Source: a virus
DNA: 45,460 bases
IMG/VR virus record: IMGVR_UViG_3300027969_000159
Coordinates: 1 to 45,460 of that record
Reading direction: 5' to 3' (one strand)
The position numbers and the translations under genes were made by a program. Within the stretch, counting starts at the first letter, position 1; each line of letters starts with the position of its first letter. Below the pieces are notes generated by a model that had not been told where the DNA came from, did no database searches, and saw only the letters and a list, made by a program, of their open reading frames with translations. Shown here in pieces: positions 1 to 45,460 of this stretch.

Positions 1-33
1 CCCCCTCCTCTCTCGACGGTGAACGGATTCAAA

Positions 34-2865
34 ATGGCGGATATTGAATTGCTGCGCAGTGTTGTCCCTGATACGGACGGGTGGTACTGCGTATTCTCAT
101 TGTTGGATGGCAAGGGGCCACAGCAATCCCATTTCAAAACATTGGAAGAAGTAGACGATGAAGCAGACCGATTAACCGGCCTTGGCCGTGACGTTTACTT
201 TGGCTGCGGTAAGTTCATCACAGACGAGAACCGTGATGCAGCCAACTGCGGGTGGATGCAGTCATTCTTCCTAGACATAGACTGCGGGGCTGACAAGGCC
301 AAGCCCGACAAGCATGGCCGCATCAAGGGCTATGTTGACCAGACCACCGGCATGGTTGCGCTCAAGGACTTGTGCAACACGCTCAAGTTGCCGCGCCCCA
401 CCATCGTGGACTCTGGCCGTGGCTGGCACATCTACTGGCCGCTTACCGAGCCCGTGGACAAGGACAAGTGGTTGCCGGTGGCCGAGGCGTTCAAGGCTCT
501 GTGCCTCAAGCACAAGTTCATCGTTGACCCCGCTGTGCCAGCAGATGCAGCGCGGGTGCTGCGGATACCCGGCACCAAGAACTTTAAGGACGAGCCTGCA
601 AACGATGTAAACACTTTGTTTACAGGCAAGCCCATGACGTTTGAAGACTTTGCTGCGCTGATGGGCCCCATAGCACCGGTCAAACCCGTGTACGCGCCCA
701 GCCAGTTGGACGAGTTCACCAAGGCCATGCTGGGTAACAAGCAGTCACGGTTCAAGCTAATCGTTGACCGAACGATTGATGGCGTGGGATGCGACCACAT
801 CCGCTACATCATGGAGAACCAAGAGGATGTGGAAGAACCATTGTGGCGGGCGGGGCTGTCCATAGCCAAGCATTGTGTAGACGGCGGCAAGGCCATCCAC
901 ATCATGTCCCGCCAGCACCCGCAGTACAACCCTGACAAGACAGAACAGAAGGCCAACCTGATCAAGGGGCCATACACATGCGAGACATTCAACGACTACA
1001 GGCCGGGGGTCTGCCAGAACTGCCCGCACTGGAAGGTAATCAAGTCACCCATCGTCATTGGGCATGAGATTGCCAAGGCCGCAGAAGGCGCAGTAATACA
1101 GCAGAAGGACAGTACGAGCGGCGCGATGTCCGAGTTCGTAATCCCGCAGATGCCGTCCAAGTATTTTCGTGGCAAAACCGGCGGCATCTACATCTACACC
1201 AAGGAAGAAGACGAAGAAGGTAGGCGCGGCGTTGAGTGCGTTTACGAGTACGACCTGTTTGTGGTCAAGCGTCTGTTTGACCCCGCCAGCGGAGAGACCA
1301 TACTGCTCCGCTTGTCCCTGCCCAAAGACGGCACCAAAGACTTCTCAATCACCACCGAGGAACTGCTCAGCAAGGATGAGTTCCGCAAGAAAGTGTCCTT
1401 CAACGGCGTTCTTGCTAAGCAGACCCAGATGCAGAACATCACGAACTACGTGATCGACTGCGCCAAGGAATTACAAGTAGTACAAGAGGTAGAAACTATG
1501 CGGCTTCAATTCGGATGGGCTGACGAGGACTCAAAGTTTATCTTGGGTAGCCGAGAAATCGGCCCAAGCTATGTGCGGTACAGCCCGCCATCCAAGAGCA
1601 CTGTGGAGGTAGCTGGTGCGCTGGTCGCCACCGGCAGCTTGCAGGAGTGGAAGAAGATCGTCAATACCTACGGCATGCCCGGGTTTGAACCCCATGCCTT
1701 TGCTGTGTTCACCGCGTTCGGTGCACCGTTGGTCAAGTTCATGGGCATCAAGGGCGGCATCATTAACCTGATTAACAAGCGCTCAGGCACAGGCAAGTCG
1801 ACCATCCTGCAAGTGATGAACAGCGTGTGGGGCCACCCCGACAAGCTGATGCTCCAGTGGCGGGATACGCTCAATGTGAAGCTGCACCGACTGACCGTGA
1901 TGTGCAACCTGCCTTTGGGGGTGGACGAGATAACCAAGATGAGCGGCGATGACTTCTCCGACTTGGCCTACAGCGTTACCCAAGGAGCTCCGCGCAGACG
2001 CATGAAGGCGTCGGTGAACGAGGAGCGTGAGGCGCAGGGGTTCTGGGCGAGCATGATGGTGGCCACCGGCAACTCAAGCATGACCGATAAGCTACAAGCG
2101 ATGAAAGCTACGTCTGAGGGCGAGTTGATGCGGGTGATGCAGTACAAGATTGAGCCCACCAACAACTTGGACAAGGCCGAGGCCAAGCGCATATTCGGTG
2201 GCTTGCAGAACAACTACGGGCTGGCCGGTGAACCCTACGCACAGTTTCTTGTGCAGAACCTAGAAGAAGTCATTGAGATGGCCTTGCAGGTGCAGGCGAG
2301 GTTCGACGTTGCAGCCCGCATAGACACGCGGGAGCGGTTCTGGTCAGGGATGATTGCGGCCAACCTAGCGGGCGGGATGATTGCCAAGAAGCTGGGCTTG
2401 CATGACATACCCATACAGGCCATATTCAACTGGGCGGTCAAGGAAGTGGACAACATGCGGGAGTCCACCAAGCTGTCCATGGACGACTACGCAGCAATGA
2501 TTGGCGAGTTCCTGTTGAAGCACAACATGAACATCCTGATTATCAACCGGCACAGTACGTCCAAGAGCGGCATTGCCGCTACGCCCATCGTCCAGCCCCG
2601 CTCGTCCATCTATGTGCGGTACGAACCCGACACGGAACGTATCCAGATTGTCCGCTCCGTCCTCAAAGAATTCTGTGTCGACAAGCAGATTACCTTCAAC
2701 GACTTGCTGGACGGGTTGAACCGCGAGGGCTCGTTCATAAGCTCAGCCCGCACCCGCATAGACATCGGTACAGACATGCACGCCCCGCCCGTGGAGGTGC
2801 TGGAGTTTGACGCATCCAAGCTGGGGGTGATGCCTACTATGGGTACAGCGAGCGATGAAGATTGA
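34..2865 (+). CDS. Primase-helicase (RepB/AEP-like primase fused to DUF927-type helicase)
   Basis: A 943-residue replication protein expected to prime and unwind phage DNA. The N-terminal half resembles archaeo-eukaryotic/RepB-type primases: FLDIDCG (about 79-85, acidic metal-binding pair), SGRGWHIYW (about 127-135) and RVLRIPGTKNFK (about 175-186). A Cys cluster (CETFNDYRPGVCQNCPH, about 315-331) looks like a zinc-binding segment. The C-terminal half is a DUF927-like ATPase with Walker A GTGKST (585-590), a Walker B-like LPLGVDEI (about 626-633) and a following TGNSS sensor-type segment. I chose the ATG at 34 (weak GGA 6 nt upstream); the frame stays open to base 1 and could begin earlier, at the GTG at 19 or across a circular junction. 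It overlaps the next gene by 11 bp. It is the only replication enzyme seen. Fold assignment is from motifs and fairly secure; the division of labour is inferred. Confidence 0.85.
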   Translation: MADIELLRSVVPDTDGWYCVFSLLDGKGPQQSHFKTLEEVDDEADRLTGLGRDVYFGCGKFITDENRDAANCGWMQSFFLDIDCGADKAKPDKHGRIKGYVDQTTGMVALKDLCNTLKLPRPTIVDSGRGWHIYWPLTEPVDKDKWLPVAEAFKALCLKHKFIVDPAVPADAARVLRIPGTKNFKDEPANDVNTLFTGKPMTFEDFAALMGPIAPVKPVYAPSQLDEFTKAMLGNKQSRFKLIVDRTIDGVGCDHIRYIMENQEDVEEPLWRAGLSIAKHCVDGGKAIHIMSRQHPQYNPDKTEQKANLIKGPYTCETFNDYRPGVCQNCPHWKVIKSPIVIGHEIAKAAEGAVIQQKDSTSGAMSEFVIPQMPSKYFRGKTGGIYIYTKEEDEEGRRGVECVYEYDLFVVKRLFDPASGETILLRLSLPKDGTKDFSITTEELLSKDEFRKKVSFNGVLAKQTQMQNITNYVIDCAKELQVVQEVETMRLQFGWADEDSKFILGSREIGPSYVRYSPPSKSTVEVAGALVATGSLQEWKKIVNTYGMPGFEPHAFAVFTAFGAPLVKFMGIKGGIINLINKRSGTGKSTILQVMNSVWGHPDKLMLQWRDTLNVKLHRLTVMCNLPLGVDEITKMSGDDFSDLAYSVTQGAPRRRMKASVNEEREAQGFWASMMVATGNSSMTDKLQAMKATSEGELMRVMQYKIEPTNNLDKAEAKRIFGGLQNNYGLAGEPYAQFLVQNLEEVIEMALQVQARFDVAARIDTRERFWSGMIAANLAGGMIAKKLGLHDIPIQAIFNWAVKEVDNMRESTKLSMDDYAAMIGEFLLKHNMNILIINRHSTSKSGIAATPIVQPRSSIYVRYEPDTERIQIVRSVLKEFCVDKQITFNDLLDGLNREGSFISSARTRIDIGTDMHAPPVEVLEFDASKLGVMPTMGTASDED

Positions 2866-3073
2866 TGGCATTACCTACACCGTAGACTGGAAGAAGTTCC
2901 GGATTGGCAGTTCGTTCTTTGTCCCGTGCGTGGGTATCGGCATGGGCAAGAAAGCTATTCAGAAGAAGATGCAGCGCCTTGGCTTCGTGGTAATCATTAA
3001 GGTAGTAATAGAAGACGATATCCGCGGGCTACGCATCTGGAGAAAAACCAAGTACACTACGGCGGCAACCTAG
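2855..3073 (+). CDS. Small basic protein of unknown function
   Basis: A 72-residue protein whose ATG lies inside the last codons of the primase-helicase gene (11-bp overlap), so the two are probably co-translated. It begins MKIDGITYTVDW and continues with a Lys-rich helix (KKAIQKKMQRLGF) and a beta-type hydrophobic stretch (VVIIKVVIEDD). No transmembrane segment or catalytic motif is seen. Net positive charge and position suggest a nucleic-acid or replication-linked accessory role, but this is inference. It is the last rightward gene before the convergence terminator. I do not recognise a named family. Confidence 0.65.
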   Translation: MKIDGITYTVDWKKFRIGSSFFVPCVGIGMGKKAIQKKMQRLGFVVIIKVVIEDDIRGLRIWRKTKYTTAAT

Positions 3074-3101
3074 TTGCATCTCTGTTTTCCTTGGTGACTT
3101 T

Positions 3102-3136
3102 AAATCCCCGCGTTGGCAACTTCGCGGGGATTTTTT
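3102..3136 (+). terminator. Rho-independent terminator at the convergence point
   Basis: An 11-bp perfect stem (3102-3112 with 3123-3133, core AATCCCCGCG/CGCGGGGATT) with a 10-nt loop, running into a T tract (3131-3136). It ends the rightward primase-helicase transcript. The stop codon of the leftward giant gene (3135-3137) sits in the T tract. The - strand side lacks a good U tract, so it should work mainly on + strand transcripts. Confidence 0.85.
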
Positions 3137-6100
3137 AATCCCGCAGCTTGTCGATGTACGAGTGGTTATCAAGAACCCCGCGCAGCTTCTTGTCGAGGTA
3201 CAGCCCGTGGTCCATCTGCGTTGACTTTTCCAAGTGGCCCTTGATCGACTTGGTCAACGTGCCCGCTGCAATAGACACACTGGGGTGCTTAGCGTTGAAC
3301 TTGTCGATGTTGTCGTAGGCTGTATCCAGCGTATCAGAATCGTTCGACATGAAGGCCAAGGCGTACAGGTTAAGCAGGTTCTGACGTTGTTTCAGAATAG
3401 CTTGCTCTTGGCCCTTGATGTTCGTGTTGTAAAACTGTATTTCTGAGAGTTCAGCAGACCGCAAGCCCAAGGACTGCGCCATCAAGTGGAACGGACTCAC
3501 GTCTTCCATGAGCGGGTCACCACCCAGAGTGTTCACTCCTTCGGAGGCGTAGCGGGCAGCGACCAACGGGTTCTTGATGAATGCCGGGGCCATCATCTCC
3601 AGAGCGCGGTCGCCATGACCCTCGTTCCAGAGTTTGCGTGCCTCGGCCACGTTGACCAGCAAGCCCGCAGTGGGCCCAAGCAAGTCCACAAGGAAGGTCT
3701 GCAACGCCTCTACTTCGTCTTGATTCTTGCGGCTATCCCGGAACCACATGTCGTCCAGCTTCACACGGCTGGCAACATCAAGCCCTGTTAGCGCGTTGGC
3801 AGCGCCACGGGTAATCAGAGTGCCCATGTTTGCGCCGAACGTCTCCACGGCCCAGTTCACGAACTCTAGTTCAAAGTCAAACACCTCTTCGTCGTCATCG
3901 TCTTTGAGCCCGTTCACAACGGCGTTGATGATAGATGCCACGGTGGAGAAGCCCCAAATACCAGTTCCTCCCGCCATAATAGCTGCCATGCCCATGGTTC
4001 CGACAAACCGTGCCCGCGCTTCCCGCCGCGTAGACTCGTCCATGCCCTTGAACATGTTGATGGCGTTGTGCGCAAGGAAGAACGTCATCTGCTGCGGGAA
4101 CTGTTTGAACTGTAGTACCACCCGTGCAACCGGATTCTGGAAGTAGCGCGGCTTGTTTGCGGAGGAGTAGTCAAACATAGCCCGCTGGGTGACATCCTTG
4201 GCATCCGCAACGGCCTCAGCAAAGGCTAGATTCTGGTCGGCATAGCCCTTACGTTTTTCCATAGCCGCCCGGAACGAGGACATGGCCATGACTTCACGGT
4301 TGAACCGCTCAGCGTTGTGGAACAGGGCCGTCAAAGCTTCCATGGCACGGTTCTTCACCCCGCCATAGCTTTCAGTTGGTGCAGCAGCCAGACCCGACTG
4401 GTCGTACGCAGCAGTGATGTCGATAACCCCGTCGGCCACAAACCGTTCGTATGCTTGCTTGTCTATGTCGGTCATGGAGTCTGACCGGCTCAAGGTTGGA
4501 AACTGCAACCGGAAGTCCCGAACGCGTTTGCCTGTTTCTACTTCAAACCCGGTGGCTATGATTTGCCCAGCTACAGTCTTCATCTGCCCCAGTGCTTCTA
4601 GCGTAGCCTTCGTGTACGACTTGCCGGGGTTCATCCGCACGTTCTGGCCGATGAGTGTGGGCAACCCGATGACCATACCGCCCACCACGTTGACGATTGC
4701 AGAGGCAGGTGCGGTCAAGTACCAGATGAATCCGATGTTAGACAACAGCGACGGGATAGTCCCTACGTCGGTTGGGTTGAGCATCAGCTTCAACCGCTTG
4801 TCCATCTCTGTTACATAGTCGCTGAGCTCGTTGTTCTCCCTAGACAACTCTTTGTCAAACCCACCGGCTTCGTCTTTCCTGTCCTTAATTTGCATGCGGG
4901 CGGCTTGCACTTGGGAGAACATGTCCGGAGAGTGTTCAAAGCGAGCAAGCTGGTACGCCATGTGGAACGACGACTTTGCAAAGTTGCGCAGAGCGTCTTC
5001 TGAGTAGCCCGCCACATTGTTCCGGTGCATGAACTGAGTGCGGAAGCTGCTCTCCGGTTGGATAGCCAGAAAGTTTTGGTAGATGGTATCTTTCAGATTC
5101 TGGGCGGGCATGCCAGCAAATGTGGTGCTGCTGACACCATCTATTGCGCTAAATACGGTACGCAGGAAGTTGGACTGTTTGGCATGCAGGTCCATCTGCT
5201 GGGCGTACTCTGAACCTTCCTTGACGGGCAAGTTGGGGTCTTGGCTAATGCGTTCAGCCATGTGGGCTTCTTTCGCGCCCGCAGTCTCAAACATGTAGTA
5301 CTCACGGTCTTTTCCAGTACCAATCTGATACCAAAACCGCCCGTGGCGCATCAGTGGGAAGTATGGCCCCCTAAACTTGGTGTTCTCAAACTCGTTACGT
5401 ATCTCAAGAATAGTGGCTTCAGACACACCAAGGTTACGCATCTCAATGATGCGCTTAGCCATAATACCTTTGTACTCAGCCTGCCGGTGTTCGTAAAAGT
5501 CTCGCACCCGCCGGTATATGTTTTTGGATGTAGGGTCAAGCACCTTCCAAGCATCGGCCACCATTATTTCTCGGGGGTTTCTGCCGTACCGGATTTTGTC
5601 TGGGTCAAACTGAAGAATCGTAGCCTCATGCATAACTTTAGCAAGTGCCTTGGATTCTTCGGGATTGGAAGACTGCATGCGCTCCCAGACGTTAAGGATG
5701 TCTCCGGACTCCTTCAAGATGTTGTTCTTGCGGGCAAGGAACTCCTCGGTCAACCGGATGAAGTTGTTGACCTGCGGGACACGGTTGCGCACCAAGTCCC
5801 CAATCTGGCGCAGCGTAAGCGCTCCGAGCAACGCGGGCCGACTAGCAGCCTTTGCCGAGACTATTATTTGGCTGTATGGTTTTTGGGCTTCTTCCCAAGT
5901 ACGTGATTTCAGTACCAGCTTGAGTGTGTTTGGGGTGTTCTGCATCCCCGCCGGGACAGCAGCTATGCGCCCGGCTATGGCCTTGGGCTGCCCTTTAGTT
6001 TCCGTGGGTTCTTTAGCGCCCTCTATGCCTTCCAACGAAGCCTCGCCCGGAATCAAGATGTTGGTGGCCCGCATAACCTCCATCATCACGTCGCTGTCTT

Positions 6101-9100
6101 TGCTCTTGGCGTCCATGCGGAACAACTGTGCGATGGCCCGCGAGAACGCGTCCCACAAGGAGAACGGAGCAGCTTTGTAGCGAAGCACTCGGAGGTCCGC
6201 TTGGAACACCGGGTTAGTCATTGCCTCGGAGATGAACTCGTGCAGGTCTTGCAACCCGTAAGGAGTGGTGTCGCTATTTTGTACGGCAAGCTTGCCTCTG
6301 GAATACTCGTACAACTCTACAAGCCGGTTGTACGCATCCTTCCGAACGCCCCGCAGCTTGTCTGCGTTGTCGATCAGGTCTGACGTTACGGCGTGCAGGA
6401 CTTCGTGCAGGAACGTGTGGTTGCTTATCGTTTTGTTCCGCAGCATGATGGTGTCGGATGCTGGGTCGTACTTACCTATCCAACCATATTGTTCGTTCAA
6501 GAAGTCAAATGCCTGCTTAGCAATCTCCCGCTGGGAGTCGTTGGTAAAGTTCTTCTGGAGGTTCTTAACCTCGGTCATCACCGCCTGCAAATTGTCGGAC
6601 TTGAGGTTACGAACCATTACCCCTTGGCGTTCCGTCGGGATGGAGGTCTCAATCATTTTTACCAGCGTGGCTATCTGGTTCTTAAACGTCTCTTTTACAT
6701 TGGGGTCGTTTGACAGCGGCAGTATTTTGTTGGGGTTGATAACTTCTATCTTGGCCGTTGGCTTTGCGGCTAACAGTCGTTCGGCCAAGACTTTGTAGTA
6801 GCCGTCCTCAGAGTCAGCCAAAGTCTCCAGCGCTTCAGTTAGGTTGCCTTTCTCTACCATCCGCAGAACCGCGGGGTGTATGGTCCCTAACGAGTGCTTG
6901 AATTTTTCAGTCGGTGTGTCTTCTTGCTCACCAGCCTCAGTTTCTTTGATACGCTCGCTAATATTTGGCCGCTTGCTAGGGGTTTTTTCTAGCTTTTTCT
7001 TGGCTGTCACTTCGGCGGCTGCGCGTTTCTTCTCCGCAAAACCATCCAAAGCGTCGTTGTATTTGCTTATTGCGGCGTTGTACTTTTCGGTCTCAGCAAC
7101 ATTTAGCTTGTGGACCGCAATGAGGTCATTGAGGGTATCAACTGTGCTTTGGTCTAGGTTGTCGTTAATCCACTTTTGAAACGCCACCGCGTACTTACCA
7201 CCTTCACCGTAGAAAGTGCTGTTAGCAGCCTCGTTAGTAGCAATGTCATAGGCCAAGTCATTGAGTGCATCCCCAAACGTCTCCCGTCCGGGGTTCTCCA
7301 TGTAGTTCTTAGCCGCTAGCTGCTCAGCTGACGGTGCTCCACGAGCGGCAATCAGTTGCTTGATAGCACGCCACGCAGTACGCAACTTAGTGTCTTGCAC
7401 CACAAACCGTTTTTTCTCTTGATCGTCCAGACTAGGACGGCGGGGTTTGCCTTCTGAATTAACGCCACGCTCTTTGGCCTTAATAGGGGTTGCTTCTATT
7501 TCACTCTCGTAGGGGATAACCCCAATAAACTTACCCGTTGCAGGAGCGGGCATGTTCTTCGTAGAAATTTGGACGCCGGTTCGCTCGTCCCCGGTCTGCT
7601 TGCGCATGATGGGCAGCTCATCAAGCTCCTTACCTACACGGCTGGCAAAGCCTTCCAAGCCTCTGCGGCTTGTCAGGTTGGGCAGGCCAAACCGGTTAAA
7701 TATGGCCTGCTGAACAGACGGAGACTTGTTCTGCTCCAGCTGCTCTATCATGGCGTTTAGTTTGTCACGCCCGCCCACTAAGCTACCAATGTAGTCCAGT
7801 ACTTCACGTAGCCCAAGGCTTTTGGTCTCGCCGGGTTTTGCAATATCGTAATTAAGTACGTCTTTACGTACAGCACCCTTTAGCGCTGTGTGCTTATCGA
7901 CTTCTCCGGGTGAATCAGTAGAAGGCACAAGCGCATCGAAGAACCTGTTTATCAGCTTACCTTCGTTAGTAGCGTTGATGTGCTCTGTGCTTATTAACGG
8001 AGCTGTTTCAGTTTCCTTCTGGGACACCGGCTTTTGGCCTGTGCCTTTTGTTTCGGGTTTAGCGCCCACTTCCTCGGCACCAAAATCTTGTCGTGGGTCT
8101 TCACCAAGCAACAGGCCCATCAGAGTTTTTTCTAGGTCTGTTGATTCTTTTGTCTTACCCGTTGAGGTCTTTTGTTTTTCACCCCCAAACAAACTTTCTT
8201 GCACGGGAGCGTCGGCCATCGACTCTCTGGGTTTTCGAGGTAGTTTTGGTTTTTCTGGTTCACCCCGAAGCCAACCAGCGTTCGTATCGGTTCTCTGGTC
8301 AGCGGGCAATGCTAGTTGCGCGTTTAGTTTTTCTAGGTCATTTTGAAGCGCAGCGCGCTGTCGACTGTAACTATCTACTTGCTCTTGGGCAGCGGTCAAT
8401 TTTTCAACCGTAACTGTAGCCCCTCTTCCAGCTACAGCGGCGGCGTTAATTTTTTGCAATTCCGCAAGTTGTTCTTGCGAAGCTTTTAACTTTGCCTCAG
8501 TTTCTTGCAACGAGTTGGTCAAAATCTTGGCGCGTTCTTCACCGCTAAGATTTGTGACATCGGTTGAGTACTTGTCTTTCTGGGCAAGTTCTTTCCGGTT
8601 GAACAAGTTGCCTTGCATTGCACGAGGCTGGCCAACACTAGGCAGCCCAGCAATAGCTTGGTCAATGGTTTCAAGTGTCCGCTTTTTAGCTTCCGCGACC
8701 AAAGCGTCTCTGTTGGCCATGGCTTGCGCGGCGTTCATGTCAGCGCTACGACCCAGACGCATAACCTCTGCGTCGCTATGCTCGTAGTCCATGACGCGTT
8801 GCTTGCGGTTCTTTAGCTCTTGCGCAGCTTTCACGGGGTCTTGGCCCGCTAGAGCCATAGCTCCTGTGATTGCCCGGCCAATTTGTTCGTTGGTACTGAA
8901 CATCTCCCCTTGCATAGCACGAGGGGCTTTTTTGTTGGATGCTAGCTTGATGGTAATTCCGTCAACTACATCAGACAATGGTTCGCCATCAATCGTATCT
9001 TTCAGATATCGTTGATAGTCAATATCCACTAACTCGCCGCGTAAACGACCCAACATGTTGTCTTGGACGGCGTTGCGAGAAGGCTGTCTAAGCAGGGCAT

Positions 9101-10439
9101 TTATGTGCTCTCGCACATCGTCGTAGGCTTCTTTGGCATCCGCAGAAGCTGCCTGTACTTCCTCGTCGGTTAACGACGGAGTTGGTGGTGGCGGTGGCGG
9201 TGGCGGGGTAGTGCTAGCTAGTGCACCGGGTTGGCCAGCTTCTCCACCTGTAGTCCCCGGAGCATTCTGTCCAGAAACATCCACTCCAGTTCGCTGAGTT
9301 CCCGCAGTTCCTGCGGCGGGGGCTCCAGTGTCGGGCTGTCCAGCCACTGTAGTGCCTGCTCTATCTGGGGTACTGACAGGTTCTGTAACATCTGGTTCCC
9401 TTTCTACGTCTCTACTGGCCCCGGTGACGTCTTTGCGCAAAAGGGCTTGGCCTTCGGGAGTGCCGCGTGCAGCGGCGGTGTCCCGCAGCTTACTATATGC
9501 GCCCATCGGTCCGCCCAACAAGAGCGCACCGCCCGCAGCTTCCAAATATTCTTTTGCCGCGTTGGGGTCAGTGAACGGGTCAAGCGCGAGGCCCGCTTGC
9601 CACCGCTCCAGCACTTGCTGGGATACTTCTTGCGGAATCTCAAACGCAATACCTTCCGCAGTGCCCCGGGCAACCGCACGAGCGTAGGCTCTGGGCTGCG
9701 TGGCCTTGGCAACGATTTCCATTGCCGCTTTTTCAGCAACAGCCTTACCCTCAAGACCCACTAACCGGCCCAAGGGTTTGAACAGTTTGAACCCAAAAAT
9801 GTCCAAGGCGGTTGAGCCCGCAGCGGCAGTCACACCTTTTAGCCGGTTGATGTCCTCATAGGGTTTACCCGCAGCTGCTTGCTCTTCCTTTTGGCGGGAG
9901 ATGTTATCCGAGAGGTACGAGCCCAAGGATATGAGGCCAAAAGCCGCCGTGCCCGCAGCAGCGGCAGGAATAGCAACAGGTGCTGCCGCTACGGCTGCGG
10001 CAGTGCCTGCACCCGCAACCATCGCCGGGGCCATAGACCCGAGAGAGGAGCCCGCTACTTCTTTGAACTTGTCGACCGTTTTGCCAAGAGCTTGGGTGAA
10101 GTTGCCCTGCCTGAATGCATCACCAATCTCACCAAACTCGGTGTTCTTGTAGGCGTTGTTAGCTTCTTCTTTGTGTCTGGCCAGCTCATCTACCGCAGCC
10201 TTCTGGTCACCAAGCCCGGTGAATATTTTTGCTGTGGGTAGAGCAGTCGTCGCCCGCTCTTTGAGGGCAGAGCCAAACGACCCGAAGAACCCGCCAGATT
10301 CAGTAGGTGCTGGTGCTACTGGTGCTGCTTGCGTAGCAGATTGGTTGTGGGTGTAGTTAGCCCACTTCCACGCCGTGTTCTCGTCTGGGGCGTCTACTTG
10401 ATAGGTGGACGACCCGACTTTAACTTCGTATGTAGGCAT
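3135..10439 (-). CDS. Giant virion/polyvalent protein with zinc-metallopeptidase motif (probable DNA-ejection protein)
   Basis: A 2,434-residue multidomain protein, the distal gene of the late operon. Visible in order: a long Ala/Gly hydrophobic segment (about 131-175); a Pro run (about 410-418); coiled coil (about 640-710); low-complexity Lys/Glu linkers; a zincin motif HEVLHAV with H1345, E1346, H1349 and a plausible third ligand in HEFISEA (E1401 or E1405); then a helical C-terminal part with hydrophobic segments near 1900-1933 and 2143-2183, the latter followed by an acidic DDDDEE stretch. Very large proteins with HExxH peptidase domains and membrane-active segments are known as phage polyvalent proteins, and giant terminal genes of podoviruses (such as T7 gp16) are ejected into the host. 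I infer an internal virion protein that crosses the envelope and may cleave a host or virion protein. No SD is evident; the ATG lies 3 nt after the upstream stop, suggesting coupled translation. Confidence 0.75.
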   Translation of the reverse strand: MPTYEVKVGSSTYQVDAPDENTAWKWANYTHNQSATQAAPVAPAPTESGGFFGSFGSALKERATTALPTAKIFTGLGDQKAAVDELARHKEEANNAYKNTEFGEIGDAFRQGNFTQALGKTVDKFKEVAGSSLGSMAPAMVAGAGTAAAVAAAPVAIPAAAAGTAAFGLISLGSYLSDNISRQKEEQAAAGKPYEDINRLKGVTAAAGSTALDIFGFKLFKPLGRLVGLEGKAVAEKAAMEIVAKATQPRAYARAVARGTAEGIAFEIPQEVSQQVLERWQAGLALDPFTDPNAAKEYLEAAGGALLLGGPMGAYSKLRDTAAARGTPEGQALLRKDVTGASRDVEREPDVTEPVSTPDRAGTTVAGQPDTGAPAAGTAGTQRTGVDVSGQNAPGTTGGEAGQPGALASTTPPPPPPPPTPSLTDEEVQAASADAKEAYDDVREHINALLRQPSRNAVQDNMLGRLRGELVDIDYQRYLKDTIDGEPLSDVVDGITIKLASNKKAPRAMQGEMFSTNEQIGRAITGAMALAGQDPVKAAQELKNRKQRVMDYEHSDAEVMRLGRSADMNAAQAMANRDALVAEAKKRTLETIDQAIAGLPSVGQPRAMQGNLFNRKELAQKDKYSTDVTNLSGEERAKILTNSLQETEAKLKASQEQLAELQKINAAAVAGRGATVTVEKLTAAQEQVDSYSRQRAALQNDLEKLNAQLALPADQRTDTNAGWLRGEPEKPKLPRKPRESMADAPVQESLFGGEKQKTSTGKTKESTDLEKTLMGLLLGEDPRQDFGAEEVGAKPETKGTGQKPVSQKETETAPLISTEHINATNEGKLINRFFDALVPSTDSPGEVDKHTALKGAVRKDVLNYDIAKPGETKSLGLREVLDYIGSLVGGRDKLNAMIEQLEQNKSPSVQQAIFNRFGLPNLTSRRGLEGFASRVGKELDELPIMRKQTGDERTGVQISTKNMPAPATGKFIGVIPYESEIEATPIKAKERGVNSEGKPRRPSLDDQEKKRFVVQDTKLRTAWRAIKQLIAARGAPSAEQLAAKNYMENPGRETFGDALNDLAYDIATNEAANSTFYGEGGKYAVAFQKWINDNLDQSTVDTLNDLIAVHKLNVAETEKYNAAISKYNDALDGFAEKKRAAAEVTAKKKLEKTPSKRPNISERIKETEAGEQEDTPTEKFKHSLGTIHPAVLRMVEKGNLTEALETLADSEDGYYKVLAERLLAAKPTAKIEVINPNKILPLSNDPNVKETFKNQIATLVKMIETSIPTERQGVMVRNLKSDNLQAVMTEVKNLQKNFTNDSQREIAKQAFDFLNEQYGWIGKYDPASDTIMLRNKTISNHTFLHEVLHAVTSDLIDNADKLRGVRKDAYNRLVELYEYSRGKLAVQNSDTTPYGLQDLHEFISEAMTNPVFQADLRVLRYKAAPFSLWDAFSRAIAQLFRMDAKSKDSDVMMEVMRATNILIPGEASLEGIEGAKEPTETKGQPKAIAGRIAAVPAGMQNTPNTLKLVLKSRTWEEAQKPYSQIIVSAKAASRPALLGALTLRQIGDLVRNRVPQVNNFIRLTEEFLARKNNILKESGDILNVWERMQSSNPEESKALAKVMHEATILQFDPDKIRYGRNPREIMVADAWKVLDPTSKNIYRRVRDFYEHRQAEYKGIMAKRIIEMRNLGVSEATILEIRNEFENTKFRGPYFPLMRHGRFWYQIGTGKDREYYMFETAGAKEAHMAERISQDPNLPVKEGSEYAQQMDLHAKQSNFLRTVFSAIDGVSSTTFAGMPAQNLKDTIYQNFLAIQPESSFRTQFMHRNNVAGYSEDALRNFAKSSFHMAYQLARFEHSPDMFSQVQAARMQIKDRKDEAGGFDKELSRENNELSDYVTEMDKRLKLMLNPTDVGTIPSLLSNIGFIWYLTAPASAIVNVVGGMVIGLPTLIGQNVRMNPGKSYTKATLEALGQMKTVAGQIIATGFEVETGKRVRDFRLQFPTLSRSDSMTDIDKQAYERFVADGVIDITAAYDQSGLAAAPTESYGGVKNRAMEALTALFHNAERFNREVMAMSSFRAAMEKRKGYADQNLAFAEAVADAKDVTQRAMFDYSSANKPRYFQNPVARVVLQFKQFPQQMTFFLAHNAINMFKGMDESTRREARARFVGTMGMAAIMAGGTGIWGFSTVASIINAVVNGLKDDDDEEVFDFELEFVNWAVETFGANMGTLITRGAANALTGLDVASRVKLDDMWFRDSRKNQDEVEALQTFLVDLLGPTAGLLVNVAEARKLWNEGHGDRALEMMAPAFIKNPLVAARYASEGVNTLGGDPLMEDVSPFHLMAQSLGLRSAELSEIQFYNTNIKGQEQAILKQRQNLLNLYALAFMSNDSDTLDTAYDNIDKFNAKHPSVSIAAGTLTKSIKGHLEKSTQMDHGLYLDKKLRGVLDNHSYIDKLRD

Positions 10440-10442
10440 TGG

Positions 10443-12434
10443 TTATGGTTTTACGAGTTTTACTGCATTGGGTGGAGGAGCGTCGCCCGCTGCTCTTGCT
10501 ACGTCCGCTCTTACTTTTTTCTCTATGTCATTAATTTGGGTTTGGATTGCGGCTCGTTTGGCCGGGTCTTTTGTACCCGCTAGACGTTGCGCCAATCCTT
10601 CGGTCTGTGCCCGTATTTCAGCTTGGACTTTTATCTCGCGCTCGACTTCTTTGTCTTGCCCACCATACTTGACCCCACCGCTAACCGAACGAATTTTCTC
10701 TTGCTGCGCCAGCCATGCATCCGCAGCAGCTTGTCCTTCTGCCTTAACCTTTGCAAAGTACTCATTGGCAAACCGTTCCTGCTCAGACGGCCTATTAGCC
10801 CCCGCCCTAGTAGCTGCTGCATATATTTCGGCAACTTTTTGCGCGCTGACGTTGTTTGCGGCTGCAACTTTTTCAGCGGAAGCAGTTCTTTCACGTTCTG
10901 CTTGCAAGCGCATCTCGTCGCCAAGTACAGAAGTAGCAGCTTGAGTTCCTGTTTGTTGGCGCAAACCTTCGGCTTGGGCTTGAATTTTCTTGGCCTCAAC
11001 GCCTGCGGCTTTCCACTCCTGCAAAGCCTTGTCTTTAGCCGCTTTGGTCTTGAGAATTTCGGAGGCATTACCAGTGCGAATAGCTTCGTCTGCTAGCTCA
11101 ACAGTGGCCATCAACGCATCCTGAGCAGTCTGAAACTTTTCCCGTGCATCACGTTCGGCTTCGTTTAGCTCAACGCTACGCTGACCCACATCTCCGGCCC
11201 TAGCGCCCGGGCGTGAGAAAGCTGTGCCCAACGAAATTAGCTGGTCTAACTTAGACATCCTGTTGGCTTCAAATTCTTTAGCCCGTTTTTCCATCTGCTC
11301 TCGACGGTTTTTTCCGTATGTACCAATACCGAGAGCCTCATTCAACGCCAGCTGATCGGCAATAGCTTTTTGTTGGTCATACGCGGCGGGTTGCGCCGCT
11401 GCTTGCGCGGTGTCAATCCCCTCTATGTACTTGTTGCTAGGAGTAAGTTGCCCCAGAAGTTGTTTAACCCGGTCAACACTATTCAACGAACCAAGACCTT
11501 GGCCAGTTGTTGCGGCAGCGGCGGGAGCAGCCGCAGAAGCGGCAGGAGCGGCAGGCGCGGCGGCAGGAGGCCGAGGTGCGGCAGCAGGCCGAGGCGCAGG
11601 CGGTGGAGGTGGGGCAGGCGCAGCCGGTGACGCACTAGCTATACCAATAGGTTCGCGGCCTCCTTGCAACAGAGTAGAGATGCCACTGCTGTTTGCTGTA
11701 TTTGCTGCCGCTGCCCGCATCTCTTCTTGCGATAAAGTCTTCTTACGTGCAGAACCAACATCTTGCGGGGTTGTGTAAACACTTTTAGGTATTTGCCCCG
11801 CTTCTTTACGTTTAGCTAGCTCTGCAAGACGCTCTTGTTCAGTTTGGTCCTGTAACGCTAAATCTTTTTGTAGTTGGGCGTCGGCTTGCGCTCTAATTTG
11901 CCGCTGCCTAAATTGCTCAAAAGACTCGTCAGGTTGACGTTCTTTAAGCTTGTCCTTGTCTTTAACTTCGCCCTCTTTTGCAAACGCCACGATGCCACCG
12001 GGGGCAAAGTTGAACATGTCCGGGTCAGTTTGCGCATGCAAGATGCCGCCATGTGCAGCCATGACTTCTTGGGGCATCTGCGGCATCTGTTCTGGCTGCG
12101 GCATAGGTGCGGGCTGAGGAACGCCTTCGGGGGCCGGGCCGGGCGCAGTAATGCCTTGCTGCATCATGTTCTGTTGCATCTGCTGCTGGCGACCGTTCAT
12201 CATGCCCATGTTTGCAACGGAGCGTTCAAGGTTTTGCTTGACCGTGCCTTGGGGCATCTGCGGTTGTTGCGAGTGCTCAACCATTGCCTTTATTTGCTGC
12301 AAGCGGCCTAGCGCCATGTAGCTGGGGATGTTGGGGTTGGACCCGTTGGCCAACTTCATAAGCACCGGAATGCTTTCCTTCACCAGCGGAATGGAGTTAA
12401 CCAGCGATGTCGCTTCGTTCAGATTCGGGGTCAT
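10443..12434 (-). CDS. Putative internal virion protein, coiled-coil with Ala/Pro-rich linker
   Basis: A 663-residue protein with a good SD (AGGA about 6 nt before the ATG). The N-terminus is helical, followed by a Gln/Met-rich stretch (about 55-125) and two GG motifs, AAHGGILHA (about 126-134) and FAPGGIVAFA (143-152). A long charged helical region follows, then an Ala/Pro-rich linker (around 270-310), then an extended Ala/Glu/Lys coiled coil to near the C-terminus. No signal peptide or enzyme motif is seen. Its position directly upstream of the giant gene and downstream of other virion proteins suggests one of the internal/ejection proteins, comparable in layout to T7 gp14-gp16. That role is inferred; the family is not one I can name. 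The FAPGGIV segment belongs to the GG motif shared with six other proteins here. Confidence 0.6.
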   Translation of the reverse strand: MTPNLNEATSLVNSIPLVKESIPVLMKLANGSNPNIPSYMALGRLQQIKAMVEHSQQPQMPQGTVKQNLERSVANMGMMNGRQQQMQQNMMQQGITAPGPAPEGVPQPAPMPQPEQMPQMPQEVMAAHGGILHAQTDPDMFNFAPGGIVAFAKEGEVKDKDKLKERQPDESFEQFRQRQIRAQADAQLQKDLALQDQTEQERLAELAKRKEAGQIPKSVYTTPQDVGSARKKTLSQEEMRAAAANTANSSGISTLLQGGREPIGIASASPAAPAPPPPPAPRPAAAPRPPAAAPAAPAASAAAPAAAATTGQGLGSLNSVDRVKQLLGQLTPSNKYIEGIDTAQAAAQPAAYDQQKAIADQLALNEALGIGTYGKNRREQMEKRAKEFEANRMSKLDQLISLGTAFSRPGARAGDVGQRSVELNEAERDAREKFQTAQDALMATVELADEAIRTGNASEILKTKAAKDKALQEWKAAGVEAKKIQAQAEGLRQQTGTQAATSVLGDEMRLQAERERTASAEKVAAANNVSAQKVAEIYAAATRAGANRPSEQERFANEYFAKVKAEGQAAADAWLAQQEKIRSVSGGVKYGGQDKEVEREIKVQAEIRAQTEGLAQRLAGTKDPAKRAAIQTQINDIEKKVRADVARAAGDAPPPNAVKLVKP

Positions 12435-12448
12435 TTCTTATCCTTACC

Positions 12449-13327
12449 TTAGACCGGCGCTGGTGTATTAGGGATAACCCCAAGGGTCTTCAGCAACGCC
12501 GTTGCGTCGGTTACGTTACCAACTGCTTGCTGGCCCGATGTTTGTGCAACCGGTGTGTTGTACACCGTGGAGATAGGTAAGCCCTGCAACATAGACTGCA
12601 AGAATTTAAGCTGAGTCTGTGGGTAGTCGCGCTGGTTTACAAACTCGTTGTAGTCCGCGGTCACACCTTGCTGCTCAAGTCCTTGCTGAGTGCCGCCTTG
12701 CTGAGCAATCATATCGGCTAGGGTCTTGGATTGACCCTGCTCAACATTGAACTGATTCATGGCCTTATCGTACGCATTTGCGTACCCGGTGCCAATCGTC
12801 TTGTTCATCTCCTGCATCATGTTGCGCTCGTTCTCAGAACTCTGTAGCGCGTTGCGGCTACCACCAAACGCACCTTGAGCCGCAGCTTGGGAGTTCAACT
12901 TGTTACCCGAAATGTCGTACTGCCGACGCAACTCATCAAGCTGCGGGGTCAACACGTTTTGCAAGTACGGGTTCATGTAGCTGGATGCTACGTTTGTCCC
13001 ACTGCCCGACGTAACCCCGCCCGGTGTAGCCCCAGCAGCGTTGTACTGCGGTACTTGGTACGAGCCTGTAGAACTAAAAGACGCGCCGAGGTTGCCCGGA
13101 AAGGCTAGGTTACCCAGCCCTTGGAACACTTTGTTCTGAAGCTCTGAAGGCCCAGCAGTGAGCGGGCCTTGGTATGTTTGGTAGGGTTCAGCCGCAGATG
13201 CTTGGGATTTGCCAAGCATGTTTGTTACATACGGGCCCGCCCATTCGGACAACGTGGATGAATTTGTGCCCCCCGCAGTGGGGGTAGGGAGGGTAGAAGT
13301 ACCCGATGTAACACTTGCTCCGGCCAT
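12449..13327 (-). CDS. Putative virion protein with 'YMNPYLQNVL' and 'AFGGSRNAL' motifs
   Basis: A 292-residue protein preceded by GGAG 6 nt from the ATG. The Ser/Thr/Gly-rich N-terminal 100 residues look disordered. The middle has SSYMNPYLQNVLTPQLDEL followed by a long helix, then QGAFGGSRNALQSSENER. I remember this core recurring in uncultured aquatic phage virion modules, always near large ejection-type proteins. The C-terminal third is Gln-rich and helical. No transmembrane or catalytic motif is present. It sits 14 nt from the next gene in the same operon. A structural role (internal virion or tail) is likely; the exact role is unknown. Confidence 0.6.
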   Translation of the reverse strand: MAGASVTSGTSTLPTPTAGGTNSSTLSEWAGPYVTNMLGKSQASAAEPYQTYQGPLTAGPSELQNKVFQGLGNLAFPGNLGASFSSTGSYQVPQYNAAGATPGGVTSGSGTNVASSYMNPYLQNVLTPQLDELRRQYDISGNKLNSQAAAQGAFGGSRNALQSSENERNMMQEMNKTIGTGYANAYDKAMNQFNVEQGQSKTLADMIAQQGGTQQGLEQQGVTADYNEFVNQRDYPQTQLKFLQSMLQGLPISTVYNTPVAQTSGQQAVGNVTDATALLKTLGVIPNTPAPV

Positions 13328-13335
13328 ATATGCTC

Positions 13336-14601
13336 CTACGCGGGTAAATACTTGTCCGCTTTGGAATTAGCGGCTACGTTTTTAAGAGTCTTGCCCCTAG
13401 CTTTTTGTACGCGGTCCATCATAGCGTATAGCTTACGGGCACCGGCTTCGGTTGAGCCGTTTCCAATCTCGGAAACAATGCGTGCTGGCACCACAAACTC
13501 ACCGTCCGCAAGCCTAGCTGGCTGCTTCTTGCCGATTGTCGCAGGAATTGAGTCCGATATGCCATCGCCGGGGCCGCGCAAGAGCCGCCCGCCATCCGAG
13601 TAACCGCCGAGGGAGCTAAGCCCGCCTGCGGCTCTGGCTATAGGGGGCATATACACTATGTTTGGCGTAGAAAACTCAAGGGTTGGCCTAGAGTACGCGC
13701 CCGGTGCGCTTGCTGGAGCATCAGACGCGGAAACAGTTGCTGTACTTGCGGGTTTAGTTATGGGCTCGTATGGAACTACATTTGGCGTGGAAAACTCAAG
13801 GGTTGGCCTAGAGTACGCGTCCGGTGCGGGAGATGAAGCTGCTATACCTGCTGCCGGTGCGCTGGATGCGGGGGATGTGGGAAGAGCCGCTATGCCCGCT
13901 GCTGGGCTAGGCGCAGTGTCAGATGTAGCGGAACCCGCTGCGGTGTACCGCATGGGGCTGAAGTAAGTTATCCCGCCTTGGCCGGGGCGACGGGCAACGG
14001 TGTTCCCAGAAGCGTCCGTCGTTGTGGTAGGGATGGCGTTCATAGTCCGGGTAGCGGAGTAGTTGGGGATACTGCCTTGGTAGCCCTTGTAAATCTCGCC
14101 TGTACCCTTGTTACCCATAGCTTGAAGAAGCGCCGCTATGCCGCCAATCCCGACTGCTTGACCCGTAGAGGTTTTTAGAAAATTACCTATGCTGTCAAGA
14201 AAACTTGGAGCAGCGGCAGGGGCCGCAGTAAGCGCCTTAGTAACAGCCGATTGGACCGGGCCAGAAAGACTTTTAAGGGCTTCAGACGTAAGAGCGCCAG
14301 ATTTAACAGCCGCCACCAACGCGCCAATATAGTCCGTAGTTGTTCCGGGGCCCCCGCTTGTAGCGGTATTGGCATTGGACATACCCTGCGCGGCTTTTAT
14401 TGCAGCTTGCTTGTCCGCTTCTGTCCATGTGATGGAGTCCCCCGCTTCAGGAGTTAAATTGTAAAGGTCAGCAAAACTACTATCTGGATTTACAAGGTCT
14501 GTTGCGCTAGACCCGTAGGTTATCCATGGGTCTGTGGGTTCTACAACATCTTGAAACGTGTCGTCGTACCAATATCCGTTGTCGTCTTGGACGTAGGCCA
14601 T
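13336..14601 (-). CDS. Putative virion protein with C-terminal 'DGISDSIPA' domain
   Basis: A 421-residue protein (AGGA SD about 9 nt upstream). The N-terminus is rich in aromatic and acidic residues (YWYDD region), the middle is Ala/Ser/Pro-rich and looks like a flexible linker. It contains a duplicated segment (YSRPTLEFSTPN) 40 residues apart, encoded by a near-perfect 48-bp direct repeat. The C-terminal about 90 residues are compact: YSDGGRLLRGPGDGISDSIP, then ADGEFVVPARIVSEIGNGST and YAMMDRVQKARGK. From memory this C-terminal block recurs in aquatic phage virion proteins and is the best evidence for function. It carries the shared GG motif (YSDGGRL). An ejection/internal virion role is inferred from its neighbours. 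Confidence 0.6.
   Translation of the reverse strand: MAYVQDDNGYWYDDTFQDVVEPTDPWITYGSSATDLVNPDSSFADLYNLTPEAGDSITWTEADKQAAIKAAQGMSNANTATSGGPGTTTDYIGALVAAVKSGALTSEALKSLSGPVQSAVTKALTAAPAAAPSFLDSIGNFLKTSTGQAVGIGGIAALLQAMGNKGTGEIYKGYQGSIPNYSATRTMNAIPTTTTDASGNTVARRPGQGGITYFSPMRYTAAGSATSDTAPSPAAGIAALPTSPASSAPAAGIAASSPAPDAYSRPTLEFSTPNVVPYEPITKPASTATVSASDAPASAPGAYSRPTLEFSTPNIVYMPPIARAAGGLSSLGGYSDGGRLLRGPGDGISDSIPATIGKKQPARLADGEFVVPARIVSEIGNGSTEAGARKLYAMMDRVQKARGKTLKNVAANSKADKYLPA
13661..13828 (-). repeat. 48-bp direct repeat inside a virion gene
   Basis: Two copies (13661-13708 and 13781-13828), 120 bp apart start to start, differ at two positions. The period is a multiple of three, so both encode the same AYSRPTLEFSTPN-type segment. 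This looks like a recent in-frame duplication in the disordered linker of the gene at 13336-14601. Confidence 0.9.
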
Positions 14602-14602
14602 A

Positions 14603-16399
14603 TCAAAGTCCTTTCACTATTGCAAGTAATTCTCGGTGGGACATTGGGCCCCCGCTTTGCTCAACTATGTGTCTTATATACGCATCAATAGCATCGTCTT
14701 TATTGTCCGCGATACGGCCTCCCGAGGCAAGTCCTTGGTCTTGGTTTTCGAAGACTAGCTGGTTGTTCTCATCAAGTTTCTGCTTCTTAGAGCCAGTGTC
14801 TTTGCCGTAGTAAAACACGTTGGCCAGCTGCGGAAATGCGTTGGTCATTTGCTGGGTTTGAGGCGCGGTCAAACCCAAGGGGTTGAACAAGTTTCCCTGC
14901 GTGCTTATGGTACTTGCACCCGTACCTGTTGTGCTTGCTCCGGGCGCTATTGTTGGCGTTGTTGGCGCTGTAATGGAAGGCGTTGTTGATGGTGGAGCAG
15001 GCGCTGTTGGCGCATTGGATGAGCTTTTGCTGGCGCTATCAAGGTAATTTGATAGCGTGTCCTGCGTACTGACACCAGTGTTTACTGTCTCGCCAGTAGC
15101 GCTGTTGGGGGCACCTGCGCCCGCCGTGATGCCCAAGTTCCTCAAGCCCTCGTTGAAAGCATTGGAGATTGCTTTTGTGGTGCCCCAGTTCTGATTCAGG
15201 CCGCTGGTGGACTTACCAATTTCCCCATAAAGGCCAGATTCTTTACCCAAAATTCCGGTGAAAATTGGGTTGGTGCCAAGTTCTTTTGCTGCGTAGGAAT
15301 TGATTTGGCCAACCAGCGCCGAAGACAACATGTTGCCCGGATTGCCGTTGAGGGCATTTGTAACTATGCCAACGGGAATTTTTAAATTCTTGGCAAGCAT
15401 ACTGAGCAAGACGCTAGATGCAACCTCCCCTGCCGTGATTTTTCCGGTGTACATGTCGTTCAGGGTCAATGCCAAACTCATGCCGGGGATAAAAAACGCA
15501 GCCGCTCGTGCCAACGGCTCCACAAAGTTCACAAAATCTGTAGTCGCAACAATGCTGTCAGCGGTTTGACCGGGGTCGTTGTAAGTGAGACCCTCTACGC
15601 CCTCCACGGACGCATTCATGTTGGTCAAGTTTTTTGCATTGACGCCTGTTATGTTTCCAAGCCCAGCCGCTTGAAGTGCCTTGGATTCAGCGTAAGTTGG
15701 TGACCGCCCAAAGGCATCAACAAAAGTGTTTTGCGGAACATCAACGCTGACTTCTCTGCCTTCTGGGTTGTTTTTTCCGCCGCCGAGCATCATGGTCTGC
15801 TTGGTGAGCGGCCCCATCAAATCTTTATAGACATTGACTACAGCATTTGGGTCTTTGTCTGCCGTGGTGGCGTATTTGTTTGCATCTTTCCCATAATACG
15901 AGGCCAATTTTTCATTGGCTTGCTGCCGCAGGGCATTGACTTGCTCTGTTTTAGCTAAATTGGCCTCTTGCTTGGATGACAAGCTAACGTCTGAAAAAGG
16001 AGAAAGGCTTTGGTTTTCTCCCGCACCGCCCATCAGGCTTGCGGCTGCGGCCTGCTGTGCTTCTGCTGCTCTTTGTGCTTCTGCCGCTGCGGCCACCGTA
16101 GTTGCCCGCTCACGAGCAATATTGTCTGCGGCAGTTTTGTCAGCCTCAGATGGCGCGGCTGGAGCATCGGGTGCAGCCGCCACTGGTGCGGGCGCAGATT
16201 CCGCTGGAGCTTGACCGCCTCCACCACTAGGAGGCGCACTACCATCGCTTGGCGCAGCACCGCTGCCTTCACCAACATGAGCGCCACCGCCACCCCTGCC
16301 AGTGTCCCCGGGGTTGCTGCCTCCACCGCCGCTGCCGCCCCCACCACCACCCATGTAGCAGTGGCCTAGCAGCTTGCGTTTTTGCTCAAGAATGTTCAC
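14603..16399 (-). CDS. Putative virion protein, Gly-rich N-terminus and hydrophobic centre
   Basis: A 598-residue protein starting at a GTG (16399) that overlaps the upstream stop (GTGA). A strong GGAGGT lies 6 nt upstream and decides the start. After a short basic N-terminus comes a Gly run (about 17-40), then an Ala/Pro/Gly-rich disordered segment, then helices. A hydrophobic block (AAAFFIPGMSLALTLNDMY and following, about 305-345) may insert in membranes. The Ser/Thr/Pro linker after about 470 leads to a C-terminal segment with LASGGRIADNKDDAIDAYIR and a final charged helix. It carries the shared GG motif (LASGGRI). The layout (disordered plus membrane-active helix, next to other large virion genes) suggests an ejection-type protein. 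No enzyme motif seen. Confidence 0.6.
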   Translation of the reverse strand: MNILEQKRKLLGHCYMGGGGGGSGGGGSNPGDTGRGGGGAHVGEGSGAAPSDGSAPPSGGGGQAPAESAPAPVAAAPDAPAAPSEADKTAADNIARERATTVAAAAEAQRAAEAQQAAAASLMGGAGENQSLSPFSDVSLSSKQEANLAKTEQVNALRQQANEKLASYYGKDANKYATTADKDPNAVVNVYKDLMGPLTKQTMMLGGGKNNPEGREVSVDVPQNTFVDAFGRSPTYAESKALQAAGLGNITGVNAKNLTNMNASVEGVEGLTYNDPGQTADSIVATTDFVNFVEPLARAAAFFIPGMSLALTLNDMYTGKITAGEVASSVLLSMLAKNLKIPVGIVTNALNGNPGNMLSSALVGQINSYAAKELGTNPIFTGILGKESGLYGEIGKSTSGLNQNWGTTKAISNAFNEGLRNLGITAGAGAPNSATGETVNTGVSTQDTLSNYLDSASKSSSNAPTAPAPPSTTPSITAPTTPTIAPGASTTGTGASTISTQGNLFNPLGLTAPQTQQMTNAFPQLANVFYYGKDTGSKKQKLDENNQLVFENQDQGLASGGRIADNKDDAIDAYIRHIVEQSGGPMSHRELLAIVKGL

Positions 16400-16803
16400 A
16401 GTTTGACCTCCGCGATAAGGTACTTCTCTTGGAACCCAAGCCGTGACCAGAGTCGGAAGGTGGACGGACGCATAGCCGCTTCAATCATGGTAGCGCCGTC
16501 CTTTTTGCAGATGTCTTGCAGTTGTGCCCAATTGTCATCAGTGGTCATCCCCTCACCCGCCAAGCAGGTGATGAACGCCACGCGGTCATTGGCGCGGTTC
16601 TGGTAGACCATTGCCAGCGCACCGATGATGGTCTCACCCTCAGTCACGGTGAGCAGCCACCAGTCACCCAAGCCCAGCTTCATCTTGATTTGGTCAAGCG
16701 TGTACTCGCCTTTGGTATGTGGCTCGACGGCGGCAAAATACTTCTCCACCAGCGGCCATGTCTGGTGAACTTGCGCGAAGGGGACTTTAGCTACGATGGC
16801 CAT
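16396..16803 (-). CDS. GNAT-like acetyltransferase-fold virion-module protein
   Basis: A 135-residue protein with the order of a GNAT domain: an N-terminal helical part, a central strand pair (WWLLTVTEGETIIGALAMVY), an acceptor-like segment (VAFITCLAGEGM) and a C-terminal RPSTFRLWSRLGFQEKY that matches the closing helix-strand of N-acetyltransferases. The glycine-rich acetyl-CoA loop is weak, so activity is uncertain. Size and place (beside the nozzle protein and internal virion proteins) recall the small T7 gp13 family, which has an acetyltransferase-like fold, but this is an analogy. I prefer the ATG at 16803, preceded by GGTGA; a GTG at 16809 overlapping the upstream stop is the alternative. 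It overlaps the next gene by 4 bp. Confidence 0.6.
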   Translation of the reverse strand: MAIVAKVPFAQVHQTWPLVEKYFAAVEPHTKGEYTLDQIKMKLGLGDWWLLTVTEGETIIGALAMVYQNRANDRVAFITCLAGEGMTTDDNWAQLQDICKKDGATMIEAAMRPSTFRLWSRLGFQEKYLIAEVKL

Positions 16804-16805
16804 GC

Positions 16806-17156
16806 TCACCCTATTTTCCAGTTGGTTCCATCCGAATAGACAGGGACTTTGTTAGCCCCAGTACCAGCAGCCGTGGAAGCAAACGTAGTAGCCGTCGCAT
16901 CAGACACAAAAGCCCGCGCCCCAACCCCGGCAATAGCCGCGCTAGGGAGGGTAGCTACTGTGTAAATGGTTGGCGCGGGGATGTACCCGGAACTTGAACT
17001 CAACTGCCCTAGTATGTTATCTATTTGGTTGAAGTACAACCGTAAGACATTGTTGAGTTGGTTGATGTAATTAATATCGTACTGCACCGTTGCCGCAGGC
17101 AAACGCGGAGCAACTGTCCTATTGAGTTCGGTACTAGATGTAATAACGTAAGTCAT
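16806..17156 (-). CDS. Small virion/tail protein
   Basis: A 116-residue protein overlapping the nozzle-type gene by 4 bp (ATGA type). The first half is helical (YINQLNNVLRLYFNQIDNIL) and would oligomerise. The second half is a beta-rich Ala/Thr/Gly segment, GARAFVSDATATTFASTAAG, ending VPVYSDGTNWKIG. That ending is common on phage tail or head-fibre proteins, where it packs as a small beta domain. A structural role at the tail is inferred from this and from tight coupling to the nozzle protein. No catalytic motif. Confidence 0.6.
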   Translation of the reverse strand: MTYVITSSTELNRTVAPRLPAATVQYDINYINQLNNVLRLYFNQIDNILGQLSSSSGYIPAPTIYTVATLPSAAIAGVGARAFVSDATATTFASTAAGTGANKVPVYSDGTNWKIG

Positions 17157-19291
17157 CTTCTTCCATCTTGCCTAATATCAAGTCTAGGAGACCCAAGTTG
17201 CCACTGTATGCCGACGGTATCGGAGTAAATCCGGATGGACATTTGCCTGCCACGCACGCGGATATTTATCTGTCCAGTGTACGTGTCAAGGTCAATTGGG
17301 TAAGTTTGGGTTGCTGTTACAGCCTGCGTAGCCGTTGAATCTGTACCCCCCACAGATTTAGGGTTGTTGTAGCCAGAACCAGAATTTTGCAACGGCAGCA
17401 ATTGCATGTACAGACTTGGGGTGGTTCCGCTTGTAGAACCGCGGAAGGTCAAGTCCGGAAGTATTCTCCAGACAAACGCAAAATTATTACCGTCGTCCAA
17501 GTCAAATTGCGCGGAAGTGATGGACGCAGCTATGGGAAGTGTTGTACCAGTCTCATTGTTATCTACTCCATCTTCATGGTTCACAATGTTGTAGCTGTAG
17601 GTAGCAGCAATCGGGAAGTTGCGCAAGCCAGTATCTAACCAAGCAGTGCGAGCCATAGTGCCGTATTGCCATATGTCTTCTGCGTAGTTGTAAATTACGT
17701 ACCGGTCAATTCTGCTGTCTACACTATTTTGCGAACAATAGAACCACCAGACCTCATTGAAGCCCTCGTTCGTCCCGGCAAATATCTGGTCGTACTGGAG
17801 CGGGTTGATATCACTGTAGATGTACTGGCGTACGTCGCAACGCAAGGTTTGAACGCGCCCGTCGTATTTGTAAAACTTGTCTATGCCCATCCAATAGGTA
17901 ACACCCGAAGCAAGCGCAGCCGCATTGGGGCCAGCGATTGACACGTTATCTACAAGCAGTTGTGTGCCCCACACATACGGAGGGCCAAGGTACTGAAGCG
18001 AATAAAGGGCTTGGTCAGTGAAGACCAGAATCTCCTGACGGCTTTGCAGCGAAGTGACAATTTTGGAACCGTGAGATAGGCGAACACTACCAGCCTGATT
18101 GGTTGCGGCTGGATACCAAACAGTCAGCGATTCCTGATCAGACCACCGGATAAGCATGGGGTCAAGCGTAGTGCTGGTGTAATCGTTCGTGCCAAACACA
18201 ATCAAAAATCGGCTGGCGTCCGATACGGTAAAATAGTTTTGGAATAACGGGGTATACCCATCCGCGCCGCTTAGAGAAGACAACAGCACTCCATTAGAGT
18301 TGAGGGTCTGATTGCCAGATTGTGTGCCACTTGTGTTAATAGAAGCACCGCCCGCTGTAGCTGCTAAATTAAATGTGGTGGCAGTGATGTACTTTGTGTA
18401 GTACGTGACCCCCGGAAGTATCCCTGTTGGAAGCCAGCCAGAGGTTGAAAAGGTGACCGGCGTTGCATCGGCGAGGTTAATGTTGGCCGTGACTACGCAA
18501 GGTGTTGCAATGGTCAGCGTTGCTATGGAGCCGTTCACATTCTTAGCTGCGTCCCAGTAATACAAAGGCCCACCACGGGGGCCGTACACAAGGTCTTCAC
18601 CCCAGTTAACTTGGTTCCAAATGCGCAAAGCGTCCGTAGACGCAGTACCAATACCCCAAGCGCCAGAGCCCCAAGTACTTGAACCCCATCCAACCAAAGG
18701 AGCCGCATAAGACGGGCCGGTGTTAATTTGGTAGACAGCATAGATGGTTCCGCCGCCAGCAGAACTTGCCGATGCTGTGCCGGTTACCGTGATGTTGTAG
18801 GTCGTTGAACTTACATACGTAATCTGGTACTCAGTATTAGTGGTGATGGTGATGCCGTTAAACGTGACCGAGGCCGCGCCGCCTACATTGAAGGTAACGT
18901 AATCGTTGTTGATGAACCCGCCGTTGGCATCAGTGACCAAGACCGTAGTGGTTGTGCCTGTGTTGGTAGACGTAGCTGTGGTGAACGGATTAGTTAGTGT
19001 AGTTGTGGTACGGATGGGGGTGATGTCATAGTAAGCACCGCCGCGCTCGATGTAAAACTTGAGGTTAGTACCGACCCCCAGCAAGTTCAAAGAACCCAGC
19101 GTTATCCAATTCCACAACGACCTACAAACGCCCACAAACGTGCTGGCCGAAATACGTTGCCACCCACCAATTTTTTCAGGTGTGCCTTGGCGGAACCGAA
19201 CCTTGTCGGACTCGTACCAGCCGTTCTCGTTGGTGTACCTCGTGTTCTCACGGTTTACACCCGGCTTGAGGACAATTTTTTTTATGGGCAT
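17153..19291 (-). CDS. Putative tail nozzle / tail hub protein
   Basis: A 712-residue beta-rich protein opening MPIKKIVLKPGVNRENTRY with KVRFRQGTPEKIGGWQ shortly after. This opening is reminiscent of nozzle-type proteins (T7 gp12, P22 gp10), where an N-terminal strand docks to the tail and the remainder forms a beta-propeller. Repeated strands around W and G residues (for example YYWDAAKN, WMGIDKFYKYDGRVQ, FNEVWWFYC) support a propeller. A Ser/Thr/Gly-rich inserted segment near 95-185 looks like an accessory Ig-like domain. The C-terminus (INIRVRGRQMSIRIYSDT) is also beta. No SD is apparent and the ATG follows the endolysin stop by 8 nt. Assignment to a nozzle is likely by context and pattern, not proven. 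Confidence 0.6.
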   Translation of the reverse strand: MPIKKIVLKPGVNRENTRYTNENGWYESDKVRFRQGTPEKIGGWQRISASTFVGVCRSLWNWITLGSLNLLGVGTNLKFYIERGGAYYDITPIRTTTTLTNPFTTATSTNTGTTTTVLVTDANGGFINNDYVTFNVGGAASVTFNGITITTNTEYQITYVSSTTYNITVTGTASASSAGGGTIYAVYQINTGPSYAAPLVGWGSSTWGSGAWGIGTASTDALRIWNQVNWGEDLVYGPRGGPLYYWDAAKNVNGSIATLTIATPCVVTANINLADATPVTFSTSGWLPTGILPGVTYYTKYITATTFNLAATAGGASINTSGTQSGNQTLNSNGVLLSSLSGADGYTPLFQNYFTVSDASRFLIVFGTNDYTSTTLDPMLIRWSDQESLTVWYPAATNQAGSVRLSHGSKIVTSLQSRQEILVFTDQALYSLQYLGPPYVWGTQLLVDNVSIAGPNAAALASGVTYWMGIDKFYKYDGRVQTLRCDVRQYIYSDINPLQYDQIFAGTNEGFNEVWWFYCSQNSVDSRIDRYVIYNYAEDIWQYGTMARTAWLDTGLRNFPIAATYSYNIVNHEDGVDNNETGTTLPIAASITSAQFDLDDGNNFAFVWRILPDLTFRGSTSGTTPSLYMQLLPLQNSGSGYNNPKSVGGTDSTATQAVTATQTYPIDLDTYTGQINIRVRGRQMSIRIYSDTVGIQWQLGSPRLDIRQDGRR

Positions 19292-19299
19292 GGCGGCGG

Positions 19300-19638
19300 T
19301 TACACGTTCCGTTCAAAGTGCGGGCAGTCTACCAAGGAGCGGAAGTTACCGCCCCAACGGTTCTTGGGGTGCAAGGTTTCCCAGTACGCGCCAAGCGGAG
19401 CCAGAATCCCCTTGTCCCAAATGATTTTGCCATCACGGAAGAAGTTAAGGTCGGCAGCGCAACGCTTGAGGTGGATGGAGTTCATGGTCTTGCTGCGGCC
19501 TGTCTTGAAGTAGATAGCTTGCTGCTCCGGTGTACGGGCAAGTTCCCCGCCGGTAACCATAAAACCTTGGTCTGTGGCGTACTGCACCAGCTTGCAGAAG
19601 TCCAGCAAAAACGCTGCTTGTTCGGTACTAAGACTCAT
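19300..19638 (-). CDS. Endolysin, M15-type (VanY/L-Ala-D-Glu-like) peptidase
   Basis: A 112-residue zinc peptidase predicted to cut the peptide stem of peptidoglycan and lyse the host. The zinc ligands fit H56 and D63 in NSIHLKRCAADLNFF, and H107 in DCPHFER; WGGNF (95-99) is the usual substrate-side motif. The length is that of a bare catalytic domain without a wall-binding module, usual for Gram-negative hosts. No signal peptide, so it depends on a holin. I chose the ATG at 19638, which has AAGGGG 7 nt upstream; an in-frame TTG seven codons earlier is less likely. The first codons overlap the upstream 66-residue gene by 11 bp. Confidence 0.85.
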   Translation of the reverse strand: MSLSTEQAAFLLDFCKLVQYATDQGFMVTGGELARTPEQQAIYFKTGRSKTMNSIHLKRCAADLNFFRDGKIIWDKGILAPLGAYWETLHPKNRWGGNFRSLVDCPHFERNV

Positions 19639-19828
19639 GATTACCCCTTTTTTGAACAACTAGGTCAATGCACGTTGCGTCTACCGTCGCACCCATATCA
19701 ATATAGTCCTGCTTCTTTGACCGCACGGCTGTCATGCATTGCTGCCTGTCAGTGTAGTGGGTAAGCTGTTGCAGGAACTCGCAGTGTGCGTTCATGCAGA
19801 TGTAAAGGACGGGAATGAAGATGCTCAT
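19628..19828 (-). CDS. Small Cys-containing protein in the lysis cassette
   Basis: A 66-residue protein with a hydrophobic start (MSIFIPVLYICMNAHC) and four cysteines in all within its first 31 residues and one near 54. It overlaps the holin-like gene upstream by 4 bp and the endolysin downstream by 11 bp, so it is firmly in the lysis operon. The N-terminal segment could be a membrane anchor or export signal; there is no standard lipobox. Cysteines suggest a periplasmic disulfide protein. A spanin or lysis-control role is possible but not shown. I recognise no family. Confidence 0.55.
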   Translation of the reverse strand: MSIFIPVLYICMNAHCEFLQQLTHYTDRQQCMTAVRSKKQDYIDMGATVDATCIDLVVQKRGNHES

Positions 19829-20055
19829 TTTGGTTCCTCTTCTTTCTCGCCGTGGGACAGTTTCACGCCAGCCAGCAGTCCGATAAAGCCGCCAACAATA
19901 GTCTGGAAAGCAGGGCTGATGAGCTTGAAGATTTCGCCGTTGTCCACGATTGGGTCAAACAGACCCGCCATAAGTACCGCGACCATTCCTATGATGACAA
20001 CGCACAGCGTAAAGCTGACCATTAGGGTCACGAAAAACGTCAGCTTGGCTTTCAT
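19825..20055 (-). CDS. Holin-like membrane protein, two transmembrane segments
   Basis: A 76-residue protein with two hydrophobic helices: about 6-31 (TFFVTLMVSFTLCVVIIGMV) and about 44-63 (SPAFQTIVGGFIGLLAGVKL). The tail is short and charged (HGEKEEEPK). Size, two-helix layout and charged C-terminus fit class II holins, and it sits between another holin-type gene and the endolysin. It overlaps both neighbours by 4 bp (ATGA). It may act as holin or antiholin beside the 170-residue protein upstream. Assignment rests on topology and context. Confidence 0.65.
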   Translation of the reverse strand: MKAKLTFFVTLMVSFTLCVVIIGMVAVLMAGLFDPIVDNGEIFKLISPAFQTIVGGFIGLLAGVKLSHGEKEEEPK

Positions 20056-20564
20056 TTTTTGCTTCTCATGTCTGCCAGCTTCTCAATGGTACGTCCGCCG
20101 AAGTACGCACCCATGATGAGCATGCCCCAATTCCCCAGCAGGGTTACATAGGATTCATTGGCGTTGTAGCCATACGCGCTCATCATGGCAAACACGGAGT
20201 ACATAACGAAGATAGCAATCAAGCTCATGGGACGAATGTTCTTTGACAGCCAAGAGTCGGATGTCATGTCTGCCTGCCAACGGTCTGTGATGTTGTCGGC
20301 ATCGGCTTGTGCAGCCTTTGCAAGCAGTTCGAGTTCAGCCATTTCCAGTTTGGCTTTCTCGATGCCCAACTCAATCAGGCGCTCTTCATGCTCATACTGA
20401 AGCTGCCGCAACTTTTCAACGTCGGCAGGAGTGGGGCTGTCGGGTATTTTGATGCCGAGCGTGTTCTCTACAACTTCCTTGCCTTTGGCCTGAATAGCAG
20501 AGGACAGCAGCCCCAAACCGTTTTCAGCCAGTGTTCCCAGCAATGCACCGATGATTGGAATCAT
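20052..20564 (-). CDS. Holin of the 3TM/GTA type
   Basis: A 170-residue protein with an N-terminal hydrophobic, amphipathic helix (MIPIIGALLGTLAENGLGLL), a charged coiled coil in the middle (about 50-90, rich in E, K, L) and two strong transmembrane helices (about 110-130 and 138-157: SLIAIFVMYSVFAMMSAYGY, then LLGNWGMLIMGAYFGGRTIE). This order matches the three-segment holins found in gene-transfer agents and many phages, ending in the typical YFGGRTIEK. It should form the inner-membrane lesion that frees the M15 peptidase. It starts one codon into the upstream stop (TAATG). Confidence 0.75.
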   Translation of the reverse strand: MIPIIGALLGTLAENGLGLLSSAIQAKGKEVVENTLGIKIPDSPTPADVEKLRQLQYEHEERLIELGIEKAKLEMAELELLAKAAQADADNITDRWQADMTSDSWLSKNIRPMSLIAIFVMYSVFAMMSAYGYNANESYVTLLGNWGMLIMGAYFGGRTIEKLADMRSKK

Positions 20565-21054
20565 TAGAAGCCCCTATTTGTGATAACGTGAAATGCAACA
20601 CTGACCAATGGAACGATGATAGCGGAAGCACCGGTAATCCAGAGCGTGTTCATAATGATTGCCACCTTCATTTCCTTGTCCTTCTGTTTGCGCTCCGCTT
20701 CTTCTCTTTCCAGCGTGTTGCGCTCTTTAATCAGCCTTGTCCGCTCTGCCATCATCTCCTCCCATACCGGGGCGTTGCCGCTGTAGAAGAGTATGTCCTT
20801 CAATTCCTTTTCGTGCTCCCGAAGCGCCTTGGATGCCAGTGCAATTTGGAGTGCTTCAGAACTAATTTGTGCATTCGTCTTACCTATACTAGCAATCCGC
20901 GCTTTACTGCTTGCTAGGTGAACCGTGTCCGCTGCTTGGTAAAAACTGCTGAATTCTTTATATAGGCTGTGGATATCCTTACCAAGAGCGACTGCTTTTT
21001 TATACCGGCTACCGCACCTTGAGCAAGGGCAAAAGCTGTAAATGGGTCAATCAC
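20564..21054 (-). CDS. Membrane protein made by -1 frameshift (about 163 residues)
   Basis: The downstream frame alone gives only a 79-residue ORF from a TTG without a credible SD. Reading further upstream, the same frame is open and protein-like back to 20995, where it meets a second ORF in another frame that starts at GTG 21054 (AGGTG just upstream, 1 nt after the preceding stop). The zero frame encodes MIDPFTAFALAQGAVAGIKK (20 codons), crosses A_AAA_AAG (21001-20995) and, unshifted, stops at 20914 as a 46-residue peptide. A -1 shift joins it to AVALGKDIHSLYKEF and onward: helical, a charged coiled coil, and one C-terminal transmembrane helix (about 132-158). The fused N-terminus reads like one I recall as a single frame in related phages. 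Function unknown; next to two holins, a lysis or membrane role is plausible. A one-base assembly error or a mutated gene is the alternative. Confidence 0.65.
20935..21020 (-). promoter_or_regulatory. Candidate programmed -1 frameshift signal (dnaX-like)
   Basis: Three elements in the correct order on the - strand: an SD-like AAGGTG (21020-21015) 13 nt before the slip site; the heptamer A_AAA_AAG (21001-20995), in the right register with zero-frame codons ATA AAA AAG; and, after an 8-nt spacer, a perfect 8-bp stem CTTGGTAA (20986-20979) with TTACCAAG (20942-20935), 36-nt loop. E. coli dnaX uses the same heptamer with an upstream SD and a downstream stem. Confidence 0.65.
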
Positions 21055-21055
21055 A

Positions 21056-21496
21056 CTACACCTGTGGGGTCTCGACTACGGGTTCAACGACTGGCTCTAC
21101 CGGGGTCTCCACAACAGCTTCAACCACAGGCTCTACTACGGGCTCAGGGATGGGGCGTAGGTCGCCTTGCACCCACACGCCTTGCTCTTGGTTCCATGTG
21201 TAGAAATACGCATCCACAGGCATATCCACAGGCGGCTTCCACAGCCATGTGCCTGTATCCAAGACCCAGTTGTCAAAGGGCTGCGGCGCGACAAACACAT
21301 CGTTCACGCTGTCAAAGGTGTACCCAATCCCAGCGTAGTTGCCGCGCAGTGGGCGACCTTCAGGGTGCTGATTGCCGTGCGTGTTGTAGCTGGTCTGCAC
21401 CCAGCCGTGGCCCAGCGCACCGGTGTCGATGAAGTCCTGCTCGGCAACAATCACCTGAGTGACGATGCCGTTCTCTACTTTTGCAAAATGGCTCAT
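21056..21496 (-). CDS. Tail-fibre-associated protein with C-terminal VEPVVE repeats
   Basis: A 146-residue protein with a clear AGGAGA SD. The N-terminus MSHFAKVENGIVTQVIVAEQ and the central RPLRGNYAGIGYTFD / DVFVAPQPFDNW segments belong to a family I remember beside tail fibres in cyanophages and other aquatic phages. The last about 30 residues are a Pro/Val/Glu repeat (about five irregular copies of VEPVVE or close variants), an extended acidic stalk. It lies 9 nt downstream of the large tail-fibre gene, so a role as fibre chaperone or accessory fibre protein is likely but not proven. No enzyme motif. Confidence 0.6.
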   Translation of the reverse strand: MSHFAKVENGIVTQVIVAEQDFIDTGALGHGWVQTSYNTHGNQHPEGRPLRGNYAGIGYTFDSVNDVFVAPQPFDNWVLDTGTWLWKPPVDMPVDAYFYTWNQEQGVWVQGDLRPIPEPVVEPVVEAVVETPVEPVVEPVVETPQV

Positions 21497-21505
21497 GTGT
21501 TCTCC

Positions 21506-24500
21506 TTAACGAGCGTTACTGTACTTGAATGGGTTCTCGGCGAAGGCCATATAGATGTACGTCCCACCACTCGCATTGATGTAGACAGGGCTTGAACGAA
21601 CTTTGAATCCATTAGACAAAGAATCAATCATGCGGTTTGAATCCGTTGTTTCGGTGTAATTTCCATTTGGAAACAATGTTGAATTCATTACATCGTATGT
21701 GTTTCTTGATGTATCAAACACAATCCAATCATCTGTTGAATCTGTACGCTTAAACATAACCCATCTTGGTCTAAACCCAAGGAACACAAACGGCCCATCC
21801 GTAGAGCCATTGCCCGTGTAGCTGCCAAATGCGCTGTACCCTGCTACTGCGGCAAAGACGTAGGCGACAAATGTGTTAGTACCCCGATTAACCCTGTCGT
21901 TTGTCCCAAGTGAAAAAACGGAACTAGTTGGGGCAGTTGAATTAAATGTAGTGGCATTTCCCCCTGTTGCGGCATCAGTATTATTCAACTCCAATGTAGT
22001 AGAAGCGTTTGCAAGGCTTGCATGATATACAGCCCAGTTGTAAACGCTAGTCCTATTCTTAAATATCATCATGCTTGGCACGACACCCAGCCCATGCCCT
22101 ACAGTAGCGTTTGCGCCTGAACCCGTGTAGGTCACCACGCTGAACCCAGCCGTAGTGTTTGCGCTCACCGTGCTGGTGATAGAGCCGCTGGTGTTGGTTA
22201 CGCCTGTGCCGTTGGCTTTCCATTGCCAGCCGACATATGTTTCGCCACTGCCATTTGCATTTGATGTGCTTCCAATCGAGTATCCATTTGAATTGAAAGA
22301 AGTCAAAGTGCCAGCCACAGAACTTGCCGCCCCAGCTGTATTCGATGAAAGCAAATCCAATGCGCCACGAGTAACGTCAAACAAACCGTGGTCACGGGCA
22401 ACGCTTCTGTCTTTGTACCAAACAAAGTCAGGCTGGAATGAGGTTCCATTGACAGCATTGCTGATTGATTGGCTTGTTCCATTACCCGTATAGGTCGTAG
22501 CCGCCATGTACACCGCGCCGTTGGGTATCGTAGGCGTGGTCAGGTTGTAGGTGTTCAGCGCAACAAAGCCGCTTGGTGCGGTGTAGGTGAATGGCTGCTG
22601 CCCGAAGTTAGCCGCCAACGTCACAGCAAACCCGCCCGAACCGCCGCCCGTGTCGCTTACTACTGGCGTAAAAATGCCACTCAAACCAGTAAACGCCGTG
22701 CCTTGGCTGCTGTTGTTCTTGTAGAAAACTATCGTGCCAGCGTCCATGTCCAGCGCAACACCAATCACATCTCCAACTGTGTAGCTTGCGCCGTATGCAG
22801 TAGCAGTGCCGTTGTTGTATTTGTTGCCAGCAATGCCGTTGTATATGTACGCCGTGGAATAGTTGCCGGGAAATTGCGTCATCTGAGTTGACGCCAAAAT
22901 TATTCCAACATTTCCCCTAGCAGCGCCAGCGGTTTGTGTTATTTCCCAATACCATTTTCCTGTGGATACCCCAAGCGTTCCTTTTACTGCTCCGGGGTTT
23001 CCAGTGCCAGTGGTGGCAATTTGCAAGTTACCATTTGATATGGTTGGGTCGCTGTTGTAGTCCAGCGGGTTGAATGTGCAGTAGTTTGCCACTGTCGCGC
23101 TTGTCAGCGTAGGCACATCCAGCATGGAGTCGTAGGTCGTGCCAGCGGTCACGCTGATGTTGTTCGTCGTCCAGTTGTTGCCCTGCGGGCTGGTGTCGTA
23201 GCCCAGCGTGGTGGTCGATGTGTTGTCACCAAAGGTCAGGTAGAACCCGTTCGTGCCATACGAGCCGCCGTAGGTGATGGGTTGCCATACGCCGTAGCTG
23301 TTGAACGTGCCAAAGCTGGATGGGGTCAGGGCTGTGCCGTCAACAAAGTTGACCTCTGCCATGTAGCCATCAAAATTTTCAGTTGATGGGTAATCGCATC
23401 CAAGATAGTGCGTAATGGTGCTGTTAAATTGTGTATCGTAATTTTGTGATGGATAGTTTGTACTTGAAAATGACGTTACCTGTACGCCATTGATATACAG
23501 CTTTACCCTATCAGCGGCTGTTGCTTGTGTGGTATCGATTGCGACAACAACGTGATACCAAGCAGATGGGTCACGATACAGCGCGGTAGTGTAAGTACCA
23601 CCAGAAGTTCCAGATGTAAATGAAATTTGAATTTGATTGGAACTATCCCAAATCAAACCTCCCCAAGGGGCCGACGTTTTTGCAGTAAAAAAGTATTGCG
23701 CCGCGCCAGTAGCAAGACTTCCGCGCTTAACCCAACCACTCCATGTCCATGTTTTACGATTGCCAGCAACTGTAGGAGTGCGAGTTAGATAGGCATTGTT
23801 GCTTGCACGGAACCGCAGTGAACGGCTTGCGTACTTGATGGGCGTGAGGTAGCCGCTGGAGGTGAATGTGTGGATGACATTGCCGCCAGAGATGGTCACC
23901 GTGCCACCAGCCATTTGCTGGGTAGAGCCGGAGTAAGAGATGATGACGATGCCTGAGCCGCCTGCACCGCCAGCAGTTCCACCAGCGCCCGAACCACCAC
24001 CTCCCCCGCCACCCGTATTTGCCGTAGCCGCAGTGCCAGCAGCAGCAGCGCCGCCTGCACCTCCACCCCCAGCACCACCTGTGCCTCCAGTGCCGCCACC
24101 AATACCGCCACCACCACCGCCAGCGTAGGTTACTGACGCGCCAGAGATGGATGAAGCCGTACCCGCGCCGCCTGCGCCGCCAACAGACCCAGCGCCGTTT
24201 GAACCAGCAGCACCCGCCCCGCCACCGCCACCAGAGCCGTAACTTGCCGCTGCGCTTGGCCCAGTGCCACCAGCGTTACCTTGTCCAGATGTGCCAGCAC
24301 CACCAGCAAAAGTTCCTGCGCTTGTCCCCGCGCCACCGCCGCCCGAACCACCAGCAGAGCCAACGGCGTTGCCATAACTACCGCCACCGCCGCCAACCGC
24401 AGCAGTAGCAACTGCGCTAAAGCTGGAATTGTTTCCGTTTACGTTTAAGGCGGTTGCTTGAGCGCCACCCGCGCCAACCGTTACAACGTAGTTGGAGTTG

Positions 24501-25456
24501 GTGTCAATCGTGAGTCCAGTGCTTGTCAGCAAGCCACCAGCACCTCCACCACCAGAGTTTGCCACTCCGTTTGTTCCCAATCCCCCGCCACCGCCGCCCG
24601 CAACAATCAGGTACTGCGCTGTCAACGAAGACAAAGGCGACAGGGTTCCCGATGTGGTGAACGTGTGGATGGTGTTGCCACCAGAGGATGTGACGACACC
24701 GCCACCGAATTGCTGTGCGCCAACGTAGGAAATGATTACGACACCGGAGCCGCCAGAAGTTTGAATAGTGCCAGTACCGCCTCCTGAACCGCCACCCAAA
24801 TTTGCAGTTCCGTTTGTAGCATTACTTGGGGTTGCTATATTTCCTCCAGTTCCACCGCCTCCGCTACCACCAGAGCCACCGCTTCCTAATCCTCCGTTGC
24901 CGCCACCGCCTCCTGCATAGGTGACGCTACTTCCAGTTATGCTGCTTGCAGTACCAGCACCGCCATTTCCACCATTTGCACCTGCATTAGCACCAACAGC
25001 ACTAGCACCACCACCACCACCGCCCGTATAGGGACTAGAAAAATTACCAGTACCGCCAGCAAAACCTTGACCAGAAACTCCTGTGCCAGAAGCGCCACTA
25101 GCCCCGCCAGAACCACCACCGCCAGAACCACCATTTCCAGCTACATAACTACCTACAGCACCCGCGCCACGACCTCCGCCCGTAGCTGTAATCGTAGTTA
25201 TGCCTGTTCCGCTTAGTACAGAATTTGCACCATTAGCGGTATAAGCACCGCCAGCACCAACGGTAACTGTGTATGAAAGGGTTGGGTTTAATGATGCTGT
25301 GCCAGTTAATAAACCTCCAGCACCGCCACCGCCGGGTGAATCGGAATTTCCACCACCCCCACCAGCAACGACAAGGTAGGTAGCCGTGACGGACGAACCC
25401 GAAGTCCAGCCAAAGGCAGCAAGTGCGGCGGCTCCTATTTTTGAAAGGCGTGGCAT
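21506..25456 (-). CDS. Large glycine-rich tail fibre/adhesin with lectin-like and SPRY-like domains
   Basis: A 1,316-residue receptor-binding-type protein. Two tandem Gly-rich modules (about 20-272 and 281-535) each begin YL(V/I)VAGGGGG, carry long G/A/S tracts and close with a GGSG(V/I)VIISY strand and an IHTFT.SG.L segment, so the module is duplicated. Next, about 539-715, is a concanavalin/LamG-like sandwich (KTWTWSGWVKRG, AWYHVVVAIDTT, VKLYINGVQV). About 830-955 is SPRY-like (GKWYWEITQTAG, YTVGDVIGVALDMDAGTIVF). The C-terminal about 350 residues form further beta domains ending in FAENPFKYSNAR. Poly-glycine tracts in phage adhesins (S16 gp38) form packed PGII helices that display receptor loops. 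I infer host recognition, probably of surface sugars. Strong AGGA SD. Confidence 0.8.
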   Translation of the reverse strand: MPRLSKIGAAALAAFGWTSGSSVTATYLVVAGGGGGNSDSPGGGGAGGLLTGTASLNPTLSYTVTVGAGGAYTANGANSVLSGTGITTITATGGGRGAGAVGSYVAGNGGSGGGGSGGASGASGTGVSGQGFAGGTGNFSSPYTGGGGGGASAVGANAGANGGNGGAGTASSITGSSVTYAGGGGGNGGLGSGGSGGSGGGGTGGNIATPSNATNGTANLGGGSGGGTGTIQTSGGSGVVIISYVGAQQFGGGVVTSSGGNTIHTFTTSGTLSPLSSLTAQYLIVAGGGGGGLGTNGVANSGGGGAGGLLTSTGLTIDTNSNYVVTVGAGGAQATALNVNGNNSSFSAVATAAVGGGGGSYGNAVGSAGGSGGGGAGTSAGTFAGGAGTSGQGNAGGTGPSAAASYGSGGGGGAGAAGSNGAGSVGGAGGAGTASSISGASVTYAGGGGGGIGGGTGGTGGAGGGGAGGAAAAGTAATANTGGGGGGGSGAGGTAGGAGGSGIVIISYSGSTQQMAGGTVTISGGNVIHTFTSSGYLTPIKYASRSLRFRASNNAYLTRTPTVAGNRKTWTWSGWVKRGSLATGAAQYFFTAKTSAPWGGLIWDSSNQIQISFTSGTSGGTYTTALYRDPSAWYHVVVAIDTTQATAADRVKLYINGVQVTSFSSTNYPSQNYDTQFNSTITHYLGCDYPSTENFDGYMAEVNFVDGTALTPSSFGTFNSYGVWQPITYGGSYGTNGFYLTFGDNTSTTTLGYDTSPQGNNWTTNNISVTAGTTYDSMLDVPTLTSATVANYCTFNPLDYNSDPTISNGNLQIATTGTGNPGAVKGTLGVSTGKWYWEITQTAGAARGNVGIILASTQMTQFPGNYSTAYIYNGIAGNKYNNGTATAYGASYTVGDVIGVALDMDAGTIVFYKNNSSQGTAFTGLSGIFTPVVSDTGGGSGGFAVTLAANFGQQPFTYTAPSGFVALNTYNLTTPTIPNGAVYMAATTYTGNGTSQSISNAVNGTSFQPDFVWYKDRSVARDHGLFDVTRGALDLLSSNTAGAASSVAGTLTSFNSNGYSIGSTSNANGSGETYVGWQWKANGTGVTNTSGSITSTVSANTTAGFSVVTYTGSGANATVGHGLGVVPSMMIFKNRTSVYNWAVYHASLANASTTLELNNTDAATGGNATTFNSTAPTSSVFSLGTNDRVNRGTNTFVAYVFAAVAGYSAFGSYTGNGSTDGPFVFLGFRPRWVMFKRTDSTDDWIVFDTSRNTYDVMNSTLFPNGNYTETTDSNRMIDSLSNGFKVRSSPVYINASGGTYIYMAFAENPFKYSNAR

Positions 25457-25466
25457 CAGCTATTCC

Positions 25467-26663
25467 TTATGCAAACTTGGTCTGCGAGGCCAGCACGGTA
25501 AAAGCGGCAGACCCTGTCTTGATAATTACATAGGTGTAACTGTCTATGGAGCTTGCATTCCCGCTTGTCGGTGCAGTCCCACCTTGCCACTTCGGAGTAA
25601 CAGAAACACCGTCAACCGTTACAGCAGAGTTGTAGTAGGCCGTTGTGCCGTTGGTGACAAGGAAGGTGGCAGACAGAGATTCGCCAGTAGACATCACGGT
25701 GTTCAGTGTCGTGCCGCTTGAGCCACGGAAATTCAGCGTCCAATTACCGGATGCGTTGCTGGTGTAGTACAGAACCGATTGGGTTGTGTTGTCAAAGTTA
25801 ATCGTGCCTGTTGCCGCAGTTGCAGAGACGGTTGCAGTCTCAAGCATATTCGTTGCTTTATGGCTTGCATTTGAAGAAGTGCCACTGAAGGTCTGTAGAC
25901 CTGTAAACGTGTTTGCTACGTTGACTACGGGGAGATTCGCTCCAGCCAGAGTGGACGCTCCAGTACCGCCGTTTGCGATTGGCAATGTTCCTGACACATC
26001 CGAGGCAAGAGCAACCGCCCCAAACGTAGGCGCTCCTGATGCATTGCCGTGCAATACGGTAGCGGTGGTTCCCAAGCTTCCTAAAACAGTGGGAGAAGCC
26101 CCAGCTCCACCGCCAAGAACAATAGCGTTTGAAGTGAGTGCGGCCGACGATGCAATCGTTCCTGCTGCTGTAAATGCAAGAACGCCACCGGATGTGCCTG
26201 ACGTAATGCCTGTGCCGCCATTGGCTACAGGAACGGTCCCGGTAAGGGCTGTAAATTGGTTGGATGAAACCTTAACAAAGTCAGTGCCATTCCAAGCACA
26301 AACTGCGTATTCCCCCTTAATGACTGTAACGCCTGTGGTGGGGCCCGCACCCACTAGCTTGATGCTCTGGGTGCTGGAACTTGCATTGATGACAATGTAA
26401 GCCTTGGATTGAGCTGGGGCCGTAATGGTTCGGGTTACTGTACCGCCCGCCGTCCACAGCAGGATTGCTTCGCGGGAAGTGTTGGCGGCTCCAGTGGTGG
26501 TCGTTAGGGTTACGTCAGCATCAGAACTGAGTGTGGTCGTGCCAGCGATGGCAGAGTCCAACAACGAAGTGATGGAGTTGTTAACCGTGTCGCCCCACGT
26601 ACCCGACAGTTCGCCCGTCACCGGAAGGGCGAGACCCAAGAGGGAGGTGTATGCAGTAGTCAT
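25467..26663 (-). CDS. Tail fibre/spike-type structural protein
   Basis: A 398-residue beta-rich protein starting MTTAYTSLLGLALPVTGELS, with GTWGDTVNNSITSLLDSAI (about 20-38), a start I associate with phage fibre base proteins. Twice it contains the VANGGTG/IANGGTG motif (GTVPVANGGTGITSG and GTLPIANGGTGAST) common in phage tail-fibre shafts. The C-terminal part is a beta domain (VLYYTSNASGNWTLNFRGS). GAGGT SD. It sits 10 nt upstream of the large glycine-rich fibre gene. It probably links that fibre to the virion or is a second fibre. No catalytic residues recognised. Confidence 0.7.
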   Translation of the reverse strand: MTTAYTSLLGLALPVTGELSGTWGDTVNNSITSLLDSAIAGTTTLSSDADVTLTTTTGAANTSREAILLWTAGGTVTRTITAPAQSKAYIVINASSSTQSIKLVGAGPTTGVTVIKGEYAVCAWNGTDFVKVSSNQFTALTGTVPVANGGTGITSGTSGGVLAFTAAGTIASSAALTSNAIVLGGGAGASPTVLGSLGTTATVLHGNASGAPTFGAVALASDVSGTLPIANGGTGASTLAGANLPVVNVANTFTGLQTFSGTSSNASHKATNMLETATVSATAATGTINFDNTTQSVLYYTSNASGNWTLNFRGSSGTTLNTVMSTGESLSATFLVTNGTTAYYNSAVTVDGVSVTPKWQGGTAPTSGNASSIDSYTYVIIKTGSAAFTVLASQTKFA

Positions 26664-26671
26664 TTGTTACC

Positions 26672-27280
26672 TCAATTTGATATGGTATTCCAATTTGCCA
26701 TTTGGGTGTTGTTTATATTTTGCCAGTTCGCGGTCTGCATATCATCAATTAACTTCCAATAAACAGCAATCACAACACCAATATCGCCTTGGGCGTAATT
26801 GCCCGTAAGCGCAAAACTTCTCGGCCCAATGCTCATGGAGCCTACCGAGCCACTTGCGGAGTTACCCGTAAGTGCAACAGTTGTCTCAAACCCAACTGCA
26901 CCAATTTCACCTATTGCCGTATCTGGTAGCAATGGGACGATGGGAGAACCCAGCGCACCCATAGCTTCAACACCCACCAGTACAGGAAATCCTTCTGGTA
27001 AAACGGTTCCAACCGCCCCGCTGGCTGACTTACCTGACAAGGCTGGTGCGCCGCTAGCCTCTAAAGTACCAACAGCTCCTGACCCTACAACTCCTGCTAA
27101 CGCAAAACTCTGTGTCGGTGTTGTAGTCCCTACCGCTCCAGCAGCAGAAACCCCCGTAAGGGCGACTGTGACATTAACGCTTGCTGTGCCTACGGAACCG
27201 GTTGCCTCATCCCCTGCAAGGACGGTTTCGCCAATACCCCAAGGGCCTAGACCCCAGCCGCCTACGCCCCAGCCAGACAT
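26672..27280 (-). CDS. Repeat-containing tail/virion protein
   Basis: A 202-residue protein opening with a Trp/Gly motif (MSGWGVGGWGLGPWG). It then has about six imperfect repeats of roughly 20-24 residues with consensus (A/T)LTG.SA.GAVGT (for example ALTGVSAAGAVGT, ALAGVVGSGAVGT, ALSGKSASGAVGT, ALTGNSASGSVGS). Such Gly-Ala-Val-Gly repeats probably stack as a beta structure. The C-terminus has a tandem repeat ending, TANWQNINNTQMANWNTI. Position between fibre and virion proteins suggests a fibre shaft or capsid-surface protein. The family is not one I can name. Confidence 0.6.
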   Translation of the reverse strand: MSGWGVGGWGLGPWGIGETVLAGDEATGSVGTASVNVTVALTGVSAAGAVGTTTPTQSFALAGVVGSGAVGTLEASGAPALSGKSASGAVGTVLPEGFPVLVGVEAMGALGSPIVPLLPDTAIGEIGAVGFETTVALTGNSASGSVGSMSIGPRSFALTGNYAQGDIGVVIAVYWKLIDDMQTANWQNINNTQMANWNTISN

Positions 27281-27289
27281 GCCCTACCT

Positions 27290-27766
27290 TTAGGTTGTCG
27301 CCAACCGCAGCAAAGCAGTAGTCGTGGTGTTAGATGGCATAGTCAACGTAAACGTACCAGCGGTAACAGTCTGACTACCAAACGTGTAAACAGCCACAGC
27401 CTTATTGCTCTGCGTCGAGTTGTACATCAGCACCGTATCAAACGCCGTAGTCAAAGTGACCGATGTGTACGTGATTGATGCAGACGGAGTCCAGTACGCT
27501 ACCCCAGCTGTAGCGGAGCTGTTAGTCGCTGTAGGAGCCGTAGCGTTAGTTACTGTGACTCCACCGGCCGAATAGCCCGTACCAGAAACTTCACCGGTAA
27601 CAGTGTAAACCGTAGTGGAGGCGTTGATAGTTGCCGACGCAAGGTAAAGCGCGGCTTTAAAAGTATCCGCAGCGGTTGTCCCACGGGTAGGGGCCACACC
27701 AAAATTATGTGTAGCAGTCAGGAGTTCCCCCATAAAGGAGGTGCACATTGAAGCGGTGTTTGCCAT
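27290..27766 (-). CDS. Virion protein, paralogue of the gene at 27961-28377
   Basis: A 158-residue beta-rich protein with AAGGA SD. It shares with the 138-residue gene two positions upstream: a TTVYT.T.EV segment, GY.AGG.T.T, a central Trp, a Tyr-Asn-(A/S)-(S/T)-Q-(S/G)-N-K-(A/S)-VAV stretch and the end TFT(L/I)TMPSNT(T/S)TTAL(L/I)R. The pair clearly derives from a duplication. Several Thr/Ser-rich strands and the absence of helix or transmembrane segments fit a surface-exposed structural protein. Function is otherwise unknown. Confidence 0.65.
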   Translation of the reverse strand: MANTASMCTSFMGELLTATHNFGVAPTRGTTAADTFKAALYLASATINASTTVYTVTGEVSGTGYSAGGVTVTNATAPTATNSSATAGVAYWTPSASITYTSVTLTTAFDTVLMYNSTQSNKAVAVYTFGSQTVTAGTFTLTMPSNTTTTALLRLATT

Positions 27767-27775
27767 GATGAATCC

Positions 27776-27964
27776 TTAAAAAGTACCGGTTTCGCCGCCC
27801 AGTGGAGGCATCTTTTTCAACGTCACATGCACTGACCGATGAACCAATTCACCGTTCAGCCAATACTCTGTCCACGTAGTTGCTTCATTGTCGTTGTCAA
27901 CCGTGCCGGTACGATGCTCCAGCAAGGAGGTATCCATATCGCCTTTGGTCGTAGTGACAATCAA
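27776..27964 (-). CDS. Small virion-module protein between two paralogues
   Basis: A 62-residue protein that starts at a TTG overlapping the upstream TGA (TTGA); GGAG 6 nt before it decides the start. It begins MIVTTTKGDMDTSLLEHRTG, has an acidic DNDNEATTW segment and a beta stretch (EYWLNGELVHRSVHVTLKK). I recall similar short proteins in aquatic phage virion modules. Being sandwiched and coupled between two duplicated virion genes suggests it works with them. Role unknown. Confidence 0.6.
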   Translation of the reverse strand: MIVTTTKGDMDTSLLEHRTGTVDNDNEATTWTEYWLNGELVHRSVHVTLKKMPPLGGETGTF

Positions 27965-28377
27965 TTTGAACTCCTGATGAGTGCGGTGGTGGACGTGTTG
28001 GAGGGCATGGTGATTGTAAAGGTCGTAGTCGACGTTTTGTCTGACCCAAAGTCAATCACTGCAACAGATTTATTACCCTGCGAAGCGTTGTACATCAGCG
28101 CACACCGGGCCGTCAAAGCTGCGGACCAGGATGTATTTGCCCAGTTTGCATATGCCGTGTAACCTGAAGAACTGATAGCCACACCAGTCAGTGTATTACC
28201 GCCCGCTGTATAGCCAGACGCTACAACCTCATTGGTAGTTGTATATACAGTCGTGTTCTCATTCAAGTTAGCATTGCCGGTGTACAACGCAATCTTGATG
28301 ATGTCCGTAGACAGGTCATGGATGCCCTGATACAACTCCTTCTTGAAGCTGGTGGTCTGAGTTTGAATAATGCTCAT
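27961..28377 (-). CDS. Virion protein, paralogue of the gene at 27290-27766
   Basis: A 138-residue protein. The helical N-terminus (QTTSFKKELYQGIHDL, then IIKIALYTGNANL) differs from its paralogue. From TTVYTTTNEV onward the two align through GYTAGGNTLTG, ALMYNASQGNKSVAV and TFTITMPSNTSTTALIR. It starts four bases inside the upstream stop (ATGA). Beta-rich, no transmembrane or enzyme motif. Probably a head or tail structural protein. Confidence 0.65.
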   Translation of the reverse strand: MSIIQTQTTSFKKELYQGIHDLSTDIIKIALYTGNANLNENTTVYTTTNEVVASGYTAGGNTLTGVAISSSGYTAYANWANTSWSAALTARCALMYNASQGNKSVAVIDFGSDKTSTTTFTITMPSNTSTTALIRSSN

Positions 28378-29024
28378 GCCACAGACACCCTAACTTGGCC
28401 ATCACGGTACGCATCCATGCGTTGCTTACCATCGCCCAGATTTTTCAGCAGGGTAACCGACTGTACGTACATCTCTTGGTACAACTTGACCAAGTCTGGC
28501 TCACCCTTCATAAACCGGATGGCCTCAACCAACGCGCCGTTCAGCAGCACGGAATCAAAGTTATCGCCCAGCCATGACGTGCCCGCGGTAACAATGGACT
28601 CAGGGTAATAGTAGTAGTGCAGTTCAGCGGAGTAAGTTGCATCTGGCGTAGGGCCAAGGATGAAAGAAAGCTCGGTCACATTTGCGGACTGGGGGCCAAA
28701 TATCGCGTAGTACTTAGGAGTTCCAGAATCGGTTGGTGTTGGATACGCCTCTCGAATAAAGTTCACGTCCTTGTTGATAAGGTACGAGTACGGGCCTGTG
28801 CCCGAAAAAACCGCAATTGAATACGTAGACAAAAAGTCGTCCGGGCACGACAAATACTTGTTCCCGGAAGTGATAGTTCCGACCACATTTTTCCGAAGGT
28901 TAGCTAACTGAACCGTGTTGTAGACACGCTGTTCAGTCTGCTTAGTAAACATCGCGTACTCATCCGCTGTGAACGTGTTCTCACAGATGTCCGCAATGTT
29001 TGCCTTCAGTTCGGTGTAGTTCAT
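28374..29024 (-). CDS. Head-tail adaptor-like protein
   Basis: A 216-residue protein with MNYTELKANIADICE, FTADEYAMFTKQTEQRVYNT and PDDFLSTYSIAVF, then an aromatic beta stretch (SAELHYYYYPESIV), SWLGDNFDSVLLNGALVEAI, and a C-terminal helix (KLYQEMYVQSVTLLKNL). This order resembles adaptor/connector proteins of podoviruses (for example the SU10 type): helical bundle binding the portal plus a beta domain. It is separated from the second adaptor-like gene (29884-30810) by three short ones. Assignment is by pattern, so moderate. Confidence 0.55.
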   Translation of the reverse strand: MNYTELKANIADICENTFTADEYAMFTKQTEQRVYNTVQLANLRKNVVGTITSGNKYLSCPDDFLSTYSIAVFSGTGPYSYLINKDVNFIREAYPTPTDSGTPKYYAIFGPQSANVTELSFILGPTPDATYSAELHYYYYPESIVTAGTSWLGDNFDSVLLNGALVEAIRFMKGEPDLVKLYQEMYVQSVTLLKNLGDGKQRMDAYRDGQVRVSVA

Positions 29025-29284
29025 GCCATCGGGCCTCGTGCCATCACGCCTTTAGTGGCGCAGCCAGTACCGCGGATTTTGATGCTAGTTGTTTTAACAG
29101 GCTCATTACCAGCAGATTTGCTGTACTGACCAAGGCTGACATCAGCGGTGTCTAGCTTGCTACGGTTAGGCTCTTTGCCGGGGCTTGAAGCAATCTTCAT
29201 TCTTTTCCCGTCCATCGTGTGCGGCTCGGCGTAGACGCTGGCCGGGCCAACTTCTTTGCCGCCTTTTTTCATACTGTATGCCAT
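29021..29284 (-). CDS. Small basic virion-module protein
   Basis: An 87-residue protein rich in Lys, Gly and Ser (MAYSMKKGGKEVGPASVYAE), ending IRGTGCATKGVMARGPMA. I recall this C-terminal motif in aquatic phage virion modules. GGTGA SD; overlaps the adaptor-like gene by 4 bp. No transmembrane or enzyme motif. Positive charge suggests contact with DNA or an acidic virion surface. Function unknown. Confidence 0.6.
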   Translation of the reverse strand: MAYSMKKGGKEVGPASVYAEPHTMDGKRMKIASSPGKEPNRSKLDTADVSLGQYSKSAGNEPVKTTSIKIRGTGCATKGVMARGPMA

Positions 29285-29287
29285 GGT

Positions 29288-29485
29288 TCACCCCGTTTTC
29301 TGGTTAGCTGCACGCGACAGACCGCGACCGAGGCGCATACGATCTTCGGACGTAGGCCCACCTTTTTTGAGCTTGAGCGTAGTGCCCTTGCCGCCTTTGT
29401 GTTCTTGCGCATCATGCTGCTTGAACGCCTTCTTAATCATGGCCTTGTCTTGCGCCGTATCACTTTTCATACCTTCTTTAGCCAT
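29288..29485 (-). CDS. Small basic protein
   Basis: A 65-residue, Lys/Gly-rich protein (KKAFKQHDAQEHKGGKG, LKLKKGGPTSEDRMRLGR), ending SRAANQKTG. There are two adjacent ATGs; I prefer the second because AGGAG is 6 nt from it and only 3 nt from the first. Strong charge and lack of hydrophobic segments suggest an unfolded nucleic-acid- or capsid-binding protein. One of a row of such genes. Function unknown. Confidence 0.6.
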   Translation of the reverse strand: MAKEGMKSDTAQDKAMIKKAFKQHDAQEHKGGKGTTLKLKKGGPTSEDRMRLGRGLSRAANQKTG

Positions 29486-29494
29486 CATGGACTC

Positions 29495-29884
29495 CTATGA
29501 AACCGTTACCGTTACTGTACCAACACTTGTGGTTCCGACCAAGTAGTTAGGAGTCAGACCCACATCAAAAAAACTAGCCCCGCCGATGGGGTTCCACCCC
29601 CACTGGATGTCCCTAGACCCCCCGGCAGAATACCCATCAGCATTTATACCCGATACCACATACGTAGTATCTCTGCGAGGATTGCGCACTGCCTGCGGGT
29701 CATCCACCGGAAACGTACCGAGCATCAACTGCGGCTGGTCTGGGTCCCAACATTCAGGGCACACCAGCAAGTCATACTTTCGCTGCTTAATAACTTCGGT
29801 CTTCAGTCTCTTCAGTAAAAATTGCTGCCCGCAGCGGTCACACATGGCAATCGCCCGTTTGCCAGACGTAAACCTATTGCCCAT
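29495..29884 (-). CDS. Zinc-ribbon-containing virion-module protein
   Basis: A 129-residue protein with a four-cysteine ribbon: CDRCG near 15-19 and CPECWD near 42-47, separated by a basic stretch (KRLKTEVIKQRKYDLLV). This is followed by PDQPQLMLGTFPVDDPQAVR and a Gly/Thr-rich beta C-terminus. I recall the ribbon-plus-DPQAVRNPR combination in other aquatic phages, always near adaptor proteins. Zinc stabilisation of a small structural or DNA-contacting protein is likely. It starts inside the upstream stop (TAATG). Confidence 0.6.
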   Translation of the reverse strand: MGNRFTSGKRAIAMCDRCGQQFLLKRLKTEVIKQRKYDLLVCPECWDPDQPQLMLGTFPVDDPQAVRNPRRDTTYVVSGINADGYSAGGSRDIQWGWNPIGGASFFDVGLTPNYLVGTTSVGTVTVTVS

Positions 29885-30810
29885 TATGAAGTCCCGATAA
29901 ACATCTGCCTAGGCACAAACCGCAACGCCGCAGTCTCTCTATCTTCAGTAGCCGCTAGCTCCCAAGCCTCATCGTATTGGGCCTTCAGGACATCTAACCG
30001 CTGTGTTCCGTTTGGCACTTTGAGCGCCAAGTAGTAGGCCAAGCCCGCAACCATGCAAGGGATGAACCTGAACGGTACATCCATGGTGTTTGCGCCGTTG
30101 CCCGCATCATCAATGCGGCGCATGCGCCAGTACACGAACTGATAAGTAGTCGTGTCGTCCGGCACCGGCCAGACAGTCACACGGGGCAGGTTTTGTACGT
30201 ACACGGAGTCACCTATGGTGTGCGATGCTGCGGTCGTGCCGTTCTGACCCCGAGCGCAACCGGACAACGAAGTACCCGATATAGAGTCGTAATAGATGGT
30301 CTCCGTGCCGATCAGCACGTAGCCGTCGGCTGCTAGCCCCGCAACGGACGCGACTGTGATGGTGGTGGCCGTAGATGTAATACTGGCGCTGAGCGTAGTG
30401 CCAATCGCCGAAGTCTGACCATCAAGCCGTTGGAACCATACCTGAATAGGCCGGGCCTGCGTCAGTTTGTTGGGGATGGTGGCGTAAGTAGAAACGCTGA
30501 TACGCGTGATGGTCAGGTCGGCTTGGGTAGAGACGTTACCCGCGCCCGTACGAATCACGTTCTCCAGTAGGTCCACTGTATCAACCGGGATAGGGTAGGT
30601 AGACAGTCCTGCGGTCAGGGTAATGATGCCCTGCTCAAACGTCCACATGTTGATGCCCCGGTTCGCCCAGTCAGCAAACAACAGGTTCAGCGAACGCCTA
30701 GCCGTCTTCAGGTCATAGCCCGAACGCAACTCCGTGCCCGCACGTTCAAAGGCTTCCTCTACGATTTCCGTGAGGTCCAGATTGAACGAAGCTGTGCCGG
30801 AGATTGCCAT
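29884..30810 (-). CDS. Tail/adaptor protein with inserted beta domain
   Basis: A 308-residue protein. The N-terminal helices (IVEEAFERAGTELRSGYDLK, RRSLNLLFADWANRG) and C-terminal part (TYQFVYWRMRRIDDAGNG, DVPFRFIPCMVAGLAYYLAL, then a charged helix) form one domain. In between, about 148-210, lies an inserted beta module (ASITSTATTITVASVAGL, ETIYYDSISGTSLSGCARG) of a type found in many phage structural proteins. The ends resemble tail-tube/adaptor proteins that join portal and nozzle in podoviruses. It starts inside the upstream stop (TAATG). Role inferred from context. Confidence 0.6.
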   Translation of the reverse strand: MAISGTASFNLDLTEIVEEAFERAGTELRSGYDLKTARRSLNLLFADWANRGINMWTFEQGIITLTAGLSTYPIPVDTVDLLENVIRTGAGNVSTQADLTITRISVSTYATIPNKLTQARPIQVWFQRLDGQTSAIGTTLSASITSTATTITVASVAGLAADGYVLIGTETIYYDSISGTSLSGCARGQNGTTAASHTIGDSVYVQNLPRVTVWPVPDDTTTYQFVYWRMRRIDDAGNGANTMDVPFRFIPCMVAGLAYYLALKVPNGTQRLDVLKAQYDEAWELAATEDRETAALRFVPRQMFIGTS

Positions 30811-31043
30811 TATCTAAACCCTGCTGTTTTCTTTGCGATGCTCTTGGGCTGGGCTACAAACTGTTTACCTGCTGCTTTACCAGCGCGTTTTGCTTTGGTA
30901 GTTGCAGCGTACTCAGATGAGGACAAGGACTTTATAGCAGCTTCAGGGAGATAACGCTCACCTGTTTTTGACGACGGCTTCCCCGACTTGGTACGCCATT
31001 TCTGGTCGCCCCAATCTTTCAGGGATTGCTGTGGTGCTTTCAA
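30810..31043 (-). CDS. Small basic virion-module protein
   Basis: About 77 residues from a TTG at 31043 that overlaps the stop of the upstream gene (TTGA), with GGGGG about 9-13 nt before. A longer reading from 31109 would overlap the neighbour by 70 bp and add an unconvincing Cys-rich start. The protein reads MKAPQQSLKDWGDQKW, then TKSGKPSSKTGERYLPEAAI, SSSEYAATTKAKRAGK, and ends in a Lys-rich tail. Conserved-looking W and GERYLP motifs suggest a real small domain. Unknown function. Confidence 0.6.
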   Translation of the reverse strand: MKAPQQSLKDWGDQKWRTKSGKPSSKTGERYLPEAAIKSLSSSEYAATTKAKRAGKAAGKQFVAQPKSIAKKTAGFR

Positions 31044-31297
31044 TCCTTGTACCCCCCGCCCGCAGCCTTGTACTTCTTGGCTACAAGCTGCGCTTTTCTC
31101 GCGCTCCATTGCCCCGCACCCGTACCTTGCGCAGCCGAAGCTTTTACTTGGGCCAAGATGCGTTTACGAAGAGCCGGTTTGGTGTAGTTTCCCGCAGCAT
31201 TTACCTTACCGCCTTCAGCGTATTGCGTAAAGTCAGTATCATCCCGCCGGGCAGTTTTCTTGCCCTTTGGCATCTTGGACGGGTTGATATCACCCAT
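31040..31297 (-). CDS. Small basic protein with GG motif
   Basis: About 85 residues from ATG 31297 (14 nt after the upstream stop; a TTG at 31351 would give 103 residues but overlaps that gene). It contains PKGKKTARRDDTDFTQYAEGG, a sequence I recall from other aquatic phages, then NYTKPALRKRILAQVKA and QWSARKAQLVAKKYKAAGGG. The last two motifs recur in small phage proteins often labelled DUF5872-like (from memory). The shared GG motif is YAEGGKV. Basic and soluble; a virion or DNA-binding role is inferred. Confidence 0.6.
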   Translation of the reverse strand: MGDINPSKMPKGKKTARRDDTDFTQYAEGGKVNAAGNYTKPALRKRILAQVKASAAQGTGAGQWSARKAQLVAKKYKAAGGGYKD

Positions 31298-31311
31298 GCC
31301 GCGTGAAGCTC

Positions 31312-31833
31312 TCACAGCATCTTGCCCCGGGTTTTGCCTTTTTGGGCGCAACCATCTGCACGTTTGGAGGCAGAGCTTACGGAACCGCCTTTGGCGTAAC
31401 CTTCGTCTTTCAACCCCTGCCGCATACCCTTTTTAAAAGTAGCGCGTTCATCCATGCCTAATTTACCAGACACATAAGCGTCAGCGTCATCAAATTTATC
31501 CCCGACAAATTGCCCCGCTCTTTCGGCATATGCCAGCGGAGTACCCAATACGCCCCCGCGCTCCGATGCGGTTTTTTGGCGTTTAATGCCTTCTTCGCGC
31601 CCCATTTCCCGCGCTTGTTGCGCTTGCTCTGCTAACTTGTTGCGCCTTTTTCTTTCGTATTCGGCATCGCCACCGTAAGCGGGCACAAAATCTTTTTCCG
31701 GCATCCCCCGCCGTACTACTTCCCCATCCGGCCCAATTCTGGAAGCATTTTTGTATGCTTCATTAGTCTTCTTGAGAGTTTTCGCGTCCGTTACTTCATC
31801 GTAGTTAGAAGGTTTTTTTCCACCATCAGCCAT
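31312..31833 (-). CDS. Basic protein with C-terminal ADGxAQKGKT tag
   Basis: About 173 residues from ATG 31833, which has GGAGA 8 nt upstream. An in-frame start at 31908 overlaps the previous gene and is less likely. The centre is a charged coiled coil (DAEYERKRRNKLAEQAQQAR) followed by a folded-looking patch (AYAERAGQFVGDKFDDADAY). The end is YAKGGSVSSASKRADGC plus AQKGKTRGKML. It carries both the GG motif and the basic C-terminal tag that recur in neighbouring genes. Function unknown. Confidence 0.6.
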   Translation of the reverse strand: MADGGKKPSNYDEVTDAKTLKKTNEAYKNASRIGPDGEVVRRGMPEKDFVPAYGGDAEYERKRRNKLAEQAQQAREMGREEGIKRQKTASERGGVLGTPLAYAERAGQFVGDKFDDADAYVSGKLGMDERATFKKGMRQGLKDEGYAKGGSVSSASKRADGCAQKGKTRGKML

Positions 31834-31843
31834 AATTTTCTCC

Positions 31844-32215
31844 TTAGCAGGCCATGCCGCCTTTGTTGAGCATTTTGCCTTTGGTCTTGCCTTTTTGGGC
31901 AATACCATCAGCGCGAGTAGAAGCGGAACCGCCTTTGGCCATTTTCTTCATGCCATCTTTAGCCGTGTCCATGCCTTTTTTCATGGTCGGCTTGCCCATT
32001 GCGGAAGGAGCAGCGCCCTTCTTCTTAGCCATCATTGCCATAAAACCGGGATTCATTTTGGAAGCCATATCACCACCTTGTTTAAAAGTCTTGCCTTTGT
32101 CGGCGTTGCTGAAATCTTGGCCCACAGATTGTGGAACCCCTGCTTTCTTGGCAAACGCAGGGCTATGCGCCACTGCCGCCATGAAATTGTGTTGTTTCTT
32201 ACTTGTGCTCGGCAT
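31844..32215 (-). CDS. Basic protein with C-terminal ADGIAQKGKT tag
   Basis: A 123-residue protein. It begins MPSTSKKQHNFMAAVAHSPA and continues AKKAGVPQSVGQDF, NADKGKTFKQGG. I recall this N-terminal pattern (KKQHNFM.A....PAFAKK) from many phage virion modules. A Met/Lys-rich middle follows, then MAKGGSASTRADGIAQKGKT and a KGKMLNKGG tail. It overlaps the upstream holin-like gene by 17 bp. Soluble and strongly basic. Unknown function. Confidence 0.6.
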   Translation of the reverse strand: MPSTSKKQHNFMAAVAHSPAFAKKAGVPQSVGQDFSNADKGKTFKQGGDMASKMNPGFMAMMAKKKGAAPSAMGKPTMKKGMDTAKDGMKKMAKGGSASTRADGIAQKGKTKGKMLNKGGMAC

Positions 32216-32399
32216 CGTCGTCTTTTTTACGGTTCATGAGTTTCTTCACGGTATCTGTTTCGTAGATGCGGATTGCCACCCAGACAATACTAAGAACCGC
32301 AGATACGGCGGGTAAGAATTCCACAAGTGTTCCTATCACGGTAAGGATAGAAGCACCGTCAAGTACGTGCTTCAGCGTTTCTTGGTTTTGCTCGTTCAT
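32199..32399 (-). CDS. Small membrane protein, holin-like
   Basis: A 66-residue protein with a hydrophobic stretch at about 16-47 (SILTVIGTLVEFLPAVSAVL, then SIVWVAIRIYE), long enough for one or two helices. It ends in a charged C-terminus (KKLMNRKKDDDAEHK). Length, hydrophobic core and charged tail fit a class II/T7-type small holin. It lies far from the M15 endolysin (about 12.5 kb), inside the head-protein cluster, so it may instead act in the virion or as a second holin. It overlaps both neighbours (4 and 17 bp). Confidence 0.6.
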   Translation of the reverse strand: MNEQNQETLKHVLDGASILTVIGTLVEFLPAVSAVLSIVWVAIRIYETDTVKKLMNRKKDDDAEHK

Positions 32400-33031
32400 A
32401 TGAACCTGCCTTTTGTTTTGCCGCGCTGGGCTATGCCGTCGCCACGGGATGATGCGGAGACTTTGCCACCAGATGCCATCTTCTTAACAACACCGCCTTT
32501 TTTCATTGGCCCCGGCCTGTCGTCATAAGCATTGCGGTAAGCCTGAGACGCCGCTTGGTTCTCCGGGGTAAGGGTGTCAAACTTGCTTAATGGTTGGTCT
32601 TTTTCGCGGAGAAAACTGGGCGAAGGACGATCTTCTAAGCGTTTGATTGCTGCGCCAATTGCGGGGCGTGCCGCTCCATACGCCGCCCTGCCAATGCGAA
32701 CAGCGGGGTTTAGTGAAGCCAGCCCCAAACCCGCCGCAAGAACAGCTTCTTTGTCTACGTCTTTGTAGATATCAACGTCGCGCCCTTGGTCGACCAAAGA
32801 ACGCGCTTTGGCGGTCGATGGGGTGGGTGTGCGTGGTCGATCAACGTACCTAGTGCCCGCTTGTATTTCAGTTGGCGCGTCTGCAACACGAGCAGGCATT
32901 TTGTCAATCCGTTTTTGTTCATCGTCCGCAGTGGTCGTGCCATACGATTTACCGTTGAACGTAAACGTCTTCTTGCCCTCAGCACGAGCTTCTTTAAACG
33001 CTTCTTCAAAGGGGGATAGTTTTTTGGCCAT
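32396..33031 (-). CDS. Virion-module protein with C-terminal basic tag
   Basis: A 211-residue protein with AGGAG SD 7 nt upstream. It begins MAKKLSPFEEAFKEARAEGK, KTFTFNGKSYGTTTADD, a start I recall from other aquatic phages. The middle (about 95-130) is an Ala-rich amphipathic helix (LAAGLGLASLNPAVRIGRAA). The end is MKKGGVVKKMASGGKVSAS followed by SRGDGIAQRGKTKGRFI, the third copy of the tag. The shared GG motif is MASGGKV. Function unknown; a virion protein is likely. Confidence 0.6.
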   Translation of the reverse strand: MAKKLSPFEEAFKEARAEGKKTFTFNGKSYGTTTADDEQKRIDKMPARVADAPTEIQAGTRYVDRPRTPTPSTAKARSLVDQGRDVDIYKDVDKEAVLAAGLGLASLNPAVRIGRAAYGAARPAIGAAIKRLEDRPSPSFLREKDQPLSKFDTLTPENQAASQAYRNAYDDRPGPMKKGGVVKKMASGGKVSASSRGDGIAQRGKTKGRFI

Positions 33032-33040
33032 GTCGTACTC

Positions 33041-33298
33041 CTAGCATTTCCATCTTGCCAAGGAAGCCGCCTTGCGGGTAGGCTTACCTTTTTCGTCTTT
33101 CATCGGCCCCGGCATGCCACTCATACGGGCGCAGAACGAGTCTTTGCGCGGGCCACCTTGGGGCTGTGGGGCCTTGAGGTTGCTGCCTGTTGCAGCGTTG
33201 TACTTGGCGCGGCCCTTAGCCGTCAACCCGGCCCCTTTGGAGACGGGCAGCTTCTCGCCACGACCGACCGAGAGAACCGGGCCTTTCTTCTTAGCCAT
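33041..33298 (-). CDS. Small basic protein (DUF6321-like)
   Basis: An 85-residue protein with AGLTAKGRAKYNAATGSNLK, then APQPQGGPRKDSFCARMSGM and a KPTRKAASLARWKC end. From memory this pattern is what is labelled DUF6321 in phages; I cannot confirm the number. Three cysteine/tryptophan positions near the end and many Lys/Arg suggest a small nucleic-acid-binding domain. It overlaps the glycosyltransferase stop by 8 bp. Confidence 0.65.
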   Translation of the reverse strand: MAKKKGPVLSVGRGEKLPVSKGAGLTAKGRAKYNAATGSNLKAPQPQGGPRKDSFCARMSGMPGPMKDEKGKPTRKAASLARWKC

Positions 33299-34034
33299 TT
33301 ACTACTTTCAACTGCAAGCGCGCATGCTCCTTCAGGAGCGGTTGCAAAGCGTCTTGTTCAAAGTTGCGGGTGAACTCTTGTGTGCCAATGTGCGGCAGGC
33401 TAATCATGGGGTCAAGGAAAATCTTGAACCCTTCGGCCCGGGCGCGGCGGCAGAACGTATAGTCCTCACCGATGTACTGGCCATCCACAAGCGTGAAGTC
33501 AAACACGGCGTACTCATCTTCCCCATCACCGTCGCCCGCATACCGCCACTCGGGATGAGTAGAAATCATATGCTCAAGGACATGGCGGCGAATCAGCATG
33601 AACCCAGTGGCCACGCTCTCTACGCGCATCAGGCCGTTCTCGTCAAACTCCAGCTTGTTCTCTTCGTCCAAGTAGAAGTCGAGGAAAAACTTGGCGTCCG
33701 CAGCACGGCGCGGGTAGGTCCCGGCCACTACGTCTTTGTCGGTGGACAACGCCAGCAAGCGGGTGACCGCCTCGACGTTGATGACCACATCCGCATCCAC
33801 GAAAAGCAAGTCAGTGCAGTCGGTAGCCATGAAGTTGCTGACCAGCTTGTTCCGCGCTTTGGAGATGATGGAGCAACCGGACAGGTGCACCAGATGAATC
33901 TGGACCCCCATCCTATCTAGCTTGGGTACAAGCTGTGCAATGGCAAACGCGGTCTTGATGTTGACTTTGCCGTCATAGCACGGGATGGCAAGCATCAGCT
34001 TGCGGCCCACTAGATTGAAGCTCTTATCAACCAT
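33291..34034 (-). CDS. GT-A (family 2-like) glycosyltransferase
   Basis: A 247-residue protein with a glycosyltransferase A fold: MLAIPCYDGKVNIKT at the nucleotide-binding start, SKARNKLVSNF (about 58-68), the metal-binding D-A-D in LLFVDADVV (80-82), then the acceptor side GFMLIRRHVLEHMI and EDYTFCRRARAEGFKIFLDP (about 188-207), with a final HIGTQEF. It should move a sugar from a nucleotide-sugar to an unknown acceptor. The length is that of a bare catalytic domain. It overlaps both neighbours by 8 bp in the middle of the head genes. Targets could be a virion protein or the host surface; the sequence does not say. Confidence 0.8.
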   Translation of the reverse strand: MVDKSFNLVGRKLMLAIPCYDGKVNIKTAFAIAQLVPKLDRMGVQIHLVHLSGCSIISKARNKLVSNFMATDCTDLLFVDADVVINVEAVTRLLALSTDKDVVAGTYPRRAADAKFFLDFYLDEENKLEFDENGLMRVESVATGFMLIRRHVLEHMISTHPEWRYAGDGDGEDEYAVFDFTLVDGQYIGEDYTFCRRARAEGFKIFLDPMISLPHIGTQEFTRNFEQDALQPLLKEHARLQLKVVNG

Positions 34035-34533
34035 AAAAAATGTTCACCGATAACAGATTGGACATCTGCGCGTAGATACCGTTTACAGCTATCACGCCAT
34101 CATCAGGGATGAATGGGGAGTTGTTAAAGGTATCGCTTGCGCTTACATCGTAGCTCATCAACCAACGGCTTGCGTAGACCATAGTAGGAGACGCTGTGAT
34201 TGTTCCGGAGTTAATATCCGTAACCGTAAATGTGCTGGAGTTTGTAACAGTTACAACGTAATTGCCGTTAGTAGCTGTGCCGCCTGTACCAGCAGCAAAG
34301 TCAATCCCAATTACGTCACCGGTAGCAAGCCCATGCGCTGACTGAGTGACGGTAACTGTAGTCCCGGAACGACCATATGTAGCCGTTGTCACTGGGGCTG
34401 TAGCGGTATCAAACAACGCTACATAGCCCGCAGTGGCAGTTCCAACAAAGGAGATGCCTTTTACGCGGTTACGCCCAAGGACAAGAAACCCACTTGCGTT
34501 TAGATGCGCCTGTTTTACAGGTGTCTGATTCAT
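34027..34533 (-). CDS. Head-associated structural protein
   Basis: A 168-residue beta-rich protein with GGAGA SD. After MNQTPVKQAHLNASGFLVLG comes a strand pair, then an inserted domain (about 55-118) of the type TVTVTQSAHGLATGDVIGI / NYVVTVTNSSTFTVTDI, common in phage structural proteins. The C-terminus ends SNLLSVNIFYG. It lies just after a UUCG hairpin and a likely head-decoration gene. A head-surface or head-fibre role is inferred. Confidence 0.6.
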   Translation of the reverse strand: MNQTPVKQAHLNASGFLVLGRNRVKGISFVGTATAGYVALFDTATAPVTTATYGRSGTTVTVTQSAHGLATGDVIGIDFAAGTGGTATNGNYVVTVTNSSTFTVTDINSGTITASPTMVYASRWLMSYDVSASDTFNNSPFIPDDGVIAVNGIYAQMSNLLSVNIFYG

Positions 34534-34552
34534 AACTAATCTCCTATGAAGC

Positions 34553-34568
34553 GGGGGCCGAAGCCCCC
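34553..34568 (-). terminator. C(UUCG)G hairpin between head genes
   Basis: On the - strand a perfect 6-bp stem GGGGGC/GCCCCC closes a UUCG tetraloop. It lies between the genes at 34577-35101 and 34027-34533, and just upstream of the latter's SD. There is no U tract after it, so it is more likely a processing/stability element or an attenuator than a full terminator. Confidence 0.6.
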
Positions 34569-34576
34569 GAGACTAA

Positions 34577-35101
34577 TTAAGCAGACGCTGGGAACTGCGT
34601 ACCGTTAGAGTCGGCTACGGTGTAGAGAATTGTGTACTGCACCGTGCCAGCAGTCACCGCAGCAACCGTTGGGGTCATTGTGGCAATTACTTTGACATCC
34701 GTTGCACCAATACCGATACCGTTAGGCGAAGCGGTAGAGGTCGCGCCGCACCATGCGCCCAACTTAGTGGCCGCATTGCTAGTTGCCGCACGACCTTGGG
34801 CTGTAACGTCTGTAGAGGCCCAATACAAAGCGGCGGTAGTGCCGTCACCAATAGTCACGTTGGCTGCGGTAGAGCCTGTAAACGCCACAATGGTATCAAT
34901 ATGGATGTTGTGAATCTGAGCGCCAGCAGGGAGAACACAGATAGTGTCAGTGGTTGCCGAGGCAGCTTGACCGGTGTAGTTCTTTTTAAAGGTCTGAGAA
35001 ACCATGGTCGCGCCACAGTTTTCAATAGTGCCAACAGTGGTGCCGGTGGTGTTGCGAACAGTGCCAAGCAGCCACGGGCCAAGATGAGTAGCGAATCCCA
35101 T
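34577..35101 (-). CDS. Probable head decoration/fibre protein
   Basis: A 174-residue Ala/Thr-rich beta protein (AAGGA SD 7 nt upstream), the first gene of the transcription unit that begins after the capsid terminator. It opens MGFATHLGPWLLGTVRN and has YTGQAASATTDTICVLPAGA, IDTIVAFTGSTAANVTIGDG and a C-terminal VQYTILYTVADSNGTQFPAS. This resembles small capsid-surface (decoration or head-fibre) proteins expressed at high level. A separate promoter fits that need for dosage. No enzyme motif. Role inferred. Confidence 0.55.
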   Translation of the reverse strand: MGFATHLGPWLLGTVRNTTGTTVGTIENCGATMVSQTFKKNYTGQAASATTDTICVLPAGAQIHNIHIDTIVAFTGSTAANVTIGDGTTAALYWASTDVTAQGRAATSNAATKLGAWCGATSTASPNGIGIGATDVKVIATMTPTVAAVTAGTVQYTILYTVADSNGTQFPASA

Positions 35102-35125
35102 GATGAGTCCTTACATACAAGTGAA

Positions 35126-35168
35126 GCGCATCAATCGGTATGTCGTCTGCCGGGACAGTTTGATGCGC
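35126..35168 (-). promoter_or_regulatory. Leader hairpin before the head-decoration-type gene
   Basis: A perfect 9-bp inverted repeat GCGCATCAA (35126-35134) / TTGATGCGC (35160-35168) with 25 nt between. It lies in the leader between the predicted start of transcription near 35183 and the ATG at 35101. The SD (AAGGA) is just downstream of it. It may protect the mRNA 5' end or gate translation. Confidence 0.6.
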
Positions 35169-35189
35169 CGGTAACCCCGGAATGAGGGC

Positions 35190-35218
35190 AATATACACTA
35201 TTTTTTGAACCCCCACAA
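35190..35218 (-). promoter_or_regulatory. Sigma70-like promoter after the capsid terminator
   Basis: On the - strand TTGTGG (35218-35213) and TATATT (35195-35190), separated by 17 nt. The -10 matches 5 of 6, the -35 only TTG. An A-tract lies between. It sits directly after the terminator of the major capsid gene, so expression of the next head genes can restart here. Confidence 0.6.
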
Positions 35219-35223
35219 CTAAT

Positions 35224-35246
35224 AAAAAAGGGCCCCGAAGGGCCCT
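35224..35246 (-). terminator. Rho-independent terminator after the major capsid gene
   Basis: On the - strand a 7-bp stem AGGGCCC/GGGCCCT (35246-35240 with 35235-35229) with UUCG loop is followed by a U tract (35229-35224). It lies 25 nt after the capsid stop codon and should end or thin the transcript from the terminase side. Confidence 0.85.
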
Positions 35247-35270
35247 CTCTCAGTTAGGGTAAACCCTAGC

Positions 35271-36182
35271 TTAGGACGAACCGGGAGAACCGAAGATTCC
35301 CAGAGGGTCAGACACACCAAACGAATAACGCTCACGAGCCTTGTAACGGACATTTCCAGTATCGAAGTCTCCATCCATTTTTGTATCCAGAGGCATACGC
35401 ACAAAGTGCTTCAGGCCGTTGGGTACGTCAGTGGTCAGGAACCAGCCGTTGGTGTCTGTCAAAAAGTGATTGACAGTGTAGCCTTCGGGGATGGAACCGT
35501 TGTTCTTCAACGCGTTGATATCGTTGTCGGTGGTGCCAACGCGGAGGCTGGTTTCCAACAGACGGGTAGCAACGAACTGGAGAGCTGGAGGGATAATCAG
35601 CTTCTTGGGCTTGGCTGCGATCAGCAGACCACGCTCGTCTGTCCAACCAGCGATCTGAATAACTGCGTTTTCCAACGAAGTCTCATTCAGGTCAGCAGCG
35701 GTAGAAGGACGATTGCTGTTAGTACCACCAGAAATCAGCGGGTGAGCAGTGTTGCACAGAGACACGCCGTCACCATAGGTAACAGTCGTAGTAAATGCGT
35801 TGTTCAACACATAAGCCGCCTTAACTTGCTTGGTGTACGCCATAGCACGGGCCAAGCTCTTGGTGTAACGAGCCGACAGAGAGTCGTACAGGTTATCTTC
35901 CATGGCTTCTTCCGTGACGGAGAAGCCCATAGCGATGGTCTCGTGGTTGTAGCGTGCAGTCCATGCTTCCTGCGCGTTGTCGTACTGGATAGCGGAACCC
36001 TCGTTCTTAACCGGTGCGGCGCTGAAGCCTGCAAGTTTGGTTTCTTCTTCAAAACTACGTTCCGACGTTTCGGTCTCGTAGATTTCCTTGTGCTCTTCGC
36101 CGTATCGTGCATATTCCATTCCGAACAATGCATTCAAACCGGGGAGCAGCTCTTTAAGTAGCTGGGCGCGTGAAATAGCCAT
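35271..36182 (-). CDS. Major capsid protein (Mu gpT-like, HK97 fold)
   Basis: A 303-residue protein fitting the Mu gpT-type major head subunit. It begins MAISRAQLLKELLPGLNALF, has EYARYGEEHKEIYETETSER (N-arm), a long spine-helix-type region (MGFSVTEEAMEDNLYDSLSA), and LCNTAHPLISGGTNSNRPS, with the segment (KKLIIPPALQFVATRLLETS) typical of this group. The C-terminus (YSFGVSDPLGIFGSPGSS) also fits. It should assemble the icosahedral shell with the scaffold two genes upstream. A terminator follows it, and no maturation protease gene is visible nearby. Confidence 0.85.
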   Translation of the reverse strand: MAISRAQLLKELLPGLNALFGMEYARYGEEHKEIYETETSERSFEEETKLAGFSAAPVKNEGSAIQYDNAQEAWTARYNHETIAMGFSVTEEAMEDNLYDSLSARYTKSLARAMAYTKQVKAAYVLNNAFTTTVTYGDGVSLCNTAHPLISGGTNSNRPSTAADLNETSLENAVIQIAGWTDERGLLIAAKPKKLIIPPALQFVATRLLETSLRVGTTDNDINALKNNGSIPEGYTVNHFLTDTNGWFLTTDVPNGLKHFVRMPLDTKMDGDFDTGNVRYKARERYSFGVSDPLGIFGSPGSS

Positions 36183-36192
36183 GATTTACTCC

Positions 36193-36789
36193 TTAAACAC
36201 CAGTGGTGTTGTTGTATTGATGAGTGTTGATCTTCACCAATAGTTCGGTGTAAGTGTCGGCTGCGGTAGCAGTTTCAGGCACTACGTCGATAACACGGAT
36301 TGGGATAGTCGCGGTAGTACCAGCACCGGTCAAGGTAACGGCGTAGGCAGAATCACCAGTGGTGGTGTTGCCAGCGTTCAATACCAAAGCCAAGTTAGTA
36401 CCAACCACAGTACGTCCTGCGGAACTCATGGTCGTGCCGGACGAAACCACAGCGACCTTGAACAGGGCCATGGGGTCATCCACAACGTATGCGTAAGCAT
36501 AGTTGGACGAGGTTGAGACAGCAGCCGGAATGTACTGACCCTGAACGGTTTGACCGCTAGAGTTGACATACTGACCGCCGAGACAAACACCGACGATTGC
36601 ACCAGAGTTGGTGGTAGTGGAAAGAACCAGATAGCCAGTGCTGTCAATTTGAACCGTATCTCCGAAGAAGATAGCAGTAGCAAACGAAGCAGCAACGGGA
36701 ATCTGGCGGATAGCACCAGCGTAGGGCATGCCGTCAATTCGATTGACAGGCTTTAGGCCATACGGAGCGCTAACGGTAGGATAAGCCAT
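36193..36789 (-). CDS. Capsid-associated (decoration-like) protein
   Basis: A 198-residue protein with GGAG SD. MAYPTVSAPYGLKPVNRIDG opens the protein; FATAIFFGDTVQIDSTGYLV and a C-terminal ADTYTELLVKINTHQYN follow. I recall this pattern (APYGLKPVN...) directly beside major capsid genes in aquatic phages. Beta-rich, no hydrophobic segment. A capsid-surface or accessory head role is likely from position between the scaffold-type genes and the capsid. Confidence 0.6.
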   Translation of the reverse strand: MAYPTVSAPYGLKPVNRIDGMPYAGAIRQIPVAASFATAIFFGDTVQIDSTGYLVLSTTTNSGAIVGVCLGGQYVNSSGQTVQGQYIPAAVSTSSNYAYAYVVDDPMALFKVAVVSSGTTMSSAGRTVVGTNLALVLNAGNTTTGDSAYAVTLTGAGTTATIPIRVIDVVPETATAADTYTELLVKINTHQYNNTTGV

Positions 36790-36803
36790 AGTTAACTCCT
36801 AGA

Positions 36804-37271
36804 TTAAGAACCAGAACCGAAAACTGCGCCTCGGGTCACTGTAGAACGGCGTTCTTTAAACAGTGGCATCCGGGGGTCGTTCTCGCGCATGAAGCTGTTA
36901 TCTACCGAGTCCATTTGCGTATCAGCTTGATTTTGGAAATACGCATCACGGTCCGCGGTAAGTTCAGCTGGGGTTTTACAGAGGATGAGGCCACCCACTT
37001 CAATCGCATCCTTAAACCGAGACGTTGCCTCGCTGAAAGTATGCGCTTCAGGGTGCTCCGAAGCCTTTACAGGCTCCCAACCCTCACGGAATTTTGCGGA
37101 AATATTTTTGGCGTCGCTTACACCGTTGAAGCTAGTTCTAACCCAACGGAAATCGAAACCGGGTTCGGGTTCTACATGGGGTAAAAGTTCTGCTGGGGTC
37201 CATTTTTTACGGGGACGAGCTTCTTTTTCACGACTATCTAGAGCACGACTCATACGATTTTGTTCAGCCAT
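36804..37271 (-). CDS. Capsid-module protein, unknown role
   Basis: A 155-residue charged protein. MSRALDSREKEARPRKKWTP is a basic start; GFDFRWVRTSFNGVSDAKNI and SAKFREGWEPVKASEHPEA form the middle; VGGLILCKTPAEL, then a helix with MRENDPRMPLFKERRSTVTR at the end. I recall this architecture between scaffold and capsid genes of related phages. It starts inside the upstream stop (TAATG overlap) of the scaffold gene, so the two are co-translated. Function is unknown. Confidence 0.6.
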   Translation of the reverse strand: MAEQNRMSRALDSREKEARPRKKWTPAELLPHVEPEPGFDFRWVRTSFNGVSDAKNISAKFREGWEPVKASEHPEAHTFSEATSRFKDAIEVGGLILCKTPAELTADRDAYFQNQADTQMDSVDNSFMRENDPRMPLFKERRSTVTRGAVFGSGS

Positions 37272-38227
37272 TATGGTTTCCTCATTTCTTCCGCAACTTT
37301 ACGAGCATAGAGTTCCAAAGGAACGCCAAGCCGCTTAGCGAGTTGTACCTGCGTTGCATTCAGCACGATCTTTCGAGGTGCAGTGCTGCGCGTTGCGGGT
37401 GCAACTACATTTGCTTTCGGGCGCTGAGAGTTAGGTGCATCAGCGGGTTCTACAGAGGCAAACTTCTCTGGGAACACTTGTCGAATCCGTCCGTTGAGCC
37501 GTCTATAGTACTCATCAGAAGTCGGGTCCATACCATCTTCCACGACCAGCTTTTCGTGCAACGCAAACGCATAGCCAGTCATTTCCCTGTCTTTCCCAAA
37601 CCACGGATTGTTTGATTTCCAAACCTCCGCTTTCGGGTCAACAGGCGCAGTTTGCGCGAATTCGTCGGTTTGTACACTATTTTTGTCCTCTTGTAAAGGC
37701 GGAGGCGTGTAGTTATTAACCCGCTCCAGCTTCATTCGGGAAATAGTAAGGCCGTCTTGGGCCTCAATCAGGGCATCAGAATCCCCTGACTCGTAGGCTT
37801 TCTTGTACTTTTCCTTGGCTTTCTCAAACTCGTCGGACACAACCCGTTTGGCCGACTCCAGCAAAGCTTCTTGGTTAGTATTGAGCGAACCCTTGAGTTT
37901 CTTGTTCTCCTCAATAACCGCCTTGGCCAGCTTGATAGCCTCGTCTTTCTCACGGGCGTGGGCTTCCTTAGCCCGCCGCTCGTCGTGGTAGCCCTTGCCA
38001 AGATGTGCCAACCGTTCCTTCAACCGCTTGTCGGTATATTTGGACAGCTCTTCATCGGTCACATCCTCCGGGGGCGTGGGCAACGCAGACTTGTTACGGT
38101 CTGCTTCCGGGGTGTCGTCAACAATCTCAATCTCCGGCTCGGGCTCTACTACTCGACCGCCAACCTTTGACTGCTTGGCTTCCACCTCATCGGGGAACTC
38201 AAACTCAGTTTTTTCCATTTCAGCCAT
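37271..38227 (-). CDS. Probable scaffolding protein
   Basis: A 318-residue acidic, helical protein with a strong SD (AGGAG). It opens MEKTEFEFPDEVEAKQSKVG, has a long coiled coil (about 75-165, AREKDEAIKLAKAVIEENKK onward) and a Pro-rich hinge near 175 (NNYTPPPLQED). A region with NPWFGKDREMTGYAFALHEK and a basic C-terminal segment (VQLAKRLGVPLELYARKVAE) follow; such ends often bind the coat protein. Size, charge and place between portal and capsid are those of a capsid scaffold. No protease motif is seen. Confidence 0.75.
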   Translation of the reverse strand: MAEMEKTEFEFPDEVEAKQSKVGGRVVEPEPEIEIVDDTPEADRNKSALPTPPEDVTDEELSKYTDKRLKERLAHLGKGYHDERRAKEAHAREKDEAIKLAKAVIEENKKLKGSLNTNQEALLESAKRVVSDEFEKAKEKYKKAYESGDSDALIEAQDGLTISRMKLERVNNYTPPPLQEDKNSVQTDEFAQTAPVDPKAEVWKSNNPWFGKDREMTGYAFALHEKLVVEDGMDPTSDEYYRRLNGRIRQVFPEKFASVEPADAPNSQRPKANVVAPATRSTAPRKIVLNATQVQLAKRLGVPLELYARKVAEEMRKP

Positions 38228-38237
38228 AAATTACTCC

Positions 38238-38642
38238 TTACGGGCGTTCAATACCACGGGGGTCTTGCACAACTGCTTCTACCGAGTCATCACTAATCAG
38301 CCGCCACTCAGTACCGTGAATCTTCATCCGGGTACCGGTGTTGGGGCGAACTAGGACAAAATCTCCTACCTTACAGCTTGGCCCGCTTGGGAAGCGCTTT
38401 TCATCCCCATATGCGTCCGGCCCCATCTTGGCCACGAACAATACTGGCGACAGTAATTCTTCATGGTGCATCATGGTGCTGGTCTTAATGAGGTTGGTTC
38501 CTTCAATCTTCTCATCCGCCTTGGGCAACATGCAGAGCAGGTTGAACGTAACGGGGTCGGGAACTTGACGCGCTTTCTCTTCAGTCGTAGCGGGAAGTAC
38601 AGTAGCTGTTGCACCGTCTTGACTTACGAGTATTTCATTCAT
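38238..38642 (-). CDS. GroES-like co-chaperonin (Cpn10 fold)
   Basis: A 134-residue protein with the order of a Cpn10 barrel: an N-terminal strand (LLCMLPKADE, about 35-44), a flexible mobile-loop-like insert (IEGTNLIKTSTMMHHEE, about 46-62), the barrel strand LSPVLFVAKMGPDA, CKVGDFVLVRP (90-100; like the GroES KVGDIVIF motif) and EWRLISDDSVEAVV (112-125; like the GroES end strand). It probably caps host GroEL, or a modified version, while the large capsid or portal subunits fold, as T4 gp31 does for gp23. The loop departs from the usual IVL hydrophobic tripeptide (it has NLI), so partner choice is open. It overlaps the upstream small gene by 8 bp. Family fit by motif order; function inferred. 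Confidence 0.7.
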   Translation of the reverse strand: MNEILVSQDGATATVLPATTEEKARQVPDPVTFNLLCMLPKADEKIEGTNLIKTSTMMHHEELLSPVLFVAKMGPDAYGDEKRFPSGPSCKVGDFVLVRPNTGTRMKIHGTEWRLISDDSVEAVVQDPRGIERP

Positions 38643-38826
38643 CGTTGGCTCTTTCTATACGAAGTTTGAGGTCTTGTATGTTGTAGTTGGCGTGGTCAAG
38701 ACCTCGAATAACACCCACCAACTCCCGGTACTCGGCGTAGTCTTTAACTGCACCAGTACAAAGCTTGTCCACCGCCTGCTGGCGGAACTCTGTGTTCTGC
38801 TTCACCAGCAGCTCAAACTCGTTCAT
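38635..38826 (-). CDS. Small helical protein beside the portal
   Basis: A 63-residue protein with an excellent SD (GGAGGTGA) overlapping the portal stop by 4 bp. It is almost all helix: FELLVKQNTEFRQQAVDKL, then GAVKDYAEYRELVGVIRGL, then DLKLRIERANDE. I recall this small gene next to portals in aquatic phages, but not a function. It may regulate or assist portal or chaperonin assembly; this is inference. Confidence 0.6.
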   Translation of the reverse strand: MNEFELLVKQNTEFRQQAVDKLCTGAVKDYAEYRELVGVIRGLDHANYNIQDLKLRIERANDE

Positions 38827-41381
38827 TTCTCACCTCCGGGCGGTTTCTTGGCCGCATCAGCCGCCATCAGCATCTGCTGAATCTGCTGCGCGGTACTCAG
38901 CTTGTGACCCCGCTCGGTGTGGTCCATCTTTTGCTGGTGGACCTGCCCGCCATGAGCCATCTCCTGCTGGTGACGCTGCTGCAACATCTGCAACGCCTGC
39001 TGCTGCTTGGCCATCTCCTGCTGGTGTTTCTGCATCTCCTGCTGATGCCGCATGGCCATGACCGCGGGGTCTTCCTGCGGCTGCCCACCACCAGCCTCTT
39101 GCTGTTTGAGCTGCAACTCCTGCTGCTTGATGGCCAAGTCACCTTGCACTTTCTGCCCGCGGGTATCTGCATCCTGCTTCTTAATCTGCAACTCAGCCTG
39201 CTGCATCTGGATGAGCGGGTCTTGCGCCAACTGCTGCGCTTGCGCTTGCTGCGCCTGTGCTTTGTTCTGCTGGAGCAACTGCCCAGCTGCTTGGGCCACA
39301 AGCTGCGACAACTGAACCTCCACTTCTTCGGGGAGCTTCTCGTTGGGCTTGGGCATCGGAACACCCATCTGCTCTTCAATCTTCTTGCGATACAGGTAAG
39401 CCAGATGCTCTGCAATGTGCGCTTGTATTGCTGCCATCATCTGCTGCGCCATCGGGTTCTGCCCCATCTGTTGCGCGATCATGGGGTCCTGCATGAACGT
39501 CGTATGCACTGCAATATGTGCATCATGGTCCTGATAAATAAACGCCTTCGTCGGTTCCCCTTTGAGGAACGACATGTTCTCACTGATGGGGTCACGCGGA
39601 GTCTGGTCATCCTCGATGGGCACCAACTTCTCTGCATTCTTTATCCCTAGGACCTCGATCATCTGGCGGTGCAACTGCGGCAAGTCATAAATCTGCGGAG
39701 CACCCTGCGACAACTGAATGACCGCCTGATACTGCATGATGCGCTGAGCCATCGTGCTGCTGTTGGGGTCACTGACCGGAATGACCTCAACCATGTCGTA
39801 GTCCGCTTGCTTGACAGCACGGTCACCACCAACGGGCTCGTAGTCATAGTCCTCCGGCATGTTGTCGCGGATGATGTTCTTGAGCAGCTTGAACTCCTGC
39901 TTCATGGAGTTGTGCACGCGGGCTTGGACAGCCCCCATGATCTTGAGCTGCCGCTCAAGCAACGCCAGCGTAGTCCCCACAGGAGACTGGGCACTCATGT
40001 CGCTGACTTTCATGTCCGCGATGGAACCCAAGCGCCGACCTTCCTCGGTAATCTGATTAAGCAGTGCCAACAACACCTGACTCGGCTCCTTGTAAGGGAG
40101 CGCCATGATGTTGTCCTTGATGGCCCCGCTCGGAATATCCACGTCCCGGAACTCCCCGGGCGCGATGGGCGTGTCATCACCCTTGACGCGCATGCCGCGT
40201 GCTTTCAGCCCGCCGGGCAAGTTACTCAGCGTGCCTGCGTCAACCAGCTGCCTAATAAGAGAAGTGCCAGCGCGGGCGTAGCCTCCGATGATGTGAATAA
40301 GGCCCATGCCATATGCGCCGAAGCCCGGGATGTAGTCATACTGCACCAAGTGCTGACGCTTCTGATGAGTCTCATCTTCTTCCTCCCAGTTACGGTAGAT
40401 GGCCAACACCTTGTTGGTCCCCTTGTCTATCGTGATGATGTAAGGCAGCGCAATCTCGTCCTCAGACTCGTGCCCGGGCAGGTCGTACTCAACCTGCACC
40501 TCATACAACTGATAGCGGTCATCATCCGACAATGTGTAACCTTGCTCGTCGGCTTTCTTCTTCTCCACATCCGTGAAGTTCATCACCGGCTCACCCAGCT
40601 CCACATCCTTGTAGAAGCCAGCCACTTGCAGTTTCTTCAGGTCATTCTTTGTTTTACGCATGATGTGCGTAACCCGCTCGGCACTGCGTGCACCGCTCGA
40701 CCCGAAGGGAATAATCACATCTTCAGCAGGCACGAAGATGGCCGTCTGCCGACCCAAGCCCGGGTCCTTGTACACCTTCTTGAAGGCCGCGCCCGCTAAC
40801 CCGAGGTTGAACAACATCCGCTCATGTTCAGGCCGGTACTCCGGCATCTCCTCAGTCAGCCGGTAGTTCATATCATCCCGAACCCGCTCAGCCGCTTCTT
40901 CCTTCAACCGGTCAATCGCCCCCACTATCTCCGTCTTAACCGGGCCCGCCGCCGGGAACGTCTCAGTGATAGTCTCACTCTGGAACCGGATGGCCGCTTC
41001 GGTGAGCACAGTGGAGAACACCCCACACGCTCCGTTCCACGGCTCAGTACGTTCTTCGTACTTCATCCCCAGAACATCCAAGCCCTTGACGTAAGTATCT
41101 GTCCAATCTTTGCGCGACTGAATGTCCGCCTCGACCAGCTCCATCAAGTCGCCAGCAATCTCCATCAGCTCGCTGTCGTCCATGTCCTTGGCCAGATTCT
41201 TGTTGAACTCGCTGTCTGTCTCTTTCCCCGGCTCCAGCGTAATCTCAACTGACCCGTCACTCATCGTGACCGAGTCCGGATTCTCAATCTCGATTTCTAG
41301 GTCCGGCTCCATCGAGTCGTCCATACTACCTAGCCCCAACGGAGCCGCGTACATACCCTTATCCATCAAACCTGTGGCCAT
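38823..41381 (-). CDS. Portal protein with long C-terminal barrel
   Basis: An 852-residue portal. The N-terminal half has KYEERTEPWNGACGVFSTVL, RFQSETITETFPAAGPVK and MLFNLGLAGAAFKKVYKDPG, typical of podovirus portals; VVIPVSDPN-like segments near 545-555 belong to the clip/stem side. From about 690 to the end it is a Gln-rich helix (AQAQQAQAQQLAQDP, KHQQEMAKQQQALQML), which fits a long barrel like that of P22. It would form the dodecameric ring where DNA enters and the tail attaches. SD AGGA 7 nt upstream, and the terminase stop is 8 nt upstream of its ATG. Confident on role. Confidence 0.85.
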   Translation of the reverse strand: MATGLMDKGMYAAPLGLGSMDDSMEPDLEIEIENPDSVTMSDGSVEITLEPGKETDSEFNKNLAKDMDDSELMEIAGDLMELVEADIQSRKDWTDTYVKGLDVLGMKYEERTEPWNGACGVFSTVLTEAAIRFQSETITETFPAAGPVKTEIVGAIDRLKEEAAERVRDDMNYRLTEEMPEYRPEHERMLFNLGLAGAAFKKVYKDPGLGRQTAIFVPAEDVIIPFGSSGARSAERVTHIMRKTKNDLKKLQVAGFYKDVELGEPVMNFTDVEKKKADEQGYTLSDDDRYQLYEVQVEYDLPGHESEDEIALPYIITIDKGTNKVLAIYRNWEEEDETHQKRQHLVQYDYIPGFGAYGMGLIHIIGGYARAGTSLIRQLVDAGTLSNLPGGLKARGMRVKGDDTPIAPGEFRDVDIPSGAIKDNIMALPYKEPSQVLLALLNQITEEGRRLGSIADMKVSDMSAQSPVGTTLALLERQLKIMGAVQARVHNSMKQEFKLLKNIIRDNMPEDYDYEPVGGDRAVKQADYDMVEVIPVSDPNSSTMAQRIMQYQAVIQLSQGAPQIYDLPQLHRQMIEVLGIKNAEKLVPIEDDQTPRDPISENMSFLKGEPTKAFIYQDHDAHIAVHTTFMQDPMIAQQMGQNPMAQQMMAAIQAHIAEHLAYLYRKKIEEQMGVPMPKPNEKLPEEVEVQLSQLVAQAAGQLLQQNKAQAQQAQAQQLAQDPLIQMQQAELQIKKQDADTRGQKVQGDLAIKQQELQLKQQEAGGGQPQEDPAVMAMRHQQEMQKHQQEMAKQQQALQMLQQRHQQEMAHGGQVHQQKMDHTERGHKLSTAQQIQQMLMAADAAKKPPGGEK

Positions 41382-41389
41382 ATATATCC

Positions 41390-42919
41390 TTAGTAATACA
41401 CCGCGTTACGGCGTCTAAAAACTTTTTCCTCATCCGGAGCATCACTAGGCAGTCGCAGAAACTGCCCTTGCCGGAACCGCATCAGCGCCAAAGTCGTAGC
41501 GTCAACCAAGTCGTCATGCTGGCCAGACGGAAATTCTGCAATCTCATCTACTAATTCTTCAGCCCACCGGGTTCTAGGTATCCATACCTTACCCGAGGCA
41601 ATTATGTCTGATACCGAATTAAGGCGGGCGATTTTGTCCTGACCCCTACTCGGTGTGTAGTCCTGCACGGGGATACCCATGGACCGCAACTCATACACCA
41701 GTGGTGCACCAGTGGCCTTCTTCTCAATCAGCACGCCATCAGGTTCCCACTCGTTGTACTGCTCCAGCACATCGCGTTTCAACTCAACCCACTCGACCCG
41801 CTTCTTGTACACGTTCAGCAAAATAATATTCGGCTGGGTCTCGTCCTCATCCAGATAAAAAATCCCCCAAGTCGTGCCCGCTGAATAGTCCGCACGATTA
41901 TTCTTCTCGAACGCAGTATCCCAAGTCTGCAACACGTAACTACAGACGGGCGGGGTTTCCTTCTCCCACCACTGCCACCAGTCCCGCTTGATGATCGCGC
42001 TCTCATTCCCGACAGGATTCTGTTGATACTGTGCTTGCCACTTACTATTAGGTAGTTCGTTGCGCAGCGCCTCCAACTCCTCCAGCGACCAGAACTCAGG
42101 CCATAAGGGTTTACCCGAAGGCATGATGGCGGGAAACTCAATCACTTCCCACTGCTCTCCTCCCCTGCCCGCAGCTGCTTTGAGCACCTGCCCGGTCAAA
42201 TCCCGCTGCGCCCACCGCGTCATCACAATAATAATTGCCCCGCCCGGCTGGAGACGCTGGCGCGGACCGGAGGTATACCACTCCGTGACCTTATCGAACA
42301 CATCTGGGTTGGCCGCGGCGAGCGCAGCCTCCTGTTCCGAGTGCGGGTCATCAATAATCAGCAGGTTTGCACCCTTCCCAGTGACCGTACCCCCCACACC
42401 AATAGCAAAATAGTCGCCGCCCTTGCTGGTATTCCACCGTCCAGCCGCTTTGGAGTCCTGCTGGAGCTGCAATTCGGAGAAAATCTCCTTGTAGAGGTCC
42501 GAATCGACCAGATTTCGCACTTTTCGACCGAACCCGACCGCCAATTCGCCCGTATTCGAGCTCTGAATCACCTTTTTATTAGGGTATTTACCTAGAAACC
42601 ACGCTGGCAGCAGGTAACTAGCGAATTCTGACTTGGTATGGCGGGGTGGCATGTTGATAATCAACCGTTTGCACTCTCCACTCACGACCCGCTCGAACGC
42701 GTTGGCCATAATCTTGTGGTGCCGCCCCGAAATAAACTCTGGCCACACCTTATTCACAAACCCCATAAACGTATTCTGGGCTTTTTCCCGCTCAAGAAGC
42801 CTCCATCGCTTCTCCAAATCCTGCAAAATCTGAAACTTGCTCGCCTCGGGTAGCTTATGCAGCTGCGAGAGTAGCGCCTTGAACTCCGGGTCTAGGCTTT
42901 CTACTTCACGATTCTGCAT
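41390..42919 (-). CDS. terL: Terminase large subunit
   Basis: A 509-residue packaging motor. Walker A-type MPPRHTKS (about 90-97), Walker B LLIIDDPH (about 186-193), VMTRWAQRD (about 231-239, coupling motif). The nuclease domain holds D333 in TWDTAFE, E398 in VLIEKKATG and D468/D469 in GQHDDLVDA. This set identifies an ATPase-nuclease terminase. I chose ATG 42919, with AAGGAA about 9 nt upstream; 13 codons in front (to 42958) lack this support. It overlaps the small-subunit gene by 14 bp. It packages DNA through the portal encoded next. Confidence 0.9.
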   Translation of the reverse strand: MQNREVESLDPEFKALLSQLHKLPEASKFQILQDLEKRWRLLEREKAQNTFMGFVNKVWPEFISGRHHKIMANAFERVVSGECKRLIINMPPRHTKSEFASYLLPAWFLGKYPNKKVIQSSNTGELAVGFGRKVRNLVDSDLYKEIFSELQLQQDSKAAGRWNTSKGGDYFAIGVGGTVTGKGANLLIIDDPHSEQEAALAAANPDVFDKVTEWYTSGPRQRLQPGGAIIIVMTRWAQRDLTGQVLKAAAGRGGEQWEVIEFPAIMPSGKPLWPEFWSLEELEALRNELPNSKWQAQYQQNPVGNESAIIKRDWWQWWEKETPPVCSYVLQTWDTAFEKNNRADYSAGTTWGIFYLDEDETQPNIILLNVYKKRVEWVELKRDVLEQYNEWEPDGVLIEKKATGAPLVYELRSMGIPVQDYTPSRGQDKIARLNSVSDIIASGKVWIPRTRWAEELVDEIAEFPSGQHDDLVDATTLALMRFRQGQFLRLPSDAPDEEKVFRRRNAVYY

Positions 42920-43688
42920 CGTCGGCTTCCTTTTCTTTGCCCGCGGACTCTTCCTCATCTACCAAGCCCGCTTCCTCCTCCAAACTAGCCTCGCCCGCTA
43001 GCTCCAGCCCTTCCGCTTCGCCCGCTGAGGCATCTACTCCAATAGTCCGGGTAGGGGTTAACCCTAACTCCTCGTCGATGTCCATGCCCAGCGGAGTTAC
43101 GTCGACCGCGTGCAGGCGCATCATCTTTCTGATCTTGTCCTTGATGGCCTCGTCGATGTCGGCAACATTGTTGTAGGTCACGGTTATCTCGGTCTTGTCC
43201 GAGAACAGTCCGACGTCGGAAATCTTGCCCAGCATCTCCGTCGCCTTGATTTCTATGCGGGGGTCGCCGCATCCGGCCAAATCCAACAACTTGTTGGTCA
43301 CTACTTGGCGTAGTTCCGCTGCGTCTGCAACGAACGGATTGTTGTACTCCCGGAGCATGGTGCCAATCCGCTCGGCCACGGATGGGCGCTGGAGGGCGAT
43401 CGGGTTCTTCTCAATCTTTGGTTTGGGTGGACGCCCGGGGCCCCGTTTGGGTTTGTCGGGGGCCATCGCTTCTTCGTACTGCTGCTCCGCTAGTTTGGCG
43501 AAGTCTGCAAACACGGCGTCTGCTTCAGCTTGGGTGTCGGGGTCTTCTTCAAACACCGCGCCCATTCCTTTGAGGACGGCGGCGGTATTGGACGCAATCT
43601 GCATGTTCTCACGCAGAGTGGGCGCTTCTTCGTCTTCCATACTTGTCGGGTACGGAACGGTTTGTTCAGGTGTTATATGCAACATCAT
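42906..43688 (-). CDS. Probable terminase small subunit
   Basis: Up to 260 residues, first gene of the late operon. The N-terminal part is acidic (DPDTQAEADAVFADFAKLAE), then an AT-hook-like KPKRGPGRPPKPK, then helices that resemble TerS: VAERIGTMLREYNNPFVADA, QVVTNKLLDLAGCGDPRIEI, KATEMLGKISDVGLFSDKTE and a following ITVTYNNV strand. An acidic tail ends it. The frame is open to 44036, but that extension lies over the promoter and tandem repeats, so I start at the paired ATGs 43688/43685; 43640 is another option. No good SD is seen. It should recognise phage DNA for packaging. Confidence 0.7.
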   Translation of the reverse strand: MMLHITPEQTVPYPTSMEDEEAPTLRENMQIASNTAAVLKGMGAVFEEDPDTQAEADAVFADFAKLAEQQYEEAMAPDKPKRGPGRPPKPKIEKNPIALQRPSVAERIGTMLREYNNPFVADAAELRQVVTNKLLDLAGCGDPRIEIKATEMLGKISDVGLFSDKTEITVTYNNVADIDEAIKDKIRKMMRLHAVDVTPLGMDIDEELGLTPTRTIGVDASAGEAEGLELAGEASLEEEAGLVDEEESAGKEKEADDAES

Positions 43689-43724
43689 GGAGGAAAGGGG
43701 TGCACTCCAGAAAAATATATGGGC

Positions 43725-43752
43725 AGTATACACATATAGAACCCCATAGCAA
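43725..43752 (-). promoter_or_regulatory. Sigma70-like promoter for the late operon
   Basis: On the - strand TTGCTA (43752-43747) and TATACT (43730-43725), 16 nt apart. These match 4 of 6 and 5 of 6. Transcription would begin about 30 nt before the likely TerS start at 43688. This placement is the main reason the upstream ORF extension was not accepted. Confidence 0.6.
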
Positions 43753-43875
43753 AGGGGGGCCCAATTTTTTAGAAGGGGGGTGGGGTCTGCCGGGGTACCT
43801 TTTTTGATGCCGGGGGGTGTTTTTAAATTTTGCTCTTCGGGTGCGCGAAACACTGTGTACGTCCTGGGACCCTTT

Positions 43876-44012
43876 CCGGAGCGAGATTTTGGGGGGTGGG
43901 GGTACGGTACCGGAGCGGGTTGACGGCGATTTTTTGTGAACGTCACCGGCGCGGGTTGAAAGCGATTTTTTTTTGGCAGCGTCACCGGAGCGGGTTGAAA
44001 GCGATTTTTTTC
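43876..44012 (-). repeat. Four tandem repeats in the control region
   Basis: Units start at 43876 (degenerate), 43910, 43946 and 43985, with spacings of 34, 36 and 39 bp. Core on the + strand: CCGGAGCGGGTTGAAAGCGA followed by a T tract of 6-9. The rest of the region 43689-44210 has the two promoters, leader hairpins and several G runs, and no convincing gene. Repeats beside the terminase genes could be a packaging or replication site, or operators. Confidence 0.75.
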
Positions 44013-44099
44013 TAGAGCATAGGTCAACGCGGGCATGGCTCAGCATGGCTCCGACCATCGTTGTCTGGATGTGGAGAATCACCCCGAATCCTATGGGTT

Positions 44100-44108
44100 T
44101 GATATAGT
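44100..44108 (+). promoter_or_regulatory. Extended -10 promoter for the rightward early genes
   Basis: TG-A-TATAGT (44100-44108) fits an extended -10 element (TGnTATAAT, 5 of 6 in the hexamer). No -35 is apparent at the usual distance, which is normal for this type. It lies about 100 nt before the 225-residue gene. Confidence 0.5.
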
Positions 44109-44141
44109 AACTACATGGGCAGCGAGATTGGCTGACCATTG

Positions 44142-44186
44142 GGAATAGTCGACACGTTGTCGATTGTTCCTAGAGCGATATTGCTC
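44142..44186 (+). promoter_or_regulatory. Two leader hairpins upstream of the early gene
   Basis: A 12-bp RNA stem, 44142-44153 (GGAATAGTCGAC) with 44159-44170 (GTCGATTGTTCC), including two G-U pairs and a 5-nt loop. It is followed by a small stem GAGC/GCTC (44173-44176 with 44183-44186). Both precede the SD at 44199-44202. They may protect the transcript or bind a regulator. Confidence 0.55.
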
Positions 44187-44210
44187 GGCTCTTACATTGG
44201 AGATTAAATC

Positions 44211-44888
44211 ATGGCGAAAGCTACTGCTACTGCTCAGGCCCTGCCAGAGCAAACCCTCGTTGCATCCGCTGTCGCGGTTGTCGTGCCTATGATTGGCGAT
44301 CGCCCTGCTGCTGAGTTGCAGGATACGATCTTCGCTATCGGCGAAGAAACCTTCGATGCCGAAGCGCAGATGGCGCGCGGCAAAGCGGCGTTGGACGTGT
44401 TGGACGCCAACCTGCACGACATTGTGCGCGGTCTGGTCTATTCGGAGTTCCTGATTGTGCGTGATTTCTTTAAGTCGGGCATTGTCGACAAGGGGCGCAC
44501 CGAGGACGCGGCGCAGAAAGTCTGGGAGCGCAGCATCAACCGCGTGGTGTCCACCTTTGATTTCGTCAAGCCGAAGTCAGAGGCCAAAGATGCTGTTCGC
44601 AAAGCTGAGGCGAAAGCCAAAGCTGTCGCGGCCATGGCCGCGTTCTCGGACGGCGAGCTCGAAGATCAGAAAGCCGACCTGTTGGCCAAGGGCGACAAAA
44701 AGTCCGTGGCTCAGGCTCAGAAAGTCATTTCTGAAATCGAGCGGCGCAATGCTACAGAGTTGGACGCGGCAAAAGCTGCCCGCAAAGCTGTGGTCGACAA
44801 GCTGTCGGCGCGTATCAAAGAGTTGGCGAAAGCTGGCACCGAGGACGCGGACGCGCTGCTAATCAGCGCATTGATGATTCTCGGCTAA
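44211..44888 (+). CDS. Early-type protein of unknown function
   Basis: A 225-residue protein with GGAG 8 nt before the ATG. It is largely helical: LPEQTLVASAVAVVVPMIGD, AQMARGKAALDVLDANLHDI, VRGLVYSEFLIVRDFFKSGI. A Lys/Ala-rich coiled coil follows (AVRKAEAKAKAVAAMAAFSD onward, about 125-215), ending in KAGTEDADALLISALMIL. No transmembrane or catalytic motif; the segment AQKVWERSINRVVSTFDFVK looks like a small folded part. Promoter-proximal position divergent from the terminase unit suggests an early host-takeover or DNA-binding role; this is inference. Confidence 0.65.
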   Translation: MAKATATAQALPEQTLVASAVAVVVPMIGDRPAAELQDTIFAIGEETFDAEAQMARGKAALDVLDANLHDIVRGLVYSEFLIVRDFFKSGIVDKGRTEDAAQKVWERSINRVVSTFDFVKPKSEAKDAVRKAEAKAKAVAAMAAFSDGELEDQKADLLAKGDKKSVAQAQKVISEIERRNATELDAAKAARKAVVDKLSARIKELAKAGTEDADALLISALMILG

Positions 44889-44899
44889 TGGGAGCGGGC

Positions 44900-45094
44900 A
44901 TGGCATACGATATTCATGCTGTGCCCGCCTACGGGCGGGACTATAAATCTGTGGCTGCGGTCAAAGCTGACTGGGCGGCGGGCAAAGACTTTCAATGCTC
45001 TCTGACTGGTCGTTATCTGAGTGTGCGCGATACCCCAGACGTTCAAGTCTGGGTTCGCTACGCTAATTTGCGCAAGATTGTGCGCGTTCATTAA
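44900..45094 (+). CDS. Small early protein ('YGRDYKS' type)
   Basis: About 64 residues from ATG 44900, which has GGGAG 5 nt upstream; an ATG at 44888 overlapping the previous stop is less likely. Contains MAYDIHAVPAYGRDYKSVAA, KADWAAGKDFQCSLTGRYLS and a final VRYANLRKIVRVH. I recall this short fold (GRDYKS...DW..GKDF) in many phages, without a known function. A strong terminator follows directly on the stop codon. Confidence 0.7.
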   Translation: MAYDIHAVPAYGRDYKSVAAVKADWAAGKDFQCSLTGRYLSVRDTPDVQVWVRYANLRKIVRVH

Positions 45095-45099
45095 CCTCG

Positions 45100-45124
45100 G
45101 GGGCCTTCGGGCCCCTTTTCTTTT
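45100..45124 (+). terminator. Rho-independent terminator 1 of the early region
   Basis: A GGGGCC/GGCCCC stem (45100-45105 with 45110-45115) with UUCG loop and a T-rich tail (45116-45124, interrupted by one C). It begins just after the stop of the 64-residue gene. The stop-to-stem sequence is the same 24 nt as at 45365-45388. Confidence 0.85.
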
Positions 45125-45145
45125 CTCTGTTATAGGATGTTTATC

Positions 45146-45367
45146 ATGATCGATATTTGGGGTACCTTGGTTTGTTTTACTTATGTGGATTGTGTGGTGG
45201 CGCGTGACGAAGTGCTGCACAAACCTGTGACACTCGGCAAAATCCATTGCCGCTACTCGGAGCGCGAGTTGACGCTGCTGAGTTTTCGTGACCTCAACAG
45301 TCATATCCAGCGCGACCATATCATGGGGCGCTGGGAGATGCGCGAGTCGGTTCATCCGCGTGACTAA
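45146..45367 (+). CDS. Small protein of unknown function, early region
   Basis: About 73 residues from ATG 45146, with AGGA 8 nt upstream; an ATG at 45137 is the alternative but overlaps that SD. MIDIWGTLVCFTYVDCVVAR opens the protein; then CRYSERELTLLSFRDLNSHI and MGRWEMRESVHPRD. Two Cys in the first third and one at about position 35. No transmembrane helix is clear. It lies between two identical terminators, with no strong promoter of its own seen (TGTTATAGG at 45129-45137 is a weak candidate), so it may depend on read-through. Unknown function. Confidence 0.6.
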   Translation: MIDIWGTLVCFTYVDCVVARDEVLHKPVTLGKIHCRYSERELTLLSFRDLNSHIQRDHIMGRWEMRESVHPRD

Positions 45368-45372
45368 CCTCG

Positions 45373-45396
45373 GGGGCCTTCGGGCCCCATTTTTTT
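45373..45396 (+). terminator. Rho-independent terminator 2 of the early region
   Basis: The stem GGGGCC/GGCCCC (45373-45378 with 45383-45388) with UUCG loop is followed by A and seven T (45390-45396). It is identical to terminator 1 in stop codon, spacer and stem. Confidence 0.9.
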
Positions 45397-45440
45397 CGCC
45401 CGCGCCGCCCGCTGAGTTCGCTCGGCTGGCGGCGCGGGCG
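45397..45440. other. Very stable 44-nt GC-rich hairpin near the window end
   Basis: Outer arms CGCCCGCGCCGCC (45397-45409) and GGCGGCGCGGGCG (45428-45440) are perfect 13-bp complements. The centre continues as GCTGAG/CTCGGC (45411-45416 with 45421-45426, one G-U pair) around a UUCG loop, with one mismatched pair between. No U tract follows on either strand, so it is not a standard terminator. It lies directly after terminator 2 and five bases before an ATG at 45446. Confidence 0.8.
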
Positions 45441-45460
45441 GCGCTATGCCAGTTCTTCGG

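Follow-up and report, generated by a model that had tools for sequence, protein, structure and literature searches.

How is a gene read when its two parts lie in different reading frames and no start codon seems to serve the second? This question is raised by a gene on the minus strand of an IMG/VR virus record of 45,460 bases, which was analysed at its full length and is here called the window. An earlier note, made from the sequence alone, had proposed that a short ORF from a GTG at 21054 and the -1 frame ending at 20564 are joined by slippage at a heptamer, A_AAA_AAG (21001-20995), and this two-frame layout was confirmed at these positions. The -1 frame picks up with GCA, the G at 20995 being read twice, and the shifted product has 163 residues in total. 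The relevant features, all on the minus strand, are as follows.

20914..21054, minus strand: 0-frame ORF from the GTG start at 21054 to a TAG stop at 20916-20914 (46 aa, the unshifted product)
21015..21020, minus strand: Shine-Dalgarno (SD)-like AAGGTG upstream of the heptamer, present in the window
20995..21001, minus strand: slippery heptamer A_AAA_AAG, within the codons ATA AAA AAG (Ile18-Lys19-Lys20)
20564..20995, minus strand: -1 frame part, residues 21-163 of the shifted product, ending at a TAA stop at 20566-20564
20990..20994, minus strand: spacer of 5 nt from heptamer to stem
20975..20989, minus strand: 5' arm of the putative stimulatory stem; 20990 and 20930 also pair in some sequences
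20931..20946, minus strand: 3' arm of the stem, with a bulged C at 20934 and the covarying pair 20987-20933 (U-A or C-G)
20052..20564, minus strand: downstream holin-like gene (phrog_3427, lysis, E 1e-12; sub-threshold GTA_holin_3TM)
19300..19659, minus strand: M15-type endolysin of the same cassette (phrog_465 endolysin; Peptidase_M15_4, 1.2e-06)

The gene thus heads a holin/M15-endolysin cassette, with the slip at codon 20. The holin-like gene comes next downstream, and between it and the M15 endolysin lie the gene for a small hydrophobic protein and then a 66-aa ORF; on the upstream side there are a small gene whose function is unknown and a large fibre-like gene with repeats. A location among holins, rather than in a tail-chaperone pair, had been regarded as unusual, and the position next to a holin and an endolysin was confirmed. 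The 66-aa ORF (19628-19828) overlaps the start of the endolysin gene in another frame; it occurs in some related loci (58-80% identity) and is absent from others, and could represent a module that is swapped at the position between the holin and endolysin genes. Scanning the window for Rfam families and for tRNA genes gave no matches.

On comparative evidence, and without RNA or protein data, we conclude that the gene is very likely expressed by programmed -1 ribosomal frameshifting.

Conservation and origin of the slip site

Searching IMG/VR with the fused protein as query gave 457 relatives. A degenerate frame-changed pattern that permitted several Ile/Val and Lys codons occurred in at least 119 stretches, and the in-frame form of the same motif in five. 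Although the pattern permitted other codons, ATAAAAAAG (AT-A_AAA_AAG) was exact in 269 of 269 frame-changed loci. These include some contigs that were fetched twice; after removal of duplicates, 91 distinct full-length genes remained. Distances at fourfold-degenerate sites among these genes have a median of 0.49 and a maximum of 0.89, with ATA AAA AAG invariant throughout. Synonymous variation in the heptamer codons is zero, whereas elsewhere in the gene Ile is encoded by ATT, ATC and ATA 621, 457 and 226 times (ATA, 17%) and Lys by AAG and AAA 709 and 400 times (AAG, 64%). A slip site should have the form X_XXY_YYZ in the correct zero frame and be conserved, and this one satisfies both demands; its invariance in 91 distinct homologues argues against chance.

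The frame change could instead reflect a sequencing or assembly indel, or a pseudogene, a concern that arises because the site is a homopolymer in a metagenome-derived record. However, six A's are present in 269 loci from many samples, a second contig (L002) is identical to the window across 10,488 bp, and both halves of the gene are under purifying selection. The same exact heptamer in so many loci and in 91 divergent genes is not a sequencing error, and this explanation, all but excluded, was rejected on the comparative data. The finding of seven A residues, which would have placed the gene in one frame and refuted the proposal, was not made in any member of the clade.

All of the approximately 55 more distant relatives (47-59% identity) are single ORFs. 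Uninterrupted homologues include HMO-2011 gp60, Roseobacter phage CRP-6 gp34, CRP-345 gp45, a Limnohabitans phage DC31 protein and others. The frame-changed genes cluster together in the protein tree, and the only exception inside their group is L171/L172. The nearest in-frame clade (L335, L338-L342) mostly reads GGA ATA AAA AAA GCA, with one extra A, which indicates that a one-base loss created the site once, giving AT A_AAA_AAG CA. Comparison therefore shows that the arrangement has a single origin and that the ancestral gene was uninterrupted. As the earlier note had suggested, homologues were aligned as a check: the heptamer and the frame change are kept throughout the clade and the stem described below in nearly all members. 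Relatives with an uninterrupted frame and neither heptamer nor stem had been named as a second ground for refutation. Only distant relatives fit this description, and their lack of an in-frame heptamer or stem is consistent with a derived frameshift, not with an error.

The exceptional L171 and L172 read ATC AAA AAG GCC, so that the heptamer is lost and no shift is required there; the heptamer is thus not indispensable. Both carry an extra base between codons 5 and 6 (CCT TTT C GTT; L171:1615-1701 and L172:4514-4600, minus strand). Relative to the ATG their gene is still disrupted; reading it would take a +1 shift at UUU_C or, alternatively, initiation at a UUG that overlaps the upstream stop codon.

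The phage group comes mostly from lakes and comprises tailed, bacteria-infecting phages. A host search in GTDB genomes gave 50 pattern matches with no relative among them, and comparison of the structural region with GenBank phages revealed no near DNA match.

The shifted protein as the selected product

Third-position variation follows frame 0 before the heptamer and frame -1 after it. The fused protein is collinear over its whole length with that of the uninterrupted relative L295 (55% identity), and the junction, IKKA in one and IKQA in the other, is ungapped. Both frames are therefore constrained and the joined product is homologous to a real protein, as expected of a coding sequence that spans the two.

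Internal initiation in the -1 frame was considered and rejected for residues 21-72. From its upstream stop to the slip site, this frame lacks a start codon in nearly all sequences. Past the slip site, 85 of the 91 genes have their first start no earlier than codon 73 (the window has it at codon 85), and the frame change is therefore required for residues 21-72. In frame 0, the stop after the heptamer is one codon on in 25/91 genes and 26 codons on in 66/91, and the length of this tail switched about nine times on the tree. The first 20 codons are conserved, also in the in-frame relatives, and the 0-frame tail beyond the heptamer is not. The two products from one start, of 46 and 163 residues, that had been proposed for the window were confirmed in their coordinates; the 46-residue form is not conserved, being 22 aa in 25/91. 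Because the unshifted tail is not conserved, the full-length shifted protein is the selected product, a result that the comparison shows. The short product (22 or 46 aa) was rejected as a conserved product as far as its tail is concerned.

An AlphaFold2 model of an in-frame relative (28 sequences; pLDDT 79.6, pTM 0.57) is predicted to be all-helical, with helix 1 at residues 4-23 and a long C-terminal helix at residues 95-160. The most hydrophobic part of the window protein, about residues 131-158, falls within this long helix. A ribosome that does not shift would therefore make little beyond helix 1. Searches of the PDB by sequence and by fold of the in-frame relative gave no significant match, and a viral fold library gave matches only to unnamed phage proteins. 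Pfam returned no match above cut-off for the frameshifted gene, which thus does not qualify as a member of a holin family; the PHROG match of its protein is a family of unknown function (phrog_32327).

It is also conceivable that the unshifted peptide of 22-46 aa, which contains the first helix, has a function of its own, for example as an inhibitor of the full-length protein, with the shift setting the ratio of the two. In favor of this view, at usual shift rates most of what is made would be this peptide, which ends close to where predicted helix 1 ends. Against it, the tail varies from 1 to 26 codons with about nine switches, and the conservation of residues 1-20 extends to the in-frame relatives and thus calls for no explanation of its own. 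We consider this possibility unlikely.

The downstream stem and the mechanism of the frame change

A perfect 8-bp stem (20986-20979 with 20942-20935) had been noted, starting 8 nt past the heptamer. It was confirmed, but as the core of a larger helix of 15-16 bp with one bulge. Three more outer pairs (20989-20987 with 20933-20931) lie across the one-base bulge, which corrects the first pair to 5 nt past the heptamer, and inward the pairing continues to 20975/20946. The helix consists of GCU followed by CUUGGUAAGGAU, paired with GUUUUUACCAAG, the bulged C and AGC. In the window, the hairpin folds at -18.8 kcal/mol (z = -2.85), and 1 of 200 shuffles was equally good. Over 16 pairs in 56 distinct sequences, 94.2% of cells are paired, a value that falls to 36-57% if one arm is displaced by 1-3 columns.

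Further support comes from the third bases of the Ala23 and Ala41 codons (sites 23.3 and 41.3), which pair in the stem (20987-20933). They are C-G in 46 sequences, U-A in 40 and mixed in none, the sole perfect association between different codons among 14,535 variable-site pairs. The tree for this comparison used no codons other than 45-163; on it, between 7 (starred branches) and 10 changes were counted, every one of them affecting both sites at once. Block recombination could mimic such covariation, but other pairs 40-70 nt apart are not comparably tight: excluding pairs that involve Ala23 position 3, none exceeds a normalised mutual information of 0.38. Given this perfect covariation, the stem is not a chance fold, and its conservation is shown by the comparison. 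The conserved stem is absent from the in-frame sisters (z from -1.4 to 1.3), whereas the median z of the frame-changed set is -1.84.

The evidence has limits. Only one pair has changes on both sides, and pairs 21-62 and 23-60 are broken in 10/56 and 20/56 sequences. Five of the 91 genes (L213, L277, L180, L281 and L095) keep the heptamer and lack a comparable stem (z about 0). These five have TTG GGG where others have CTT GGY. Frameshift-stimulating structures generally begin 5-8 nt downstream of the slip site (PMC4066793), and apart from these five genes the stem meets this expectation. Codons 33-37 (AAA GAA TTC AGC AGT; window 20945-20959), on the loop side of the hairpin, show very low synonymous variation beyond what the stem accounts for; a further RNA interaction such as a pseudoknot is possible.

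The upstream SD-like element fared differently. A motif of this kind lies in the stimulatory range in only 42/91 homologues, short of the conserved stimulator that a dnaX-type signal would have, and the AAGGTG of the window is therefore probably incidental. The dnaX-like triad of SD-like element, heptamer and stem is thus incomplete: the heptamer and the stem held, and AAGGTG is present in the window without being conserved. The central proposal, that reading of the gene beside the holin moves to the -1 frame at the heptamer, ahead of a stem, is supported by comparative evidence, while translation across it has not been observed.

In E. coli, few motifs shift as readily as A_AAA_AAG (PMC4066793; PMC5009743), and with a structure at a known spacing ribosomal slippage fits best. 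In the mechanism we propose, ribosomes would start at the GTG or ATG and reach AAA AAG of A_AAA_AAG, in most members with the hairpin 5 nt ahead. A fraction of them would re-pair both Lys tRNAs one base back and produce a 163-residue helical protein with a C-terminal hydrophobic anchor; those that do not slip would terminate 1 or 26 codons past the heptamer. The arrangement arose once, by the loss of one A from ATA AAA AAA GCA, and selection has retained it. Ribosomal slippage as the mechanism, its efficiency and its role are all inferred, as there are no expression or proteomic data and the tRNA-Lys set of the host is unknown.

Transcriptional slippage would yield an identical protein. In this alternative, some transcripts gain one A when the polymerase stutters at the six-A run, so that a single frame spans the gene; the A-run does sit at the junction, and the sister clade has exactly one more A. 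However, bacterial transcriptional slippage has been described for runs of nine A/T (PMC5009743), and the run here is six A's and never longer in 91 sequences, the cap expected if A_AAA_AAG itself matters. Transcriptional slippage also has no need for a conserved RNA stem 5 nt downstream. The short run and the presence of the stem make it very unlikely.

A second alternative accepts ribosomal slippage and denies it any regulatory role: a one-base deletion was rescued by a shift-prone site and tolerated, so that the frameshifting is corrective only. This remains possible. The ancestral gene was in frame, a one-base loss made the site, and the unshifted tail is not conserved. On the other hand, although gaining one base would be enough to close the frame, the clade shows no simple reversion; in L171/L172 the frame is restored at the site, but the gene is newly disrupted at another place. 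Moreover, a covarying stem was gained and kept, and the in-frame relatives lack it.

Proposed role in the lysis cassette and relation to known systems

Under the preferred reading of programmed ribosomal frameshifting, the most likely and most economical role is restriction of the dose of the full-length protein, although this is an inference. The gene that follows is a holin homologue in most loci examined, and in 77/91 genes the -1 frame stop overlaps the next ATG as TAATG or TGATG (TAATG in the window). Consequently, only slipping ribosomes would reach the holin start by elongation. Slipping may thus also gate holin translation, its frequency helping to set the holin level and lysis timing. 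This inference is unproven because the holin start has a possible SD of its own (AGGGG) upstream. A bolder possibility is that holin synthesis and the time of lysis are set by slip frequency, which might itself respond to the physiological state of the host as infection nears its end. An SD-like AGRGG is common inside the last codons of the frameshifted gene (window 20564-20580). By eye, an antisense tRNA-like sequence was seen directly past the stop of the in-frame gene in L335, L339 and L345 of the nearest sister clade, at the place where a holin gene would otherwise lie.

These data make a strong comparative case that, in an abundant group of freshwater phages, a gene of the lysis cassette is frameshifted. 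The origin is traced to a single base loss, the hairpin is missing from in-frame relatives, and a testable link leads from recoding to lysis timing. A natural experiment on how a frameshift becomes fixed is provided by the in-frame sisters, the frame-changed clade and the sub-lineage that is disrupted in another way. In practical terms, ordinary gene calling will split the gene across all these genomes.

Frameshifting in tailed phages is established mainly in tail chaperones and coat proteins. We found no report of a frameshift in the lysis cassette of a dsDNA phage in the open-access literature searched; coverage was incomplete and absence is not proven. The homologous phrog_32327 proteins (HMO-2011 gp60, CRP-6 gp34, CRP-345 gp45 and the DC31 protein), several of them encoded beside lysis genes, are likewise of unknown function; unlike the gene studied here, they are uninterrupted ORFs without a frameshift.

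The closest parallel is E. coli dnaX, which has the same heptamer, a hairpin a few nucleotides downstream, and a short and a long product from one start. The phage gene is a different gene and lacks a conserved SD-like element. In addition, the short product of dnaX is a functional subunit, whereas the short tail of the phage product is not conserved. Orfs A and B of the IS3 family (IS911) also use A_AAA_AAG with a downstream structure, but there two transposase ORFs are joined, whereas the phage gene was ancestrally whole until the loss of a base split it at codon 20. The tail assembly chaperone G/GT and T7/T3 gene 10 are likewise late genes of tailed dsDNA phages with a -1 frameshift; in these cases it adds a C-terminal extension to an already complete protein, whereas in the phage lysis module a shift at codon 20 is needed for nearly all of the protein. 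An early frame change needed for the full product is also found in prfB (RF2), where the shift is +1 and occurs at a stop codon. The MS2 lysis gene shares the tie between frame changes and lysis gene expression, but MS2 is an RNA phage in which the lysis gene overlaps the coat gene. Overall, -1 frameshifting with A_AAA_AAG and a hairpin is already known; what is new is the gene family, with its unusually clear origin.
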